Assembly: GCA_020072965.1 (NCBI GenBank)
Contig: JAIQFY010000029.1
Span: 1-59,923, forward strand
Reading direction: 5' to 3'
Source of the DNA: Terriglobia bacterium
GTDB lineage: Bacteria; Acidobacteriota; Terriglobia; JAIQFV01
Length of the DNA: 59,923 bases
Shown: positions 1 to 59,923 of the stretch, in pieces
How the letters are laid out: the number at the start of each line of letters is the position of its first letter
Position numbering within the stretch: position 1 is the first letter of the stretch
The notes under the pieces: generated by a model
What the model was told of the DNA's origin: nothing
Seen by the model: only the letters and a program-made list of their open reading frames with translations
The model's database searches: none
Position numbers and translations under genes: made by a program

Positions 1-138
1 TTGCTACGGCGGGAGTCGCGGGCTTGGAACCGAACGGTCAACCGCGATCAAGTGAAAATCAACTGGCAGTTCACCCGGAAAAAAGCACGAATCAAGTTCA
101 AATACAAAAAGAACTCTTTCACGCGGTCAAAGACCTAG
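1..138 (+). mobile_element. IS630-type transposase, C-terminal fragment
   Basis: The first 45 codons of the window are open from base 1 and end at a TAG at 136-138. They encode a basic tail containing INWQFTRKKARIKFKY, which resembles the C-terminal end of IS630/Tc1-like DDE transposases (W-x-F-T-x-x-x-A-R-x-K). The N-terminal catalytic part lies outside the window, so I cannot tell whether the element is intact. The lipid kinase gene begins only about 50 bp downstream, so the element may abut its promoter region. Confidence 0.6.
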
Positions 139-189
139 TCTCAAGTCCAGCCAATTTCAAGACACACCCTTGAACGCCGGAGACGGTGG

Positions 190-1080
190 TTGTCCGATCA
201 TCCGCGAATCGTAGCTGTCCTCAATCCCAGCTCAGGCCATGGGGAGGGGCGACGTTTGCTCCCGCGGATCCAGACTTCCCTCGGTCAATGGTTCGGAAAT
301 CAGGCGCACGTCACCGTCACGACAAGTGCCCAGCACGTCCGTGAGCTCGCCCGCGCCGCCGCAAGGGAAGGCGCAGAGATCTTTGCGGTGTGCGGAGGAG
401 ATGGCACCGCCCATTATGCGCTTCAGGAACTCGTGCACACCTCAACCGCGCTGGGGCTTGTCCCCATCGGGAACGGCAACGATCTGGCCGTTAATCTGGC
501 TATCCCCCGCGAACCCGAAGATTCAATCAAGATCCTCTCAACCGGCACCCGACGAAGCATTGATGTCGGCCAAGCCCGAACTGCTTTTTATTCCTGCATT
601 GCTGGGGTCGGACTGGACTCTGAGGTAAATCGTCGTGCCAATGATTCTAAATGGTGGATCCGGGGGCGCGCCCGTTACCCCCTGGCAATTCTTCAAACGC
701 TGATCTCATTCCGCCCCCGCCATGTACGAATTCGCTGCGACCAGCAGATTTTCGAGGGGCCGATCATGTTTGCCGTTGTGGCAAACGCCTCCAGCTATGG
801 GCGAGGGATCCGGATCGCCCCCCTGGCAGTCCTGGATGACGGAATGTTGGATGTGTGCATTGTCAAGGCCATGTCGAAGCTGGAATTGCTTCGGGTTTAC
901 CCTCAAACCTACAAAGGAACCCATGTCGACCATCCCGCCCTGGTCAAGCTCCGGGGCCGGGAGATTGAAATAGAATCCGAGCGTCCCCTTGACCTTTTTG
1001 GGGATGGCGAGTACCTCGAACCGACGCCGACTCGAATCCAAGTGATTCCGAGCGCCCTTCGGGTCGTGGCTCCCCGGTAA
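190..1080 (+). CDS. Diacylglycerol kinase-family lipid kinase
   Basis: The 296-residue protein matches the DagK/YegS/LCB5 catalytic fold. It opens with an AVLNPSSG phosphate-binding strand, has the nucleotide-binding loop VCGGDGT near residue 69, and has GNGNDLA near residue 96, where the family motif is GTxNDxA. The C-terminal half carries the family's all-beta domain (MFAVVANASSYGRG). Such enzymes phosphorylate diacylglycerol or a related lipid at the inner membrane face, but the substrate cannot be read from sequence. The start is a TTG at 190, preceded by GGAGACGG. The next gene is plsY, another phospholipid step, about 50 bp downstream on the same strand. Confidence 0.85.
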   Translation: MSDHPRIVAVLNPSSGHGEGRRLLPRIQTSLGQWFGNQAHVTVTTSAQHVRELARAAAREGAEIFAVCGGDGTAHYALQELVHTSTALGLVPIGNGNDLAVNLAIPREPEDSIKILSTGTRRSIDVGQARTAFYSCIAGVGLDSEVNRRANDSKWWIRGRARYPLAILQTLISFRPRHVRIRCDQQIFEGPIMFAVVANASSYGRGIRIAPLAVLDDGMLDVCIVKAMSKLELLRVYPQTYKGTHVDHPALVKLRGREIEIESERPLDLFGDGEYLEPTPTRIQVIPSALRVVAPR

Positions 1081-1133
1081 AGGAGACGTTGCAGGATCCA
1101 GGTCTGGCGCAATCGATTGACTCCTCGAAGACT

Positions 1134-1718
1134 ATGAAGCCTCCGCCATCTCTCCTTCTTGTTCTTTCGCCGCTCCTGGCGTACCTCATCGGCTCGATTT
1201 CATTCTCCTTTCTTCTTGGAAAAATCCGTCGCCGTGATCTGCGGACCTCGGGGAGCGGGAATCTGGGCGCGATGAATACCGCACGCATCCTGGGTCCGGT
1301 GGCGGGTTTCGTCGTGCTGGCTTTGGATATGGGGAAAGGTTTGGCGGCCGCCTGGTTGGCCCAGGAGATTTCCCGGAGCGAGATGGCGGTCTTCGCATCT
1401 TGTATTGCAGTTCTTCTGGGACACAACTATTCTCTATTCATGAAATTCACTGGCGGCAAAGGGCTGGCCACGGTGGGGGGATTCCTGTTGATCATTTCGC
1501 CCATCACCTTGTTTGCCGAACTGGTCGTTGCAGGAGGAACCTACCGGTTCAGCAAAAATGTCCATCACGCTGCGGTGGCTATGATCGTGGCCTTTGCTCC
1601 CCTGCTGGGTTTGTTTACACATTCGTGGAAATACTTTATGCTGGGCCTGGCGATTGCGGGTTTGAGCGGGCTTCGTCACAAGAAAGAAATCAGGCAATTG
1701 CTTGGAAAGGTCGCGTGA
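1134..1718 (+). CDS. plsY: Glycerol-3-phosphate acyltransferase PlsY
   Basis: This integral membrane acyltransferase transfers the acyl group from acyl-phosphate to glycerol-3-phosphate, the first step of phospholipid synthesis. The PlsY motifs are present: SGSGNLGAMNTAR (family SGNxGAxNxxR) and GHNYSLFMKFTGGKGLAT (family GHxxPxFxxFxGGKGVAT). Several hydrophobic helices span the protein. I chose the ATG at 1134 because it sits a few residues before the first membrane helix. A TTG at 1089 would add 15 polar residues and has AGGAG only three bases upstream, so it remains possible. The gene probably forms a short lipid operon with the upstream kinase. Confidence 0.92.
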   Translation: MKPPPSLLLVLSPLLAYLIGSISFSFLLGKIRRRDLRTSGSGNLGAMNTARILGPVAGFVVLALDMGKGLAAAWLAQEISRSEMAVFASCIAVLLGHNYSLFMKFTGGKGLATVGGFLLIISPITLFAELVVAGGTYRFSKNVHHAAVAMIVAFAPLLGLFTHSWKYFMLGLAIAGLSGLRHKKEIRQLLGKVA

Positions 1719-1728
1719 GGGAGTCTTC

Positions 1729-1764
1729 AATTTGTGGCGCCAGAAATTTATTGCGCCACAAATT
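1729..1764. repeat. Perfect 12-bp palindrome after plsY
   Basis: The arms AATTTGTGGCGC (1729-1740) and GCGCCACAAATT (1753-1764) are perfectly complementary around a 12-nt loop. No T tract follows, so this is not a standard intrinsic terminator. It may be a dispersed repeat or a transcript-end stabiliser. Confidence 0.7.
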
Positions 1765-1810
1765 GACCATGGGCCCCTGCGGAAAAGATTTCCGCGGAGA
1801 TCTCAAGATT

Positions 1811-1827
1811 GCGGGCAAGATGCCCGC
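1811..1827. repeat. Small palindrome GCGGGCA-AGA-TGCCCGC
   Basis: A 7-bp stem with a 3-nt loop lies in the gap upstream of rimI. It looks like a small REP-type dispersed palindrome. Confidence 0.5.
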
Positions 1828-1871
1828 GCTCCCGCATGGACTCGAATACTCGCAACAACACCTTGACTCCC

Positions 1872-2360
1872 ATGTCCAAGATACACGTTTCCATTCGGCC
1901 GATTGAGAAATCGGACTTCGAGACGCTCTGTGAGATCGATCAAGCCTGCTTTCCGCCTGGCGTGGCGTATTCCACCTGGGAAATGCGCTGGTTCCTGACG
2001 CGCCGGGGCGCCTTTGGTTTTCTGGCCGAGGTTGGCGACAAGGAGAACCTCCCTCCGGGGGGAAGTCCAATTGCCGGTTTCATTGTGGCGTGGAAGGTGC
2101 AGGGCAAGGCCGGTCACATCATCACGCTCGACATCCTGGAACGCTATCGCCGTCTCCACATCGGCAGCAATCTGATGAAAAAGGTGGAAGAGGAGTTCCG
2201 CAAAGCGGAGATCCGCGTCGCGCTTCTCGAGGTTTCCGTCAACAACACGGCGGCCCAGGAGTTTTACAAAGGTTTTGGCTACAAAGTGAATGAGCGGCTC
2301 AAAAATTACTATCCCACCGGTGAAGACGCTCTGGAAATGGCCCGATGGTTTGAAGAATAA
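1872..2360 (+). CDS. rimI: Ribosomal-protein-alanine N-acetyltransferase-like GNAT
   Basis: This 162-residue single-domain GNAT protein is closest to RimI in length and layout. It begins SIRPIEKSDFETLCEIDQACFP and has the acetyl-CoA-binding segment ITLDILERYRRLHIGSNLM. It also has LLEVSVNNTAAQEFYKGFGY and NYYP, the typical RimI C-terminal features (LEV-x-x-x-N-x-x-A-x-x-x-Y-x-x-x-G-F and YY). RimI acetylates the N-terminus of ribosomal protein S18 and similar substrates. The ATG at 1872 best fits the domain start, although ATG 1839 is in the same frame. The exact substrate is inferred from family only. Confidence 0.8.
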   Translation: MSKIHVSIRPIEKSDFETLCEIDQACFPPGVAYSTWEMRWFLTRRGAFGFLAEVGDKENLPPGGSPIAGFIVAWKVQGKAGHIITLDILERYRRLHIGSNLMKKVEEEFRKAEIRVALLEVSVNNTAAQEFYKGFGYKVNERLKNYYPTGEDALEMARWFEE

Positions 2361-2477
2361 CTCCTGTCTTCTGCTTCAAGCCTCTTAAACGAAGGTCAAC
2401 GCCGAGGCGCGGAATTCGCCGGAACCATAGATCCGGTTTGGATTCCATGTCTGCGGTCATAGTGGAATCCTCTGTTT

Positions 2478-3347
2478 TTACCGTTTCGACCACCAGAGAA
2501 CATCGGCGCCGACCGCCAACAACAACAGAATCCCTATAAAACCATTCACGTTGAAGAAGGCCGCATTGACACGCGAAAGGTCATGCGGCTTGACGAGGTT
2601 GTGCTCATAGGCCAGCAATCCCGCGACCACCGCAATTCCCGCCAGGGTCAGTACTCCGAGGTGAAAGACCACGACCAACAGGACCAGCACTACCACCATG
2701 ATGACATGGAAGAACGAAGAAATGAACAGCGCGGTCTGGATGCCCAATGATTTGGGGAGCGAATAGAGGCCGGCTTGCCGATCGAACTCGACGTCCTGGC
2801 AGGCGTAAATAATGTCAAAGCCGCCTGTCCACAGTGTCACGGCCGCACATAGGATGAAGGGCTGCCAATCGAGTGTTCCCTTCACGGCAATCCATGCTCC
2901 CACCGGAGCCATCCCCAGGCAGAAGCCGAGTATGAGGTGAGACCACCGGGTAAAGCGCTTGGTCCAGGAATACCCCAACAGAATTGCCAGGACGAAAGGC
3001 GAAAGGATAAGGGCGAGGCGGTTGAGCTGCGAAGCGGAATAAAGAAACAATGCGCCTGCAATGATGGTAAAAATCGATGCAAACCGCACGCTCAGTTTGC
3101 CGGTCTGCAAAGGGCGCATTTGAGTGCGTGGATTCACGGCATCGAATGCCCGGTCCGCAATCCGGTTGAACGCCATGGCAGCACTTCGGGCCGCCACCAT
3201 CGCCACAACGATCCACAACAGGATTCGCCCGGGAGGCACCCCGTCGGCCGCCAGCATCGCCCCCATGAGGGCAAAGGGTAGCGCAAACACGGAATGCTCA
3301 AACTTGATCATTTCGAGGGTCGTCTTGAGCTCGTGAAGGATGGGCAT
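2478..3347 (-). CDS. UbiA-family 4-hydroxybenzoate polyprenyltransferase (MqnP-like)
   Basis: This 289-residue multi-helix membrane prenyltransferase carries the two Mg-prenyl-diphosphate sites. The first is AFNRIADRAFDAVNPRT at about residues 59-75 (N61, D65, D69). The second is DIIYACQDVEFDRQAG. The NPRT-containing first motif resembles the UbiA branch found in organisms that make menaquinone by the futalosine route. It follows a ubiX gene with a 9-bp gap on the same strand, the usual partner of a UbiA/UbiD-type quinone pathway. I therefore expect prenylation of an aromatic acid for menaquinone or ubiquinone. The pathway choice is an inference. Confidence 0.85.
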   Translation of the reverse strand: MPILHELKTTLEMIKFEHSVFALPFALMGAMLAADGVPPGRILLWIVVAMVAARSAAMAFNRIADRAFDAVNPRTQMRPLQTGKLSVRFASIFTIIAGALFLYSASQLNRLALILSPFVLAILLGYSWTKRFTRWSHLILGFCLGMAPVGAWIAVKGTLDWQPFILCAAVTLWTGGFDIIYACQDVEFDRQAGLYSLPKSLGIQTALFISSFFHVIMVVVLVLLVVVFHLGVLTLAGIAVVAGLLAYEHNLVKPHDLSRVNAAFFNVNGFIGILLLLAVGADVLWWSKR

Positions 3348-3356
3348 GATCGAAGC

Positions 3357-4025
3357 TCAGTGCGAGGATTTCCAGTGAAAAGCCGCCGGCTGGTCCAGCC
3401 CGATGTGGGACAGGAGGCGATAGCAGAATTGATCAACGAGGTCGTGGATGGTTTTCGGATGGTAATAGAATGCCGGCATGATGGGGAAAATACTGGCCCC
3501 GGCATGAGCCAGCCGCGCCATGTTTTCCAGGTGGATGGCGTGCAGCGGGGTCTCCCGGACGGCCACCACGAGAGGCTTCCTTTCCTTCAGCATACAATCT
3601 GCCGCGCGTTTGATCAGGTTGTCGACCACCCCATTCGCCAGGGCTCCCAGCGTCCCCACGCTGCAGGGCACGATGAGCATGGCATCGACTCGATGCGAAC
3701 CACTGGCGATCGACGCGCCAATATCGTCATTAGAATGCTCGACCAGCTTTCCTGATGCATGGCCCACCAAGGCCGATGACAGCTTCATTGAGCGGGTCGA
3801 CTTCAGACCCAACTCATCCGCCAGCACATAACGGCCGCCCGTCGAGATCACGAAATTAATCGTCGCGACCCGAGCATCGTTATCCAGCATCTGCAAAACG
3901 CGTTGAGCACAAATTGAGCCACTCGCTCCCGTTACGGCCAGCGTGATTTCCTTCAACAAAAGGGTGTCCCGGCTGCCGGAGAACGCTTCGGAGGGTGCTC
4001 GGATGCCTGATTGACGCTTCGCCAT
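3357..4025 (-). CDS. ubiX: Flavin prenyltransferase UbiX
   Basis: UbiX joins a dimethylallyl group to FMN, making the prenylated flavin cofactor needed by UbiD decarboxylases. The sequence contains the flavin-binding start ITLAVTGASGSICAQRVL and the family block IVPCSVGTLGALANGVVDNL. It also has KRKPLV-like KERKPLVVAVRETPLHAIHLENM, of which RETPLH is diagnostic. A FYYHPKTIHDLVDQF tail follows. About 25 residues precede the first strand, so the true start may lie slightly inside the given ATG. It is co-directional with the UbiA-type gene and lies 9 bp upstream of it. The UbiD partner is not in this window. Confidence 0.9.
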   Translation of the reverse strand: MAKRQSGIRAPSEAFSGSRDTLLLKEITLAVTGASGSICAQRVLQMLDNDARVATINFVISTGGRYVLADELGLKSTRSMKLSSALVGHASGKLVEHSNDDIGASIASGSHRVDAMLIVPCSVGTLGALANGVVDNLIKRAADCMLKERKPLVVAVRETPLHAIHLENMARLAHAGASIFPIMPAFYYHPKTIHDLVDQFCYRLLSHIGLDQPAAFHWKSSH

Positions 4026-4185
4026 TGAAGCGTGAGTGTAATCAGAAACCCCAAGGCGGTCAAAATATTTTTGATAGAATGATCGGGATCGAGCACACTC
4101 TTACACCTGCGGGCACTCTTACGCTTCACCTGCTCACTCGTATTTCCGTAAACGGGGTCATCGCCAACGGGGGAATTCCTGGCTT

Positions 4186-4635
4186 ATGAGAGCCGTAATA
4201 CAACGCGTGAAAGAGTCCAAGGTTGTGGTGAACGACCAGGACGTGGCCAATATAGGAAAGGGATTGCTGGTCCTTCTCGCCGTGATGAAAGACGACACTG
4301 AGGAGGATGCAAGGCATCTTGCTCAAAAGATCATCGAACTCAGGATTTTCGAGGATGAAAACGGGAAGATGAATCGAAGCCTTCAAGAAGTAAGCGGCGC
4401 CATGTTGGTCGTCTCCCAATTTACGCTGGCTGGCGACTGCAGAAAAGGACGCCGACCCTCGTTTGATGGCGCCGCAGATCCTGTGACTGCGCGCTCACTA
4501 TATGGCCAGTTCGTGGAGAATGTCCGAAGCCGAAAAATTCCAACTCAAACCGGAAAATTTCAAGCCATGATGCAGGTCCACCTTGTCAACGATGGCCCTG
4601 TAACCCTGTTGCTTGACAGCCACAAGTCGTTTTAG
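4186..4635 (+). CDS. dtd: D-aminoacyl-tRNA deacylase
   Basis: At 149 residues this is the standard DTD length. The enzyme hydrolyses D-amino acids (and glycine) mischarged on tRNA, acting as a chiral proofreader in the cytoplasm. Both catalytic or specificity motifs are visible: SQFTLAGD (family SQFTLxxD, with the active-site Thr) and NDGPVT (family NxGPVT with the cross-subunit Gly-cisPro pair). The start MRAVIQRV is the conserved N-terminus. The gene stands alone between two minus-strand transcription units. Confidence 0.95.
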
Positions 4636-4853
4636 AAGGACCGGCCCCCCGTATCAGCCATCGAAAGGCAACCCTGGAGGCACACCAAGACCCTACCTTG
4701 GGATGCAATCTGAGCGCGTCCGGTTTCTGTTGAAACCTCCTGCCCAGGGAAAGAGACCGCATGAACTGGCACATCTTTCCGAAATGGTCTCCCCGCCAAC
4801 CGGACTGGGATTGATTTCGGAACAACACAGTAGAATTTATGCCGCTTTCTCTG

Positions 4854-5714
4854 TTACCTACCGGACTTCTCTGTGTGGATGTCATCCAGGGTCACTGGCG
4901 CCCCCCCATAAATGTTTCCTTTTGCCACCAGCGCTGTTGCGATGACACCATCATTGCTCGTAACGCCGGTAAGGGTCAGTTTCCCCACAAAGTTGTCTAC
5001 ATTGGCTAACTCGGGAAACAGTTGGGTTACAAAGAGCGCCCCATGTTCCAGAGGCTGGAGCTCGAGGCCACCCTCAGTTCCTCCGATAATGGTTCTGATC
5101 AAGGTTCCGGAGCTGTCGTAGAGCGATATAGTCATGCGAACCTGGTAATTGTAAGGGTTCGCGGCTGCCAGGCCCGTGTCTTCGTCTTTCGACTTATTGC
5201 GGACGACGGCGATAGACATCCCCCCACAAACATGCATCGGCGAGACCCCCACGCTGCTCATGGGGAACCCGGTGGTGGCAGGGTCTCCACGGTAAATGGT
5301 ATAGAAGAGATATCCCCCGATATCGTGACCTCCCTTCTCAGTTACACGTAACCATCCCGCCTTTAGACCTCCCGAGGGACTGCTCTCAAACTTGCAGGTG
5401 CCATTCCCGCGAAGGATATAACTATCAGGCGTACTCCCCGCACTGCACGAGGTCTTAAACCCCAATGTGAGGGGCACGGGTTGCCCGTTGTCTGTTACTC
5501 CTTCATAGGATTCGATGCGAATCTCCCGGGCACTGGAATCCGGGTTGGATATGATCAAAGTTGTGACCCACCAGTCCTGTCCGGTTTGTCCGTTCGCGAC
5601 TTGAGCGAATCGAAGCTGAGAGTTAGGATCTGTCTGCCCAAAAGAGAGGGTAGCCAGGAGAATCACGAGCGATACGATGGCGATCAAGAAAACAGGAAAC
5701 CTTTTGAACCTCAT
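4854..5714 (-). CDS. Secreted protein of unknown function
   Basis: I do not recognise a named family. From the ATG at 5714 the protein has a clear signal peptide (MRFKRF, a hydrophobic stretch, then SFGQT). The mature region of about 260 residues looks beta-rich: WWVTTLIISNPDSSAREIRIESYEGVTDNGQ and later PYNYQVRMTISLYDSSGTLIRT. This resembles immunoglobulin-like secreted domains that begin with a phrase such as FAQVANG in acidobacterial-type proteins. The start is supported by AGGAGG seven bases upstream, and the longer frame to 5801 lacks such a site. Four cysteines could form disulfides. The gene is monocistronic. Confidence 0.7.
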   Translation of the reverse strand: MRFKRFPVFLIAIVSLVILLATLSFGQTDPNSQLRFAQVANGQTGQDWWVTTLIISNPDSSAREIRIESYEGVTDNGQPVPLTLGFKTSCSAGSTPDSYILRGNGTCKFESSPSGGLKAGWLRVTEKGGHDIGGYLFYTIYRGDPATTGFPMSSVGVSPMHVCGGMSIAVVRNKSKDEDTGLAAANPYNYQVRMTISLYDSSGTLIRTIIGGTEGGLELQPLEHGALFVTQLFPELANVDNFVGKLTLTGVTSNDGVIATALVAKGNIYGGAPVTLDDIHTEKSGR

Positions 5715-6283
5715 AAAGCCCTCCTGTTCGGTTAACGAATGAGTTCGGATTTCTTTACTATTAACAGAGGAACAAGCCGATGGCAGAGGTTCCCATAGCA
5801 CGGGTCACACGCTACGTCCGGAGCTCTGTCTGACCCCAAAATAGGCCAAATGGAAAACGCACGTCCTAAGCGCAGAGAAAGTTGATCGGGAAGGTAGTGG
5901 GAAGGCAACGCACAATGTTCAAGATCTATCCCGGTCAAGTGCGTAATTGGAATGAATTCGCCCCGGTTCCCGGAGAGGCTTTGGCTGTCAGATCGTTATC
6001 GCATTTCCCCACCGGGGTGGCCGGGACCGAAGAGACCGACGTTTACTGTGTCATGAGGCATGAGACGGAATCGGTTATCACACCCCACGGTTCGAAATCG
6101 CGGTACGGATGCCATTCGGAGACAATCGATGGTTTAGCGAGAATGATTGTGAAACTTTTCCCCATCTTTGTCAACACCCACCCCCATGGAGATTCTGCAT
6201 CCATCCTGAGGTTTCTGAAATCAGCGAGTCCACCAGGCTAGGAAATAAAAGAAGAGAGTCAAACTCCAGATCATCATAGGTCT
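5715..6283. other. Intergenic stretch, one possible repeat end
   Basis: About 570 bp without a convincing gene. A 119-codon plus-strand frame (5882-6241) has no recognisable motif and no clear ribosome-binding site. Near the left side, 5822-5841 read on the minus strand gives TTTTGGGGTCAGACAGAGCT. It shares GGGGTCAGA with the inverted-repeat remnants near 17.7-18.0 kb. Confidence 0.5.
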
Positions 6284-7021
6284 TCAAGACTTCGCGCGCT
6301 CATATCCGCCAAACTCTTCACTCCGGATATCGTCGTCGTTTATGCCTGCCTCATTCAGCATGGTATGAGCGGCGCCCACCATCCCCGGGGGGCCCACAAT
6401 GTAATAGATCGGATCAGAAAGATGCTTTGAATGCTTCATGAGCACTTCGGCACTCAGGTGCCCCTTTTCGCCTTCCCAGAGACGGTGAGACCTATCCATT
6501 GAAGTCATCAGACCAACGAACGTGAAATTCTCGTTGAGTGACTGAAGCTTAAGAAGCTCATCGAGGAACGCAGCATCTTCAGGGCGTCGATTGCAGTACA
6601 CGAGGATCATACGATGGGGCAAGCGGGTTTGAGCCGCCTGCACCACCATGGACCGGAAGGGTGTAATCCCAATCCCGCCCGCAAGGAATAGGGCAGGTCG
6701 GCTGGCGTTATTGTGTAGAACGAAGCTTCCATAGGGCCCTTCAAGATCAACCTCAGTGCCCGGTGGCATCGCTTTGAGGACACGCTTGAAGGCGGTATCG
6801 CGCATTCGGGTGGCGAACATAAGCTCTTCTTCAAAGGGGGCGCTTGCTAGGGAGAAGGAACGCGCAATCCCCTCATCATCCTTTTCAGGAGGATTGACCA
6901 GGATCACGTCCATATATTGACCGGGCTTGAACTGGAAGCCTGGGGGTTTCTCAAAGAAGAACGCCATCGTCCCCTCGGCGACCTCTTCGCGCTTGACAAG
7001 CTTGACTCGGTATATTCCCAT
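6284..7021 (-). CDS. FAD/NAD(P)-dependent ferredoxin reductase-like oxidoreductase
   Basis: From the ATG at 7021 the 245-residue protein matches the ferredoxin-NADP reductase fold. It has an FAD-binding barrel with FKPGQYMDV and ARSFSLAS (family R-x-Y-S-x-x-S), then an NAD(P)-binding domain with FLAGGIGITPFRSM and YYIVGPPGMVGAAHTML. It carries no 2Fe-2S cysteine cluster, so electrons would pass to a separate partner. The start is chosen because GAGAGG precedes it and the upstream in-frame 62 residues look non-coding. A small cytochrome-like gene lies just upstream on the same strand and could be an electron partner, though a terminator separates them. Confidence 0.85.
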   Translation of the reverse strand: MGIYRVKLVKREEVAEGTMAFFFEKPPGFQFKPGQYMDVILVNPPEKDDEGIARSFSLASAPFEEELMFATRMRDTAFKRVLKAMPPGTEVDLEGPYGSFVLHNNASRPALFLAGGIGITPFRSMVVQAAQTRLPHRMILVYCNRRPEDAAFLDELLKLQSLNENFTFVGLMTSMDRSHRLWEGEKGHLSAEVLMKHSKHLSDPIYYIVGPPGMVGAAHTMLNEAGINDDDIRSEEFGGYERAKS

Positions 7022-7227
7022 CAGTTTCCTCTCACGCCGGTGATATGCCCGTAATATGCTGATCCTGGTATTGTCCTCGCCGGAGAATCTTCTCGATGTA
7101 ATGAAACAAACATTTCCCGCCCGGTGGTAATCCCCTCCTGGATTTTGGAATCTCTTCCCGTCTGGTTCTGCTGCCGTCCTTTGCGCTAAATCAACCCTAC
7201 CCGCCATTCGCCCGCTTTTCTGATCTC

Positions 7228-7263
7228 AAAAAAAAGGGGATGAGGTTCGTTCCCCATCCCTTT
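7228..7263 (-). terminator. Intrinsic terminator of the cytochrome-like gene
   Basis: Read on the minus strand, AAAGGGATGGGG pairs with CCTCATCCCCTTT around an AACGAA loop with one bulge, followed by a run of eight T. It lies 41 bp after the stop codon at 7304. Confidence 0.75.
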
Positions 7264-7303
7264 CGTTGCTCCTTAAGAAAACTGGGTGCTACGGCCGACC
7301 GTC

Positions 7304-7519
7304 TTACATGGTCTTCGCTTTGTCCCCGCATTTCTCCAGGGACAGTTTGTTCTCCTTGTAACATTTTCCCACGTCATTCAAATCCTTCGAACCCGCTTTG
7401 ACGTGGCAATACGCACAGTTCTTACCCTCCTTCTTGGCATACTCCGGCTTCGCAAGACTGAACGATGCCACAACGATCAATGTGAACACGAAAACAAACA
7501 ATAACTTCACATAACGCAT
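7304..7519 (-). CDS. Small exported cytochrome c-like protein with one CxxCH motif
   Basis: A 71-residue protein with a strong signal peptide (MRYVKLLFVFVFTLIVV, cleavage probably near Ala23) and a single heme-binding motif CAYCH at residues 35-39. The mature part is only about 48 residues and highly charged, with two further cysteines (Cys53 and Cys64). No distal Met ligand in the usual position is obvious apart from the last residue. AGGAGGAG precedes the ATG. It is shorter than ordinary class I cytochromes (about 80-100 residues). It could be a minimal periplasmic electron carrier, or a protein in which the CxxCH does not bind heme. It has its own terminator. Confidence 0.7.
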   Translation of the reverse strand: MRYVKLLFVFVFTLIVVASFSLAKPEYAKKEGKNCAYCHVKAGSKDLNDVGKCYKENKLSLEKCGDKAKTM

Positions 7520-7635
7520 AACAGGACTCCTCCTGGGTTTTTTGATTTTTGTTGGTATAGATATGACGCATATATTTCTCCCGCCACAATCTCCTCAGAT
7601 GCGTCAAAGGGGCTGAGGGTTGTGAAAGTTCGAAT

Positions 7636-8502
7636 TCACTTCGAAACCGCAGACGTGGGAATTTCGAAAGCCCTGAAATCCTTGCTGACTCCAAAGGTAA
7701 TTCCTGATTGCGGATCCACTCGTGTAATTCCCTTGATGGCAGCGACGTCCCAGCGGAACCCCGCAGCCACGACTTGAAGGCCGAGCCGCGCCTGGGACAG
7801 ACTCTCGGTCCCCAGCGGAGCCGGACCGCTCCGCGTCGACCATCGTCCATTGATCTCCCCGGCCAGCGAGACATGCGGAGTCAGGGGATAGATCCCCGCC
7901 ACACCATAGGTCAAAACATCGTTCTGGGAGAAGAGCTGTGTCGGGGATGTCAAAATCCCGATGCCAATGTTCGAAAAAGCGTTGAGCTTTCCAAAATGTT
8001 TGCCGAAAAGGAAAGAGCCGAACACGTTGGTGGAGTTTACACCGATCCCGTGGCTTTGATCACTGTTCGGCAATTGCAGGGCGACGCGAAAGCCCATGGA
8101 GGGACGACGCCTCCCCTCCGGCAGAATTCGGATTTTCGTGGCCAATACCCAGTCACCGATGTCAGTGGTAGAACGGCCATCCCCGCTCAAATGGGGTGTG
8201 ACAAAGGATGGAATTCTCTCGTTCACGGTGAGAAAATTCGCGGCAGTTCCACTCACCTGAAATTCCACCGTCTCTCCCAGTCCAAAGTTAACCCCAATCA
8301 CACCGGCGCTGGTGAGGTCTCCTTTCAACCCAGAAACAGGAAACCGCTCATTCTGCAGAAAATCAAAACCAAACTCAAAGAGGATGTGTCCCGGTCTGAC
8401 CAGGTCGACATCCTGGGTCACCAAGGGACGCTGTTGCGCCCATCCACAGAGTGGCGACAGCGCCAACACAATGATCAATCGTTCGATCCCGCGCAATCTC
8501 AT
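7636..8502 (-). CDS. Outer-membrane beta-barrel, transporter-like, uncharacterised
   Basis: The 288-residue protein has a signal peptide (MRLRGIERLIIVLALSPLCGWAQQ) and many alternating-polarity strands rich in Gly and aromatic residues, for example FEFGFDFLQNERF and FGLGETVEFQVSG. It ends in a final strand and a Lys rather than the usual Phe. This resembles MetA/phenol-pathway-type outer membrane proteins with no known substrate. It is probably monocistronic, about 110 bp upstream of the cytochrome-like gene on the same strand. Function is unknown. Confidence 0.65.
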   Translation of the reverse strand: MRLRGIERLIIVLALSPLCGWAQQRPLVTQDVDLVRPGHILFEFGFDFLQNERFPVSGLKGDLTSAGVIGVNFGLGETVEFQVSGTAANFLTVNERIPSFVTPHLSGDGRSTTDIGDWVLATKIRILPEGRRRPSMGFRVALQLPNSDQSHGIGVNSTNVFGSFLFGKHFGKLNAFSNIGIGILTSPTQLFSQNDVLTYGVAGIYPLTPHVSLAGEINGRWSTRSGPAPLGTESLSQARLGLQVVAAGFRWDVAAIKGITRVDPQSGITFGVSKDFRAFEIPTSAVSK

Positions 8503-8598
8503 AAATGGATCGGGTGAGTTGAGTCCCGCATCAGGCTAAATAAAGAGGCCATGATAGCACAGCCGAAATCTGAAGTTCAAAAGGAAATCAATGCGTCC

Positions 8599-9366
8599 CT
8601 ACTCATCCATTTCATAACTCAGAATGGCCAGGCTGGCCACGGCGGCGGTCTCAGTGCGGAGGATCCCCTCCCCCAGCGAAGCGGGCTGAAATCCGGACTG
8701 TTCTGCAAGAGTCTCTTCCTCAGAGGCCCATCCCCCCTCCGGCCCGATGGCCAACGTGACTCCGCGGGACAATCCAATTTCCATCGCCTGTCGGCGGGTC
8801 TGTTGAAATCCCTTGAGGACGGATTTGAGCGAAGGGGTCTTCGGTTTCTCGCTCAGGAGTATTCTGCAGCTTCCCGTTGTTTCGGAAACCGCCCGGGTAA
8901 ATGATGAAGGGATCGCGAGAGCTGGAAGATGCAACCGGCGGCATTGCTTGATCGATTCAATCAGGATTTTTTGCCAACGCTCCACACGGCCCCTTGGAAT
9001 GTCGCGCCATTTCGCCTCGGTGTGGGCCGTCACCACCGGAACTATCCGTGTGACTCCCAGTTCCGTTGCCTTCTCCAGAACCCACTCAAACCTCTCAAAC
9101 CGTACGAGGGCCTGCAGAACCACGAGACGATCGGGATCGGGTCGCGGGGTTAGTGTTTGTTCCTGGATTCGACAATTCACTTCGCCGCCGGGGGAAAGCG
9201 TTTCCACAATCGCTCGCGCCCAACGTCCCCGTCCGTCGATCATTTCGAATGCATCACCCGCACGGGCCCTCAAGACATTCCTCAGGTGATGGCCCTGCTC
9301 GCCGCGCACGACGATGTAAGCGTCCGACCAGTCGGTAGGATTAACAAACACCCTCCGATCGGTCAT
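8599..9366 (-). CDS. rsmE: 16S rRNA m3U1498 methyltransferase RsmE
   Basis: RsmE methylates N3 of U1498 in 16S rRNA using SAM. Family features include the N-terminal RRVFVNPTDW segment followed by a PUA-like domain with GEQGHHLRNVLRARAGD. The SPOUT knot motifs are LEKATELGVTRIVPVVTAHTE, IESIKQCRRLHLPAL and LAIGPEGGWASEE, then LGEGILRTETAAVASLAIL. The ATG at 9366 overlaps the prmA stop as ATGA, so I prefer it to the longer upstream frame that runs into prmA. It is the last gene of the heat-shock block and is probably translationally coupled to prmA. Confidence 0.95.
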   Translation of the reverse strand: MTDRRVFVNPTDWSDAYIVVRGEQGHHLRNVLRARAGDAFEMIDGRGRWARAIVETLSPGGEVNCRIQEQTLTPRPDPDRLVVLQALVRFERFEWVLEKATELGVTRIVPVVTAHTEAKWRDIPRGRVERWQKILIESIKQCRRLHLPALAIPSSFTRAVSETTGSCRILLSEKPKTPSLKSVLKGFQQTRRQAMEIGLSRGVTLAIGPEGGWASEEETLAEQSGFQPASLGEGILRTETAAVASLAILSYEMDE

Positions 9367-10229
9367 CGGACCGATCCCTTTCTTGTGGTCAGGCACACCC
9401 ATCCGTTGGTGGTTTCCTTTCTTTCCGGTAAGAACTGATGTTGCTCCAGATGGTCTTGAAGGAGTTTCGACTGTTCCTCCAAGATCCCGGAACAGATCAA
9501 CCAGCCATGTGGGGCAATCACACGACTCAACTCGGGCCACAAACCCTCAAGAATGCCTGCACTCAAGTTCGCAATACAAATTTCGGCGCCTTCATCACGC
9601 AGGGCATCCACCGACCCGATCCAAACTCGCACCCTGGCGCTCGCCTGATTGAGATCCAGATTTGCGGTAGCGACCTGGACGGCGACCGGATCAGTATCGC
9701 ATGCGAACACCCTCCTGGCTCCGCAATGTACAGCCGCTATTGCAAGAATACCGGAACCGGTCCCGACATCAAGAACCGTGTGTCCTGAGATCGGCAGTAG
9801 TTCCAGCGCGCGCAGGCACAGCTGGGTGGATTCATGGGTCCCGGTGCCAAAGGCCATCCCGGGCTCGATCCTGATCCTCATTCGGGACCCCGCCTCCAGT
9901 CCTTCTCCGGACACGCCCGGGACCACGAGAAAAGACGCGCCAACGGTAAACGGATGCAAGGCATCCCGAAAATGTCTCGACCAATCTTCATGAGGAACCC
10001 AGGTCCACGTCAAGGAAGCGCGCGAGGTCTCAGAAAGCAGGGGGGCGAGGGGATCCATGAGGCTGGTAAGAGAAGGCGCAGGGGGGCGGGGAAAAAAGGC
10101 ACACAAGGTTATTCGATCGGAGTTAAAGTTCTGGACTTCAACGCCGGTCGATCCCATCTCGTGAAAAAATCCGACCAGGTCATCCTCCTGGCAACTCGGG
10201 ACGGTGACCGAAATGACGAGAGATTCCAT
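9363..10229 (-). CDS. prmA: Ribosomal protein L11 methyltransferase PrmA
   Basis: PrmA trimethylates ribosomal protein L11. The class I SAM-binding core is intact: GMAFGTGTHESTQLCLRALE, VLDVGTGSGILAIAAVHCG and ACDTDPVAVQVATAN. The later ICIANLSAGIL corresponds to the family's N-I-L-A post-motif. The N-terminal substrate domain of about 90 residues is present, so length is normal. The gene begins 25 bp after dnaJ and overlaps rsmE by four bases. Pairing with rsmE and position after dnaJ matches the gene order known from Gram-positive genomes. Confidence 0.95.
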   Translation of the reverse strand: MESLVISVTVPSCQEDDLVGFFHEMGSTGVEVQNFNSDRITLCAFFPRPPAPSLTSLMDPLAPLLSETSRASLTWTWVPHEDWSRHFRDALHPFTVGASFLVVPGVSGEGLEAGSRMRIRIEPGMAFGTGTHESTQLCLRALELLPISGHTVLDVGTGSGILAIAAVHCGARRVFACDTDPVAVQVATANLDLNQASARVRVWIGSVDALRDEGAEICIANLSAGILEGLWPELSRVIAPHGWLICSGILEEQSKLLQDHLEQHQFLPERKETTNGWVCLTTRKGSVR

Positions 10230-10253
10230 GGGAGGGAGGATCTGACGAAGGCA

Positions 10254-11390
10254 CTACCCGAAGATATCTTTCACTCGTTCAAGGATTTTCTTTTCCGTTG
10301 GCTTGTTTTCAACTGAAGACACCGTTCCCAACTGTTCCAGCAAGCGGCGTTGTTCGCGAGTGAGTTTCTGGGGGGTTAGGACTCGAACGGTGATAAAAAG
10401 GTCACCTCGGCCATGGCCATTGATGTTCGGAATGCCTTTCCCGCGGATGCGAAATGTGGTTCCCGACTGCGTTGCCTCGGGAATTTTTAACGGCTCTTCG
10501 TCGCCCTCGAGAGTCGGCACTTTGATCTCCGCACCCAGGGCCGCTTGGGAGAAGCTGACGGGAACATTGCAGTGGAGATCAACCCCCTCCCGCTCAAAAT
10601 AGGCATGTTCCTTGACGTAGACAACCACATACAAATCACCCCATTCACCGCCACGTGCCCCGATATCACCTTCTCCGGCTATCCGGAGACGTGAGCCATT
10701 ATCCACGCCAGCCGGGATTTTGATTTCCAGGGTTTTCTCAGCTCGCACGCGACCATTGCCGCGGCATAGTTTACATGGATTGCTGATGACCTCCCCCGTC
10801 CCGCGGCACTGACCACAGGTCCGGCTGATGGATAAGAACCCTTGCTGATAACGCACCTGCCCTCGCCCCTGGCATTGGGGACAAGTGGTCGGCCCGGCAC
10901 CCTTTTCGGAGCCGGATCCCCCACACCCCTTGCACAACTCGAGGCGGGGCACCCGGATCTTGGTTTTAACTCCAAACGCGGCCTCTTCAAAGGAAATCTG
11001 CAGATCATATCGGAGATCTGAACCGCGCTCTCGGGAGGAGCGGCGGCGCCCCCCTCCCCCGGCCCCGAAGATATCGCCAAAACCAAAAAAATCGCCCAGG
11101 ATGTCACTAAAGTCGGAAAAGACAGTCGGATCAAATCCGCCAAATCCGCCGCCCGCTCCGCTCAACCCCTGGTGACCAAAACGGTCATAGACACTCCGTT
11201 TACTCGAATCACTCAAGACACTATAAGCCTCAGCGGCTTCTTTGAACTGCTCTTCGGCTTCCTTGTTTTCGGGGTTCTTATCGGGATGGTAGCGCATCGC
11301 CATTTTGCGGTATGCACTCTTGATTTCCTGCTCGTTCGCGTCGCGGGAGACGCCCAGGACTTGATAATAGTCGCGAGCCGTGTTGGACAC
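10254..11390 (-). CDS. dnaJ: Chaperone DnaJ
   Basis: A complete type I J-protein of 378 residues. The J domain has [16 protein letters not shown] with the HPD tripeptide. A Gly/Phe region ([14 protein letters not shown] and GGGGRRR) follows. Four CxxCxGxG zinc repeats come next ([32 protein letters not shown]), then the C-terminal substrate-binding domains with GDLFITVRV. It delivers unfolded clients to DnaK and stimulates its ATPase. It lies downstream of dnaK with a 190-bp gap, long for an operon, so an internal promoter or processing site is possible. Confidence 0.97.
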
Positions 11391-11579
11391 TCTTCAAAAC
11401 CTCACCTTCCCAAATCTGATCGAAGCAGGTTCCTCGAGACGCCTGAAGGGGATGCCCTCGATACCTTTCCTCTCATTTCCCGGAAAGGGGGACATTGAGA
11501 TCTTGAGAGAAAACCGGTGTGGGTCCCCCTCATCCGGCTTCAGCGACACCGTCCGAATCCACCGTCAGATGGACGACTG

Positions 11580-13385
11580 CTAGCTCGGGGAGAGCATGAG
11601 ATGCTTCAAGCGGGCCGCCACTTCTTCCACCTCGGCGACAGCCCGGTTCAAGGCGTCAATTTGACGGGACTCGATGGCGTGGCGGGAAGTGAGGAAAAGA
11701 TCCTTCACCCTCTGCTGCTCTTCATCCTCCAGCATCCAACCGAATTCTTCAAATGATTTCCGCGTATTCAGGAGCAGCCCGTTCAGGTGATTGAGGAGCA
11801 TCGTTTCTTCCCGCCGTTTGCGATCCTCCTCGGCAAACCGGTTCGCTTCCTCGACCATTCGCACAATCTCCGTTTGGGTCAGGCCGCTGGAGGGGGTGAT
11901 TCGTATCGCTTGCGCCTGCCCCGAATGCTGGTCCTTGGCTGAAACGTTCAACAATCCATCGGCGTCCACGTCAAACGTTACCTCGATTTGCGGTACGCCC
12001 TTGGGGGCCGGGGCGATTCCCATCAGCTCAAACTTGCCCAGCGATCGATTTCGATGGGCGATTTCACGCTCTCCCTGGAGCACATGAATCTCCACCGAGG
12101 ATTGGCCATCGGCCACCGTGGTAAAGATCATGGTTTTCCGCGTCGGAATCGTCGTGTTCCTTTCCAGGAACTTGGTCATCAAACCGCCGTGCGTTTCGAC
12201 GCCGAGCGAAAGTGGAATCACGTCCAGGAGGACTATGTCTTTGATTTGTCCGGACAGGACTCCACCCTGAATAGCAGCCCCGATGGCCACAACCTCGTCA
12301 GGGTTGATGTCGAGTGACGGGGCATTCCCAAAGAACGACTCCACGCGAGATCTCACCAGGGGCATTCGCGTCTGTCCACCGACCAGAATCACATGATCGA
12401 TCTGATCGGGAGTCAATCCCGCATCCGAAAGCGCCCGCTCGCAAGGTTCGACTGTTCGGTTCACCAGGGCGGTAGTCATCTCTTCTAGTTGGGCGCGTCC
12501 CAGAGTCCGGTTGAAGTGCTTGGGGCCCGCCTCGTCTGCTGTGATGAAGGGCAGGTTGAGTTGAGCTTCGAGGCCGACCGACAGCTCACACTTGGCCTTC
12601 TCGGCAGCTTCTTTGACCCGCTGCAGTGCAAGCCGGTCCTCCTGAAGGTCGAGGCTGGTTTCCTTTTTGAACTCCTCCACGATCCACTGGACGATACATT
12701 GATCAAAATCCTCTCCGCCCAGAAAGCTGTCGCCGCAGGTTGACAGCACTTCGAACACACCCGCATTCAATTCAAGGATGGAGAGGTCGAACGTGCCGCC
12801 GCCCAAATCAAAGACCGCAATTTTTTCTGATTGCTTCTTTCCCAACCCATAGGCCAGCGCGGCTGCCGTGGGCTCGTTGATAATCCGGACGACATTGAGG
12901 CCCGCAATCTTTCCCGCATCTTTGGTGGCCTGCCGCTGGACCTCATCAAAATAAGCAGGAACGGTAATGATGGCATCAATGGCCAGCGTCCCGAGATAGT
13001 CTTCAGCGGCGACCCGGAGTTTCTGCAGCACGTACGCGGAGATTTCGGGGGGACTGTAATCCCGGTCCTGGATCTTGATCCGCACGTCGCCGGTCGGCGA
13101 TTGCGTAAGCTCATAGGGCAGGAGAGACCGCGCCTGCTGCACCTGCGGTGTCGACAGCTTGCGCCCGATCAGCCGCTTCACGGCGTACACGGTATTGCGA
13201 TGATTGGTGACGGCCTGGCGGCGCGCAATCTGGCCGACCAGTCGCTCCCCTTTGTCCGTAAATGCCACGACGGAGGGTGTCGTCCGTCCCCCTTCCTGGT
13301 TGGGGATCACCTGCACCGCCGCCCCTTCAAGCACTGCCATGCAGGAGTTGGTGGTTCCCAAATCGATGCCAATGATTCGGTTCAT
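11580..13385 (-). CDS. dnaK: Hsp70 chaperone DnaK, lacking the C-terminal tail
   Basis: The Hsp70 nucleotide-binding domain is complete: [49 protein letters not shown] and [12 protein letters not shown]. The substrate-binding domain includes [27 protein letters not shown] and an alpha-helical lid. At 601 residues it is about 35 shorter than typical DnaK. It ends just after the lid with [16 protein letters not shown], without the disordered acidic tail that usually closes the protein. It lies 28 bp after grpE and is the core of the heat-shock operon. A specialised or second DnaK copy is possible. Confidence 0.95.
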
Positions 13386-13413
13386 TGAACAATCTCACTC
13401 TTCAGCGGATTTG

Positions 13414-14178
13414 CTATGGGGTTACGGATTCAGCGCCCTCTTCTTTTCCCAGGGAGGTCCTCTTACCCACCGCCACCTTGACCATGGCTGGCCGGAGCAG
13501 TCTCCCCTGGAAGGTGTAGCCGCGCTGGTACTCCTCAATCACCATGTTCTCCTCCAGATCATCCCGCTCCTCATGAACCATCGCCTGGTGAAAGTGGGGA
13601 TCAAACTTGTGACCGAGTGCCAGGATGGGTTTCAATCCTGCCTTCTGCAACCCATCGGAGAACTGCTTATAGACCAGTTCCATGCCTTTCTTGAACCCTT
13701 CAAGATCTTCTGTGGTCTCCATGTGGAGGGCACGCTCGAATCCGTCCAGGACGGGGAGCAAGCTGCGCACGATCTCAAAATTCGCATAGCGCATGAACTC
13801 TGCTTTTTCCTTTTCGGTGCGCTTGCGAAAATTTTCAAACTCGGCCTGCTTCCGGAGCAACTGGTCGAACACCTGGGCATTTTCTTTTGTCAGCTTATTA
13901 ATTTTTTCCTGTGTCCCTTCAGATTGAATCGCCCCCGGTTCCACTATACTGGAAGCGATTTCTTCAATGGTCGCTTCCCCCCTGACCTCGCCTTCCCCGG
14001 ACGGGTTCTCATCCGTTGAAGAGACGGGCACCATGGACTCTTCCTGGCAGGGCTCCCCCCCTCCCTGAGCCGGTGTCTTATCGACGTCGTTCGAGATCCC
14101 TGCCTTGTCTTTCGGGTGTTTAAGGTCCCTCTTTGATGAATTCGCGTTTCCAAACATGGGCCGTAAAACATCCTCCAT
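13414..14178 (-). CDS. grpE: Nucleotide exchange factor GrpE
   Basis: GrpE releases ADP from DnaK. The 254-residue protein has a long polar, acidic N-terminal region of about 90 residues. A coiled coil follows (QEKINKLTKENAQVFDQLLRKQAEFENFRKRTEKEKAEF), then the head domain with LLPVLDGFERAL, KFDPHFHQAM and the signature YQRGYTFQGRLLRPAMVKVA. It is longer than Escherichia coli GrpE (197 residues) because of the N-terminal extension. Part of that extension might be removed if translation begins at an internal start such as residue 8. Confidence 0.95.
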   Translation of the reverse strand: MEDVLRPMFGNANSSKRDLKHPKDKAGISNDVDKTPAQGGGEPCQEESMVPVSSTDENPSGEGEVRGEATIEEIASSIVEPGAIQSEGTQEKINKLTKENAQVFDQLLRKQAEFENFRKRTEKEKAEFMRYANFEIVRSLLPVLDGFERALHMETTEDLEGFKKGMELVYKQFSDGLQKAGLKPILALGHKFDPHFHQAMVHEERDDLEENMVIEEYQRGYTFQGRLLRPAMVKVAVGKRTSLGKEEGAESVTP

Positions 14179-14285
14179 TCATAATGGCTTTAGGAAAAAT
14201 AATGTAACCCCGGATTATTGCAATATGTGAGCATCATCTACGGTCTAGAATACTGCGGCGACCGAATCTTCCAACGGTCCTCATC

Positions 14286-15335
14286 TCAATTCTTACTCAG
14301 CATCTGGCTGACCATCTTGGCCATGTAATCGACCACACCAATCGCCCGATCGTAAGACATCCGCTTGGGTCCGATGATCCCCAGCGATCCCACCACCTGG
14401 CCGTTGGACCAATACGGAGCGGTAATTACTGAGCAATGAGTCAATTCTGTTCCCCGGTTCTCTGATCCAATGAAGACGCGAATCCCCACATCGCGCGTGG
14501 TTAAACACTCGTCGAGCAGCCGCAACAACCTCGATTTCTCTTCCAGCGCCCCCAACAATTCCTTGAGCTTTTCCACTTCCAGCACCGTGGACTCGTTGAC
14601 CATTCTCGAAGCGCCATCCACAAAAACTTCAGCTGAATTCTCTTCTCCCGTCAGTTCCCGCTGCTGACAAATCAGGAGCGCATTTTCCAATAACTCATCG
14701 CACCGCGTCTTTTCCTCGCGCAAACGCAGTTGCAGCTCACGGCGTATCCCGGCAAGGCTCTTCCCCGGGAAGTTTGACATCAGATATCGGGCGGTCTGAT
14801 CGAGTTCGGTCTGGGTAAAGGACTCGTCCATCATGAGAAGCCGATTCTGGACGATCCCGGGTTTAGTGACGAGAACTACCAGGATCCGATGCGTGGAGAG
14901 GCGTATAAACTCAATGTGCTGAAGTTCGTTTTGAACCACATGGGAAGCCACGACGAGCCCCACATGGTTCGAAATCTCAGCCAGAAGATGGGAAACATGC
15001 TCCAAGGGCTGGGGCGCCTCTTCGAACTCGCGGGAAAAGCTGGTTTTGATAAAATTCTCGTCCTCGGTCCGGATTCTTGACTCCCCCGCCAGGGCATCGA
15101 CAAACAGGCGGTATCCCTTGTCGGTTGGCACTCGTCCCGCCGAGGGGTGTGGTTGCGCCAGGTAGCCTTCTTCTTCAAGTCGGGCCAGGATGTTTCGAAT
15201 CGTGGCGGGACTCAGTCCCAGCTTCCGGCGTCGCAGGATGGTTTCCGACCCCACTGGCTCACCTTGTTCGATATAAGTGCGAACCAAGGTCACCAGGATT
15301 TCATGAGAGCGCGGGTCCAAGTTTGCTTTAACCAT
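14286..15335 (-). CDS. hrcA: Heat-inducible transcription repressor HrcA
   Basis: HrcA represses class I heat-shock operons by binding CIRCE operators. The N-terminal winged helix is clear (RSHEILVTLVRTYIEQGEPVGSETI and SPATIRNILARLEEEGYL), followed by HPSAGRVPTDKGYR and the C-terminal GAF-like domain ending with GPKRMSYDRAIGVVDYMA. I prefer the ATG at 15335; five extra residues are possible from 15350. It is the first gene of hrcA-grpE-dnaK-dnaJ-prmA-rsmE. I looked for a CIRCE palindrome upstream and did not find a convincing one. Confidence 0.95.
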   Translation of the reverse strand: MVKANLDPRSHEILVTLVRTYIEQGEPVGSETILRRRKLGLSPATIRNILARLEEEGYLAQPHPSAGRVPTDKGYRLFVDALAGESRIRTEDENFIKTSFSREFEEAPQPLEHVSHLLAEISNHVGLVVASHVVQNELQHIEFIRLSTHRILVVLVTKPGIVQNRLLMMDESFTQTELDQTARYLMSNFPGKSLAGIRRELQLRLREEKTRCDELLENALLICQQRELTGEENSAEVFVDGASRMVNESTVLEVEKLKELLGALEEKSRLLRLLDECLTTRDVGIRVFIGSENRGTELTHCSVITAPYWSNGQVVGSLGIIGPKRMSYDRAIGVVDYMAKMVSQMLSKN

Positions 15336-15427
15336 TGCTGTCCTATGCACCAGTGATCCGGCAGAGTGGGGTCTGAAGTCCCAGTGCTTAAAAACCGAAG
15401 TAATCTTAAGATGTGATCAGGGGGGTG

Positions 15428-16252
15428 TCAAGCGCTAACCCCATGAGAAATCTTATCCTTGTACTTAAAAATCTCCCTCAACTCCTCCGGAACCAGGGGT
15501 CGGACCTCAAATTGGATCGAGAATTCCTCCTCGATTCCTTCCTGGAGGGCCTGTTCCACCTCCCTCCGGTCTGCCCGACGACCTAGAACTGATCGCAGGG
15601 TCGCAATGCTTTGGGCCAGCGCCTGCTCATCCGCCCGGGTGGCACGGGCCAGCATCGGAATATCACAATCAAGGAGCAGGGACCCGTGCTGTAGAAAACT
15701 CCGCTGTAACCGTTTCTGAGCGCTGCCCACGAGCTTGCGCTGACCAACCATGAGCTCATACCGGGAGGGACTGTTGAAACAGGGATGCTTGATCGTCACT
15801 GGATTTTGAGGGGCCTCCAAGGCGTGTGTCGGGGCATCGGCAAGAAGCGCCTCGACGCCTAGACGATTCAAGCCGCGACAAAGTCCCTGCGCGATCTGCT
15901 TGTAGGTCCCGAGAACGGATGTGGACGAAAAGATCTCCTCGTCGTTGGAAATGACCGCATAGGTTAGTTCCTGGTCATGAAGCACCGCACGACCGCCTGT
16001 GGGGCGATGGACAATGTCGATATGGTTGGTCCGACAGAAATCGAAGTCTGCGGCCAGTTCGACCTTTTGATGCTGCCCCAACGAAAGCGTTGGCCGCTCC
16101 CACTCGTAAAAGCGAACCACCGTGGCAACGCGAGCACTCTCCTCAAGAGAGTGCAAGAGCGCCTCATCGATCTCCATATTGAGGGCGCCCCGCCGTGGCG
16201 GGTCGCTGATCAAGCGCCACACTTTCTTTTCGGCATCTTTCATGTCGCTCAT
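15428..16252 (-). CDS. Octanoyltransferase LipM-like (lipoate protein ligase family)
   Basis: The 274-residue protein belongs to the biotin/lipoate protein ligase fold. Visible motifs are the lipoyl-binding RPTGGRAVLHDQELTYAV and the block HPCFNSPSRYELMVGQRKLVGSAQKR. In that block Cys158 matches the catalytic cysteine of LipM-type octanoyltransferases, and G-S-A-Q follows. LipM transfers octanoate from acyl carrier protein to a lipoyl domain such as GcvH, the first step of lipoate synthesis. The second ATP-dependent LplA domain is absent, supporting LipM over LplA. The gene is transcribed in the same direction as hrcA, with 92 bp between. Confidence 0.8.
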   Translation of the reverse strand: MSDMKDAEKKVWRLISDPPRRGALNMEIDEALLHSLEESARVATVVRFYEWERPTLSLGQHQKVELAADFDFCRTNHIDIVHRPTGGRAVLHDQELTYAVISNDEEIFSSTSVLGTYKQIAQGLCRGLNRLGVEALLADAPTHALEAPQNPVTIKHPCFNSPSRYELMVGQRKLVGSAQKRLQRSFLQHGSLLLDCDIPMLARATRADEQALAQSIATLRSVLGRRADRREVEQALQEGIEEEFSIQFEVRPLVPEELREIFKYKDKISHGVSA

Positions 16253-16286
16253 TAAGGAAACATTGTAATCTGTTTGGGACGAAATC

Positions 16287-16336
16287 AGAAGTCGGAAGAG
16301 CAGGTGTTAGGTATGAGGTTTCAGGTGTCAGGTATG
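16287..16336. repeat. Seven-base tandem repeat, left part
   Basis: The stretch begins AGAAGTC, GGAAGAG. From 16302 to 16336 it contains five consecutive 7-mers AGGTGTT, AGGTATG, AGGTTTC, AGGTGTC, AGGTATG. It lies between the LipM-like gene and the palindrome at 16365. See the related array at 16390. Confidence 0.65.
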
Positions 16337-16364
16337 GAAAGCTAGAAGCCCGAGTCTCTTGTAG

Positions 16365-16384
16365 GGGCGCACAGATGTGCGCCC
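16365..16384. repeat. Palindrome GGGCGCAC-AGAT-GTGCGCCC
   Basis: A perfect 8-bp stem with an AGAT loop. The preceding 13 bases (16361-16373, GTAGGGGCGCACA) recur exactly at 52158-52170, so this is a dispersed repeat. Confidence 0.65.
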
Positions 16385-16389
16385 TCTTT

Positions 16390-16452
16390 CGAAGTCAGAA
16401 GTCCGAAGGCGGAAGCCAGAAGAAAGATGTCAGAAGTCGGAGGTCGGATGAC
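16390..16452. repeat. Nine in-register 7-mers (AGAAGTC family)
   Basis: Units in order are CGAAGTC, AGAAGTC, CGAAGGC, GGAAGCC, AGAAGAA, AGATGTC, AGAAGTC, GGAGGTC and GGATGAC. The 63-bp array ends 42 bp beyond the proposed TAA stop of the DedA-rhodanese gene. Confidence 0.7.
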
Positions 16453-16494
16453 AGGGACCGAAGAAGCGTCAGTAACCTTAACTTTGAACTCTTT

Positions 16495-17469
16495 TTACGA
16501 AAACTGGGGGAGCACGAGGATATCCTCGGCAGGGACTGTTTCGACGTCGCCTTCCATTTCTGTCCAAGCTTTAAAACCCCCGCGGATCACGAAGGCATTA
16601 AAACCCTTTTCCCGAAGGAGGTGCACCAGCCTGGTGCTTGTCGCTTCGTTCCTTCAGGTGCAATACAGATAAATCTCCTTGTCCCGGGGCAGTTTCTCAA
16701 ACTGCTCGCTGATGGATGCTGGTTCGATACGGATTGAGCCTTTGATGCGCTGGGACCCTTCCTCGTAATAACCGTGGCTGCGCGCGTCGGCAATCAGGAT
16801 CGTTGTTGACAGGTTCGGATCGGAGAGTTTTCCAGCCAATTCCTGAACGCTCACTCGGGGCACTTCCCGGTAGAGCCGGTTCTTGGAGTAGATCCGAAAA
16901 CGGCGAATGGCATACCCGAACAGGGCGAGAACAAAAAGCCAGAGAAAAATCTGGCCCAGGGAATGGATACTGTTCACAACGCTCTCAATGCCCCGGCTGA
17001 AGAAATACCCGACCCCAAGAAACGGGACGATGTAAAGCAGGCTTCCCAGCAGATCGAGGGCGAGGAACTGCCGGAGTTTCATCTTCAGACTTCCAGCCAG
17101 GGGAGGGGCCATGGTGTTGATGCCGGGGATGTACTTCGCGACCACCAGGGTGATCCGGCCCCGCTTATAAAACGACTCCGCAGACCGCAAGATGCAGGTC
17201 TCCGGACTGGCGGAAACCTTGCAGAGAAATCCGAGAATCCGCCAGCCTGACAGTCTTCCAAGAATATAGAGGATTGTATCCCCTATCAACATCCCGATGA
17301 CCGCCGTCAGCAGGACGATCGCGAGGTTCAGGGAACCGAGCATCGACGCAGCGCCCGCCGCAAGAAGAAACGGGAACGCCGGGATTGGTAATCCCAGAGA
17401 TTCGAAAAAAACACTGGCGAAAATGATCGCGTACCCGTAGCGGTCGAGAAGATGCAAGACGTGGTCCAT
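16495..17469 (-). CDS. DedA-family membrane protein fused to rhodanese; in-frame TGA, probable selenoprotein
   Basis: Residues 1-200 are a DedA/SNARE-associated membrane protein: SLGLPIPAFPFLLAAGA, IGMLIGDTILYILGRLSG and FYKRGRITLVVAKYIPG, with several membrane helices. Residues about 220-324 form a cytoplasmic rhodanese domain (TTILIADARSHGYYEEGSQRIKGSIRI). The frame meets TGA at 16654-16656, right after KEIYLYCT. It continues with RNEATSTRLVHLLREKGF, then VIRGGFKAW and VLPQFS to a TAA at 16495-16497. The downstream part is exactly what a rhodanese needs, and a hairpin of SECIS geometry follows the TGA. I read it as Sec272 in a Cys-Thr-Sec motif. A nonsense mutation is the alternative. Without readthrough the product would be 271 residues and lack half the rhodanese domain. 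Confidence 0.75.
16611..16658 (-). promoter_or_regulatory. Candidate bacterial SECIS element
   Basis: On the minus strand, GCACCA (16637-16632) pairs perfectly with TGGTGC (16628-16623) around a three-base loop GGC. The loop starts 22 nt after the TGA and its first two bases are G. A lower stem pairs CCTGAAGG (16658-16651, containing the TGA) with CCTTCGGG (16618-16611) with one U-G wobble. Known bacterial SECIS hairpins lie within about 16-37 nt of the UGA and need a G in the first loop positions. Confidence 0.65.
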
Positions 17470-17670
17470 AGCGCTGTCCTCACCGCGGAGCGAAGCCTGC
17501 CCTCATCATTCAGTAATGATTAGCATTAATGGGAACAGATGATAACAGGTAAAGACATAAATTCATCCAGAAAATAAGTCATCCTACATAGGCTGGGGGT
17601 GCCGCAGGCATGCGTTCTTTGCATGCCTGCGATGGAGGCCGATCGTTTCACAGTTTCGGTCGAATGTGAA

Positions 17671-17712
17671 ATCTGGAATCTGGAACTTGGACTTTGGATT
17701 TTGGAATTTGCT
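17671..17712. repeat. Six 7-mers of the TTTGGAA family
   Basis: Units are ATCTGGA, ATCTGGA, ACTTGGA, CTTTGGA, TTTTGGA, ATTTGCT. The array closes with TTTTGGAATTTGCTCTC, the same boundary sequence as the right arm of the array at 57.8 kb, except that the latter has one extra unit. Confidence 0.7.
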
Positions 17713-17732
17713 CTCCTGAAGCTGTAATCGCG

Positions 17733-17857
17733 AGGGTCAGATCTCCGCATTCTTCAATTGCTGACGGGCGAGCCCCAGCGCGGTGGTTAGCTGAAGATCG
17801 CGAATGAAAAAAATGCGGAATTGCCTCTTCAAATGCAGATTGCAGAGATCTGACCCT
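17733..17857. mobile_element. 125-bp inverted-repeat element (MITE or transposon remnant)
   Basis: The ends AGGGTCAGATCT (17733-17744) and AGATCTGACCCT (17846-17857) are perfect 12-bp inverted repeats, with imperfect pairing continuing inward for about 9 more bases. The interior is too short for a transposase. On the minus strand it can encode a short tail LGLARQQLKNAEI ending in a TGA that lies inside the terminal repeat. I infer an internally deleted copy of an element with REP-like ends. Confidence 0.6.
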
Positions 17858-17987
17858 TGCCATTACCAACAGTAAGGGCCAGGAATATCGTGACGAAAAC
17901 GACGTAGAGTTTCCGCTTTTGCGCAAGCATGCTGTGATCCTTTCTGAAACTCACTACTGCTTTGCCGGTTCCTTTAAACTATATAAA

Positions 17988-18013
17988 AGGGGTCAGATCC
18001 TGGACATTGGACA
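17988..18013. repeat. Solo copy of the GGGGTCAGATC-type end
   Basis: AGGGGTCAGATCC at 17988-18000 resembles the terminal repeat of the element at 17733, but no matching inverted partner is seen nearby. It is probably a decayed end. Confidence 0.4.
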
Positions 18014-18114
18014 AAGTGGGCCTGGCCTTGTGCCACCAGCCTTCCCATTGAACACGCAACGGCCTCGCTACAGAAGTTCCAATCACGGGGGAAGGATGGA
18101 GGGGGAAGAGGAAG

Positions 18115-18260
18115 GGGGTCGCATCTCCACTATCCACAATTCCCGCTCCTGTGGCCGGGCTGGCGCGGAATCAAAGGCGGGGTGACCCCAAGGGGCTTGT
18201 TGAAAATGCCGGACACTCTTAACAACAAATACCAAATGCGGATAGTGGAGATGCGACCCC
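18115..18260. mobile_element. 146-bp element with perfect 21-bp inverted ends
   Basis: The sequence at 18115-18135 (starting GGGGTCGCATCTCC) is the exact reverse complement of 18240-18260, with 104 bp between. No complete gene fits inside. The ends begin GGGGTC like the neighbouring remnants. I interpret this as a non-autonomous mobile element. Together with 17733-17857 it fills most of the gene-free interval from 17.5 to 18.4 kb. Confidence 0.65.
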
Positions 18261-18454
18261 AACAGATCCTGGCCCTCTTGGCTCGCTGGAGAAACCACTG
18301 GACGCGGACGAGCGCGGAATAGCGCGGAGGGGTCAGGGGAACACAAATCGATCTAAGCGAGGCCGCGCATCCCGTTAGCCAGTTCGAGCATGCAGTTGTG
18401 TACCCCCCTTGCCGCAATGTGGGTCTCTTCCGGCACCCATCCTTTGCCCGAGAA

Positions 18455-19045
18455 TCACTTCGCCTTCACGGCCTCCGCGGCGATTTCGACCTTCACGTCG
18501 TTGCCCACTACGAGGCCACCCCCATCGAGGGTCTTCCCATAATTCATTCCGTATTCGCGCCGATCCAGCGTTATTCCAGCTTCGATTCCCATCCGGGTTC
18601 CACCCCAGGGATCCTTGATCTTGCCGGTGATGGAGAAGGGCAACGCGACTTCTTTCGATACTCCGTGCATCGTCAGCGTTCCGACGGCGACATAGCCGTC
18701 GCCCTTTTTCTCAATGCGCTGACTTTGGAAGGTAAGCTCGGGAAACTTCTCTGCATCCAGAAAGTTTGCACTGCGCAAATCCTTGTCCCGGTTGGGAGTA
18801 CCCGTATCGATGCTGGCCGCCTTGATGGTCACGCTGACCGACGATTTTGTGATATCCCCCTCGTCGTAGGCAAGGGTGCCCGTAAAATCAGTGAATTTCC
18901 CCTTCACGCTGTTGATGACCAGATGCCGGATCGAAAACCCAATCGAGCTGTGAACCGGATCCAGCGCGTATTTATCAGCACTGAAAACCGCATTGACCAG
19001 AAACATGCTAAGGAGCGACGCCCATACCATTTTCTTCAAACGCAT
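18455..19045 (-). CDS. YceI-family periplasmic protein
   Basis: This 196-residue protein has a signal peptide (MRLKKMVWASLLSMFLVNAVFSA) and the YceI lipocalin-like barrel. Typical phrases are YALDPVHSSIGFSIRHLVINSVKGKFTDFTGTL, SVTIKAASIDTGTPNRDKDLRSANFLDAEKFPELTF and GTLTMHGVSKEVALPF. The family binds isoprenoid-type lipids such as polyprenyl chains in the periplasm. The role here is unassigned. A link to the quinone genes elsewhere in the window would be speculation. It appears monocistronic. Confidence 0.9.
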   Translation of the reverse strand: MRLKKMVWASLLSMFLVNAVFSADKYALDPVHSSIGFSIRHLVINSVKGKFTDFTGTLAYDEGDITKSSVSVTIKAASIDTGTPNRDKDLRSANFLDAEKFPELTFQSQRIEKKGDGYVAVGTLTMHGVSKEVALPFSITGKIKDPWGGTRMGIEAGITLDRREYGMNYGKTLDGGGLVVGNDVKVEIAAEAVKAK

Positions 19046-19284
19046 TTTGCTTTCCTTTCTTCCTTTTCGAGATTAGTAAGATGATGCGACACTGACTTGA
19101 GTCCTGAGGCACCACGCCTGTCGCACCCTGCAGGGGAGCGAACTTTGTTTGTCTGAAAGTTGCAAAAAGGAAGAGATTTTAGAAGGTTGTTCCGGATGAT
19201 GCAATCATTTTCCTGGGTCCCACGCCGCACCCTGGCGGGACTTCAATCCGGTTCTAAAGAGAAATGAACTTTGTAATGGAGGAT

Positions 19285-19319
19285 AAAACGACCACTGCCC
19301 CTGGAAGAGGCAGCGGTGG
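19285..19319 (-). terminator. Possible intrinsic terminator downstream of ald
   Basis: On the minus strand a GC-rich imperfect hairpin (CCACCGCTGCC paired with GGGCAGTGG, with a bulge) is followed by CGTTTTATCC. It lies 110 bp after the ald stop codon. The T tract is short, so support is moderate. The rest of 19046-19428 holds no recognisable gene. Confidence 0.45.
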
Positions 19320-19428
19320 CCACCACGGTCCCGTTTTGTCCCAGGTGAACAGTCGGCGGCATCGAGGTTCAATCACACTTCGAACTTGGGAGGTTCATTC
19401 ATTCCCCCCCTCGCCCTGGCTCTCGAAG

Positions 19429-20541
<1,113 letters not shown>

Positions 20542-20699
20542 GATTTGAGGCCTCCGCAGTCAAAAATTGGGGCTGAGTATAACACTCCGAAAAATTGAAG
20601 TCGAGATGAAGTTCGGCCCCGCGGGGACGGCGTTGCGGGGTCTCGAAAAATCCCTTTGACCTGTGTAACCCTTGCTCGCGCCGGGACGTCTAGTACAAA

Positions 20700-20859
20700 T
20701 GCTAGGGTGAGAATTCGGTGAGGCAGCAAACGAAGTGACTGTCCTTCGGCTTGGGTGGGTGATTGTCGGACAGTCTGCACTTCCTCCATTCAGGCCTGCC
20801 GACGAAATCTCATTCGGCGCCTCCTGTTGAAGAGGCCCCGGACCGCCGGGGCCTTTTTT
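20700..20859 (+). ncRNA. Candidate stand-alone small RNA
   Basis: This is a plus-strand stretch of about 155 nt between two minus-strand genes. It has a plausible promoter (TTGCTC at 20672, 16 bp spacer, TACAAA at 20694) and ends at a textbook terminator. It folds on inspection: TTCGG/TTGAA and GAGGC/GCCTC form a closing stem. Inside, GAAGTG-ACTGTCC pairs with GGACAGT-(bulge)-CACTTC, and GCCGA pairs with TCGGC. I could not match it to tmRNA, SRP RNA, RNase P or a known riboswitch, and no plus-strand gene follows. The family is unknown. Confidence 0.45.
20834..20859 (+). terminator. Strong intrinsic terminator
   Basis: GGCCCCGG, loop ACCG, CCGGGGCC, then TTTTTT. Its orientation means it ends a plus-strand transcript, although both flanking genes are on the minus strand. 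Confidence 0.85.
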
Positions 20860-20998
20860 CGTTGGGGATGAGAACCGACGGGATATGGTCCCGTCGAACG
20901 ATGTTGGTGGGGCGATCCGCCGCGGCGGCTCGCCCTGCTAAGGACTTCCAGTCTCGTTCATCCTGCCCGAATCCCTGCCGCGGCGATCCCAAGCACCG

Positions 20999-22492
20999 TC
21001 AGTTATTGTCGATCTGGGCCCGCTGCAGTTTTCCGGAGTAATCGATATAGACGGACTTCCACTCGCTAAAAACATCGAGTGCCGCCGTGCCGGCCTCGCG
21101 ATGTCCGTTTCCAGTGTTCTTAGTTCCGCCAAAGGGTAGGTGTACCTCTGCTCCGATGGTCGACGCGTTGACATAGAAGATCCCCGTATACATGTCGCGC
21201 ATGGCATTGAAGGCCCGGTTGACGTCCTGCGTGTAGATGGCTGATGAGAGGCCGTAGTCCACGCTGTTGCCAATCTCAATCGCTTCATCAAAACTGTTGC
21301 AAGGAATGACCGAGACGACGGGCCCAAATATTTCTTCCCGTGCGATGCGCATCTTTCGATTTACATCCCCAAAAACGGTGGGCTCATGAAACCAGCCCTT
21401 GGAATAGACCCCCTTGGTCAGCCGATTTCCTCCGCAAAGCAGATCGGCCCCTTCCTTGCGTCCGATCTTGACGTAGTTCTGGACCGTGTTGAGCTGGCTT
21501 TCATTGATTGAAGGCCCCATCTCAACCTCAGGATTCAATCCATTTCCCACGCGCAGCTTTTTTGCCCGTTCCACGAACATCTTGATAAATTCCTTATAGG
21601 CCCGCTTGTGAACCACGATCCGGGACGAGGCGGTGCAACGTTGGCCAGTGGTTCCAAACCCGCCCCAAATCGCTCCGTCAACCGCCAGATCAAGTTTGGC
21701 ATCGTCCATTACGATGATGACGTTCTTGCCCCCCATCTCCAAATGGCAGTGCTTGAATTGCGGGGCACAGGCCTCACTCACGGCACGGCCCACATCCGTC
21801 GAACCGGTGAATGAAACAACTTTTACGTCGGGATGCGTCATGAGCGGGTCCCCGACCTCCGATCCCGACCCGGTCACGAGGTTCAACACGCCCCTGGGCA
21901 AACCGCACTCGTCGAGGGTTTTAACCAAATTGATGGCCGACAACGGCGTGTCGGTGGCTGGCTTGATGACGACTGTATTTCCGCACACCAGGGCCGGCAT
22001 AATTTTCCACGACGGGATGGCCATGGGAAAATTCCATGGGGTGATCATGGCGCACACCCCCAACGGCATTCTCATGCTCATTTGGAACTTGCTGGGCAAT
22101 TCCGAGGGCGTTGTCTGTCCATACATGCGGCGCCCTTCGCCCGCCATGTAGAAGCTCATATCGATGGCTTCCTGCACATCCCCCCGCGTTTCGGCCAACA
22201 CTTTACCCATCTCACAGGTCATCTCGCGGGCGAATTGCTCCTTTTGCTCAACCAATCGATGGGCCGCCCGAAAAATGATTTCCGCCCGCTTCGGGGCTGG
22301 AATAAGCCGCCACGTCTCATAGGCTTTTTTCGCTGTGGCCACTGCCTTTTCGACATCACGGCGGTCGGATTTCTGAAAAACTCCGATCAACTCTTCAGTG
22401 TTGGCGGGGTTGCGGTTCTCAAACGTCCTTCCAGTGCGCGATTCAACCCACTCCCCCCCGATAAAATTTTTATACACCTGTTCTTTACTCAT
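20999..22492 (-). CDS. NAD(P)-dependent aldehyde dehydrogenase
   Basis: The complete 497-residue ALDH-superfamily enzyme oxidises an aldehyde to an acid. The oxyanion Asn lies in [15 protein letters not shown], followed by the NAD-binding [15 protein letters not shown], the general-base Glu in [11 protein letters not shown] and the catalytic Cys286 in [12 protein letters not shown]. The C-terminal [28 protein letters not shown] is also typical. The overall pattern resembles semialdehyde or pyrroline-5-carboxylate/lysine-catabolic ALDHs, but the substrate is not clear. The start [15 protein letters not shown] agrees with the family N-terminus. Confidence 0.92.
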
Positions 22493-22992
22493 GAGTCCTC
22501 CTCAGGTTTTGTCGTGGGAAACTCCCCGAATCAAAAAGAAATGAATGCATTGGATCGAATGCAGCGGCAGATCCGTCATCCGAGAAAGGAGTTCTTTTGA
22601 CTTTCAGTGTCGGAGACCAATTCCCTTCTGACTGTAACAAAACGTGTCATGAGCGTCAAGAATCGTCAGATTTCTCTCGGGGGTGATTTGCATCACCCAC
22701 TTTTATCTTCATGACGGCTAATATAAAACCGTGAATCCAAACCAGGAGCAGACGATTCACATGTTCACTAACGATATTATAGCTTGCGTATTCCTGTGAC
22801 CTTTGCTATGGTTTTGACGTTTTTCGTCAGGCCTGATTTTCCCATGAGCAAGTCTGGGCCGCTACAACACAACAAAATTGAATCAAACTTTTTTTTCCTG
22901 TCCTGTTGTGTTGATCTTATCCTTAAAGCCAAAGGCCACTCCTCAGTTGTTTATAAGTCTATCCTAGTCGAGCTGAAGAGTCAGGAGGACCA
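22493..22992. other. Intergenic region between divergent genes
   Basis: About 500 bp. It should hold divergent promoters for the aldehyde dehydrogenase and M23 genes. An inverted repeat CAACACAAC (22865-22873) / GTTGTGTTG (22905-22913) flanks an eight-T run. No gene is seen. Confidence 0.5.
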
Positions 22993-23853
22993 ATGGAGAA
23001 GCGGTTTTATACCTTTATCGTTGCACACCATGCAACAGCCCGCCTTCATAAAATCCGGATTCCCCGCTTTATCCTTTATTCCGTTCTGGCAACCAGCTTG
23101 GTTGGCATCATTTCGATCGTGGTGATGACCTCGACTTACATCCGCATGGTGGCGAAGACTTTCGATTACAACACCCTCCGCAAACAGAAGGAAGCCCTCC
23201 AGCTGGAAAATCTGAACATGCGGGTTGCTGCCAGCCAAATCGACGAGAAGCTCTCGGTCATTGAAGCGCTCGCCAAGAAGCTGAGCGTCACCTCCGGCTT
23301 GGATAAGCAGGCTCTTAAGCCCAATGCCGGCGGCATCGGCGGTTTTCGTGAACCGGCGGGGCAAGTGCCCAATTTAGAAGCGCTCAAGCTCAATGCCTCG
23401 GGCCTCGAATTCCAGTTGCGGCGCCTCGATCAATACTACGTCCAAATGGCGAAGAAGCTGGTGGCAATGCCGTCTCTGTGGCCGGTGCACGGGTATGTCA
23501 CTGGAGGCTTCGGTTTGCGGAATGACCCTTTGAAGGAGGAAGGGGAGGTTCATGTCGGAGTGGATATTTCGACGCCGTATGGAAACAAAATAATCGCTCC
23601 CGCCGACGGTCTGGTCATTTTTGCTGAGCCGCGGGCTGGATATGGGAATATCATCGTCTTAGATCATGGTTTCGGCGTCACCACCCGGTATGGTCACCTC
23701 TCAGCTTTCAATGTCAAGGAAGGTCAGTATGTGAAACGGGGAGATGTGGTGGGTTACGTCGGTTCAACGGGCCGTTCGACCGGCGCTCATCTCCATTACG
23801 AAATTCGCATTCATGACAATCCCGTCAATCCTATGAGGTATATGAAGGGTTAA
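22993..23853 (+). CDS. Membrane-anchored M23 metallopeptidase
   Basis: The 286-residue protein starts with a short cytoplasmic part, one membrane helix (residues about 27-48) and a coiled coil (LRKQKEALQLENLNMRVAASQIDEKLSVIE). It ends in an LytM/M23 domain. Zinc ligands are visible in GGFGLRNDPLKEEGEVHVGVDIS (H-x-x-x-D) and GAHLHYEIR (H-x-H). Such proteins cleave peptidoglycan cross-links, or act as regulators of cell division amidases when the site is degenerate. Here the metal site is intact. AGGAGG lies 5 bases before the ATG. It is probably monocistronic. Confidence 0.92.
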   Translation: MEKRFYTFIVAHHATARLHKIRIPRFILYSVLATSLVGIISIVVMTSTYIRMVAKTFDYNTLRKQKEALQLENLNMRVAASQIDEKLSVIEALAKKLSVTSGLDKQALKPNAGGIGGFREPAGQVPNLEALKLNASGLEFQLRRLDQYYVQMAKKLVAMPSLWPVHGYVTGGFGLRNDPLKEEGEVHVGVDISTPYGNKIIAPADGLVIFAEPRAGYGNIIVLDHGFGVTTRYGHLSAFNVKEGQYVKRGDVVGYVGSTGRSTGAHLHYEIRIHDNPVNPMRYMKG

Positions 23854-24199
23854 CAGAGCCCGAATAGCAAGACTGGAAAGAGATAGCTTACATCGGGCCT
23901 CTCAAGGGAGGTGGATTGAAGGATCGAAACATCCTCAACCGATCTTACCCACTGCACCCGAGCAAAAAGTCCCCCCACGATCGCCAAGAGATCATTTAAT
24001 TCCGACCGGCACACAGACCTCCATCTGCGTTCTGAGACCATTCCACCGGTAGCAAGCGTGAAGGAGGATCTTCCTTGCGGAGGCCCGCGAATTTTTCCAT
24101 TTCAGCCTGCAACAGCAGCTCGATCCACTCCAGGAGCCGCGCAGCCGGCGATTTCGTTTTTTTGCGGAAAAAGGCTTCGTGAGATGGGGAGCGGGAGGG
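23854..24199. other. Gene-free stretch
   Basis: About 350 bp between the M23 gene and the biotin carrier gene, which converge. I see no gene, strong terminator or repeat. Confidence 0.5.
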
Positions 24200-24700
24200 T
24201 TACGCAATCACCATCAGCTCTTCCCCGGCGTTGACGGTTTTTCCTTCGTGAGCATTCAGACTCTTGATAGTCCCACCTCTCGGGGCCTTGAGCTCGTTTT
24301 GCATTTTCATCGCTTCAACCACAATCACTCCCTGCCCCGGCTCAACCGACTGACCTTCGGCAACCAGCAGCCGCACGATCTTGCCGGGCATGGGGGAGCT
24401 GATCGTCACCTCGCCGCTGGAATCCGTATGGCGTTGGCGGAGCGATTTCAATCTTCTCGGGTCGACCAGTTCCAGCGTGATGCGGCGATCCCGGAGGGAG
24501 ACATGAAATTCCCCGTTGCGCAGGGCGTCAACATGGACGTCGAAGACCTTCCCTCCCCACACGATCGAATACCGCCCCGGAGACACGTCAATGAGATCGG
24601 CCTCGTAATGTTCTCCCTGAATCTGCAGTTCGACCCGTGGGCCTGACTGGTTGATCTCCAGAGGGAGCGATTGATTGTCTAAGTAGGCTTCGAACTTCAC
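24200..24700 (-). CDS. Biotin carboxyl carrier subunit of an acyl-CoA carboxylase
   Basis: The 166-residue protein ends in a biotinyl domain (VTISSPMPGKIVRLLVAEGQSVEPGQGVIVVEAMKMQNEL), with Lys132 of EAMKMQ as the biotin attachment site. About 90 N-terminal residues form a separate beta-rich linker region. The GTG start overlaps the stop of the upstream biotin carboxylase gene as GTGA, so translation is probably coupled. The split carboxylase plus carrier pattern fits acetyl-, propionyl- or methylcrotonyl-CoA carboxylase systems. The carboxyltransferase is not in the window, so the acyl substrate is unknown. Confidence 0.92.
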   Translation of the reverse strand: MKFEAYLDNQSLPLEINQSGPRVELQIQGEHYEADLIDVSPGRYSIVWGGKVFDVHVDALRNGEFHVSLRDRRITLELVDPRRLKSLRQRHTDSSGEVTISSPMPGKIVRLLVAEGQSVEPGQGVIVVEAMKMQNELKAPRGGTIKSLNAHEGKTVNAGEELMVIA

Positions 24701-26244
24701 CGGGAGTCTTTCCCCTCATGAATTTTCTTCCGCCCCGCCCATTTCCATCGGCTTCCGGTTGCTTCGCCGGTTGTTGGTTCGAATTTTGGGCTGGATCCAT
24801 TCCTCATTGCATGAACAGAAGCGGCCATGAGGGCAACGAGCCGGCCCTCATCCAGGGGGCCGGGTGGGAAGGCGGGTGATGCATCAGTCTCAATTGATTC
24901 CTCCCGCAACACTTTGTCGATAAAACCGGTGTCATAATTTCCGGACAAAAAATCGGGATGTCGCAGGATCTTCTGATAGAACGGGATTCCTGTCTGAATC
25001 CCCAACACCTCGTATTCCAAAAGCGCCCGGCGCAATCGCCCGATCGCCTCCTCGCGGGTAGTCCCCCAGGTTGACAACTTGGCGAGCAAGGGATCGTATT
25101 CAAGAGGCACGTCCCATCCCTCATAGGCGCCGCTGTCGATCCGAACACCCGGTCCCGCCGGGCGTCCCAGGACTGTCAACCTTCCCGGAGAAGGATAGAA
25201 ATGGTTGTAGGGGTCTTCCGCGTAGATACGGCATTCAATGGCCGCGCCCCGGGGATGGATGTCTTCCTGGGAAAAGTGCAGAGCCTCTCCCGCCGCAATC
25301 GAAATCTGCTCTTTGACCAGGTCAATGCCGGTCACCCATTCGGTGATGGGATGCTCCACCTGGAGCCGGGTGTTCATTTCCAGAAAGTAAAAGTCTTTTC
25401 TGGAATCGACGAGAAACTCCACCGTGCCGGCGTTGACGTACCCACAAGCCCGTCCCACGGAAACGGCTGCCTCCCCCATGCGCAGGCGGATCGAATCGTT
25501 GATGAAGGTGGAGGGGGTTTCTTCCATGACTTTCTGGTGGCGCCGTTGGATGGAGCACTCGCGTTCGCCCAAGTAAACAACATGCCCATGTGCATCCGCC
25601 AGAATCTGAATCTCGATGTGCCGGGGCTGGTCGAGAAATTTCTCGATGTAAATGGCGTCATTGTGGAAGGCGTTCAAGGCTTCCGAGCGAGCCGTGCGCA
25701 CCGCGGATTCCATTTCGGCTTCGTTTATCACGAGCCGTAACCCTTTGCCTCCCCCTCCTGCAGCGGCTTTGACCATGACCGGAAAGCCGATTTCTCTCGC
25801 GATGGCACATGCCTCGTGATCATCCAAAATGGGTTGGATCGTCCCTGGTACAATAGGAACTCCCGCGCTCTTCATAGCCGCACGGGCCGAGATCTTCGAT
25901 CCCATCAATTGCATCGCCGAGGCCGGAGGACCAATGAAAACAATCCCGCCCTGTTCGCACGCTTCAGCAAAATCGGCATTCTCAGACAAGAAACCGTAGC
26001 CCGGATGAATCGCTTCAGCCTCGGTCTTTTTCGCGGCCGCAACAATCTTGTCAATCGAGAGATAGCTCTCCGACGCCGAAGGAGGGCCAATCAACACGGC
26101 CTCGTCAGCCATGCGGACATGCAGGGAGGCTCGATCCCGTTCCGAATACACCGCGACCGTAGGTATCCCCATCTCGCGGCAGGCCCGAATGACACGGACC
26201 GCAATTTCGCCGCGGTTGGCAATCAGGATTTTCTTAAATACCAT
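24697..26244 (-). CDS. Biotin carboxylase subunit of acyl-CoA carboxylase
   Basis: This ATP-dependent enzyme carboxylates biotin on the carrier protein. The ATP-grasp core is clear: MVFKKILIANRGEIAVRVIRACREMG, VMVKAAAGGGGKGLRLV, REC-containing LGERECSIQRRHQK and FLEMNTRLQVEHPITEWVTGIDLVKEQI. At 515 residues it exceeds simple AccC (about 450) by a C-terminal extension after the catalytic domain. This is common in propionyl- or methylcrotonyl-CoA carboxylase alpha chains. The carrier domain is a separate downstream gene rather than fused. Gene order is carboxylase then carrier on the minus strand. Confidence 0.93.
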   Translation of the reverse strand: MVFKKILIANRGEIAVRVIRACREMGIPTVAVYSERDRASLHVRMADEAVLIGPPSASESYLSIDKIVAAAKKTEAEAIHPGYGFLSENADFAEACEQGGIVFIGPPASAMQLMGSKISARAAMKSAGVPIVPGTIQPILDDHEACAIAREIGFPVMVKAAAGGGGKGLRLVINEAEMESAVRTARSEALNAFHNDAIYIEKFLDQPRHIEIQILADAHGHVVYLGERECSIQRRHQKVMEETPSTFINDSIRLRMGEAAVSVGRACGYVNAGTVEFLVDSRKDFYFLEMNTRLQVEHPITEWVTGIDLVKEQISIAAGEALHFSQEDIHPRGAAIECRIYAEDPYNHFYPSPGRLTVLGRPAGPGVRIDSGAYEGWDVPLEYDPLLAKLSTWGTTREEAIGRLRRALLEYEVLGIQTGIPFYQKILRHPDFLSGNYDTGFIDKVLREESIETDASPAFPPGPLDEGRLVALMAASVHAMRNGSSPKFEPTTGEATGSRWKWAGRKKIHEGKDSR

Positions 26245-26500
26245 CGGGATGATTGAGCAAAGACTTCGGGCCGGGAAGATTCCCGGGCTGTCTCACAAGC
26301 AGGGCTACATCGACCTATTCCGTATCAGGACGATGGGTCCGAACTGTGGCATGTCGTCATTCTGAACCAACTGAGGGGAAAGAAAGCATAGATCCATGAG
26401 GAGTTCTGAATACTTCAGCGAGGTGCCCTGAGGGGCCAGGGCATCTCTCCCATATTCCGGACAAGCCCGTTCCGGCCTGGCGCCCTCGAACGCTCCCGCG

Positions 26501-27043
26501 TTACCTTCTGAAGTTGTGTCTCTGGAATGCAAAGGGTTGGAAGGAGGGGCGACCAAAGAAAAATCCACCGCCTCCAAACCCAAATCGGTTTCCCAAAAAG
26601 AAAGGGTTGCGGCGATTCCTAAATAAAAAGAAGCTGGAGGACGCAAAAGGCGAGCGGAATCCGGGGCTCCACGGACCCCAGGAAGAGTCCCCAAACCCGT
26701 AGCCCAACGGCGGCCAGTAGCCCATTCCATTCGTCTGATACTCGGCCAGTCTATCACTCTCCCGAGTCCTTCCCGTCAGAACGTCAACATCCCTCGAGTC
26801 GTAAGGATGAGGGACCCTCATCCTTTCCAGAAACCATTGTCTCACATCCGGATCAATTGATGGAACCTCGGATGAGGAGGTTTCGGGTGACTGGGCATCA
26901 GCCTTGGCCGGTTCGCTTTTCGCGGGTGGGGCGGGCGATGGACTCGACGTCCCGGCTGACTGGGCCCACTCGAAGCCGGTAAACAACCCCACGCTCAGTA
27001 CTGTCAACAGTACTGCGATCAAACGATGGATTCGGTGTATCAT
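26501..27043 (-). CDS. Secreted protein, Phe/Gly/Arg-rich tail, unknown function
   Basis: No family recognised. The 180-residue product has a signal peptide (MIHRIHRLIAVLLTVLSVGLFTGFEWA) and a Pro/Ser/Ala-rich linker. A short conserved-looking segment (PDVRQWFLERMRVPHPYDSRDVDVLTGR) follows. The C-terminal 60 residues are dominated by Phe, Gly and Arg (FFLGNRFGFGGGGFFFG). Such tails suggest a surface or low-complexity interaction region. The 26245-26500 interval downstream holds no gene. It is flanked upstream by the divergent DUF2007 gene. Confidence 0.55.
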   Translation of the reverse strand: MIHRIHRLIAVLLTVLSVGLFTGFEWAQSAGTSSPSPAPPAKSEPAKADAQSPETSSSEVPSIDPDVRQWFLERMRVPHPYDSRDVDVLTGRTRESDRLAEYQTNGMGYWPPLGYGFGDSSWGPWSPGFRSPFASSSFFLFRNRRNPFFLGNRFGFGGGGFFFGRPSFQPFAFQRHNFRR

Positions 27044-27061
27044 GGCATCCTCTCAATGTGG

Positions 27062-27093
27062 TTGTCGAATTGGTCCGTTGTTTCTATTATAAT
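27062..27093 (+). promoter_or_regulatory. Possible promoter upstream of DUF2007 gene
   Basis: An exact TATAAT sits at 27088-27093. The best -35 candidate is TTGTCG at 27062 with a long 20-bp spacer, so the match is imperfect. It faces the DUF2007-YihY pair. Confidence 0.3.
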
Positions 27094-27269
27094 CTCCGTG
27101 TCAATGAAAACGACACCGGAGAAGGGATGACGCCGAGAGAGAACACCTTTGATTTATTTTTGAGGGAGATTTACCTTTTTCATCTCAGGATTGAGAGACG
27201 CACCCTTTTGAGCCGATCCGGGATTCCGTTTCGCCTGCCTTTTAGATTGTATCTCGGGGAAAGGGGACG

Positions 27270-27560
27270 ATGATGCCCATCGACGAACACCTCGACAGCG
27301 AAAGATTGGTTGAAGTAGCTGTAACCCACAATGAGGTGGAGGCCAATATCATCAAAAGCCTCCTTGATGCCGCCGGGATTGATTGCCTGCTCGTAACGCA
27401 AACGCCTCACAATGTTTTACCCGTGAATATCAATGGACTGGGTGCATTCAAGATCAAGGTCTTGGACCATAGTGTGGAGGCCGCCAAGGCAGTCATCCAG
27501 GATTATGAGAACCAGGATTTTGAAAGCACCGAACCAATCGAAGAGGAACCTCCCGAATGA
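27270..27560 (+). CDS. DUF2007-type putative signal-transducing protein
   Basis: This 96-residue protein matches the DUF2007 pattern: LVEVAVTHNEVEANIIKSLLDAAGIDCLLV, then LGAFKIKVLDHSVEAAKAVIQDYE, a small alpha-beta fold related to GlnB-like domains. Its acidic tail ends FESTEPIEEEPPE. Function is unknown, with a regulatory role proposed for the family. AAAGGGG precedes the start. Either of two adjacent ATG codons (27270 or 27273) could be used. Its stop overlaps the start of the YihY-type gene as ATGA, implying coupled translation. Confidence 0.8.
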   Translation: MMPIDEHLDSERLVEVAVTHNEVEANIIKSLLDAAGIDCLLVTQTPHNVLPVNINGLGAFKIKVLDHSVEAAKAVIQDYENQDFESTEPIEEEPPE

Positions 27561-28435
27561 GTCAGAAGAACGACCGCCCAACGGCAAGGGCTGGCACCTT
27601 TTTGACGACTTGGCATGACTTCCTCAATACACTCAAACGAGCCTTCCTTTCATTTGTGGAAAGCGACAGCGGCAATCTTTCGGCCGCGATCGCCTTTTAC
27701 AGTCTCCTTTCCGTCTTTCCCCTGGTGATGAGTTTGATCAGCCTGAGTGGATTCCTCATCCGGCGATCCGGAGCGGAAGCGGCCATCATTCATCGGGCCA
27801 CGCACTGGCTGCCGGCAGGATCCGAGATCATACAGGAGAACCTCCAGTCCATCTCAACAAACTTCGGACTCGTCCAGTTGATTTCGCTGCTGTTATTGTG
27901 GTGGAGCGCTTCAGGGGTATTCCTCCCTATGGAAACCGCATTGAACCGGGCGTGGCGCGTTTCCCGGGGCCGCTCCTACTGGCGGCGTCATCTGCTTGCC
28001 CTGGGAATGTCCTTGCTATGCGGAACCCTCCTCGTTTCTTCTTTGGGCGTCACTGCGGTCGAGCGACGAATGGTGCACCTCGCAAGGGTCTCTCAAGGAA
28101 ATTTGGGGAGTCCCACCTTTTTCTCTCCTGTGGTCCACTTCATGTTTTTCTTCACCCCCATTGTCTTCTCGGTCATCACTTTCATTTTGATTTACTGGAT
28201 CGTTCCCAACCGGCCGATCAAGCTTCGCGCCGTAATTGGGGGGGCCCTCGTGGCGGCCACCCTCTGGGAGTTTGCCAAGTATCTGTTCACGGCCCTTTTG
28301 CCATTCTTCAATTACCGCCACCTTTATGGTTCGCTGGGTGCTGCCGTCGCTTTCATGATGTGGGGATATGTTTCCTCTTTGATCCTTCTTTTCGGGGCAG
28401 AATTTGCAGCAACCTCCGGAAGCAGGAGAACCTGA
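27557..28435 (+). CDS. YihY/virulence factor BrkB-family membrane protein
   Basis: The 292-residue protein has about six membrane helices and the family hallmarks SGNLSAAIAFYSLLSVFPLVM, LWWSASGVFLPMETALNRAW and YGSLGAAVAFMMWGYVSSLILLFGAEF. The family was once mislabelled ribonuclease BN. Its true role, probably transport or envelope related, is not settled. The start overlaps the DUF2007 stop by four bases. Confidence 0.9.
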   Translation: MSQKNDRPTARAGTFLTTWHDFLNTLKRAFLSFVESDSGNLSAAIAFYSLLSVFPLVMSLISLSGFLIRRSGAEAAIIHRATHWLPAGSEIIQENLQSISTNFGLVQLISLLLLWWSASGVFLPMETALNRAWRVSRGRSYWRRHLLALGMSLLCGTLLVSSLGVTAVERRMVHLARVSQGNLGSPTFFSPVVHFMFFFTPIVFSVITFILIYWIVPNRPIKLRAVIGGALVAATLWEFAKYLFTALLPFFNYRHLYGSLGAAVAFMMWGYVSSLILLFGAEFAATSGSRRT

Positions 28436-28889
28436 AGAGGTACCCCGAAATCTAAAGTTAAAAGCCAATGGCATTGCTCTGAGCCCAGAGCGGGATGATC
28501 AATCGACTCTTTTCCGATCCCACGAGTATGGGGTGCGAACCACGAGTACCTTCAAGACCGTAGACCAAAACTAGGAACCACAGCCTCCGAAGAATGCAGA
28601 GGGAATGGTGCCATCTTCCCCGCCTTCTTCGAACCTACCGTCAATCTCCGTGGTGCCTTTCGAGCGGTTAGTCCCCGGGTGTAGATTTCAGCTTGTAAAT
28701 TCGGGATTATCGTCTTCTCGAGGGGGGGTGCAGGATGAGCGGGTAGCCGTACTCTGCAAAGAGCCAGAACCTATGGAAATACATGGGGGAACTGCGGAAT
28801 CTTCGCGTTCGCGGCGCCCACCGCGGCGGACTATGCGCCCCCCGAGATGAATCAAGTATGATCTTGTAACACTTTTAATGAGGGTCGGT
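28436..28889. other. Gene-free stretch between convergent units
   Basis: About 450 bp with only short frames lacking motifs. In many genomes glmM follows cdaR, but no glmM is found here. Confidence 0.5.
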
Positions 28890-29567
28890 TCAGGTGGGTT
28901 TCTTACCTGTGGACACACTCTTGGAGGGCGCGACGACGCGGACGTCCACCTTCTCGAGGGAAAGCCGGACCGTGGGATCGTCAACCGATAAGCTTACAGA
29001 GAGCTTGAGATTCGGGGCGACCTGGGTTAAGTCAATCACGTCCGTGGACACTTGTGTGAGGTCATTTACCCTCGATTCGGGTCCCTCCACCAGCACTTCA
29101 GCCGGATCCGCGTCAAGTTGCGGAACGCCTTTGAAACCCGGCAGGGCCCCCTTCCATCGGACCTTCACGGGAAGGGTTTTGCGAATAGTGCGTTCCAGGT
29201 GCAGTTTGACTTGAGTGGGAATGACCCGAATCACTTCCACTCCGACCGGGGCCTGAACGCTTGCACTATTCAAAAGATAGGTATGCTCGCCCAGGGTGGG
29301 GCGGGAGAGGTCGATGGAAATATACATGTCGGCAGCGGTCAGACGTTTGATCAACTTTGCGGAAGCCCGGGCCCTCACGTTCACCGAATTGATCACATCA
29401 CCCACCACCTCGACGCCTTCAGGCATGTTTCGAAGCTCCAAGGGGACATTGAACCCCACTTCCGCTATATCTTCACTGGTGATAATCCGCCAGAAAGCAA
29501 AGGCCAGAATCAGCGAAAAGAATTTGAGCCCGATATTCTGAGTGAAGATTTGACGAATAATTTTCAT
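28890..29567 (-). CDS. cdaR: CdaR-like YbbR-domain protein
   Basis: The N-terminal membrane helix (IGLKFFSLILAFAFWRIITSE) is the standard YbbR start, followed by two or so YbbR repeats such as PLELRNMPEGVEVVGDVINSVNVRARASAKLIKRL and LPVKVRWKGALPGFKGVPQL. At 225 residues it is shorter than the four-repeat Bacillus protein. CdaR is an extracytoplasmic regulator of the diadenylate cyclase CdaA, whose gene lies just upstream (129 bp gap) on the same strand. The downstream glmM of many genomes is missing. Confidence 0.85.
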   Translation of the reverse strand: MKIIRQIFTQNIGLKFFSLILAFAFWRIITSEDIAEVGFNVPLELRNMPEGVEVVGDVINSVNVRARASAKLIKRLTAADMYISIDLSRPTLGEHTYLLNSASVQAPVGVEVIRVIPTQVKLHLERTIRKTLPVKVRWKGALPGFKGVPQLDADPAEVLVEGPESRVNDLTQVSTDVIDLTQVAPNLKLSVSLSVDDPTVRLSLEKVDVRVVAPSKSVSTGKKPT

Positions 29568-29696
29568 GCGTCGCCCGGGGGCCCGGGGGCCCCATGGTGT
29601 TTGCGGTGTCCGTAAAGGCGAGGAGAACGCTCAGATCCCGTCACATCAGATCAGTCCTCGCAGTTCGATCTCTGAGAGTGCCATTCCCCTCGAGGG

Positions 29697-30539
29697 TCAG
29701 CTCTGCACCCGGGATTTCTCCGTGGCGGCGGCCGGCTCCGAGGCAGGGGGCCTCGCCGGAGCCCGCCGAAGGGGCAATTGGAAGAGCTGGTACAACCGTC
29801 TCTTTAGCTGTTCACCATCCAGGGCGCGCTCAATCTGCCCGCCTTCTGCCAGACTAATGACCCCTGTCTCTTCGGAGATCACCACCGCCACCGCATCGGT
29901 TTCTTCGGTGATCCCAATGGCAGCCCGGTGGCGGGTTCCCAGCTCCTTGCTCAACCGGGGATCCAGGGTGAGCGGAAGAAAACACGCTGCCGAGGCAATC
30001 TTGTTCCGTTGCACAATCACAGCGCCATCATGGAGGGGCGTATGAGGATTAAAGATCGTCATGAGGAGATCGTACGAAAGCTGGGCGTTCAAGGCGACGC
30101 CGCTCTCAATGTAGGTCTTCAAGCCAATCTCACGCTCCAACACGATCAATCCCCCGATGCGTTGGGAGGAGAGCGCTGTCGCGCTCAGCGCGATTTCATC
30201 GTAAACATCGGAAAACCGCATCGGGGTTAGAGACCGCCAGAAGGGGTTCTTGCCAATGGAGGCAAGACCGCGGCGGATCTCCGACTGAAAGATGATGATA
30301 ATTGCCAAGAAGAAAAACGGCAGCAGATTGGTCAGGATCCATTGGACGGTCTCAAGGTGCCATCGACGCGAGAGGTAATAAAAGACGGTGACGACGATGA
30401 TCCCCAGGGCCATCTGCGCGCCCCGAGTGCCGCGCAGCAGAACCAGGACCTGGTAAATGATGATCGCAACGATCAGGATATCGAGCACATCATTCCAGGT
30501 CATCCGGGAGAAATCGAAGAATTGAAGTATTTGGCTCAC
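29697..30539 (-). CDS. cdaA: Diadenylate cyclase CdaA (c-di-AMP synthase)
   Basis: CdaA condenses two ATP into c-di-AMP. The 280-residue protein has three N-terminal membrane helices (ILIVAIIIYQVLVLLRG, MALGIIVVTVFYYL and LLPFFFLAIIIIF) and a DAC domain. Both catalytic motifs are present: PLHDGAVIV (Asp171-Gly-Ala) and LGTRHRAAIGITEE (RHR). A Pro/Ala-rich tail follows. It is downstream of folP and upstream of cdaR, so folate synthesis, c-di-AMP and the FtsH protease are physically linked. The presence of CdaA implies that potassium or osmotic control by c-di-AMP exists in this organism. Confidence 0.95.
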   Translation of the reverse strand: MSQILQFFDFSRMTWNDVLDILIVAIIIYQVLVLLRGTRGAQMALGIIVVTVFYYLSRRWHLETVQWILTNLLPFFFLAIIIIFQSEIRRGLASIGKNPFWRSLTPMRFSDVYDEIALSATALSSQRIGGLIVLEREIGLKTYIESGVALNAQLSYDLLMTIFNPHTPLHDGAVIVQRNKIASAACFLPLTLDPRLSKELGTRHRAAIGITEETDAVAVVISEETGVISLAEGGQIERALDGEQLKRRLYQLFQLPLRRAPARPPASEPAAATEKSRVQS

Positions 30540-30624
30540 TGTCCGGAGGTCACTCCTGTGTCTTCACGGTCGTGTCATCAAACCCAGTCCCATGTTCTGT
30601 CTGTGCCGCTCGATCGAAAATCCC

Positions 30625-31512
30625 TCAAATCCGCTGATTGAGGATTGCGTCGGCCACTCCGACCACTTCGACTGTTTCCGCCACATCGTGCACACGCACG
30701 ATATGGGCCCCTTTCAACACCGCAATTGCCACGGTCGCCATGCTGCCCAGCAGCCGATCTGTCACAGGGCGTTGCAGCACCTTTCCCAAAAAGGATTTGC
30801 GCGAGGTGCCAATGCACACTGGATATCCCAGGGATGTCAAGCCCTCGAGCCGGGCCAAAATCCTGACATTCTCTGCCGGGTCCTTCCCGAACCCGAACCC
30901 CGGATCAATCAGGATCTGTCGCCGGCCAATTCCCGACTCCCCAGCCCGTTCGATCATCCCGCGCAACTCCTTAAGAACGGATTGTACCACAGCACGCCGC
31001 GGCGACAGGTGCTTCCATGATTGCGGATCGCCGCGCATGTGCATCAGCACCATCGGGACGCGGTGGCGACGAGCGACTTCAAACATCCGCGTGTCCCAGC
31101 GGCCTGCGCTGACATCGTTGAGCATGCTTGCACCCAATTTCAAGGCCCTGTCGGCCACCTCCGATTTATATGTGTCGACGGAGATAGGAATCGAGATCTT
31201 CCCCCTCAAACGTTCGAGAACGGGCACAAGACGGTGCAGCTCTTCTTCAAAGGGCACGCGTTTCGATCCGGGGCGGGTGGACTCTGCACCGATATCAAGA
31301 ATGTCGGCCCCTTCGCGCTCAATCCCGATCGCCCGCTCCACTGCACGATCGACGTCCAGATATTTTCCCGCATCAGAAAATGAATCCGGAGTGACGTTCA
31401 AAACTCCCATGACGAGCGTGCGTTCTCCCAGACGGAGAAGTCGATCGGGAAGCTTCAGAGAAAATCTTTTTCGACGGGTCTCCATGGTTGCAGGATAGAG
31501 AAGGGTTGTCAT
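30625..31512 (-). CDS. folP: Dihydropteroate synthase
   Basis: FolP joins pABA to dihydropterin pyrophosphate in folate synthesis. The signature blocks are VMGVLNVTPDSFSDAGKYLD, DILDIGAESTRPGS, ISVDTYKSEVADRAL, MLNDVSAG, VLMHMRGDPQ, ILIDPGFGFGKDPAENVRIL and PVCIGTSRKSFLG. The length of 295 residues is ordinary. About 20 residues precede the first conserved strand, and the ATG at 31485 is an alternative start. It follows ftsH with a terminator-like hairpin in between, so it may have its own promoter. Confidence 0.95.
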   Translation of the reverse strand: MTTLLYPATMETRRKRFSLKLPDRLLRLGERTLVMGVLNVTPDSFSDAGKYLDVDRAVERAIGIEREGADILDIGAESTRPGSKRVPFEEELHRLVPVLERLRGKISIPISVDTYKSEVADRALKLGASMLNDVSAGRWDTRMFEVARRHRVPMVLMHMRGDPQSWKHLSPRRAVVQSVLKELRGMIERAGESGIGRRQILIDPGFGFGKDPAENVRILARLEGLTSLGYPVCIGTSRKSFLGKVLQRPVTDRLLGSMATVAIAVLKGAHIVRVHDVAETVEVVGVADAILNQRI

Positions 31513-31654
31513 AGAGTCAAGCCAGTGACTCGACTACGCCGGGGGAACGAACCAATGGACATACTTCCAGAAGGACCATGAAAGCCTTCAGTAAGAAAAG
31601 TTCGCACCGGGGGTTCCCAGCACATCGCCCGGGAACTGCTTTGGGGGCAACATC

Positions 31655-31692
31655 AAAAAAAATGCCACTTTGTAAAGGTCCAAAGTGGCATT
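31655..31692 (-). terminator. Intrinsic terminator after ftsH
   Basis: On the minus strand AATGCCACTTT pairs with AAAGTGGCATT (perfect 11-bp stem, 10-nt loop), followed by a run of T. It lies about 30 bp after the ftsH stop and separates ftsH from folP. Confidence 0.85.
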
Positions 31693-31723
31693 AATCCTTA
31701 GGGTCCCGGCAGCTTCGAGGGCC

Positions 31724-33661
31724 CTATGCGGGGGCGGGTCGATCTCCGGGTTTGGGATTGAACGCCGGAATGGGTTTCTGACCCGGTTTTTGCTGGGTCG
31801 CCGCCGGCGACAGTACGTTCTGAGGGGTCGTGGAAGGCGGTGCGCTCGTCCGGTCCTGCAACGGCAATCCGTCAATGAGGCGGTTGATCTCATTGGCGTC
31901 GAGCACCTCGCGTTCCAGCAGTGCTTCGGAGATTCTGACGAGCTTGTCCCGGTGTTCGTTAAGAAGGCTCTTTGCCTGCGCGTACCCCTGCATAATGATT
32001 TTTTTGACTTCCTGATCGATCTTGATGGCGGTGTCTTCACTGTAGTCGCGATGCTGGGAGATCTCCCGGCCCAGGAAGATCTGCTCTTCCTTCTTGCCAA
32101 AGGTGAGGGGGCCCATGTCGCTCATGCCATATTCGCACACCATGCGTCGCGTCAATTCAGTGGCCTGTTCGATATCATTGCCGGCGCCGGTGGTCAAGTG
32201 ACCCAGGAACATCTCCTCGGCCACACGGCCTCCCATCATGATGGCGATCTGACCCTCCAGGTAGGTCTTCGTGTAGGTGTGCTTGTCGTCGACCGGCAAC
32301 TGTTGGGTCAGTCCCAGCGCCATGCCGCGAGGAATAATGGTTACTTTGTGGAGAGGGTCGGCGCCCGGGGTCATGGCAGCCACCAGGGCATGGCCCGCTT
32401 CGTGATAGGCGGTGTTGCGCTTCTCGGCATCACTGATAATCAGAGACTTCCGTTCAACGCCCATGAGGACCTTGTCCTTGGCGCTTTCAAAATCCTCCAT
32501 GATGACCGATTTTCGATTCAATCGTGCCGCCACCAAGGCCGCTTCATTGACCAGATTGGCCAGATCGGCGCCTGAGAAACCTGGTGTCCCTCGCGCCAGC
32601 ACCGAAATGTCGACATCCGCCGCCAGCGGAATCTTTCGGGTATGGACCTGGAGGATCCCCTCGCGGCCCCGCACATCGGGCCGGGCAACCACGACGCGGC
32701 GGTCGAAGCGACCGGGCCGCAGAAGGGCGGGATCCAACACATCGGGGCGGTTGGTCGCGGCAATAATGATCACGCCATCATTCGATTCAAAACCATCCAA
32801 CTCGACCAGCAACTGGTTCAAGGTCTGCTCGCGTTCGTCATGTCCTCCGCCCAGGCCGGCGCCCCGATGGCGCCCCACGGCATCAATTTCATCGATGAAA
32901 ATGATGCACGGCGCATGTTTCTTGCCCTGCTCGAAGAGATCGCGCACGCGGCTGGCGCCCACCCCAACAAACATTTCCACAAAATCGGAACCTGAAATGG
33001 AAAAGAAGGGAACGTTGGCCTCCCCCGCGATAGCGCGCGCCAAAAGGGTCTTCCCGGTTCCGGGGGGGCCTACCAGTAGCACACCCTTGGGGATCCGGCC
33101 GCCGAGCTTTTGAAATTTTTGAGGTTCCTTGAGGAACTCGATGATTTCCTGGAGCTCATCCTTGGCTTCCTCAACGCCGGCAACATCCTTAAAGGTCACT
33201 TTCTTCTGCTGCGAGCTTAACAGCTTGGCCCGTGATTTCCCGAAGCTCAGCGCCTTGTTCCCGCCGCTCTGCATCTGCCGCATCATAAAGATCCAGAACG
33301 CGACAAGGATCAGGATGGGCGCCCACCAGCCGAGCAGTGCTGAGATCCACGAGTTCTGGCTTGATTTCTTCCCGTTGACCGTGACTCCCTTTTCCCGCAG
33401 GAGCTTCATCAGATCGGGATCCTGGATGGGAACCGTGGTTTTAAATGTCCCCTTGTTGTTCTTGTACTTGCCGGTGATCTCGTCGTTATCAGTGACCGTC
33501 ACCTCTTGAACCTGGTCCTGATTGATGGAATTCACAAAATCACTGTAAGACGGTTCCTGTGCCTTCGGCTTGCCTTGAGAACTCTGATATACCTGCCACA
33601 ACAGGACCGCCGTGACGATCATCGCAATCCAAACAATTGCAGTTTTTAAACCTGAACTCAA
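31724..33661 (-). CDS. ftsH: ATP-dependent zinc metalloprotease FtsH
   Basis: The 645-residue membrane protease degrades unfolded or regulatory membrane proteins. It has two N-terminal helices (residues 5-22 and about 106-125), the AAA+ Walker [12 protein letters not shown] and Walker [12 protein letters not shown]. The SRH region includes [11 protein letters not shown], and the zinc motif is HEAGH with His420. The C-terminus is Pro-rich ([15 protein letters not shown]). The start is a TTG at 33661, supported by AGGAGG seven bases upstream. The hpt-like gene is just upstream, as in many bacteria with a tilS-hpt-ftsH order. Confidence 0.97.
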
Positions 33662-33745
33662 AATTTCCTCCTGCAGTCAGCCACTTCGCCTTGACTCGGC
33701 CCCGATCCGCAAAAACGCCCCAACCGGTTGATCTGACGAAATGGG

Positions 33746-34321
33746 CTATCCATCCCCTTCTCCCCGCAACGCCAGCACCGTATCAGGCGACGCGGCCGGC
33801 CGGCCTCGCAGCGCGGCCAGGGAGGGGAAGTTTCGATACCGTTCATCAGTGCCCAGCCCGTACCCCACCACAAATTGATCATGGACGGTAAACGCAGCAT
33901 ATCCTGCCACGGCGGGAGACCGGCGTATTTCGGGCTTATCAATCAACGCTACAATTTTAAGCGATGCAGGCCCTTGCAGCAAGATATTTCTGGAAAGGAA
34001 ATCGGCCGTGATTCCAGTGTCCAGCGCCCCTACGACCAGCAGCACGTGGCGGTTCGCCAGATTAGTCACCGAAGTGTAAAAAATCTTCTTGTATCCCACC
34101 ATCTCCTCGCCCCCCTCTTCCGTAATCGCCTTAATGAAGAGGCAGGTGACCGGCTGCTGGATGGCCCGGACAAGGTCCGCCATGAAAACAAATGAATCCT
34201 CCACGGTCCCGACGCAGACGAGCTCCTTGCCGGAATAGTCGCGGGTGAGAATACGGCCCAGTTCGCGAACACGTTCGGCAATCTGGTCCGCGGTATAAAT
34301 GACTTGAATTTCATTCTCCAC
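33746..34321 (-). CDS. Hypoxanthine phosphoribosyltransferase-like protein with altered PRPP loop
   Basis: The context and fold resemble Hpt: start IQVIYTADQIAERVRELGRIL, middle FMADLVRAI and late VGYGLGTDERYRNFPSLAAL. Two key places depart from the family. The PRPP loop usually reads V-E-D-I-I-D-T-G, but here is VVGALDTGIT, so the acidic pair that holds the ribose hydroxyls is replaced by V and G. The pyrophosphate loop, usually L-K-G-S, is VEDS. I therefore doubt normal transferase activity. Its 11-bp overlap with tilS and position before ftsH agree with the usual hpt locus. A regulatory or inactive paralogue is one possibility. Confidence 0.7.
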   Translation of the reverse strand: MENEIQVIYTADQIAERVRELGRILTRDYSGKELVCVGTVEDSFVFMADLVRAIQQPVTCLFIKAITEEGGEEMVGYKKIFYTSVTNLANRHVLLVVGALDTGITADFLSRNILLQGPASLKIVALIDKPEIRRSPAVAGYAAFTVHDQFVVGYGLGTDERYRNFPSLAALRGRPAASPDTVLALRGEGDG

Positions 34322-35804
34322 GTTCGCGCTCCTCGGTGATCATGAGAATTTGGTGGCTCGTGTCAGCGACTGCCACGGACTCCGATTCTGCACAACCGCG
34401 CGCCCAAACGATGTCATCCCCGGCGATGAGGAGGGGCCATCTCGTCCGCTCTCTTGCGGCCACCTGACGCGCATACAGCAAATCATGCACCTTGACCATG
34501 TGAACGCTTCCCCGTGGTTGATAACGATCCCCAGGTTGCACGTTTCTCACCGTCAGTTTACCAGACCCGGCCGGATTCAAACACAAGGAAATCTTGGAAT
34601 AATCAAAACAAGCCGTGGTCGAAAGGCGGGGGTCTTCCCTCTTGCGGCGGCCGGTCCCCCTGTCAACTTCTTTGTGTTCCTCACTTAGCCACGTAGCGCG
34701 ATCCATCAGACGACTTGTCCATACCAAGTCCCGGTACGGGATCTGCACAGAACCCGGGACGGGCAACATCACTTCGTAAACGGGGTGGCGGGCAGGGTCT
34801 TCGGAAAAGAAATGCAGTTTTTCAAAGACGCGCTCCACCCGAAGTCCGGAAGGAAGATCCAGCAGATCTCCGCTTTGCCCTTCGTGAATAAGCCTTTGAA
34901 CGGAGTCAACATGGTCCTCATCAATCCCCAACAGGTTCCCCTTGATCGACTCAACTGCCAACCGGATGACCCGCCTCCGGATCGAGGGATCAAGTAGTGC
35001 GAGTTGACGGACGGGCAAAGCCAGGCTGTTTCCGGAACCTTCGGCCCTTCCTATACGCGACTGAAATTGCTCAAACCAGTCCTCGGCGATTCCAGCCAAA
35101 AGGCTTTCGTCCTGACGACATTGAGCGGTGGTATGGACCAGTCGTTCTACAATCCGGGGATTGTATTTCTCCGCCAGCAGGGGCAGGAGCTCATGCCGAA
35201 TGCGATTACGGGTTCGTCGAAGATCCTGGTTCGTAGAATCCTCACGCCACGTCATCTGCTCCCCCTCAAGGAAGCGCTCAACTTCTTGCCGAGTAACCTC
35301 AAGCAAAGGCCGCACAAAATATCCGCCAACCACGGGATGGATGGCTCCGAGTCCCCGTGTCCCGGCGCCCCGAATCAGGCGCATCAGGAAAGTCTCCGCT
35401 TGATCATCTGCCGTGTGCCCCAAAGCCACCTTTTCGATCCGTTCGGAAACGGATAGACCTCGCAGAAACCGGTAGCGGCATCCCCGGGCGACCGCCTCTT
35501 CATTCCTGTGGTTCTTCATGGCCAACTGATGCACGTTTTCTGATCCCACAACGCACTTCAAGCCCAACTTCGTGGAGAGCTGCAGGACAAACTGTTCATC
35601 CCCATCCGATTCTTCGCCGCGGAGCTGGTGATTGAAGTGGGCCACGAGCAGCGTCAAAGTGAATCGGGGCGCGAGCTGGCTTAAGAGGATCAAGAGGGCG
35701 AGGGAATCCGGTCCACCGGACACGGCCACCGCTACGCGCTCACCTCCGGCGAACATCTGGTGGAAGGCAATCGTCCGCTGGATTTTTTCGAGAATAGAGC
35801 CCAT
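34311..35804 (-). CDS. tilS: tRNA(Ile)-lysidine synthase TilS
   Basis: TilS makes lysidine at position 34 of the AUA-reading isoleucine tRNA. The N-terminal PP-loop SGGPDSLALLILL is clear near residue 30. VAHFNHQLRGEESDGDEQF, LGHTADDQAETFLMRLIRGAGTRGL and the TilS C-terminal domain (RNVQPGDRYQP and KVHDLLYARQVAARERTRWPLL) follow. I chose the ATG at 35804 (MGSILEKIQ). An upstream ATG at 35846 would add 14 residues unlike the family. It overlaps the hpt-like gene by 11 bp. Confidence 0.95.
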   Translation of the reverse strand: MGSILEKIQRTIAFHQMFAGGERVAVAVSGGPDSLALLILLSQLAPRFTLTLLVAHFNHQLRGEESDGDEQFVLQLSTKLGLKCVVGSENVHQLAMKNHRNEEAVARGCRYRFLRGLSVSERIEKVALGHTADDQAETFLMRLIRGAGTRGLGAIHPVVGGYFVRPLLEVTRQEVERFLEGEQMTWREDSTNQDLRRTRNRIRHELLPLLAEKYNPRIVERLVHTTAQCRQDESLLAGIAEDWFEQFQSRIGRAEGSGNSLALPVRQLALLDPSIRRRVIRLAVESIKGNLLGIDEDHVDSVQRLIHEGQSGDLLDLPSGLRVERVFEKLHFFSEDPARHPVYEVMLPVPGSVQIPYRDLVWTSRLMDRATWLSEEHKEVDRGTGRRKREDPRLSTTACFDYSKISLCLNPAGSGKLTVRNVQPGDRYQPRGSVHMVKVHDLLYARQVAARERTRWPLLIAGDDIVWARGCAESESVAVADTSHQILMITEERERGE

Positions 35805-35964
35805 AAACAATGCTGATGAAGCCCAGGGTGGTGTTTCCGCCTGCAAGTCCCGGGCGAAATTCTATCATGTGGGAATGAAGACACGAAGGAATGAAAGGGT
35901 CATTGCTTCTTGTGGATGGAGGGGAAGGTTCCTGCGAAGGGGACACCACTTTGGCGCTCCAACT

Positions 35965-36109
35965 CCGCAATCCGAAATCCCCCTTCCGCAATCGGGCCGT
36001 TCCGCATCCCGAAATCCGCAATCCGCAACCAAAACGACCGTCCCACATGGCGGGTGAGGGCGGCATTCCGGTACTTCTATTCCGCATTCCGAAATCCGCA
36101 ATCCGCAAT
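35965..36109. repeat. Seven-base repeats of the CCGCAAT family
   Basis: Left units from 35965 are CCGCAAT, CCGAAAT, CCCCCTT, CCGCAAT, then CCGCATC, CCGAAAT, CCGCAAT, CCGCAAC (36002-36029). The right block at 36082-36109 is CCGCATT, CCGAAAT, CCGCAAT, CCGCAAT. The two blocks are direct repeats of 27 bp with one mismatch, 80 bp apart, and sit between tilS and the aminopeptidase gene. Confidence 0.75.
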
Positions 36110-36140
36110 TAAATCGAGCGCGCCCATTCGGCCGATTATT

Positions 36141-38735
36141 CTACCTCCCGTGCTTCTGGAGTTCTTCGACCTGTTGCTCGAGTTTCTGGTTGGAGCGCTT
36201 CAACTCATCGATCTCAGACTGCAGCTTTGCCGAGTCTGCCCTGGCATTCATGCCAGCCCTTATCTGTTCCATTGCCTCGACGGCCGCATCGGCCACGCCG
36301 GCCTCCCCGAACCTTCCTCCATGTCCCGCACGCCCGGCAATCTCCTCCAATTTCGGCATGACCTCGGGATCTTTCAACGCTCCAAGCGCCCTGATGGCCC
36401 GGGCACGCATAAAGACGTTGGGATCCTCCGTAATCTCGATGAGCCTCTTGTGCACTTCCTTGTTCCCTTGCCCCAGGCGACTCAGCGTGTTAACGGCAGC
36501 AAAGCGGAGTGCGTCGGGCTTCCCATAGGCCGAGTCCTCCAGGGCCAAAGGGATGGCGCTTTTATCCTCCAGGAGATTGAACGCCGAATAAATGCCGGTG
36601 GCCACAGTTCGATAAGGATGTGTGTCCAATTTTTTCTTCAGTATCTCGAAGGCCTCCGGAGCCTTGATTTTTGCGAGCGCCTCGGCGGCGCTGGCTTCCG
36701 CAGCATAGCTGTCATCTTTCTCCAGGATGCTTTTGAGGATTGCGGCGGCGCGCCCATCCTTCTCAAAATTCCCCAGCATTCGTGCGACTGCATCCCGAAC
36801 ATGAGAGTCCTTGTCTTCAATTCCGATCTCCAAGGCTTCCCGTGCAGCCGGCGATCGCATCGAGCCCAATGCCTCAGCCACCGCCACACGCACCCCGTAG
36901 AAGGAGTCGCTCCTCAACACGGCCCTCAAAGCCGCCACGGCAGCAGGATCGGCGCCAACCTTCCCAAGTTCCTGGGCGGCCCATCGGCGATCCTGCCCTT
37001 CTTTGGCTTCCCTCACCTGGCGAATCAGCTCCTCTGTTGATTTCCTGAGGTCAATCTTCTTGAGAACTCGATTCCCCGGATCAAAAAGGACCAGGGCCGG
37101 AGCCGCATCGAGCGGAAAATAAAAGTTCTGCGTCTTTTCGCTGATTTCAACAGCGTAGGTCTTCTCCCCGCCGGCGGTATGAATCTCAATGTTGACCGGG
37201 ATCCGAAACAGTAAAGTAGTCGAGTCGACGGTCTGCATCTGCTCGACATGCAGGGTCTCGACTTTCCGGGAGTCGTCCCAACTTGCCACCACCTTCAATT
37301 CCGGATATCCGGCGTGAAACACCCATTCATTGAAGAACCAGTCCAGGTTGCGTCCACTGGATTCTTCCATCGCCTTTTCAAAATCGGACGTCATTACGTT
37401 CTTCGCCTGATTTGAGGAGACGTAGTTTTGGATCCCGGCAAAGAAGACCTTATCCCCCAGAACGGTGCGCAGCATATCGAGGACGCGCGCGCCTTTCTGG
37501 TATGTCGTGGCATCGAAAAGATGAGAGTTATCTTTGTAGTAGTGAGTCACGATCGGCCGCCGGTAACGCAGGTCCTCATTGAAGAAATTCTGCTCAAATT
37601 GCCGCAGGTGTTCGCGGTATTCTTCATAACCCAGGTGGTGCTCACGATACAGCGACTCAAAGAAAGAGGCGAATCCTTCGTTCAGCCAGATGTGGGCCCA
37701 ATCCGTACAGGTCAGCAGGTCGCCAAACCACTGGTGTGCCAGTTCGTGGGCCACCAGGCCGAGGCTGGAATAATCCTGCTCGGCACGCTCATCATGCAAT
37801 GTCTGATCCGTCTGGGTTGTGGCGGAGATGTTCTCCATACCTCCGCCATACCGCTCCACGGCCGACTGTGCATACTTCTCATAAGGGTATTCGCGTTTCG
37901 TAATCTCAGAGAAGAAGGCGACCATGTCGGGAGTCAAGCCAAATGAGCGATCCCCGGTGGCTTTGTCGACTCCTGGGGCAATGTAGTAATCCACGGGGGT
38001 GTCCTTGTACCTCGCCTCGTATTTGGTGAAGGGGCCCACCACCAGGGAAGTTAGATAGGAGCTGTGAGGAACCGATTCCTTCCAGTGGAAGGTCTTAGTA
38101 TGAGCGGTTTCATTGGCCGTGACCGAAAGCAGTTTTCCATTTGAGATGACCATCTCATTGTCCGGCACGGTCACGATGACTTCGCTTGTGGACCGATCGT
38201 TGGGAGAGTCGTAACAAGGAAACCAGAAGTGATTGAACTCCGACTCTCCCTGGGTCCAAATCTCGGGCGCCAGGGTGGGATAGGCCTTGTCAGGATTGAT
38301 GAAATACATCCCGTTGACGGGCGTCCCGTGGTAGGCGATCCCCACCTCGACCTTCTCTCCCCTCGCCCTCGGATGATCGAGATCGATAACAAGACTGTCC
38401 GGTTCAATACGAAACTTGAGTGGGGTCCCGTTGCCATTCGTGACGCGGTCAATCGTCAGCCCCGAGCTGTCAAGCTGGATGATACTAAACTCGTCGCGGA
38501 AGGGGGTGAGCGTGACCGTGTCCAATCCACGGACCTCATGTTTCGCCTGGTCAAAAGAGAGGTCCAGTTTGTAATGCTCCACATGAAAGAAGCGCGTCCG
38601 CGCCGGTTGGTACGTTGCACCTGGATCAAAGGGTTTGTAAGGCGATGAGGGGGCCGGCGTCTGCGCATAAAGCGAAGACACTAGAAGAACACAAGAGCAG
38701 AAAAACACAAGTCCACGGATGCGGCTGAATTGCAC
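36141..38735 (-). CDS. Secreted M1-family aminopeptidase with HEAT repeats
   Basis: The 864-residue protein has a signal peptide (ending LLVSSLYAQ) and the M1 fold with the GGMENISATTQ exopeptidase motif. The zinc site VAHELAHQWFGDLLT has His330, and the distant Glu is in WLNEGFASF. After the catalytic domain, about 250 residues of HEAT-like repeats follow (AAVAALRAVLRSDSFYG..., REALEIGIEDKDSHVRDAVARML). A short coiled coil (DELKRSNQKLEQQVEELQ) ends the protein. It should act outside the inner membrane on peptide N-termini. It is monocistronic, with the coil possibly mediating oligomerisation. Confidence 0.92.
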   Translation of the reverse strand: MQFSRIRGLVFFCSCVLLVSSLYAQTPAPSSPYKPFDPGATYQPARTRFFHVEHYKLDLSFDQAKHEVRGLDTVTLTPFRDEFSIIQLDSSGLTIDRVTNGNGTPLKFRIEPDSLVIDLDHPRARGEKVEVGIAYHGTPVNGMYFINPDKAYPTLAPEIWTQGESEFNHFWFPCYDSPNDRSTSEVIVTVPDNEMVISNGKLLSVTANETAHTKTFHWKESVPHSSYLTSLVVGPFTKYEARYKDTPVDYYIAPGVDKATGDRSFGLTPDMVAFFSEITKREYPYEKYAQSAVERYGGGMENISATTQTDQTLHDERAEQDYSSLGLVAHELAHQWFGDLLTCTDWAHIWLNEGFASFFESLYREHHLGYEEYREHLRQFEQNFFNEDLRYRRPIVTHYYKDNSHLFDATTYQKGARVLDMLRTVLGDKVFFAGIQNYVSSNQAKNVMTSDFEKAMEESSGRNLDWFFNEWVFHAGYPELKVVASWDDSRKVETLHVEQMQTVDSTTLLFRIPVNIEIHTAGGEKTYAVEISEKTQNFYFPLDAAPALVLFDPGNRVLKKIDLRKSTEELIRQVREAKEGQDRRWAAQELGKVGADPAAVAALRAVLRSDSFYGVRVAVAEALGSMRSPAAREALEIGIEDKDSHVRDAVARMLGNFEKDGRAAAILKSILEKDDSYAAEASAAEALAKIKAPEAFEILKKKLDTHPYRTVATGIYSAFNLLEDKSAIPLALEDSAYGKPDALRFAAVNTLSRLGQGNKEVHKRLIEITEDPNVFMRARAIRALGALKDPEVMPKLEEIAGRAGHGGRFGEAGVADAAVEAMEQIRAGMNARADSAKLQSEIDELKRSNQKLEQQVEELQKHGR

Positions 38736-39013
38736 GGAAGTCCTCCCCGGAAAGATTCTTCAGATTGGGTTTTACCAGGCGGGAAGTCTACCAAGCTTTG
38801 CGGGGAGAGACAAGGAGGTTTGGCGTCACATGACAAGAGATGCAACGAGAGAATCCAATCTTTTCAAGGGAGTAAATACCCCTCAGTCTTTCAAGGTGCG
38901 CAGATTACTTGTTTAGGAGAGTCTATCACCGTCCCGCGCGCCAGGAGTCCAGTGAGGGCTTGCGGCTCTGCCGCCTCCCGTTTTGCGGGACGGTATGCCT
39001 TCGGCGCACTCAT

Positions 39014-40333
39014 CTACGGGTTTGTTGCAGGAATCAAATTCTTAACGACCACTCCGCCTTTCATAACGAACAACGTTCGCTTCAGCGTGTCGATGTTCTG
39101 GAGGGGATTGTCTGCGACCGCCACCAGGTCCGCCAGCTTTCCTGCTTCGATCGACCCCACCTGATCCAGCCATTCCATAAGCGCGGCGGCGTTGATTGTC
39201 CCCGCCTGGATGGCTGCCAGGGGAGTCATTCCGTACTTGACCATCCACGAGAACTCCTCCGCCTGCGTGCCGTGCGGAAAAGGCCCGACGTCGGAGCCCA
39301 TCGCGATCTTCACGCCCACTGCGAGAGCGCTTTCGAAATGTTTGTGTCGCAATTGAAGCACAATTTTCCCTCGTGCCAGGGCGGCTGGTCCCGTCGCATG
39401 GGCCACATTCCATTCCGTCACGGTGAACGTGGGAACCAGGTAAATCCCTTTCTGCTTCATCAACAATAACGTCCTGTCATCGAGATAGTACCCATGCTCG
39501 ATGGAATAGACTCCCGCCTCTGCGGAAACCCGCGCACCCTCTCCCCCGGTGGCATGGACCGCCACTTTCTTCCCGATGCGGGCCGCCTCACTGACAGCAG
39601 CTTGCATTTCCTCCAGGGTAAACTGCGGAACCGTCCTGTAATTCTCGGGAGAAACAACCTGGTCCGCCCCGGTGGCATAAATCTTGACGAAATCAGCCCC
39701 CTCCTTGATTTGGAACCGGATAGCTTTTCTTAATCCCTCGATCCCCTCGACCATCATGGCATTGGGGATCATATTCACCGCGGGATTATATCCGAAGAAA
39801 TCCTCGTGGCCGCCCTCGACCGAGATGGCCTGCGTGGACACCTGCAAACGGGGCCCGGGGATTTCCTTGTTCGCAATGGCATTGCGGAGGTCGACATCGG
39901 CGGCCTCGGCACCCTCAGTCCCCAAGTCGCGCTCGCTTGTGAATCCAGCCATTAGATCGGCTTCCGCATTCCTCACCGCCATGATGGTCCGCTTCGCCAC
40001 GGTTTCCCGCAAGGTTTGAATGTCCTGGGGACCGGGATGAAGGAAAAGATGGACATGCGTGTCAATGAATCCGGGCAACAAGGTCGCCTCTCCCAGATCG
40101 ATCACCCTGACTCCCGCCGGTATGTGGACTTCCTGCGTCCTGCCTACCCGAGTGATTCGTTCCCCATCGATGAGGACGGTCTGATGGTCAACCATCACAC
40201 CGTTTTTCACATCCAGCAAGCGGCCGCACCGAATCGCCACTGTTTGTTCAGAGGTAGTTCCCCCCGGCTGGCCATTCGACGAGACTGCGATTAAACCAAG
40301 AAAGAGAAATGCACCGATCCACCGTTTCACCAA
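39014..40333 (-). CDS. Secreted metal-dependent amidohydrolase
   Basis: The 439-residue amidohydrolase-superfamily enzyme carries a signal peptide (MVKRWIGAFLFLGLIAVSSNG). Metal ligands and family blocks are GFIDTHVHLFLHPG, DFVKIYATGAD (Lys, likely carbamylated), VAVHATGGEGA, IEHGYYLDD and GSDVGPFPHG. The C-terminal AGKLADLVAVADNPLQNI closes the composite barrel. These are often annotated as imidazolonepropionase-like or Xaa-Pro dipeptidase-like. The substrate is unknown. It sits between two secreted peptidases on the same strand, which suggests a role in peptide breakdown. Confidence 0.88.
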   Translation of the reverse strand: MVKRWIGAFLFLGLIAVSSNGQPGGTTSEQTVAIRCGRLLDVKNGVMVDHQTVLIDGERITRVGRTQEVHIPAGVRVIDLGEATLLPGFIDTHVHLFLHPGPQDIQTLRETVAKRTIMAVRNAEADLMAGFTSERDLGTEGAEAADVDLRNAIANKEIPGPRLQVSTQAISVEGGHEDFFGYNPAVNMIPNAMMVEGIEGLRKAIRFQIKEGADFVKIYATGADQVVSPENYRTVPQFTLEEMQAAVSEAARIGKKVAVHATGGEGARVSAEAGVYSIEHGYYLDDRTLLLMKQKGIYLVPTFTVTEWNVAHATGPAALARGKIVLQLRHKHFESALAVGVKIAMGSDVGPFPHGTQAEEFSWMVKYGMTPLAAIQAGTINAAALMEWLDQVGSIEAGKLADLVAVADNPLQNIDTLKRTLFVMKGGVVVKNLIPATNP

Positions 40334-40501
40334 AAACCTCCCTACAACCTGGACTTAGGAATTCATGATTACCGGCGGACTGGCGGACACTCCGGTTTCC
40401 CGGAGTGTGCGCTCATCCATAACTGCCATGACAAGCTCTTACAGCCATCGCAAAAACGCCATAGCGGCGCGAGCGGTCATGATTCCTGCCTTTTCGGCCT
40501 C

Positions 40502-42598
40502 CTACTTCCTAATGCCTTCCAGCTCATCCGCAATAGTTCCCGCACCATAAATCTTTCGCAGTGCTTCGATGATGCCCTGCGAGGCGACCGCGACGGCGCG
40601 CGCCTCCTTCTCGCTGTAAACAAAGTCGAGGGCCAGCGATTGAATGTTCCCATCGAAGATCAAACCGACGATTTCAGCATTGCGGCTGATGACCGGACTC
40701 CCCGAGTTGCCTCCGATGATGTCGGCGGTATTGACGGTGTTGAGAGGAGTCGAAAGCTGGAGCGCCGCTTTCTTTTCGAGCCAGCTCTTGGGCATCTCAT
40801 AGGGAGGCTTGTTCTCGTGCTTGCTGGCATGCTCGTAGGCACCCGCAAACGCGGTGAAGTAGGAGATCTTCGTCCCTTTCTCCATGTAACCCTTCACCGT
40901 TCCGAAAGAGAGGCGAAGCGTAAACGTCGCATCCGGGTAGATCGAGGTGCCCTTCAGCGCAAAAATGGCTTTGGAGATGAGGGCATAATTCTGGCGTTCC
41001 ACTCCCTGGACGTTGTCCTCATAACGTTTGCGGAGTTTGCGCGCCTCCGGATCGATCCTCTTTGCGAACACGATCATGGGGTCGGTGGAGTCCTGGATGG
41101 CCTTTTCCCCACCCTCGGCCAGGCTCTTGCGGACCTCGACATCCTTCAGTTTTGTGCCTGAAACCAGCTCATCGGCCAGCTGGCTGGGGCTCTTTCCGCC
41201 CAGGACCTCCTCGACCAACGGGTTGTCTTTCCCTAGTTGATCCTGGAAGAAGGTCAATGAGGAGGAGAGCTTGTGTTTCTCATAATCGTCGTAAATGGGC
41301 GCCGATGAGAACAATTGAAATTGGAGGGAAGCGAGATTGGACTCCCGGTATTCGCGGAGACGGTCGGGGTTTGGCTTTTGCTTCTCGGCGGCGAGACGCA
41401 CCAGTACCCGGGCAAACTGGAACAAATCAGATTCCAGCGCGGATCCCCCTTCCAAAAAGGAATAGGGCTTGCTGAAGGTCGCCAGCTCCTGGCGCGACTT
41501 GGCAATGGCATTCCAGGCGCCCCCAAATTCACCTTTCATTTTCGAATCGGCCTCAACCTTGGCACGCAGTTGCTTTTCCTCGTTCGCCTTCTTGTTCATC
41601 AATTCGGGATCGCGCAGCGCCACCTCTTCCTCACGAATCGCCTTCAGACTATTTTCTATTCCGAAAATATCTTCCTTTGCAATGCGGGTCTGCTCCGGCC
41701 CGCGCTCGCTAAACTTGAGCAAATTACTGCGGTCCCACTCCAGCAAATTCAGTACGAAAGGAAATCCGACGTCCCGCAGATACTCCAAATGTGCAAGGGT
41801 GTTCAGCCGGCTGGTGGAGCCGGGATTGCCCGAGACAAATACGAGTTCATTCTCGGCGGCCCCATTCTTGCTCCATTTGAAATAGTCCTTAATGACGGCG
41901 TGCTTGTCGTTCTCGTAGACGCGGAACAGGCAGAGATCGAGGTCGTAGCGGGGATAAGTAAAATTGTCGGGATCCCCGCCAAAGAACGCAATGCCAAATT
42001 CGGGCGCGAACACCAGCCGGACATCGGTGTACTTCTTATACCGGTAGAGATGGTACCGGCCGCCCTGGTAAAGGGTGATCACATCACAGCGCAATCCTGT
42101 CTGGGTGGAGCATTCCTTTTCCACGTCCGCCATCGCACCTCGGCGGGCTGTGTTGGCGTCACCCGGGTTCATTTCCGGCTTCACGGCGGCATTCACCCGC
42201 GCCGTGACGTCTTCGATGCTTTCCAGCACGTTCAATTCAAGATCCGGACACTTGGCTTCGTCGGCGCGCTGCTTCGCCCAGAATCCGTTGCGGTAGTAAT
42301 CGGTCTTTTCGTTGGATAGCTTTTGCATGCAGTCGGCGCCCACATGGTGGTTCGTCATCACCATTCCGTCCGCTGAAACAAATGATCCCGATCCTCCGTT
42401 GTTAAACCGAACCGAAGAGAGACGCACGTGCGTAAGCCATGCTTCGGTGGGCTCAAAACCGTACCGGGCCTTCAGTTCAGCCTTGGGCACGAGGTTGAAC
42501 GGCCACATGCCCTCGTCGGCTAACAGAGGACCAGGTGCCGCCAGCCAGCCAGCGCACAACAGAAAAAGAAAAATGATCAAGCCTTTGCGGTGAATCAT
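40502..42598 (-). CDS. S46-family dipeptidyl-peptidase (DPP7-like)
   Basis: The 698-residue secreted serine peptidase has a signal peptide, a trypsin-like N-terminal start (GGSGSFVSADGMVMTNHHVGADCMQKLS, catalytic His in TNHH) and the catalytic Ser632 in IIGGNSGSPVISRN. The segment after it reads VGLIFDGNIQSL. The glycine at the substrate-pocket position resembles DPP7 (hydrophobic P1) rather than DPP11 (Arg, acidic P1). The enzyme would release dipeptides from peptide N-termini in the periplasm. It is part of a cluster with the amidohydrolase and the M1 aminopeptidase. Confidence 0.9.
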   Translation of the reverse strand: MIHRKGLIIFLFLLCAGWLAAPGPLLADEGMWPFNLVPKAELKARYGFEPTEAWLTHVRLSSVRFNNGGSGSFVSADGMVMTNHHVGADCMQKLSNEKTDYYRNGFWAKQRADEAKCPDLELNVLESIEDVTARVNAAVKPEMNPGDANTARRGAMADVEKECSTQTGLRCDVITLYQGGRYHLYRYKKYTDVRLVFAPEFGIAFFGGDPDNFTYPRYDLDLCLFRVYENDKHAVIKDYFKWSKNGAAENELVFVSGNPGSTSRLNTLAHLEYLRDVGFPFVLNLLEWDRSNLLKFSERGPEQTRIAKEDIFGIENSLKAIREEEVALRDPELMNKKANEEKQLRAKVEADSKMKGEFGGAWNAIAKSRQELATFSKPYSFLEGGSALESDLFQFARVLVRLAAEKQKPNPDRLREYRESNLASLQFQLFSSAPIYDDYEKHKLSSSLTFFQDQLGKDNPLVEEVLGGKSPSQLADELVSGTKLKDVEVRKSLAEGGEKAIQDSTDPMIVFAKRIDPEARKLRKRYEDNVQGVERQNYALISKAIFALKGTSIYPDATFTLRLSFGTVKGYMEKGTKISYFTAFAGAYEHASKHENKPPYEMPKSWLEKKAALQLSTPLNTVNTADIIGGNSGSPVISRNAEIVGLIFDGNIQSLALDFVYSEKEARAVAVASQGIIEALRKIYGAGTIADELEGIRK

Positions 42599-43121
42599 CG
42601 GGTGATCTCCTCAAAAATTGGTTTGTTAGTCGTAATAGTCCGGGAAGATGAGTTCTTATACCCAGGGCAATTGAATGGGTCGCTCGAAGTCGATGGATTC
42701 AAATAAGGGCCGAAAAAAAAGCGGCCCCAGAAGGGTTACAGGAATTGAACCGATGACATACAGATCCAGTCAGCCTTCAAACACGAAGCTATACATCCAC
42801 CCACCTGTTGCGGGACAAACGAGAACGCTCGAAATACTAGCATAAAACAAGAGGATGGGCGATTCGGGGTTGCTCGAAGCCGGGTTGGACGATAAAATCA
42901 AGCGGCTATAGGTCAGGGCTGATTGCCAGACCCAAGGAAGCCGGAACCCAGACCCGATTTTATGCGGGAGCCGGAACACCCGGAGACCGGCCTTTGATGA
43001 AATGCTCGCCAGAGCACCTTCATTTCAAACCGCAGTTTTTCCGTCTTCCGGATTCCTGGCCTCTTCCAAGAGGTTTCTCTTGATCATGGTTGACACATGT
43101 TCTGCTGAGAAGATTTCTAAA
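42599..43121. other. Intergenic region with a T-loop palindrome
   Basis: About 520 bp between divergent genes. At 42707-42727 GGGCCG and CGGCCC flank an eight-A run. On the minus strand 42734-42756 looks superficially like a tRNA T arm (GGTTCAATTCC), but no complete tRNA can be drawn. No gene is seen. Confidence 0.4.
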
Positions 43122-43841
43122 ATGAGGAAATTCGGCCTCAAGTTCCTGTTCAGGGGCCATGGACCCCTCAGACGATGCTCCATCCCCCTGTTGGCCGCAT
43201 GTCTTCTCTTGAGTCCGGGGGCCCTGCGCGCCGAATACGTAGTGTTCAAGAACGGCTCCCAACTTCAAATCAGTTTTCACCTTCTTGAGGCCGACAATAA
43301 AGTGAAACTTATACTCAAGAGTGAGGGATTTGCCGTGGTGGAGGCGAGCTCCATCGAAAAGTTCGAGCAGGAGGATTATGTTCCGCCCCAGCCCGATATG
43401 AAGGCGCTGCAACTCCCGCCTCTGCCCTTGCCGTCCTATGCGGCGCCGTACCATAAACTCATTGTGGAGGCCTCCAAAAGCACGGGGCTTCACGAGATGT
43501 TGATTGCCACGGTTATTGAAGCGGAATCAAACTTCGATCGCTATGCCGTCTCGCGCAAAGGCGCCCGGGGATTGATGCAGTTGACTCCGCAAACCGCCAG
43601 CGATCTCGGCGTGCACTCCATCTACGACCCCAAAGAAAATATCCTTGCCGGGGCTCGGTATCTTCGAGATCTCCTGACACAATTCAAAAACGATCTCAGC
43701 CTGGCCCTCGCGGCCTACAATGCAGGCCCCGACAAAGTTCTCTCTTACCGAGGCATCCCTCCGTTTCGGGAAACACAGGATTATGTTCGAAAGGTGGTGT
43801 CACGATTTGCCCGCAGAAGAGAAAACACTGCGGGCCTGTGA
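43122..43841 (+). CDS. Lytic transglycosylase with SLT domain
   Basis: This secreted protein cleaves peptidoglycan glycan strands. A signal sequence (LLAACLLLSPGALRAE) precedes a short segment (YVVFKNGSQLQISFHLLEADNKVKLIL), then the SLT domain. Catalytic Glu lies in VIEAESNFDRYAVSRKGARGLMQLTPQTA, and AAYNAGPDKV follows, both typical. I chose the ATG at 43122; an upstream ATG at 43002 would add 40 residues without a hydrophobic start. The gene is adjacent to, and convergent with, the pseudopilin end of the pilus/secretion operon. It might open the wall for that apparatus. Confidence 0.9.
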   Translation: MRKFGLKFLFRGHGPLRRCSIPLLAACLLLSPGALRAEYVVFKNGSQLQISFHLLEADNKVKLILKSEGFAVVEASSIEKFEQEDYVPPQPDMKALQLPPLPLPSYAAPYHKLIVEASKSTGLHEMLIATVIEAESNFDRYAVSRKGARGLMQLTPQTASDLGVHSIYDPKENILAGARYLRDLLTQFKNDLSLALAAYNAGPDKVLSYRGIPPFRETQDYVRKVVSRFARRRENTAGL

Positions 43842-43871
43842 CTCCCGTTGAATGAAGTCCTATTCCATCTG

Positions 43872-43905
43872 AGCCCCGCGTTTTTTGCGGAGCGAGGGCG
43901 GGGCT
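43872..43905. terminator. Possible terminator between convergent genes
   Basis: AGCCCCGC and GCGGGGCT form an 8-bp stem with an inner CCGC/GCGG hairpin. A short T run (AGTTTTATTT) follows on the plus strand. It probably ends the transglycosylase transcript. Confidence 0.5.
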
Positions 43906-43914
43906 TAGAAAGTT

Positions 43915-44820
43915 TTATTTCTTCCTGGAGGGAGGGTTTCCGAACGGAGTCATCCCGGGGGGCTGAGAGGTTGGCGGAGAACCGGTTCTAGGCGGTGTAG
44001 TCACTGCTCCTGGAGTGGTTTGGCCGGGGGCGGAAGTTGTTCCCGGTGGCGGCTGGCCTGCGGCCTGACCGGGGGGCAAAAGCAAGGCCACTGAGACTCC
44101 CAGATAGCAGCCCGAGCCAGCCATTCGTCCGCCCGGCAGGACGATATACTCCATTTGATTGTAGTGATCATATCCTCCACATTCCATGAGGGCCTGCTCC
44201 GTAGACTGGCTGGCGACACCGACAATGGGAAGATTGGAGAGCTGAGTGGCGCTCAGTGATGAACTCCCGGTTCCAATAGAAGTAGTACCCTGACCCGGCG
44301 AGAACATCCCGGTTCCGGCGGGCCTGTTCGTGATGGATTGAGTGCCGGCCGCCACGGAGGTTCCGGTCGCAGAAGGGGCGTTGGGGGCCACAACCGTGAG
44401 TTGAGAGTCGAGCACCGCGCCATTGGGTCCCAAGTGGATAAAACGCCATTCGCCGTCCTTAGTCAGCGGATCCTTCCATTTCTTGCGTAGAAACCGGACG
44501 TTGTTTGTGTTCATGAGGGCGTCCAGCGAGGTTGGCCATTGATTGGGGAACTTCCGGTTATATGCCTGGATGGCGCGCAGATATTGCACGGCCCGAAACT
44601 GCATTTCCAGTTCCTTTTCACGTTTGGATTGGGTTTTCAAATCGGGCAGGGAGACGGCAATCGCGATTAACAAAAACGTGGCGAATATCATCAATGAGGC
44701 GAGGGCGAATCCCGATTCGGAACGGCCCGGATCCGTTCTCAGGGCAAGGATGCGGGAATGCTCCGCATTCCCGTCACCCCTTGTGAAGCGAGTCGGCCTT
44801 CTTGTGGGTTGGATCTTCAT
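43915..44820 (-). CDS. Prepilin-like (pseudopilin) protein with long Pro/Gly-rich tail
   Basis: The 301-residue protein carries a type IV prepilin-like leader and helix: GRSESGFALASLMIFATFLLIAIAVSLPDLK. Processing would be expected after the Gly before Phe. The conserved Glu at position 5 of the mature helix is replaced by Ser, as in GspK-like minor pseudopilins. The next 60 residues are pseudopilin-like (YLRAIQAYNRKFPNQWPTSLDALM). The rest is a variable Ser/Gly and then Pro/Thr/Gly-rich tail. It is last in the operon after the PilP-like gene. A leader longer than usual (about 37 residues) could mean that translation starts further downstream. Confidence 0.75.
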   Translation of the reverse strand: MKIQPTRRPTRFTRGDGNAEHSRILALRTDPGRSESGFALASLMIFATFLLIAIAVSLPDLKTQSKREKELEMQFRAVQYLRAIQAYNRKFPNQWPTSLDALMNTNNVRFLRKKWKDPLTKDGEWRFIHLGPNGAVLDSQLTVVAPNAPSATGTSVAAGTQSITNRPAGTGMFSPGQGTTSIGTGSSSLSATQLSNLPIVGVASQSTEQALMECGGYDHYNQMEYIVLPGGRMAGSGCYLGVSVALLLPPGQAAGQPPPGTTSAPGQTTPGAVTTPPRTGSPPTSQPPGMTPFGNPPSRKK

Positions 44821-44838
44821 AAAGACTGTCCCGATGCA

Positions 44839-45477
44839 CTACCCTTCGATCAAAGGCAATTGTTGGCGGTTCTTGTTTCGCATGTCTTCCACTTCCACGG
44901 AATTCACCCCGATTCGAACAATCCTGTAGCGGTTCGCGATGACCTCGCCTTCGGCAGCGATAAAAATGTCCAGGCCGTTGGTCAGGAAAACCTTCTTCTC
45001 CTTCGTTGCGCCATCCGTGGCGAACCCATAGTATTTCAAATCGATGGGAGGTGGCGGAGGCGGGGGTGGAGGGGGGGGAGGGGTGTTACGCCTGCGCTCC
45101 TCATCGGCAATATCCTTTGGGGTCTTAGGAGGTGGAGGCGGCGGGGGAGCCGCCTCGTAACGAAACAGATTTCGTTTTGTGGACGTATAGTCAGATATTG
45201 AAGAACGGTCGAGTTTCTCCAGGTGAATCGTTGGATCGATATTATTGATGTCAATTGCCTCCTGGCGGCGGCGTTGCCGATAATCCGCGGCCGTTTGCAG
45301 CTTCGAAGCTGGCTTCGGGGCCGGCGTCAGGGTCTGTGTCGATGGGGCGGTTTGCTGCCCCTGCCAGTTATTGATCGCGTAAACAACGGCGATAACGAGC
45401 AGAACCGCACATCCGAGGAGCATGTAGAGCTTCTTCCGGTCCTGAAATCCAAGATTCAAAAACACCTCCCCCGGCAA
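44839..45477 (-). CDS. PilP/GspC-like bitopic protein with polyproline linker
   Basis: The 212-residue protein has one N-terminal membrane helix (KLYMLLGCAVLLVIAVVYAI) and a basic/charged linker. Two proline runs follow (PPPPPPP, then 12 consecutive prolines). A C-terminal beta domain (IDLKYYGFATDGATKEKKVFLTNGLDIFIAAEGEVIANRYRIVRIGVNSVEVEDM) resembles the PilP or GspC homology region. It lies between PilO and the pseudopilin, where PilP is expected. Translation of the 12-Pro run should need elongation factor P. Confidence 0.65.
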   Translation of the reverse strand: MPGEVFLNLGFQDRKKLYMLLGCAVLLVIAVVYAINNWQGQQTAPSTQTLTPAPKPASKLQTAADYRQRRRQEAIDINNIDPTIHLEKLDRSSISDYTSTKRNLFRYEAAPPPPPPPKTPKDIADEERRRNTPPPPPPPPPPPPIDLKYYGFATDGATKEKKVFLTNGLDIFIAAEGEVIANRYRIVRIGVNSVEVEDMRNKNRQQLPLIEG

Positions 45478-45480
45478 TGC

Positions 45481-46038
45481 TCAGATGGTTCTCATGTAGG
45501 TCAGCATGGAGAGGTCCAGGCGGACGAGATTGGGGTTATCCTGGCCCGATCGCAACCCGATCGAATCAATGATGAGTACATGGTTGCCACGCTGAAGCGA
45601 ATTGATGAATTTCACAATATCCGTGTAGGTGCCCTCCACGGGGAGTCCGACCTGCACCTCGAGCAGTCCAGAACCAGCTTCTTCGGAGGACTTAAAACTG
45701 GTTCGATCCTTCCTCACCCCGGCTTGTTTTGTCGTATCGTTGAGGAACTGGATTAAAGCAGAAAACCCATCGTCGACACTCCACAAGTACTGTTGAAAGC
45801 GAACCGATTCCCCACCGGTGGCATTCTTCAGATGTGCTTGGATCGCCTCCAATCGGGCGACATCTTTTTTCCTCTCCGTCAGCGTCTTTACGACGTTTTG
45901 GTGTTCCGCCTCACGGGAGCCATACACCCGCCGTGCGGGTGCCAGCACTGTAAAGTAGAAGAGCAGGTCAAGAACCAGCAGTCCCCCACCTGCTCCGAGC
46001 AACCACCAATGGAATGATTTTCTCTTCCTTTGCGCCAT
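45481..46038 (-). CDS. PilO-like inner-membrane platform protein
   Basis: The 185-residue protein has one N-terminal helix (WWLLGAGGGLLVLDLLFYFTVLAP), a coiled coil (REAEHQNVVKTLTERKKDVARLEAIQAHL) and a ferredoxin-like domain with VQVGLPVEGTYTDIVKFINSLQRGNHVLIIDSI. This is the PilO/GspM arrangement. It pairs with PilN to connect the cytoplasmic PilM ring to periplasmic components. Four bases separate it from the PilP-like gene. Confidence 0.8.
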   Translation of the reverse strand: MAQRKRKSFHWWLLGAGGGLLVLDLLFYFTVLAPARRVYGSREAEHQNVVKTLTERKKDVARLEAIQAHLKNATGGESVRFQQYLWSVDDGFSALIQFLNDTTKQAGVRKDRTSFKSSEEAGSGLLEVQVGLPVEGTYTDIVKFINSLQRGNHVLIIDSIGLRSGQDNPNLVRLDLSMLTYMRTI

Positions 46039-46125
46039 AGATCCCTTAGCTCTCTTGAATCCTCCTTAGTTTAACACTCGACATCGACGAAACCTGACCC
46101 TGTCCAGCCCCTGCCTCCGCCCTTT

Positions 46126-46701
46126 TCAAGGCTCATACTGCAGGTGCAGAGTAACTTCCACTTCATTTGAAACGCGGTGGGTCGCGGCATCCTTGAACGA
46201 TCCCTCCTGATCCACGAAGATGTTGTGGAACTTCTTGGAACTGGTGAGGTTGCGCAAAAAATTGACCGCATCGATCGTCGTTCGTCCCAGAAAAACCATC
46301 TCCAGATTTATGGTCTGACCGCTTGACTTCTGCCGAATCTGAGTCACTTGAACGTTATAGGGGATCACGGATTCCAAATCCTGAAAAAACTGGGTCCATG
46401 GAAAGGTGTCCCGCTTAATGAGGAGATTATAGAGGTTGATTCGATCGATCTCATCGAGTGTCTGAGGTTGCTCCAATTGCTCTTTCAATTGCGCACTGCG
46501 CGCCGTCGTTTGATCGAGCTCTCGTTGCTTCAGGCGTAGATCCTGCTCCAACGCCTTGTTTTCCAGACGTAGCACCCGGTACCGATTCACAAAGTACCCT
46601 GCCCCGCCGAGCCCCGCCAGCAGAAGGACCAATCCGATCAGATAGTACTTTCGGTAGTTAACGAACGGGTTGGTCGCCAGGTTCAGGTGATATCGAAGCA
46701 T
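46126..46701 (-). CDS. PilN-like inner-membrane protein
   Basis: Start MLRYHLNLATNPFVNYRKYYLIGLVLLLAGLGG is typical of PilN: a short cytoplasmic I/L-N-L-A segment that binds PilM, then a membrane helix. A coiled coil (ENKALEQDLRLKQRELDQTTARSAQLKEQLEQ) and a periplasmic domain (FFQDLESVIPYNVQVTQIRQ) follow. Its neighbours are PilM upstream and PilO downstream. Confidence 0.85.
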   Translation of the reverse strand: MLRYHLNLATNPFVNYRKYYLIGLVLLLAGLGGAGYFVNRYRVLRLENKALEQDLRLKQRELDQTTARSAQLKEQLEQPQTLDEIDRINLYNLLIKRDTFPWTQFFQDLESVIPYNVQVTQIRQKSSGQTINLEMVFLGRTTIDAVNFLRNLTSSKKFHNIFVDQEGSFKDAATHRVSNEVEVTLHLQYEP

Positions 46702-46760
46702 AAGCGTTTTGGGGTCTCACGACGCCATCCCGCCGGGGCGAGATTGCACGTCTTTGGGTC

Positions 46761-47780
46761 CTAGGAAGCTCCCAACTCCAGTCCAATCATCGGAGCGAAC
46801 ATCTGGTTCATCTGATCGCCATTCACGCGCCCGGATCCCGTAGCTCCGGCGCGCTCAGTGCGGACTTCGGCCACCGGACAATCGGCGAGTCTTTGAATGG
46901 CTGCATAAATTCGTTCGCTGCCAGTGGGAAGTCCAGACATGTATATCATCTCAATCTTGTTTTGAAACTTATCCTGAAAATACGCCAGCGAAGGATAAAT
47001 CTCATCGAACAGAGACTCCGGCGTGAGGCTTGACGCTTGATCTAAAGAATAGTCCTTCTCGACGGTGCGATAAAAGCGGAGGAAGCCGTGATGATGAATC
47101 GAAGTTGTGAAGAAACGCGGAGCCAGACGGAAGAGCAGGGTGGACCGTGACCGCCAGTCCTGCGCCTGCAGTTCCAGCAACTGGGTGATCCCAAAATGTT
47201 CGACAGTAACAAAGCCCGGCTCCAGTCCCAGGCTTTCTACCGCACCTTCGTATTCCCTCAAAACGCTCTTGTTAATCACCGTCAGGATGACCTCAAGATG
47301 CGACGCGCCCAAGGTTTGTACATGGTATGAGAGGGAGGCCTCCTCGACAGAAAACGGAAGGTTCTTCTTCACCTTGAATCGGAGCAACTCGAGGAGATCG
47401 CTGGACTTGCCCGGCAAGGATTCCAGCGAAAGTAGGAGGACACGAGCACTGAGATCGGGAATGAGCAGGTTCACTTCTTTGCCAGACAACCCCGTCCGCT
47501 GGACCGTCTGGGTTAGGGCCCGATGCAACGCCTCACTGTCCACGATGTTCGTCTTGGAGTGAGAAGCGGAAACAACGCCCGCCGGCAACGGCACGTAAGC
47601 CCAGCTCTCGACCGGGTGTGGTGGCCGGGGGCCCATCCGCACCGCGGCAATATAATCCCCCGAGATCGCGATGGCATTTCTGGGGAAAATAGGTTGAAAG
47701 AGTTTTTTCAGAAAAATAGGAGCCCCCGTGTAGGAAAAGGCTTTTGCATCGATCAATTGTATTGCCGGGAGACCCGGCAC
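46761..47780 (-). CDS. PilM-like actin-fold platform protein
   Basis: The 339-residue cytoplasmic protein resembles PilM/GspL: NAIAISGDYIAAVRM, an LLIPDLSARVLLLSLESLPGK middle segment, RFKVKKNLPF and LEPGFVTVEHFGITQLLELQ. Typical PilM proteins have an actin-like ATP-binding fold. The phosphate-loop consensus is weak here. It comes directly after the GspE-like ATPase gene and before PilN, the classical order of the type IV pilus assembly platform. Confidence 0.8.
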   Translation of the reverse strand: MPGLPAIQLIDAKAFSYTGAPIFLKKLFQPIFPRNAIAISGDYIAAVRMGPRPPHPVESWAYVPLPAGVVSASHSKTNIVDSEALHRALTQTVQRTGLSGKEVNLLIPDLSARVLLLSLESLPGKSSDLLELLRFKVKKNLPFSVEEASLSYHVQTLGASHLEVILTVINKSVLREYEGAVESLGLEPGFVTVEHFGITQLLELQAQDWRSRSTLLFRLAPRFFTTSIHHHGFLRFYRTVEKDYSLDQASSLTPESLFDEIYPSLAYFQDKFQNKIEMIYMSGLPTGSERIYAAIQRLADCPVAEVRTERAGATGSGRVNGDQMNQMFAPMIGLELGAS

Positions 47781-47795
47781 AGCGGAGCGCCCTGA

Positions 47796-49439
47796 TTATT
47801 CAATGAAAGTGACCTTGTTGATTTCCTTCAAGGTCGTCACCCCCGCACGGACCTTGGCGATCGCCGATTCGCGGAGGAATGTCATGCCTTCTTCACGCGC
47901 GGCCGCCTTGATTTCCGAAGAAGGGCGTTTATCCAGAATCAACTGCCGGATCCGGTCCGAAAGGTCAAGCAATTCGTGAATCGCAGTGCGGCCGCGAAAT
48001 CCCGTCCCGCTGCAATCCAGGCACCCGACCCCTTCGTAGAAAGGTCCCTTGCTCCATTCCCGCACATCCAGTCCGGATTCCTCCAGCACCTCCGCCGGAT
48101 ATTCAACCGGGTGTTTGCAGTTGTCGCATATGATCCGAACCAGGCGCTGTGCCAGGATGCAATTGAGGGCGCTGACGAAGTTGTAGGGCTCGACCCCCAT
48201 GTTGATAAAGCGGCCGATCACATCGACGACGTTATTCGCATGGACCGTGGTGAAGACCAGATGTCCGGTGAGTGCGGACTGGATGGCGATCTGGGCGGTC
48301 TCGTTGTCCCGAATCTCACCTACCATGATCTTGTCGGGGTCGTGACGCAGGATGGAGCGGAGACCGCGGGCAAACGTGAGTCCCTTTTTTTCGTTGACCG
48401 GGATCTGGGTCACGCCTTTGAGCTGATACTCGACGGGGTCTTCAATGGTGATGATCTTGTCCTCGTCCGTTTTGATCTCCATCAGGCCCGCATACAAAGT
48501 CGTCGTTTTGCCGCTGCCGGTGGGTCCGGTGACCAGCACCATGCCGTACGGTTCGTGAATGTATCTCCGAAATTTCTTGAGGTCGGAATCGGAGAACCCC
48601 ACAACATCGAGCGACAGGTCCTTGAATTTTTCGCTCATCGATTCCTTGTCGAGGACGCGCAGCACGGCGTCTTCTCCAAAAATCGAGGGCATGATGGAGA
48701 CGCGGAAATCAATGGACCGCCCCTTGAAACGAACGCGAAACCGTCCGTCCTGGGGGACGCGGCGCTCACTGATGTCGAGTTCGCTCATGACCTTGATGCG
48801 CGAAATAATGGTGGTGTGATGCTCCTTGGCGATTGGCGCCATGGCGTAATGCAGGACCCCGTCGATGCGGTATTTCACGTTGACTTCGTTGTCGCGGGTT
48901 TCGATATGAATATCACTGGCGCGACGTTCGAGGGCCGTGAAAATCGTGGTGTCCACCAGTCGAATGATCGGACTGACATCGCTGTCGGTGGTGATCTTCT
49001 CGATGGTAATGGATTCTTCGCCGTTCTCTGTCTCCTTGACGAGGTCCAGGGTGAAGCCTTCGGTGGCGTCTTCCAGCACCCGCTGAGATTGCTCGCTCTT
49101 CTTTAGGATGTCACTGATTTGGGAAGTCGTGGCAACCTTAACGATGAGGGTTCTGTTCAGCAACATCGCCAGCTCATCGATCTGCAGCAGTTCACTCGGG
49201 TCAGCAACCGCCACAGCAAGGGAAGTGCCCACCACTCTCAACGGAATGAAGTTATAGCGAAACATCAGGTCAGCCGGGATTTGCCGAAACAACTCATGCT
49301 CGATCTGGTAGTTCTTCAAATCCACAAATTCATAACGGTATCGCTGAGCGAGCCGCTTCGCCCGATCCAACTCTGTTTCCAACGGAGTTTTCGCACCGGC
49401 GAAACCCTCCTGCCACTTGTCATGGAGATTGGTGGTCAT
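47796..49439 (-). CDS. GspE/PilB-type assembly ATPase
   Basis: The 547-residue protein drives pilus or pseudopilus assembly. It has an N-terminal MshEN-like domain, SDIHIETRDNEVNVKYRIDGVLH, the Walker A GPTGSGKTTTLYAGL, the Asp box KIITIEDPVEYQLKG, the Walker B VGEIRDNETAQIAIQSALTGH and the His-box LVFTTVHANN. A four-Cys zinc site (CDNC and CLDC) is present as in GspE/PilB. PilT-type retraction ATPases lack the zinc module, so this is an assembly ATPase. Confidence 0.95.
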   Translation of the reverse strand: MTTNLHDKWQEGFAGAKTPLETELDRAKRLAQRYRYEFVDLKNYQIEHELFRQIPADLMFRYNFIPLRVVGTSLAVAVADPSELLQIDELAMLLNRTLIVKVATTSQISDILKKSEQSQRVLEDATEGFTLDLVKETENGEESITIEKITTDSDVSPIIRLVDTTIFTALERRASDIHIETRDNEVNVKYRIDGVLHYAMAPIAKEHHTTIISRIKVMSELDISERRVPQDGRFRVRFKGRSIDFRVSIMPSIFGEDAVLRVLDKESMSEKFKDLSLDVVGFSDSDLKKFRRYIHEPYGMVLVTGPTGSGKTTTLYAGLMEIKTDEDKIITIEDPVEYQLKGVTQIPVNEKKGLTFARGLRSILRHDPDKIMVGEIRDNETAQIAIQSALTGHLVFTTVHANNVVDVIGRFINMGVEPYNFVSALNCILAQRLVRIICDNCKHPVEYPAEVLEESGLDVREWSKGPFYEGVGCLDCSGTGFRGRTAIHELLDLSDRIRQLILDKRPSSEIKAAAREEGMTFLRESAIAKVRAGVTTLKEINKVTFIE

Positions 49440-49585
49440 TGGATTCTATCCCTTCGGTCAAACAAAAAATTGGGGATACGGGCCCATCCCCTTGTCAGCT
49501 CCCAAGCGCGACCGCTTTGGCCACTGCATTATAAACCCCTCACCCGCAATGGTCGAACAATGTCTTCAGCATTCGGCGTACCCTG

Positions 49586-50794
49586 TCATCCCATTTGCCC
49601 GGCGAGGGAAAACACCGGCAGATACAGTGCAATCATGATGAACGCAATGACGCTCCCCATGAACACCAGAATGGCGGGTTCGATCAAGGTGAGCAAAGTC
49701 GCAACGCGCGTGTTTACCTCTTCATCAAAAAAGTCTGCCACGCTCGCCAGCATATGGATCAGGGCCCCTGTCGACTCGCCCACCTCCACCATCTCAATGA
49801 CCAGCGCCGGGAACAGTCCGGTCGCTTCAAGACTCTTCGCGATGGACTTTCCCTCGCGAACTCCCTGTGCGGCCTCGAGGATCGCTTCGTTGATCCTCTG
49901 ATTGGAAGTGGCCTGGGTAGAGGTCTGCAGGGCCTGAACCGCGGGTATACCCCCTGCAAGCAAGGTGGAAAGCGTGCGGGCCAATCGCGCCAGCGAAAAT
50001 TTCAGCCACACTTCCCCGAAGACAGGAGCCTTGAGTTTCCAGCCGTCGACGATCCGCCGGCCCGCCAAACTCCGCAGCCAGACCCGTAGAATCAGGTAGG
50101 CAATGATCAGCGCCGGCACCAGGACGACCAGGGATGAGCGAAGACCCTTGGAGACGTTAATAATAAAGACAGTCGGGGCCGGCAGCTGCGCGTTGAGTGA
50201 TTCATAGAGATCCTGGAACTTGGGAATCACATAGGTCAGGATGAAGGAGAGCATCGTGGTTACCAAACCCACCAACACCAACGGGTAGACCATCGAGGAA
50301 ATGACCTTCTTGCGGACAGCCGACGATACCTTCTGGTAGTTGATGTAGCGCTGAATTACTTCTTCCAGGTTGCCGCTTTTTTCCCCCGCATACAAGGAGG
50401 CCGTATATACCGGGGAAAACTCCCCCTGTGCCTCGAAAGCTTCTGAAAGCATCGCCCCGGATTTCACTCGTTCCCGGATATTATCCAGGAGCGCGCGAAA
50501 GTAAGCATTCCGAACTCGAGGGATCAGGAGGTCGAGGGACCTCAGAATCGGCAGGCCCGCCTTGATCAGGGTAACGAGTTGCTGATTGAAAATCATGAAC
50601 TCGTCCTCTTTAACCTTGCCTCGCCGACGGGTCTTACCTGGAAGTGCCAGAAGACGCCCATGCTCCTTGATGGAATAAACCAGGCAGCCTTGATCGCTAA
50701 AACGGGCGCGCAACTCCGCTTCGGTGTTCGCCGTGAACACATCCTCGAGAACTTTCCCGTTCGCTTGCGCTATCTTGCAGACAAAGTCAGCCAT
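49586..50794 (-). CDS. PilC/GspF-type inner-membrane platform protein
   Basis: The 402-residue protein has the two-repeat GspF architecture. A cytoplasmic N-domain (FNQQLVTLIKAGLPILRSLDLL and SLYAGEKSGNLEEVIQRYINY) leads to a first helix pair (MVYPLVLVGLVTTMLSFILTYVIPKF). A second copy follows (FSLARLARTLSTLLAGGIPAVQALQTS, VIEMVEVGESTGALIHMLASVADFF), with the final helix IEPAILVFMGSVIAFIMIALYLPVF. It is separated by 146 bp from the ATPase gene. No secretin, prepilin peptidase or PilT gene lies in the window, so whether the apparatus is a pilus or type II secretion remains open. Confidence 0.95.
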   Translation of the reverse strand: MADFVCKIAQANGKVLEDVFTANTEAELRARFSDQGCLVYSIKEHGRLLALPGKTRRRGKVKEDEFMIFNQQLVTLIKAGLPILRSLDLLIPRVRNAYFRALLDNIRERVKSGAMLSEAFEAQGEFSPVYTASLYAGEKSGNLEEVIQRYINYQKVSSAVRKKVISSMVYPLVLVGLVTTMLSFILTYVIPKFQDLYESLNAQLPAPTVFIINVSKGLRSSLVVLVPALIIAYLILRVWLRSLAGRRIVDGWKLKAPVFGEVWLKFSLARLARTLSTLLAGGIPAVQALQTSTQATSNQRINEAILEAAQGVREGKSIAKSLEATGLFPALVIEMVEVGESTGALIHMLASVADFFDEEVNTRVATLLTLIEPAILVFMGSVIAFIMIALYLPVFSLAGQMG

Positions 50795-50801
50795 AAAAAA
50801 C

Positions 50802-51068
50802 CAGCGGTCAGCTATCAGCTTTCAGCTTTCAGCTCTCAGCTTTCAGCTTTCAGCTCTCAGCTCTCAGCTTTCAGCTCTCAGCTATCAGCTCTCAGCTTTC
50901 AGCTTTCAGCTTTCAGCCATCAGCTCTCAGCTTTCAGCCATCAGCTGCAAGCAAATAACCACAAGGTATCAGGATTCAACCTCCAATGACTTCTTGGTCA
51001 AGCTGACAGCTGACGGCTGATAGCTGAAAACTTTCTTTTCACTGACAACTGGCAATTGAGAACTGATA
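50802..51068. repeat. Seven-base repeats of the TCAGCTT family, in opposed arms
   Basis: From 50806 to 50945 there are 20 uninterrupted 7-mers of form NNTCAGC (for example TTTCAGC, TCTCAGC, TATCAGC). After about 56 bp of unique DNA the opposite orientation appears: GCTGACA, GCTGACG, GCTGATA, GCTGAAA (51002-51029). ACTGACA, ACTGGCA, ATTGAGA, ACTGATA (51041-51068) follow. The array fills the gap between pilC/gspF and lolA. Confidence 0.85.
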
Positions 51069-51077
51069 ACTCTTCCT

Positions 51078-51815
51078 TCACTGCACCCCCGACTGGTCAA
51101 CAATCTCCGCCCCCCGGGGAATTCGGAATTGGAATCTCTGAGGATCGATCGGCGGGTTCTCGGTAATGTCAGAGAAGGAGAACTCCATCTTTGACCGGTC
51201 GATATTGTCGACGGTGATTTGGAGTAAATGCAAGGTAATTTTCTCGACTTCCAGCACCACATCCTGGTACCCGAGTGAGTCATCTTTCGGGTAGGCGCGC
51301 AACAGGATGGACCGGTCCGCTCCGGCTTGATCGATCCGCTCAACCCGGGTGAATACTTTTCTCCAGTGAAGTTTTCCCAGCAACATCAAGATGGGGGTGC
51401 GGCGGTCCTCGGATGCCTTGACCGTCTCGCGGTAGACACGATTCTCCGAGGGAATCCAAGTGTACTGCATTTTTCCATCGACCAGGAACAATTTGGCTTG
51501 AGGCTGGAAATATTCCCACCGCATTTTTCCCCCACGCCCCAACATTAAGACGCCGGATTCGACCCGCCGGTCTTTGCCCTGGATGAATTTCTGAACAAAA
51601 CTAGCGCGGTAGGTCATCAGCGTAGAGTACTTTTTCTGAATCTGGTCCAGCAAGTTCTCAATTTCGTCCTCTTTACCGGCGGCCTGAAACGCGGAACCCG
51701 CAGAAGTAGCAACCGCTAAAGCTAGCATGCAGAACAGATAGACCCGTGAATTCAGGTTCCGCCGGGTACGAAAGGTCTTGCTGTTCGATAGAAATGATTT
51801 TCGCGGACTTCGCAT
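51078..51815 (-). CDS. LolA-like outer-membrane lipoprotein carrier protein
   Basis: The periplasmic carrier takes lipoproteins from the inner to the outer membrane. The precursor has a signal sequence (LNSRVYLFCMLALAVATSAGSAF) and LolA-type regions: IENLLDQIQKKYSTLMTYRASFVQKFIQGKDRRVESGVLMLGRGGKMRWEY, KLFLVDGKMQYTWIP and FSDITENPPIDPQRFQFRIPRGAEIVDQ. I chose the ATG at 51815. Its fit to the family is moderate, as usual for LolA outside Proteobacteria. No co-transcribed partner is visible. Confidence 0.75.
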   Translation of the reverse strand: MRSPRKSFLSNSKTFRTRRNLNSRVYLFCMLALAVATSAGSAFQAAGKEDEIENLLDQIQKKYSTLMTYRASFVQKFIQGKDRRVESGVLMLGRGGKMRWEYFQPQAKLFLVDGKMQYTWIPSENRVYRETVKASEDRRTPILMLLGKLHWRKVFTRVERIDQAGADRSILLRAYPKDDSLGYQDVVLEVEKITLHLLQITVDNIDRSKMEFSFSDITENPPIDPQRFQFRIPRGAEIVDQSGVQ

Positions 51816-51991
51816 CGCAAATAAAAATAGCACAGGGATGCCAATCCTTGAAGTGGATTAGTGCGCGATTGCGTGGTCCCAACCCGTTCAACACTCCCCC
51901 CGTGACGATTCTACGATGTCTCCGTGGGACTTCATTGGCAACGTTGGTTCTAGTGCAAGGCCTTGCCAAACCCTGCGGCAGAACACCTGGA

Positions 51992-52170
51992 AACCGATGA
52001 ATCGGTTCAATGAGAGGAAGCGGAGAGAACCATGATCACCCCGATAAATCGGGGTGCTGTTAATGAAGGATCCAACAGCACCCGGATTCATCCGGGTGAT
52101 AGCGTCGCAACCAGGATCAGTTTAGAACCGTTTCAACGGTTTCTCAACAGGGGTGAAGTAGGGGCGCACA
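51992..52170. repeat. Cluster of four two-base-loop palindromes
   Basis: Within 180 bp there are AACCGAT-GA-ATCGGTT (51992-52007), CACCCCGAT-AA-ATCGGGGTG (52037-52056), CACCCGGAT-TC-ATCCGGGTG (52079-52098) and AACCGTT-TC-AACGGTT (52126-52141). GCTGTT/AACAGC also bridges the two middle ones. The cluster ends with the dispersed word GTAGGGGCGCACA (52158-52170). The rest of the 51816-52247 interval holds no gene. Confidence 0.75.
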
Positions 52171-52247
52171 ATATACCGCGGCGGATCTCCAATAGCAGCA
52201 GGAACTTCTCTGAAAAGCGGCCGGCAGGAACGCAAAAGAATTTGTCT

Positions 52248-52589
52248 CTAGCCAGGAGTGATTATCAGAGTGAGGAGTGAACCACAGGTCAAGCACACAA
52301 GGAGGTTCTCGTCTCCAGACACGGTTGTGGCGGCATTTCGCAAATGAAATACCTCAATACTCTCGCACCCCGCACAGGGGGCTGTCGGCAAGGTTGTGTC
52401 CCTTTCACCGGCAATCCGTTTGATCGATCCCGGCTCGATTCGTCCCCCCTGCTTCTTTGTGCTCAGCTCAAACGTCGAAAAGCAATCGGCGCATACGTGA
52501 TTGAAACAACAATTTGGGGTGCAGCTGTAGCTGACTTGGGGGGAACCACATTGTGGGCAAACAATGCTGAGAGGGGAGATGGTCATCAC
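52248..52589 (-). CDS. Small cysteine-rich zinc-ribbon-type protein
   Basis: Not a named family to me. The 113-residue protein has CPQCGSPQVSYSCTPNCCFNHVCADC near the N-terminus, CAGC in the middle and CLTCG at the end. Such paired CxxC motifs suggest one or two zinc ribbons, with possible DNA-, RNA- or protein-binding roles. No signal peptide is seen, so the protein is probably cytoplasmic. It is a lone gene downstream of the palindrome cluster. Confidence 0.6.
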   Translation of the reverse strand: MMTISPLSIVCPQCGSPQVSYSCTPNCCFNHVCADCFSTFELSTKKQGGRIEPGSIKRIAGERDTTLPTAPCAGCESIEVFHLRNAATTVSGDENLLVCLTCGSLLTLIITPG

Positions 52590-52812
52590 CCCATAAATCT
52601 AACACAAGACGATATCCCATGGCGGGCCTAAGAGATGAACTTGAAAAATCGATGGTCGGGCTGATCGCATTCAACAGACGATTGCACGGATAAATGGATT
52701 TCAGTATCCTGTCCTGACTTTCTGAGAGTAGGAATTGAGGGGTGTTGCCATCCCGGAGGTCATCAGTACCCCCCAGACCCTATGAATCAGAATTTCAAAC
52801 AGGAGAAATCAT

Positions 52813-53340
52813 ATGCCCGAACTCGAAATCCATCATGAGGCTGCACATGAAATCGACCCAACCGGGAAGAAGATTGGCGTCCTGGCCGCCATATTTGCGG
52901 TTGCGCTCGCGCTCGTGACCATCATCTCGCATCGGACCCACACCCATGCCATTGTGCTCAAAACAGAAGCCAACGACCAGTGGCAGTTCTACCAGTCGAA
53001 ACGCATCAAGTTTCACAACCTGGAATTGGGCCAGGACCTGATTGCAGCCTTAGGGGCCCGGGAAGATGCCGCGGGAAAGGTTTTGGTGCAGTATGAAAAG
53101 GAAAAAGTTCGCTACGAAAAAGAAGGGGAAGAAATCCAGCAGGAGGCAAGAAGGACGGAAGCCGAGGTGAGTCGGGCGGAACGCCGCGGCCTTCGATACG
53201 ATATTGGAGAAGGATTACTCGAGATCGCCCTCATCCTCACTTCACTGTATTTCATTTCGAAGAAGAAATACTTTCCGGCCATGGGACTGGTGGCGGGGTT
53301 GGCCGGAGGAATCGTGGCGGTGACAGGAATGCTCATTTGA
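52813..53340 (+). CDS. DUF4337-type membrane protein
   Basis: The 175-residue protein has one N-terminal helix (KKIGVLAAIFAVALALVTIISH) and a long charged coil region (LVQYEKEKVRYEKEGEEIQQEARRTEAEVSRAERRGLRYDIGEGLLEIALIL). Two C-terminal helices follow. NDQWQFYQSKRIK is the hallmark of DUF4337. Function is unknown. AGGAG lies upstream of the start (AACAGGAGAAATCATATG). It converges on the giant M14 gene across a 43-bp gap containing a hairpin. Confidence 0.8.
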   Translation: MPELEIHHEAAHEIDPTGKKIGVLAAIFAVALALVTIISHRTHTHAIVLKTEANDQWQFYQSKRIKFHNLELGQDLIAALGAREDAAGKVLVQYEKEKVRYEKEGEEIQQEARRTEAEVSRAERRGLRYDIGEGLLEIALILTSLYFISKKKYFPAMGLVAGLAGGIVAVTGMLI

Positions 53341-53342
53341 GC

Positions 53343-53373
53343 AGCCACGGGGAAGGAGGCTTGCCCCGTGGCT
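53343..53373. repeat. Perfect 10-bp hairpin between convergent genes
   Basis: AGCCACGGGG pairs exactly with CCCCGTGGCT around an 11-nt loop. No T tract follows. It probably separates the DUF4337 and M14 transcripts or is a dispersed palindrome. Confidence 0.65.
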
Positions 53374-53383
53374 ACCGGATTAA

Positions 53384-56300
53384 CTATGGCTGCAATGGCA
53401 ATCCCTCCTGGGCTTCTCGCGGGCCTTCCCTTCTGGGCCCTCCTTCGCGTTCTCCAGGGATCACTCTTCCTACGTTCAGATATTCGAAATTCATGATCGC
53501 ATTCCACACCAACGCATAGCTGCCCTGTGTCTCCGCGCGCCAGAAGGGACGGATCGCAAACATCACAATATGGCCCTTCCCTACCGGGCAATCGACCACT
53601 GCGGCTCGATTGGCGATTTCGCCGGGGGCTGCGAGCAGCCCGGACATCAAGACGCTCTTCTCATCCGCAAAGCGCGCGATGAGCCGCGCCGAGGCCATCG
53701 CCGTTTCACGTTGCACCGCGCGTTGCCCCGGCGTCAGTCCGGCCTGAGAGGGTGCTTCCGGCCCAGTCGAGGGCGGGGTGGCCGCCTCTGCTACGGGCTT
53801 TGATTCCTGCTCTTTCGAGGGGGCCGGCTCCGGAGGGGCGGGGGTGTTGTTCAGTGGAGGCGCGGTTTGCTTCATCGCCGCATTGAATCCGCTCGGTGCA
53901 GAAGCTGGCGGGGCGCCAGGGGGCCCGCCGCCGAACTGGCCTCCAAAGCCCTGGCCCGGAGGGGTGACCTGCAGGATCGGTGACTGGTTGAAGTAGACAG
54001 CCAGTTGATCTTCGTTGTAGCCATACACGATGGGTGATTTCTTATCGACAATTTGTGACCGCAATACCGATCCGCGCGCCCGCAAATCTTTCGCCGCCAC
54101 CACATTGACGCCGCGGACGAGCCCAAAATCGATCGGCATTTCAGAGTTGGTACCGTCCACGATCAACAACCCGCCGTCATTTAAAAACTTCTGCAGTTTG
54201 GCCAGCCCTTCAAGACCCATTCCCCCGCGCATATCGTCGGTTTCGTCCGGCCCGCCCAGGTTGGGAGTCTCTTCTGTTTTCTTCCATGGGACGGGATGTT
54301 GTCCGAATTTCGGCACCCCCGTGATCAACGATTGCGGATTCGCACCGACGTGAGGGAACACAATGACATCAAACTGCTTTCGCAAATCATCCATCCTGGC
54401 GAGTTTTTGATCCGAAAGATAGGTGTAGGGAACCTTGTATCGATCGAACTCGATGCGCCACCATCCTTCCTTTTCTGTATTTATCCAAGTATGAAGCAAC
54501 GCGACGCGGGGCGCGGCGAGGGGATGGGTTTTCACCTTGGGCATCTCAGTAACTGGAACAATAAAAAATCCAGCCCTGACACCCTCTAGTCTCGAAAGCA
54601 GATCGGCCGGGTTCCCTTCTATTGGGACCAGGATTGAGCCAGCATTGAATTTCGTTCCATTGACTTCAAATCCTTCCTCGGCAGCATCCATCCTGACGTC
54701 ATTCAAATGGTAACGGGCAGTAATGAAATGCGAATCACCATCATATCTCAGGATGAATCCTTTGACTTGAGTTGGCATTCCCCTGCTACTGGCCGAACCA
54801 CCGGTGGAGGACGAATTCACCAATTGCATGGGTGCGTCCAAGATCTTTTTATCATCGACCTTCGCATGCTTGATTCCCGCCAGCCACGGCATGGTCCAGC
54901 CGGTATCGTCGTATGGAGTGGGATCCGTGGTGCGGTATTCCTGCACCCCCAGCAACATGTCGGCGAGACTGGAATAGGGCTGATCCATCCGAATCACGTA
55001 GCTCCCCGCCGGAAACTTTCCATCCTTCACTTCAATAGGCCCTGTCGTCTTATAGACTTCAATACCTTGTTTCATCATCAAGGAAATGAAAGATCCAAGG
55101 TCCACCTGACGCGGCTGATCCGCCGTAAAGACCCAAGCCGGGTATCCCCCTCGCTTCACCCGCTCGACTGCATTCTTCGACTTGATCCAGTAATTCTCGA
55201 GAAACGTGTTCTTATGATCCGCGACATACTTCAGCGCAATGAGCAGTGTCGATTGCTGGTAGTTAACATTATTGCGGATCGACCACTGCACCTTGGAAAA
55301 TGGTGGGTTGGGTCGATACCACTCCCGCGAGGTCGCATTTGCTTGCAGGGTGCGCTCCTGGGTATCGGCGCCTCCGTTTCCGAATGTCTCATAGAAACGT
55401 CCGATGGCGTTGCGGCCGTTGGCCACGTAAAACATGTAATTGGGGACCCAGCCGTCGTAGAAGCCCTGCGTCCACACGCCCGGCAACCCGCGCCGGGTCA
55501 TTTCGGTGACTTCCTGATAAGCGAGGGATTGCCACTCATCAATTTGGATGGGATCGAGCGAGGCATTATATGGGCCCGTTCCGGTCGAGATGTATAGGTA
55601 CGGCACCGATTCATGCAGATCGTGGAGCACCGTACCGTGCCAATAATTACTAAAGGAATTCAGAATATTATTGGTCAAATTGAGCATCAGCACCATGGCG
55701 TCGCGATTGTTGTCGTGCGCCACGTATTTGCCCCAGTAGATTAACGATGGCGGCTGCCGGTCGGGATGATTGATCTTGTAGTTGTAGACATCCACCATGC
55801 GGTCGCGGCCGTCCACTTCAAGCACAGGGGTGGCGACAAACACGAGATTCTTGCGGATGGCCTGAACAAACTCCGACTCTTCGACGGCCAGTCGGTAGCA
55901 CAATTCCATCAACATCTCCGGTGCGCCTGTTTCCGGTGAATGCATGGCGCCGGTGGCGTAATAAATCGGCTTGCCGAGGTTGATGAGTTTCTTGGCTTCG
56001 TCATCAGAGATTTTTCTCGGGTCGGCCAGCTTCGCCGTGATGCCGCGTAACTCATCGAGCCGCGCCAGGTTCTCTTCACTGCTGACGACTACCGCAATCA
56101 TCTCCCGGCCCTCTTCACTCTTCCCGATGGAGAACACCTTGACGCGCTTCGGCGCAGTGCGCTCCAGCTCCCGCATGTAGGCGTTGATCTTGTCGACGTG
56201 CGTTAGTTTTTTGGGCGTCCCAATGACATAACCCAGAAACTTATCAGGTGGAGTGGCGGTCGAAGAGGCCGGCAAATGATCGGTGAGCTCGGTGTTGAAG

Positions 56301-56503
56301 CGGGATTCGGTGGTGTATTCCTTGATCTTCTTACCGTAATCCTCATTGTTCAAGCTCGCCGGCCGTAAAGACGTTTTTCTTGAAGCGGCACGTAGATTGG
56401 GGAGTCCTGTGGATGCCAGACAAATGGCCAATGCGAGCATCAAAAAGATCTGTCGCGAAGCAATCAGTTGAGAACCTTTGAAACCGATGACAGGCGTTTT
56501 CAT
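53384..56503 (-). CDS. Giant secreted M14 zinc carboxypeptidase-like protein
   Basis: The 1039-residue protein has a signal peptide (LMLALAICLASTGLPNLRA) and an M14 domain in the N-terminal half. Zinc ligands are in YATGAMHSPETGAPEMLMEL (His188, Glu191), with a third His in VLHDLHESVPY. The middle and C-terminal parts include a glutamine amidotransferase-like fold (ALLHTWINTEKEGWWRIEFDRYKVPYTYL and IVDGTNSEMPIDFG). A Pro-rich linker lies near residue 860. This architecture is common for acidobacterial-type secreted peptidases; the actual substrate is unknown. Confidence 0.85.
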   Translation of the reverse strand: MKTPVIGFKGSQLIASRQIFLMLALAICLASTGLPNLRAASRKTSLRPASLNNEDYGKKIKEYTTESRFNTELTDHLPASSTATPPDKFLGYVIGTPKKLTHVDKINAYMRELERTAPKRVKVFSIGKSEEGREMIAVVVSSEENLARLDELRGITAKLADPRKISDDEAKKLINLGKPIYYATGAMHSPETGAPEMLMELCYRLAVEESEFVQAIRKNLVFVATPVLEVDGRDRMVDVYNYKINHPDRQPPSLIYWGKYVAHDNNRDAMVLMLNLTNNILNSFSNYWHGTVLHDLHESVPYLYISTGTGPYNASLDPIQIDEWQSLAYQEVTEMTRRGLPGVWTQGFYDGWVPNYMFYVANGRNAIGRFYETFGNGGADTQERTLQANATSREWYRPNPPFSKVQWSIRNNVNYQQSTLLIALKYVADHKNTFLENYWIKSKNAVERVKRGGYPAWVFTADQPRQVDLGSFISLMMKQGIEVYKTTGPIEVKDGKFPAGSYVIRMDQPYSSLADMLLGVQEYRTTDPTPYDDTGWTMPWLAGIKHAKVDDKKILDAPMQLVNSSSTGGSASSRGMPTQVKGFILRYDGDSHFITARYHLNDVRMDAAEEGFEVNGTKFNAGSILVPIEGNPADLLSRLEGVRAGFFIVPVTEMPKVKTHPLAAPRVALLHTWINTEKEGWWRIEFDRYKVPYTYLSDQKLARMDDLRKQFDVIVFPHVGANPQSLITGVPKFGQHPVPWKKTEETPNLGGPDETDDMRGGMGLEGLAKLQKFLNDGGLLIVDGTNSEMPIDFGLVRGVNVVAAKDLRARGSVLRSQIVDKKSPIVYGYNEDQLAVYFNQSPILQVTPPGQGFGGQFGGGPPGAPPASAPSGFNAAMKQTAPPLNNTPAPPEPAPSKEQESKPVAEAATPPSTGPEAPSQAGLTPGQRAVQRETAMASARLIARFADEKSVLMSGLLAAPGEIANRAAVVDCPVGKGHIVMFAIRPFWRAETQGSYALVWNAIMNFEYLNVGRVIPGEREGGPRREGPREAQEGLPLQP

Positions 56504-56636
56504 GCGTGATGAATCCTCCGGAAGATTTCGAAAGCGAACCGACAGAATCTAGTCGGTGTTGACACTTGTGGCAGGCTGACGCGAATGCAGTTCGTGCTCC
56601 CCAAGCGACGGAGCGCGGTTTCATCAGGTTACACGG

Positions 56637-56777
56637 AATCAGCTTTCAGCGATCAGCGGTTATTAGGACAGTCAAGGAATGCTGCAGACAGACAGCCTGG
56701 GGCCATCTTCCGATTCGTGATAGCTGGTTCACGACTCTGAATGCTGACCGCTGAAAGCTGATAGCTGACCGCTGATG
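56637..56777. repeat. Seven-base repeats of the TCAGCTT family in opposed arms
   Basis: Left arm AATCAGC, TTTCAGC, GATCAGC (56637-56657). Right arm GCTGACC, GCTGAAA, GCTGATA, GCTGACC, GCTGATG (56743-56777) in the opposite orientation, about 85 bp apart. A 25-bp stretch at 56750-56774 is the exact reverse complement of 50802-50826, including the array boundary. Confidence 0.75.
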
Positions 56778-56782
56778 GCCGC

Positions 56783-57661
56783 TTACTTCGGCACAATCTG
56801 GAGTTTGGTACCAGCCGACACGTAGACCTTCCCGCTCTCGGGGTCGAGGAGGTACGGAACCCCGGAGGGATCGAGAGGGATTCCGCGAAGAAACCCGTGC
56901 GTGGCCAGTTCAACAAAGTTGCGGGGCCAGCGGCCAGATTGCTCGCGAAACTTAGCGATGACTTTCTCAAGCGCCTCGATTTGCTCCTCCGCCTGCAGTT
57001 CTGCCAGATGGGCCAGGGCGTTTTCCTTGGCACGCTTGTTCTCTGAGGATTCGTAGATCTGTTCCCAGAGAAACCGTGAGGCCTGACGATCGCCACCGCG
57101 CGACAAACAGAACGCCGCCATCGTGCGAAGCCATGGCTTGGCCTGGGGAAGCTCCGCTCCCCGCAGGAAGGTCGCAGCTGCCTCCTTGTAATCTTTCAGA
57201 TACCAGTAGTACACGAATCCCAGCCGGAGATACAGTTCCGAATCATTCGGATTTGCAGCGATCCCTTTTTCGAGAAGCTCGATGGCCAGCGCGGGGTCAT
57301 TTGCGCCGATTGGAGGCGGCTCGCCCAGGAAGACCGCCCCAAACTCGTAAACAGGAATCATGGCGGGATCGAGCGTCGTGGTGATATCGAGCATCGGATA
57401 AAGCAAATCAAACCTGCGGGAGGGGTCTCTCATTCGGCCCCCGGCGAAATATTGAATGGCTCGGATCCAGTAAATGTCGGCCACCAGGCTCTCAAAACCC
57501 AGGGAAAGTTTCTTGACCATGGGGCCTGAAGGGAGAAACAACATCTCCTCGGTCTGGTGATATTCTCCCACCACCCCGTTGATGCGCTCCTGCAAAAAAT
57601 AAATGGCTGTGAATCCGAAGAGGAAGAAGACGAGGAAGAAGGTAATGGATCGTCGAAGCAT
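56783..57661 (-). CDS. Membrane-anchored TPR protein next to an ABC exporter
   Basis: The 292-residue protein starts with one membrane helix (ITFFLVFFLFGFTAIYF). A conserved-looking segment (VKKLSLGFESLVADIYWIRAIQYFAGGRM) and TPR-like repeats (AIELLEKGIAANPNDSELYLRLGFVYYWYLKDYKEAAATFLRGAEL) follow. The C-terminus reads RNFVELATHGFLRGIPLDPSGVPYLLDPESGKVYVS. No specific family is known to me. It follows an ABC-2 ATPase-permease pair on the same strand, separated by a heptamer repeat region, and is probably part of the same transport function. Confidence 0.65.
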   Translation of the reverse strand: MLRRSITFFLVFFLFGFTAIYFLQERINGVVGEYHQTEEMLFLPSGPMVKKLSLGFESLVADIYWIRAIQYFAGGRMRDPSRRFDLLYPMLDITTTLDPAMIPVYEFGAVFLGEPPPIGANDPALAIELLEKGIAANPNDSELYLRLGFVYYWYLKDYKEAAATFLRGAELPQAKPWLRTMAAFCLSRGGDRQASRFLWEQIYESSENKRAKENALAHLAELQAEEQIEALEKVIAKFREQSGRWPRNFVELATHGFLRGIPLDPSGVPYLLDPESGKVYVSAGTKLQIVPK

Positions 57662-57673
57662 AAGATAAGATCA

Positions 57674-57836
57674 AAATTCCAAATTCCAAAATCCAAATTC
57701 CAAACAAATTCCAAAACCCAAAAAATCAAACACATCGGTCGCTTTCCTGCAGACGATTTCTCGACGAAGATCAGAATTTTGGAATTTGAACTTTGGTTTT
57801 TGTTTGGAATTTGGATTTTGGAATTTGGAATTTGCT
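57674..57836. repeat. Seven-base repeats of the TTTGGAA family in opposed arms
   Basis: Left arm AAATTCC, AAATTCC, AAAATCC, AAATTCC, a 4-bp break, AAATTCC, AAAACCC (57674-57719). Right arm from 57777 onward is in the opposite orientation (TTTTGGA, ATTTGAA, later GTTTGGA, ATTTGGA, TTTTGGA, ATTTGGA, ATTTGCT at 57802-57836). The arms flank about 57 bp of unique sequence and lie between the TPR and permease genes. Confidence 0.8.
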
Positions 57837-57837
57837 C

Positions 57838-58632
57838 TCACTTCAAGTTCCTCTGGCTAAAGATCATCGCGGCTGCCGACAGCAAAATCGCCAGGTAGAC
57901 GATTGAATAGGCCACATCATAAACGACCAGCGCTGCGGCGATCGGTTTTCCGTGCGACACCCCGGCAATGACATTGAAGTTGCCAAAGTTGGGGAGCAGG
58001 TAATACAACCCGGAAGTGATCATCCGTACCGCCACATTGCCGGCCTCCACTCCGAAGTGTTTGATATCGGCATTGAACTGTCCGATGAAATAAAGCGCCA
58101 GGGTGAACATGGCGGATAGCGTCGGGGTCGAAAACGAGGAAAACACGAGCGCGATGCCGGTGATCAGAAGCAGTTGCAGAAAAATCAAAAACACTGCCAC
58201 AAACAGACTGGCATGAATTTCGGTCACCTGGCCCCTTGAGTAAGCCTGACCCTTCACGTAAGCAAGCACCAGCACCAACCCGATCGCCATAATTACCAGG
58301 TTGACAAACAGGGTGAAGGCAAGGCCAAAAAACTTTCCCAGGATAAACTCAGTCCGGCGGACCGGCTTGGCCAGGATCGAGTAAAGCGTCCTCTTATCGA
58401 CCTCTTTGTGGACCAGATTGATGCCGATGAAGACCGCGATCACCGCGCCGATCACCGACATCGAGCTCAATCCCACGTCGACCGTCACTTTGGTCTCAAT
58501 ATTGATGGAAATCATACCGAGGATCAACGAACTTCCGATCATGAGCAACGCGAACAGGATGAGACTGTAGAGGATCTTGTCCCGGATGGCTTCCTTGAAG
58601 GTGTTTTGAGCGATGGCGAGAATCTTATTCAT
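57838..58632 (-). CDS. ABC-2 type transporter permease
   Basis: The 264-residue protein has about six membrane helices and the ABC-2 N-terminus [32 protein letters not shown], then IFIGINLVHKEVDKRTLYSILAKPVRRTEFILGKFFG and a C-terminal helix series. It pairs with the following ATPase through an ATGA overlap. The exported substrate is unknown; other families of this kind export antibiotics, polysaccharides or lipids, or take part in membrane maintenance. Confidence 0.88.
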   Translation of the reverse strand: MNKILAIAQNTFKEAIRDKILYSLILFALLMIGSSLILGMISINIETKVTVDVGLSSMSVIGAVIAVFIGINLVHKEVDKRTLYSILAKPVRRTEFILGKFFGLAFTLFVNLVIMAIGLVLVLAYVKGQAYSRGQVTEIHASLFVAVFLIFLQLLLITGIALVFSSFSTPTLSAMFTLALYFIGQFNADIKHFGVEAGNVAVRMITSGLYYLLPNFGNFNVIAGVSHGKPIAAALVVYDVAYSIVYLAILLSAAAMIFSQRNLK

Positions 58633-59573
58633 GGCGCTTTGGATATGGATTCGTTGGCAAACAGTTTGACGAAATAATCTTCAAACGACTCTTTGAGCGG
58701 GTGAACGTGGACCACCTGGCCGCCGTGCGCCCGCACCGCGTCCAGGGCGTTGAACAGGGCCGCCTGATCCGGAAGGGTCAGCCGCAGCATGTTCCCGGCG
58801 ACGTTTTGATCGGTGGCGATCAATCGGAGCGCAGTTTGAAGTTCGTAGTTGAATTGGCTCACTACCATCTCAATCGCGGACGAGTCCCCCACCAGCAGCT
58901 CCGTGAGGCTGCCACATCCGAGGAGTTTCCCCTTATAGATGATGGCCACGCGGTCGCACAGGGTCTCCACATCCGGCAGGATGTGAGTAGAGAAGAAAAC
59001 AGTTTTGCCCTCCCGCTTTAAACCCAAAATCAGGTCGCGAATCTCACGCCGTCCAATGGGGTCCAAACCCGACATGGGTTCATCGAGAAAGATGATCTCC
59101 GGATCGTTGATCAGCGCCTGAGCGATCCCGGCGCGCTGCAACATACCCTTCGAAAACTTGCGAAGCTGCAACCGTCGGGCGTCCTTGAGATCCACCACCT
59201 GGAGGAGTTCGTCGATTTTTGACTTCACGCGGGTCGAGCTAAGGCCGAAGAGGCGGCCGGAGTAGGCAAGAAACTCTTCAGCCGTCAGGTAATCATAAAA
59301 ATAAGGGTTTTCGGGAAGGTAGCCGATGTGCGCGTGCATGGCCACATCGTCAAAGGGTTTCCCCAGGATTTCTGCATGTCCCGAGGTAGGATAAATCAGC
59401 CGCATCAAAAGCTTGAGGGTCGTGGTCTTCCCGGCTCCGTTAGGGCCAAGGAAACCGAAGATTTCCCCTTCGTTCACAGTCAACGAAAGCTGGTCCAGCG
59501 CGCGCACCCTGCGCTTGCGCCAGAAACCTACAAAATAGTCTTTGGTGAGTTCGTGAATATTGATGGCGATCAT
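58629..59573 (-). CDS. ABC transporter ATP-binding protein
   Basis: From the ATG at 59573 the protein reads [18 protein letters not shown]. It has Walker [10 protein letters not shown], a signature-like segment ([17 protein letters not shown]), Walker [16 protein letters not shown] and the switch His in FFSTHIL. A C-terminal extension of about 60 residues follows the nucleotide-binding domain. It overlaps the permease start as ATGA, so the two are co-translated. The start is chosen because the upstream 36 residues in frame are unlike ABC N-termini. Confidence 0.92.
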
Positions 59574-59650
59574 CAAAATCAGATCATGGGCGGGTTCTTC
59601 AAGAACCTGAGATGACAACGGCTTGCAAGGGCCACCGCAAGCTCGCCGTA

Positions 59651-59923
59651 TTATAACAAATAAATGGCGAGAGAAAAGCAAGCAAAGAGGTTAGGGACAG
59701 ACACCTGGACTGCACCCTTACTCTGAGACAGAGAAAGCAGGGACAGGATAGTTAAGTTTCTGCGGGGGATGGGGGCGTGGGGGGGGGGGCGGCCGCCCCC
59801 TTTCTCCACCCTCCCTTGTATCGTGTCCTCCGGTGCTGATTTCATCAAACTGGCCTCGTACTCCAAGGGTGATTGGTAGCCCAGCGCGGAGTGCAAGCGT
59901 CGACGATTGTAAATGTTTTCGAG
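59651..59923 (-). mobile_element. IS3-family transposase OrfB, C-terminal fragment (window edge)
   Basis: The minus-strand frame open at the right edge begins LENIYNRRRLHSALGYQSPLEYE, the typical last part of IS3 OrfB integrases. It continues in frame past the expected end (about SLMKSAPEDTIQG) through G-rich DNA to a TAA at 59651, so the true C-terminus may differ from the family. The rest of the element lies outside the window. Confidence 0.7.
59764..59800 (+). repeat. G-tract cluster and 16-bp palindrome at IS end
   Basis: GGGGG, GGGGG and an 11-G run (59779-59789) lie within 26 bp, followed by the perfect palindrome GGGGGCGGCCGCCCCC (59785-59800). Potential G-quadruplex and hairpin structures overlap here. 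Confidence 0.6.

Follow-up and report, generated by a model that had tools for sequence, protein, structure and literature searches.

Does a TGA codon lying inside the rhodanese part of a predicted membrane protein end that protein, or is it read as selenocysteine (Sec)? The question is raised by a gene fusing a DedA domain to a rhodanese domain in the stretch of Terriglobia DNA analysed here (59,923 nucleotides, hereafter the window).

A DedA-rhodanese frame crossed by a TGA codon

The original prediction described a frame that ends at TGA right after YLYCT and then continues for 52 sense codons to a TAA, and translation of the minus strand, which the prediction had not named, gave exactly this. 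Read with U at the TGA, the frame yields 324 residues with a single TGA (codon 272) within YLYC-T-TGA-RNEATS (Table 1). The plus-strand reading of the same interval contains several stops and was set aside as non-coding. The protein matches PF09335 with 50.4 bits (gathering score 33.9) and PF00581 with 46.8 bits (gathering score 22.2). The latter match runs across the TGA, which agrees with the earlier view of the tail as a continuation of the rhodanese domain. The TGA also falls, as had been noticed, two residues beyond the likely catalytic Cys270, giving a C-T-U motif.

A 52-codon open stretch has a chance of roughly 8% in random sequence and, taken alone, is weak evidence for coding. The stretch observed here goes beyond chance because it completes the rhodanese domain, is kept in dozens of homologues and shows Ka/Ks of ∼0.08–0.18.

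Table 1. Features of the DedA-rhodanese gene in the window
Feature	Position	Strand	Remarks
DedA-rhodanese selenoprotein gene (very likely)	16495..17469	−	324 codons + TAA; ATG at 17469, TAA 16495–16497
VTT/DedA membrane domain, residues 29–155	17005..17385	−	Pfam PF09335
Cys83 codon	17221..17223	−	invariant in fusion family; absent from ordinary DedA
Cys92 codon	17194..17196	−	invariant in fusion family; absent from ordinary DedA
Rhodanese domain, residues 208–304, spanning the TGA	16558..16848	−	Pfam PF00581; fold match Z up to 15.8
Cys270 codon, partner of Sec272 (C-T-U motif)	16660..16662	−	invariant 32/32
In-frame TGA, predicted Sec272	16654..16656	−	Cys in 11 homologues
52 post-TGA codons completing the rhodanese domain	16498..16653	−	translation; purifying selection
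SECIS-like hairpin, nt 20–34 from U of UGA	16623..16637	−	GCACC-AGGCU-GGUGC; G at loop position 2

On its 3′ side the gene is followed by a lipoate/biotin ligase-like gene and then by hrcA, grpE and dnaK; degenerate short direct repeats of the GAAGTCAGAAGTCGGAAG type occupy positions 16280–16454, just 3′ of the gene. A gene of the YceI domain (polyprenoid-binding family) is located 985 bases upstream (18455–19045, minus strand); an upstream YceI gene is also present in three other loci (L098, L105 and L107). YceI proteins bind polyprenoids. This neighbour was not leaned on, since 4 of 21 neighbourhoods are too few; beyond dedA-rhodanese itself, no family was common to most of the 21 neighbourhoods compared, and no conserved operon pointed to a substrate. 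Two imperfect palindromes, at 17724–17866 (37-nt arms, 84%) and 18115–18260 (27-nt arms, 93%), have similar GGGTC-type ends and look like repeated intergenic elements.

Exchange of TGA and Cys codons among homologues

Homologues were taken from a sample of the class Terriglobia and from named genomes. The named relatives fall in Terriglobia/Acidobacteriales, which makes the host an acidobacterium. Whether close relatives carry Cys or Sec at the TGA position had been proposed as a check, and both were found: in the alignment of homologous loci the codon-272 column holds TGA in 24 and Cys in 11, and the surrounding residues invariably read C-[TS]-[UC]-x-[NSR]-E. A tree of 59 sequences (31 Sec, 28 Cys) requires a minimum of seven Cys/Sec changes, and its strongly supported branches force at least three.

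When the window gene is compared with its closest relatives, Ka/Ks after the TGA, where computable, is similar to or below that of the pre-TGA segments. By this measure the codons beyond the TGA evolve under purifying selection and are not decaying; the random frame decay that the original prediction named as refuting was not found. These data bear on the reading of the locus as a pseudogene with a nonsense mutation, or as an assembly error in which the TGA is not really present. Many of the sequences do come from metagenome assemblies, which would favour such a reading. However, the TGA is shared by independent assemblies over several families, the tail has the low Ka/Ks given above and the TGA genes carry a hairpin of their own (see below). 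A sequencing error in particular appears implausible because the identical TGA recurs in dozens of independent assemblies, and we regard the whole explanation as scarcely credible.

A SECIS-like hairpin 3′ of the TGA

The hairpin begins 16 nt after the UGA: nucleotides 20–24 pair with nucleotides 30–34 around a 5-nt loop whose second base is G. Full 5/5 pairing of this stem was observed in 23 of the 24 TGA genes, the exception (L036) making 4/5 pairs, versus 0/10 Cys genes (10 of the 11 Cys loci were scored in this first count). No other register in the TGA genes pairs comparably. An outside test on loci added later gave full pairing in 9/9 new TGA fusions versus 0/17 Cys fusions, some of the latter repeating genomes already in the first set. 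Among the TGA genes the third stem pair covaries (G-C in 21, A-U in 3), and one of the added TGA fusions, L091, displays a further compensatory change from C-G to U-A. At the hairpin site most Cys genes specify a comparable S-A-R/K-V/L-A peptide through different codons; the hairpin is nevertheless tied to the TGA, so synonymous codons are constrained in the TGA genes. One of five Burkholderiales Cys genes (L063) pairs 5/5, presumably by chance.

In the whole genome, the 34-nt TGA-plus-hairpin pattern of the family occurs once, at the dedA-rhodanese gene. The folding z-score of the window gene's own hairpin is modest, from −0.8 to −2.4 against shuffled sequences according to the stretch taken. 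Folding energy alone was rejected as a SECIS test: shuffle z-scores of single genes separate TGA from Cys genes poorly, and register-specific pairing was therefore used instead. A scan of the window with Rfam returned no RNA family match at Rfam thresholds, so that the hairpin is shown by comparison.

Selenocysteine machinery and its co-occurrence with the TGA

A search of the genome for selA, selB, selC and selD, suggested with the original prediction, recovered all four. The assembly containing the window (5.9 Mb, 108 contigs, 100% complete) carries selA (556 bits), selB (382 bits), selD (377 bits) and a tRNA-Sec gene (selC) with anticodon TCA (UCA in the tRNA). The remaining weak tRNA-Sec matches, where checked with ARAGORN, turned out to be tRNA-Ser. 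The selD of this genome (L018, 1450–2500) is itself a selenoprotein gene, with an in-frame TGA at the Cys/Sec position in a G-U-A-A-K-I motif.

The association extends over the phylum. In 297 genomes sampled across Acidobacteriota, selA was present in 28/28 genomes with a one-TGA fusion versus 2/26 with a stop-free fusion (Fisher 2.3e-13), a tally of stop counts per fusion; where the TGA lies, or whether Cys is present, was inspected in the fetched loci alone. The class sample gave 20/20 for TGA fusions versus 7/12 for stop-free ones (p 0.004; in genome G033 the selA match is partial and below cut-off). Both p values are inflated by shared descent, related genomes not being independent. In the class sample selB follows the fusion TGA as selA does.

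Cys thus stands in for the TGA mainly in genomes without selA, which weighs against a true stop. Under that explanation the product would be a 271-residue protein, its tail being made, if ever, through leaky readthrough without Sec. In favour of this, the DedA half would stay intact and UGA is the leakiest stop codon. Nevertheless, the tail is conserved, and truncation would delete the conserved GGFKAW segment together with the helix and strand that follow the active-site Cys in the predicted model. We consider a true stop very improbable.

The reading of the TGA as Sec in a Cys-Thr-Sec motif is supported by the Cys/TGA exchange, the TGA-linked hairpin and the complete set of sel genes. On this genomic evidence the DedA-rhodanese gene very likely encodes one selenoprotein of 324 residues with Sec at UGA-272. 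SelB and Sec-tRNA(UCA) would insert selenocysteine at this codon, guided by the short hairpin downstream.

Structural features of the rhodanese half

In the predicted model (pLDDT 83, pTM 0.68) a strand ends at residue 269 and a helix starts at 273, placing Sec272 immediately before the helix. In a fold search the rhodanese half matched rhodaneses, the best being 3gk5 (Z 15.8), and the matches include the rhodanese domains of CoA-disulfide and NADH-persulfide reductases. The As/Sb reductase 2j6p was also returned (Z 12.4), with ordinary rhodaneses scoring higher. These solved-structure and fold matches cover the rhodanese half only, the DedA half being hardly probed. The active-site loop is atypical, reading C-T-U and showing two extra residues in one of two alignments; sulfurtransferase activity should therefore not be assumed.

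Stand-alone rhodaneses with the same C-T-U were observed in six Acidobacteriota genomes (L130–L135), the hairpin pairing 5/5 in four and 4/5 in two. One of them, L131, starts with an apparent signal peptide, and an exported CxU rhodanese may thus exist too.

A Cys pair and missing flippase residues in the DedA half

Cys83, Cys92, Cys270 and the C/U at position 272 are invariant in all 32 aligned fusion proteins. Six ordinary DedA paralogues and Escherichia coli YghB have neither Cys83 nor Cys92. Both are present in 4/5 stand-alone DedA relatives of the fusion type (L123, L124, L128 and L129, all without a rhodanese domain), the fifth having neither. Genome G041 carries two of these (L128 and L129) alongside the stand-alone CTU rhodanese L135, and the two halves might therefore act in trans.

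Undecaprenyl-phosphate flipping requires Glu39, Asp51, Arg130 and Arg136 of YghB (PMC10127716). In the fusion family the Glu39 equivalent is retained (Glu23 in the window protein), that of Asp51 is non-acidic throughout, that of Arg136 is N/S/A/G and that of Arg130 is Lys in all 33 rows. The Cys83/Cys92 loop has positively charged segments on either side, and such segments also precede the rhodanese domain. From this charge pattern and the positive-inside rule we infer that the loop and the rhodanese domain are both cytosolic.

Proposed function

What might such a protein do? No biochemistry on any DedA-rhodanese fusion was found in the literature searched. We tentatively favour a persulfide/thiol redox module at the cytosolic face, coupled to DedA; the invariant Cys set, the lost flippase residues, the charge pattern, the model and the rhodanese fold matches are the observations behind this view. 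The rhodanese domain would lie at the cytosolic face of the membrane, where Cys270 and Sec272 could form a redox pair that accepts a persulfide or an oxidised thiol and resolves it via a Cys-Sec selenenylsulfide. This pair would exchange electrons or sulfane sulfur with Cys83/Cys92 on the cytosolic loop of DedA, and DedA transport or binding would thereby be coupled to the thiol/sulfane-sulfur state, Sec being a faster substitute for the Cys of relatives.

A more specific proposal is a selenium-dependent switch that controls the DedA transporter or is driven by it, so that the movement of a lipid or sulfur compound across the inner membrane would follow the sulfane-sulfur/thiol state. The invariant Cys83/Cys92 of the DedA half strengthen this idea of a membrane redox switch; it is possible but less likely than not.

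The protein could instead be a selenoprotein that flips undecaprenyl phosphate, the rhodanese acting as a sulfur-sensing regulator. DedA proteins of the COG0586 type are C55-P flippases and some have rhodanese fusions (PMC10127716); Glu23 is kept, and a YceI-domain gene is upstream in 4/21 neighbourhoods. However, the Asp51 and Arg136 equivalents are gone family-wide and Arg130 is always Lys. Moreover, the Pseudomonas aeruginosa PA1209 protein is a DedA-rhodanese fusion, and of the dedA deletions in this species only the loss of PA4029 altered fosmidomycin susceptibility, the others leaving it unchanged (PMC12893004). We find a flippase unlikely: judged by its residues, the DedA half probably moves or binds something other than undecaprenyl phosphate, unless it handles this lipid by a non-standard mechanism.

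Detoxification or export of metalloids or heavy metals, in which selenite, arsenate or a metal would be bound or reduced by the Cys-Sec pair of the selenoprotein and then exported by DedA, seems rather improbable. DedA proteins have been tied to selenite resistance (Ledgham 2005, as related in PMC10127716) and to indium resistance (PMC8679861), and 2j6p appears among the fold matches. Against this, ordinary rhodaneses outscore that reductase, and domain checks on near neighbours turned up no metal-resistance gene.

If correctly read, the gene brings a protein of membrane-transport type into the bacterial selenoproteome. The family is spread over the Acidobacteriota, abundant soil bacteria, and standard gene calling would truncate it. 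The link of the DedA-rhodanese fusion to UndP has been called 'unclear' (PMC10127716); the invariant DedA Cys pair suggests a possible purpose for this unexplained fusion. The frequent Cys/Sec exchange in related genomes also makes the family usable as a natural experiment on the retention and loss of Sec.

Relation to known systems

Neither the CxU rhodanese motif, described before in a stand-alone family, nor the joining of DedA to rhodanese is new in itself. What is new is that the fusion is, on the comparison of genomes, very probably a recurrent selenoprotein across Acidobacteriota. The invariant Cys pair in its DedA half and the lack of two of the four flippase residues are also new. Among open-licence papers none was found linking a selenoprotein with DedA plus rhodanese or with a VTT domain, which is weak as evidence of absence.

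The feature reported as common to bacterial SECIS elements is a guanosine in a small apical loop shortly 3′ of the UGA (PMC1088965), and the hairpin described here resembles them in its small loop AGGCU containing G and in its proximity to the UGA. The closest rhodanese family is NCBIfam NF041203 (rhodanese_LYCAU, 'rhodanese-related (seleno)protein'), listed as 'Rhodanese-like form 3, CxU' (PMC13188914), in which C-x-U occupies the equivalent site of the rhodanese domain and Cys and Sec exchange likewise. All 32 aligned fusion members match it at E ≤ 0.001; the window protein scores 80.3 bits, below the curated cut-off of 115, and the stand-alone L131 scores 125.2 bits, above it. This family differs in its length of ∼126 residues, whereas the window protein has a fused DedA domain with its own Cys pair. 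TsoB (NF045694, rhodanese/DsbD fusion-like, PMC13188914) is likewise a selenoprotein with a rhodanese joined to a membrane redox domain; it differs in its UxxxxU motif with two Sec and in its membrane partner, and matches only 5/32 fusion members, weakly.

The Cys DedA-rhodanese fusions, PA1209 and the Burkholderiales proteins annotated 'DedA family protein/thiosulfate sulfurtransferase GlpE', share the domain order. The Burkholderiales fusions read have C-x-C at the active site as well as both Cys of the DedA pair, PA1209 being compared by architecture alone. In contrast to the window gene, these fusions carry Cys for Sec, and no SECIS-like hairpin is conserved in the Cys genes. Finally, the COG0586 DedA flippases (UptA, YghB and PA4029) have in common with the fusion the DedA/VTT domain and the Glu39 equivalent, whereas the fusion is without equivalents of Asp51 and Arg136, has Lys for Arg130 and has gained Cys83 and Cys92.

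Follow-up and report, generated by a model that had tools for sequence, protein, structure and literature searches.

In bacteria, selenocysteine (Sec) is delivered to a UGA codon by SelB, which attaches to the apical loop of a SECIS hairpin as a complex with GTP and Sec-tRNA. Bacterial SECIS elements (bSECIS) have loops of 3-9 nt, stems of 4-16 bp, a G within the first two nucleotides of the loop and a spacing of 16-37 nt (PMC13188914). Among the rhodaneses, a selenoprotein with a CxU motif has been described as NF041203 (rhodanese_LYCAU, "rhodanese-like domain-containing protein form 3"; PMC13188914, PMC9312934). Fusions of a DedA and a rhodanese domain are mentioned for COG0586, where no Sec version is given and the link of the rhodanese to a lipid carrier is called unclear (PMC10127716). 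Both CxU rhodanese selenoproteins and DedA-rhodanese fusions are therefore known already; neither a fusion with Sec nor a DedA selenoprotein turned up in the literature searched, which was mostly open-access and did not include bioRxiv preprints.

The locus described here belongs to a soil acidobacterium of the class Terriglobia (Acidobacteriota). Positions refer to the window, i.e., the whole stretch of 59,923 nucleotides that was analysed. The gene and its central codons are as follows:

16495..17469, minus strand: ORF of the DedA (VTT)-rhodanese fusion; counting the TGA as Sec, 324 codons plus the stop codon
16656-16654, minus strand: in-frame TGA, codon 272, read as Sec (motif LYCTU) from a comparison of 135 homologues
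16660..16662, minus strand: codon of Cys270, two residues before Sec272, Cys in 135/135 homologues

Both domains of the fusion exceed the Pfam gathering scores, the VTT domain at residues 29-155 (PF09335; 50.4 bits against 33.9) and the rhodanese domain at residues 208-304 (PF00581; 46.8 bits against 22.2). The TGA lies in the active-site loop of the rhodanese domain (I-Y-L-Y-C270-T-U272-R-N-E-A-T-S), and we take the C270 position to be that of the canonical rhodanese catalytic Cys. The rhodanese part matches rhodaneses in the PDB by sequence and, in a good AlphaFold model of the fusion (mean pLDDT 84.8), also by fold. This domain is probably cytoplasmic, because a run of Arg and Lys follows the last helix.

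The fusion shares with NF041203 a rhodanese domain with Sec two residues past the catalytic Cys (CxU; C270-T-U272), but differs in its N-terminal DedA domain and in two additional conserved Cys. The window protein stays below the NF041203 cut-off of 115 bits (80.3 bits as protein, 75.9 bits as DNA); 28 aligned fused relatives likewise match this model, the best E-value among the 29 fused members being 4.1e-28. With the COG0586 fusions it has the same two domains in common, including a DedA type proposed to flip undecaprenyl phosphate (PMC10127716). The UptA flippase models NF052605 and NF052604 score 47 and 32.7 bits, below their equivalog cut-offs of 300 and 250. TsoB (NF045694), a rhodanese/DsbD fusion-like selenoprotein, similarly joins a membrane domain to a Sec-containing rhodanese, although its membrane domain is a different one and its motif is UxxxxU; the TsoB model gives weak matches only, in 4 of the 29 fused members. 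In the same class we also noticed short rhodanese matches that stand alone and contain a single in-frame TGA (G016:C41:6611-6958, G050:C79:145501-145782, G041:C26:4266-4538, G055:C57:16978-17274 and G034:C8:18451-18705), which perhaps represent the known CxU rhodanese selenoprotein.

Downstream of the TGA the transcript can form the following hairpin:

16637-16623, minus strand: candidate SECIS upper stem-loop GCACCA-GGC-TGGTGC, intact in 76/78 TGA and 4/57 Cys homologues

The initial annotation had reported a 6-bp GCACCA/TGGTGC stem with a GGC triloop and bacterial SECIS geometry at this place. The hairpin is indeed seen there, and its GGC loop, its 6 bp and its loop offset agree with the published constraints. 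The 22 nt given there as the distance from the TGA applies to the start of the loop; the stem itself begins after 16 nt. The fold energy of the 90-nt region is ordinary, with a z-score of the minimum free energy of -0.80 and 44 of 200 shuffles as good. A search of Rfam at gathering and relaxed thresholds returned no family match, a result that says little.

How readily such a structure arises can be judged within the window. The loosest geometry limits are met after 62% of its 2204 TGA trinucleotides, and 2.4% are followed by a Watson-Crick hairpin of at least 6 bp with permitted loop and spacing. A hairpin of the family type at the exact family spacing follows a single one of the 2204, which is the number accounted for by the site itself. 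When the window peptide is recoded synonymously, 3.1% of the draws contain the family hairpin. Since the hairpin lies in codons, it is not wholly independent of the protein evidence, as had been supposed; the peptide alone lifts its chance to about 3%. In the single copy of the window the hairpin is thus barely more than chance would give, and the argument must therefore rest on the relatives.

A second helix encloses the TGA:

16658-16650 with 16619-16611, minus strand: lower helix CCUGAAGGA/UCCUUCGGG, 9 pairs including one U-G

The lower stem noted initially is present, but it does not count as evidence because its conservation ends with the family of the window. All nine pairs form in two congeneric genomes and seven of nine in a confamilial genome; other Sec rows mostly show 2-5 of the 9, the same as Cys rows. 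We rejected it as a part of the SECIS, and it is probably incidental.

Codon 272 was compared in 135 DedA-rhodanese fusion homologues, all from the class Terriglobia. It is TGA in 78 of them and a Cys codon in the remaining 57 (TGC in 43, TGT in 14), and no other codon occurs. Cys is the standard counterpart of Sec, and the in-frame UGA aligned with the Cys of homologues (78 TGA, 57 Cys) is the pattern by which a selenoprotein is recognized. On a tree in which the trait residue was masked to control for relatedness, Sec and Cys switch 15 times, and strongly supported branches require at least 10 of these switches. In comparisons with the two nearest relatives, dN/dS is 0.118 and 0.097 downstream of the TGA and 0.108 and 0.104 upstream, so that purifying selection acts equally on both sides of the codon.

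These observations bear on the reading of the TGA as an ordinary stop, by which the gene would encode a protein of 271 residues that breaks off within the rhodanese domain, or would be a pseudogene or a sequencing error, and the hairpin would be a by-product of GC-rich codons. The ORF of 271 residues under translation table 11 does end at the TGA, and the ordinary fold energy of the hairpin would suit such a by-product. However, a stop that 78 homologues share at this codon, is otherwise replaced by Cys only and never by another stop, is followed by a sequence with a dN/dS of about 0.1 and is tracked by the hairpin is very improbable as a chance termination. An annotation that reads the TGA as a stop would truncate the protein at residue 271.

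The tracking becomes apparent when the hairpin is aligned across the homologues. The family core is a 5-bp stem GCACC/GGTGC with the loop AGGCT, and its 5-nt loop starts 21 nt after the TGA without any gaps. In a scan of loop positions and sizes over the first 30 homologues, this family setting gave the highest pairing as well as the largest contrast between Sec and Cys. A complete stem capped by an xG[GU] loop occurs in 76 of the 78 TGA copies compared with 4 of the 57 Cys copies (Fisher p 4e-30), and the two exceptions among the Sec copies retain 4 of 5 pairs. Relatedness does not account for this contrast: among 10 independent pairs on strongly supported branches, the hairpin goes with Sec in about nine and against it in none (p ~0.004). 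Equal retention of the hairpin by Cys homologues, which the initial annotation had named as grounds against a SECIS, is accordingly not what we find, and the 9:0 ratio of the pairs together with the counts above supports its view that the hairpin strengthens the selenoprotein reading. The putative SECIS thus persists where the codon is Sec-UGA and disappears from homologues with Cys. Relative to the bSECIS consensus of the E. coli fdhF type, the window's family has a fixed, GC-rich stem of 5 bp, a loop of 5 nt (3 nt when A-U closes) and no conserved lower stem.

Among the four Cys copies whose hairpin is intact, L126 (TGC) and L145 (TGT) in genomes G167 and G191 adjoin a Sec relative in the tree. 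They may have exchanged Sec for Cys only recently.

The conservation of the stem could also reflect an amino-acid constraint (SARVA) in the Sec lineages instead of an RNA signal. Many Sec copies contain ATSARVA, a peptide that favours codons giving GCGCC/GGCGC, and the null rate of hairpins for Sec peptides exceeds that for Cys peptides two- to threefold. Synonymous codon choice would nevertheless produce the hairpin in 2.7% of Sec copies (0.8% of Cys copies), whereas 97% of the Sec copies have it. Furthermore, Cys copies with the identical ATSARVA (L012, L013, L017 and L132) lack the stem, while the window's family pairs in spite of its STRLV, as do copies with SARMA and SASLA (L016, L135 and L139). 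We regard a constraint on the peptide alone as exceedingly improbable. The third stem pair is A-U in the window's family versus G-C in nearly all others (3/34 distinct rows), a compensatory change from G-C to A-U that coincides with different amino acids. Compensatory changes, for which the initial annotation had proposed to search the homologues, are thus represented by one clear two-sided event, and only by one because the stem is nearly invariant.

The host has the means to decode the UGA. Its genome encodes SelA (556.5 bits, above the family cut-off), SelB (381.7 bits), SelD (376.7 bits; its gene contains one in-frame TGA as well) and a tRNA-Sec with the anticodon tca. The TGA of SelD (L048:1532-1534, G000:C68) is followed by GGTCCAAA-GGA-TTTGGACC, an 8-bp stem with a GGA triloop that starts 20 nt downstream; selD would thus be another selenoprotein gene here, and two genes of this genome share one SECIS architecture. 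Across the class, SelA is present in 74 of the 78 genomes with a Sec copy, compared with 31 of the 55 genomes that have Cys only. The four Sec genomes without SelA (G033, G091, G123 and G329) are 75-88% complete.

Structured RNA 3' of a stop codon can promote read-through in general, and the UGA might be read through or recoded without selenium, by a near-cognate tRNA or a code in which TGA means Trp or Cys, with the hairpin merely as a stimulator. This scenario deserves hardly any credence: the alternative residue is always Cys, the genome has a complete Sec machinery, the Sec copies co-occur with SelA, and the loop conforms to the G[G/U] type known from bSECIS. On the TGA/Cys pattern, the contrast in the hairpin, the co-occurrence with SelA and the dN/dS values we rejected an alternative code as well as a pseudogene.

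We conclude that the hairpin is almost certainly a bacterial SECIS that directs Sec to UGA 272 of the DedA-rhodanese fusion. This reading is supported because the exchange between TGA and Cys, the tracking of Sec by the hairpin, the compensatory change, the purifying selection and the Sec machinery all agree with it. Beyond these observations, we infer the binding of SelB, the actual insertion of Sec, the membrane topology and the chemistry. SelB carrying Sec-tRNA(Sec) would bind the G-containing apical loop and decode the UGA as Sec, while without the hairpin translation would stop at the UGA, after residue 271. In the predicted product, a DedA (VTT) domain in the membrane precedes a rhodanese domain that is probably exposed to the cytoplasm. 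Most likely, Cys270 would take up sulfane sulfur (or selenium) and form a persulfide as in ordinary rhodaneses, and Sec272 would act as a fast resolving or exchange residue by means of a Se-S bridge. A DedA-rhodanese fusion would thereby be added to the selenoproteome. The family further offers a large natural experiment, in which a single class shows at least 10 exchanges of Sec and Cys at one codon of a membrane protein and an RNA signal varies with the codon.

The DedA domain contributes the two additional conserved Cys:

17221..17223, minus strand: codon of Cys83, DedA domain, Cys in 134/134 aligned fusion homologues
17194..17196, minus strand: codon of Cys92, DedA domain, Cys in 135/135 fusion homologues

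Of 14 single-domain DedA proteins from the class that served for comparison, 12 lack both C83 and C92. Two DedA proteins of 226 residues without a fused rhodanese (L175 and L176, both of G041) possess both Cys. Each of the two adjoins a similar ORF, presumably a DUF547 protein. A divergent set of DedA-rhodanese proteins (L193-L200) has Ser or Thr at position 272 instead of Sec or Cys. Seven full copies have Ser/Thr272 and may be a single clade; four of them have lost C92 and one has lost C83, a hint that C92 and residue 272 are functionally linked. It is conceivable, though we consider it rather doubtful, that the fusions are a membrane selenoprotein family not described before, with Sec272/Cys270 and C83/C92 as one thiol-selenol relay that would couple the transfer of sulfur or selenium (or the redox state) to transport by DedA. 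The Sec/Cys pairs and the conserved Cys of the DedA domain make a functional link between rhodanese and DedA testable.

Among the loci compared, no general neighbour gene emerged as a clue to function, because lplA and hrcA adjoin the fusion in the window's own family only. Imperfect GA-rich direct repeats of the CGAAATCAGAAGTCGGAAG type lie in the intergenic region downstream of the gene (16280-16454 of the window). Upstream, at 17724-17866, an inverted repeat with arms of 37 nt that are 84% complementary and 69 nt apart is possibly a small mobile or repeat element.
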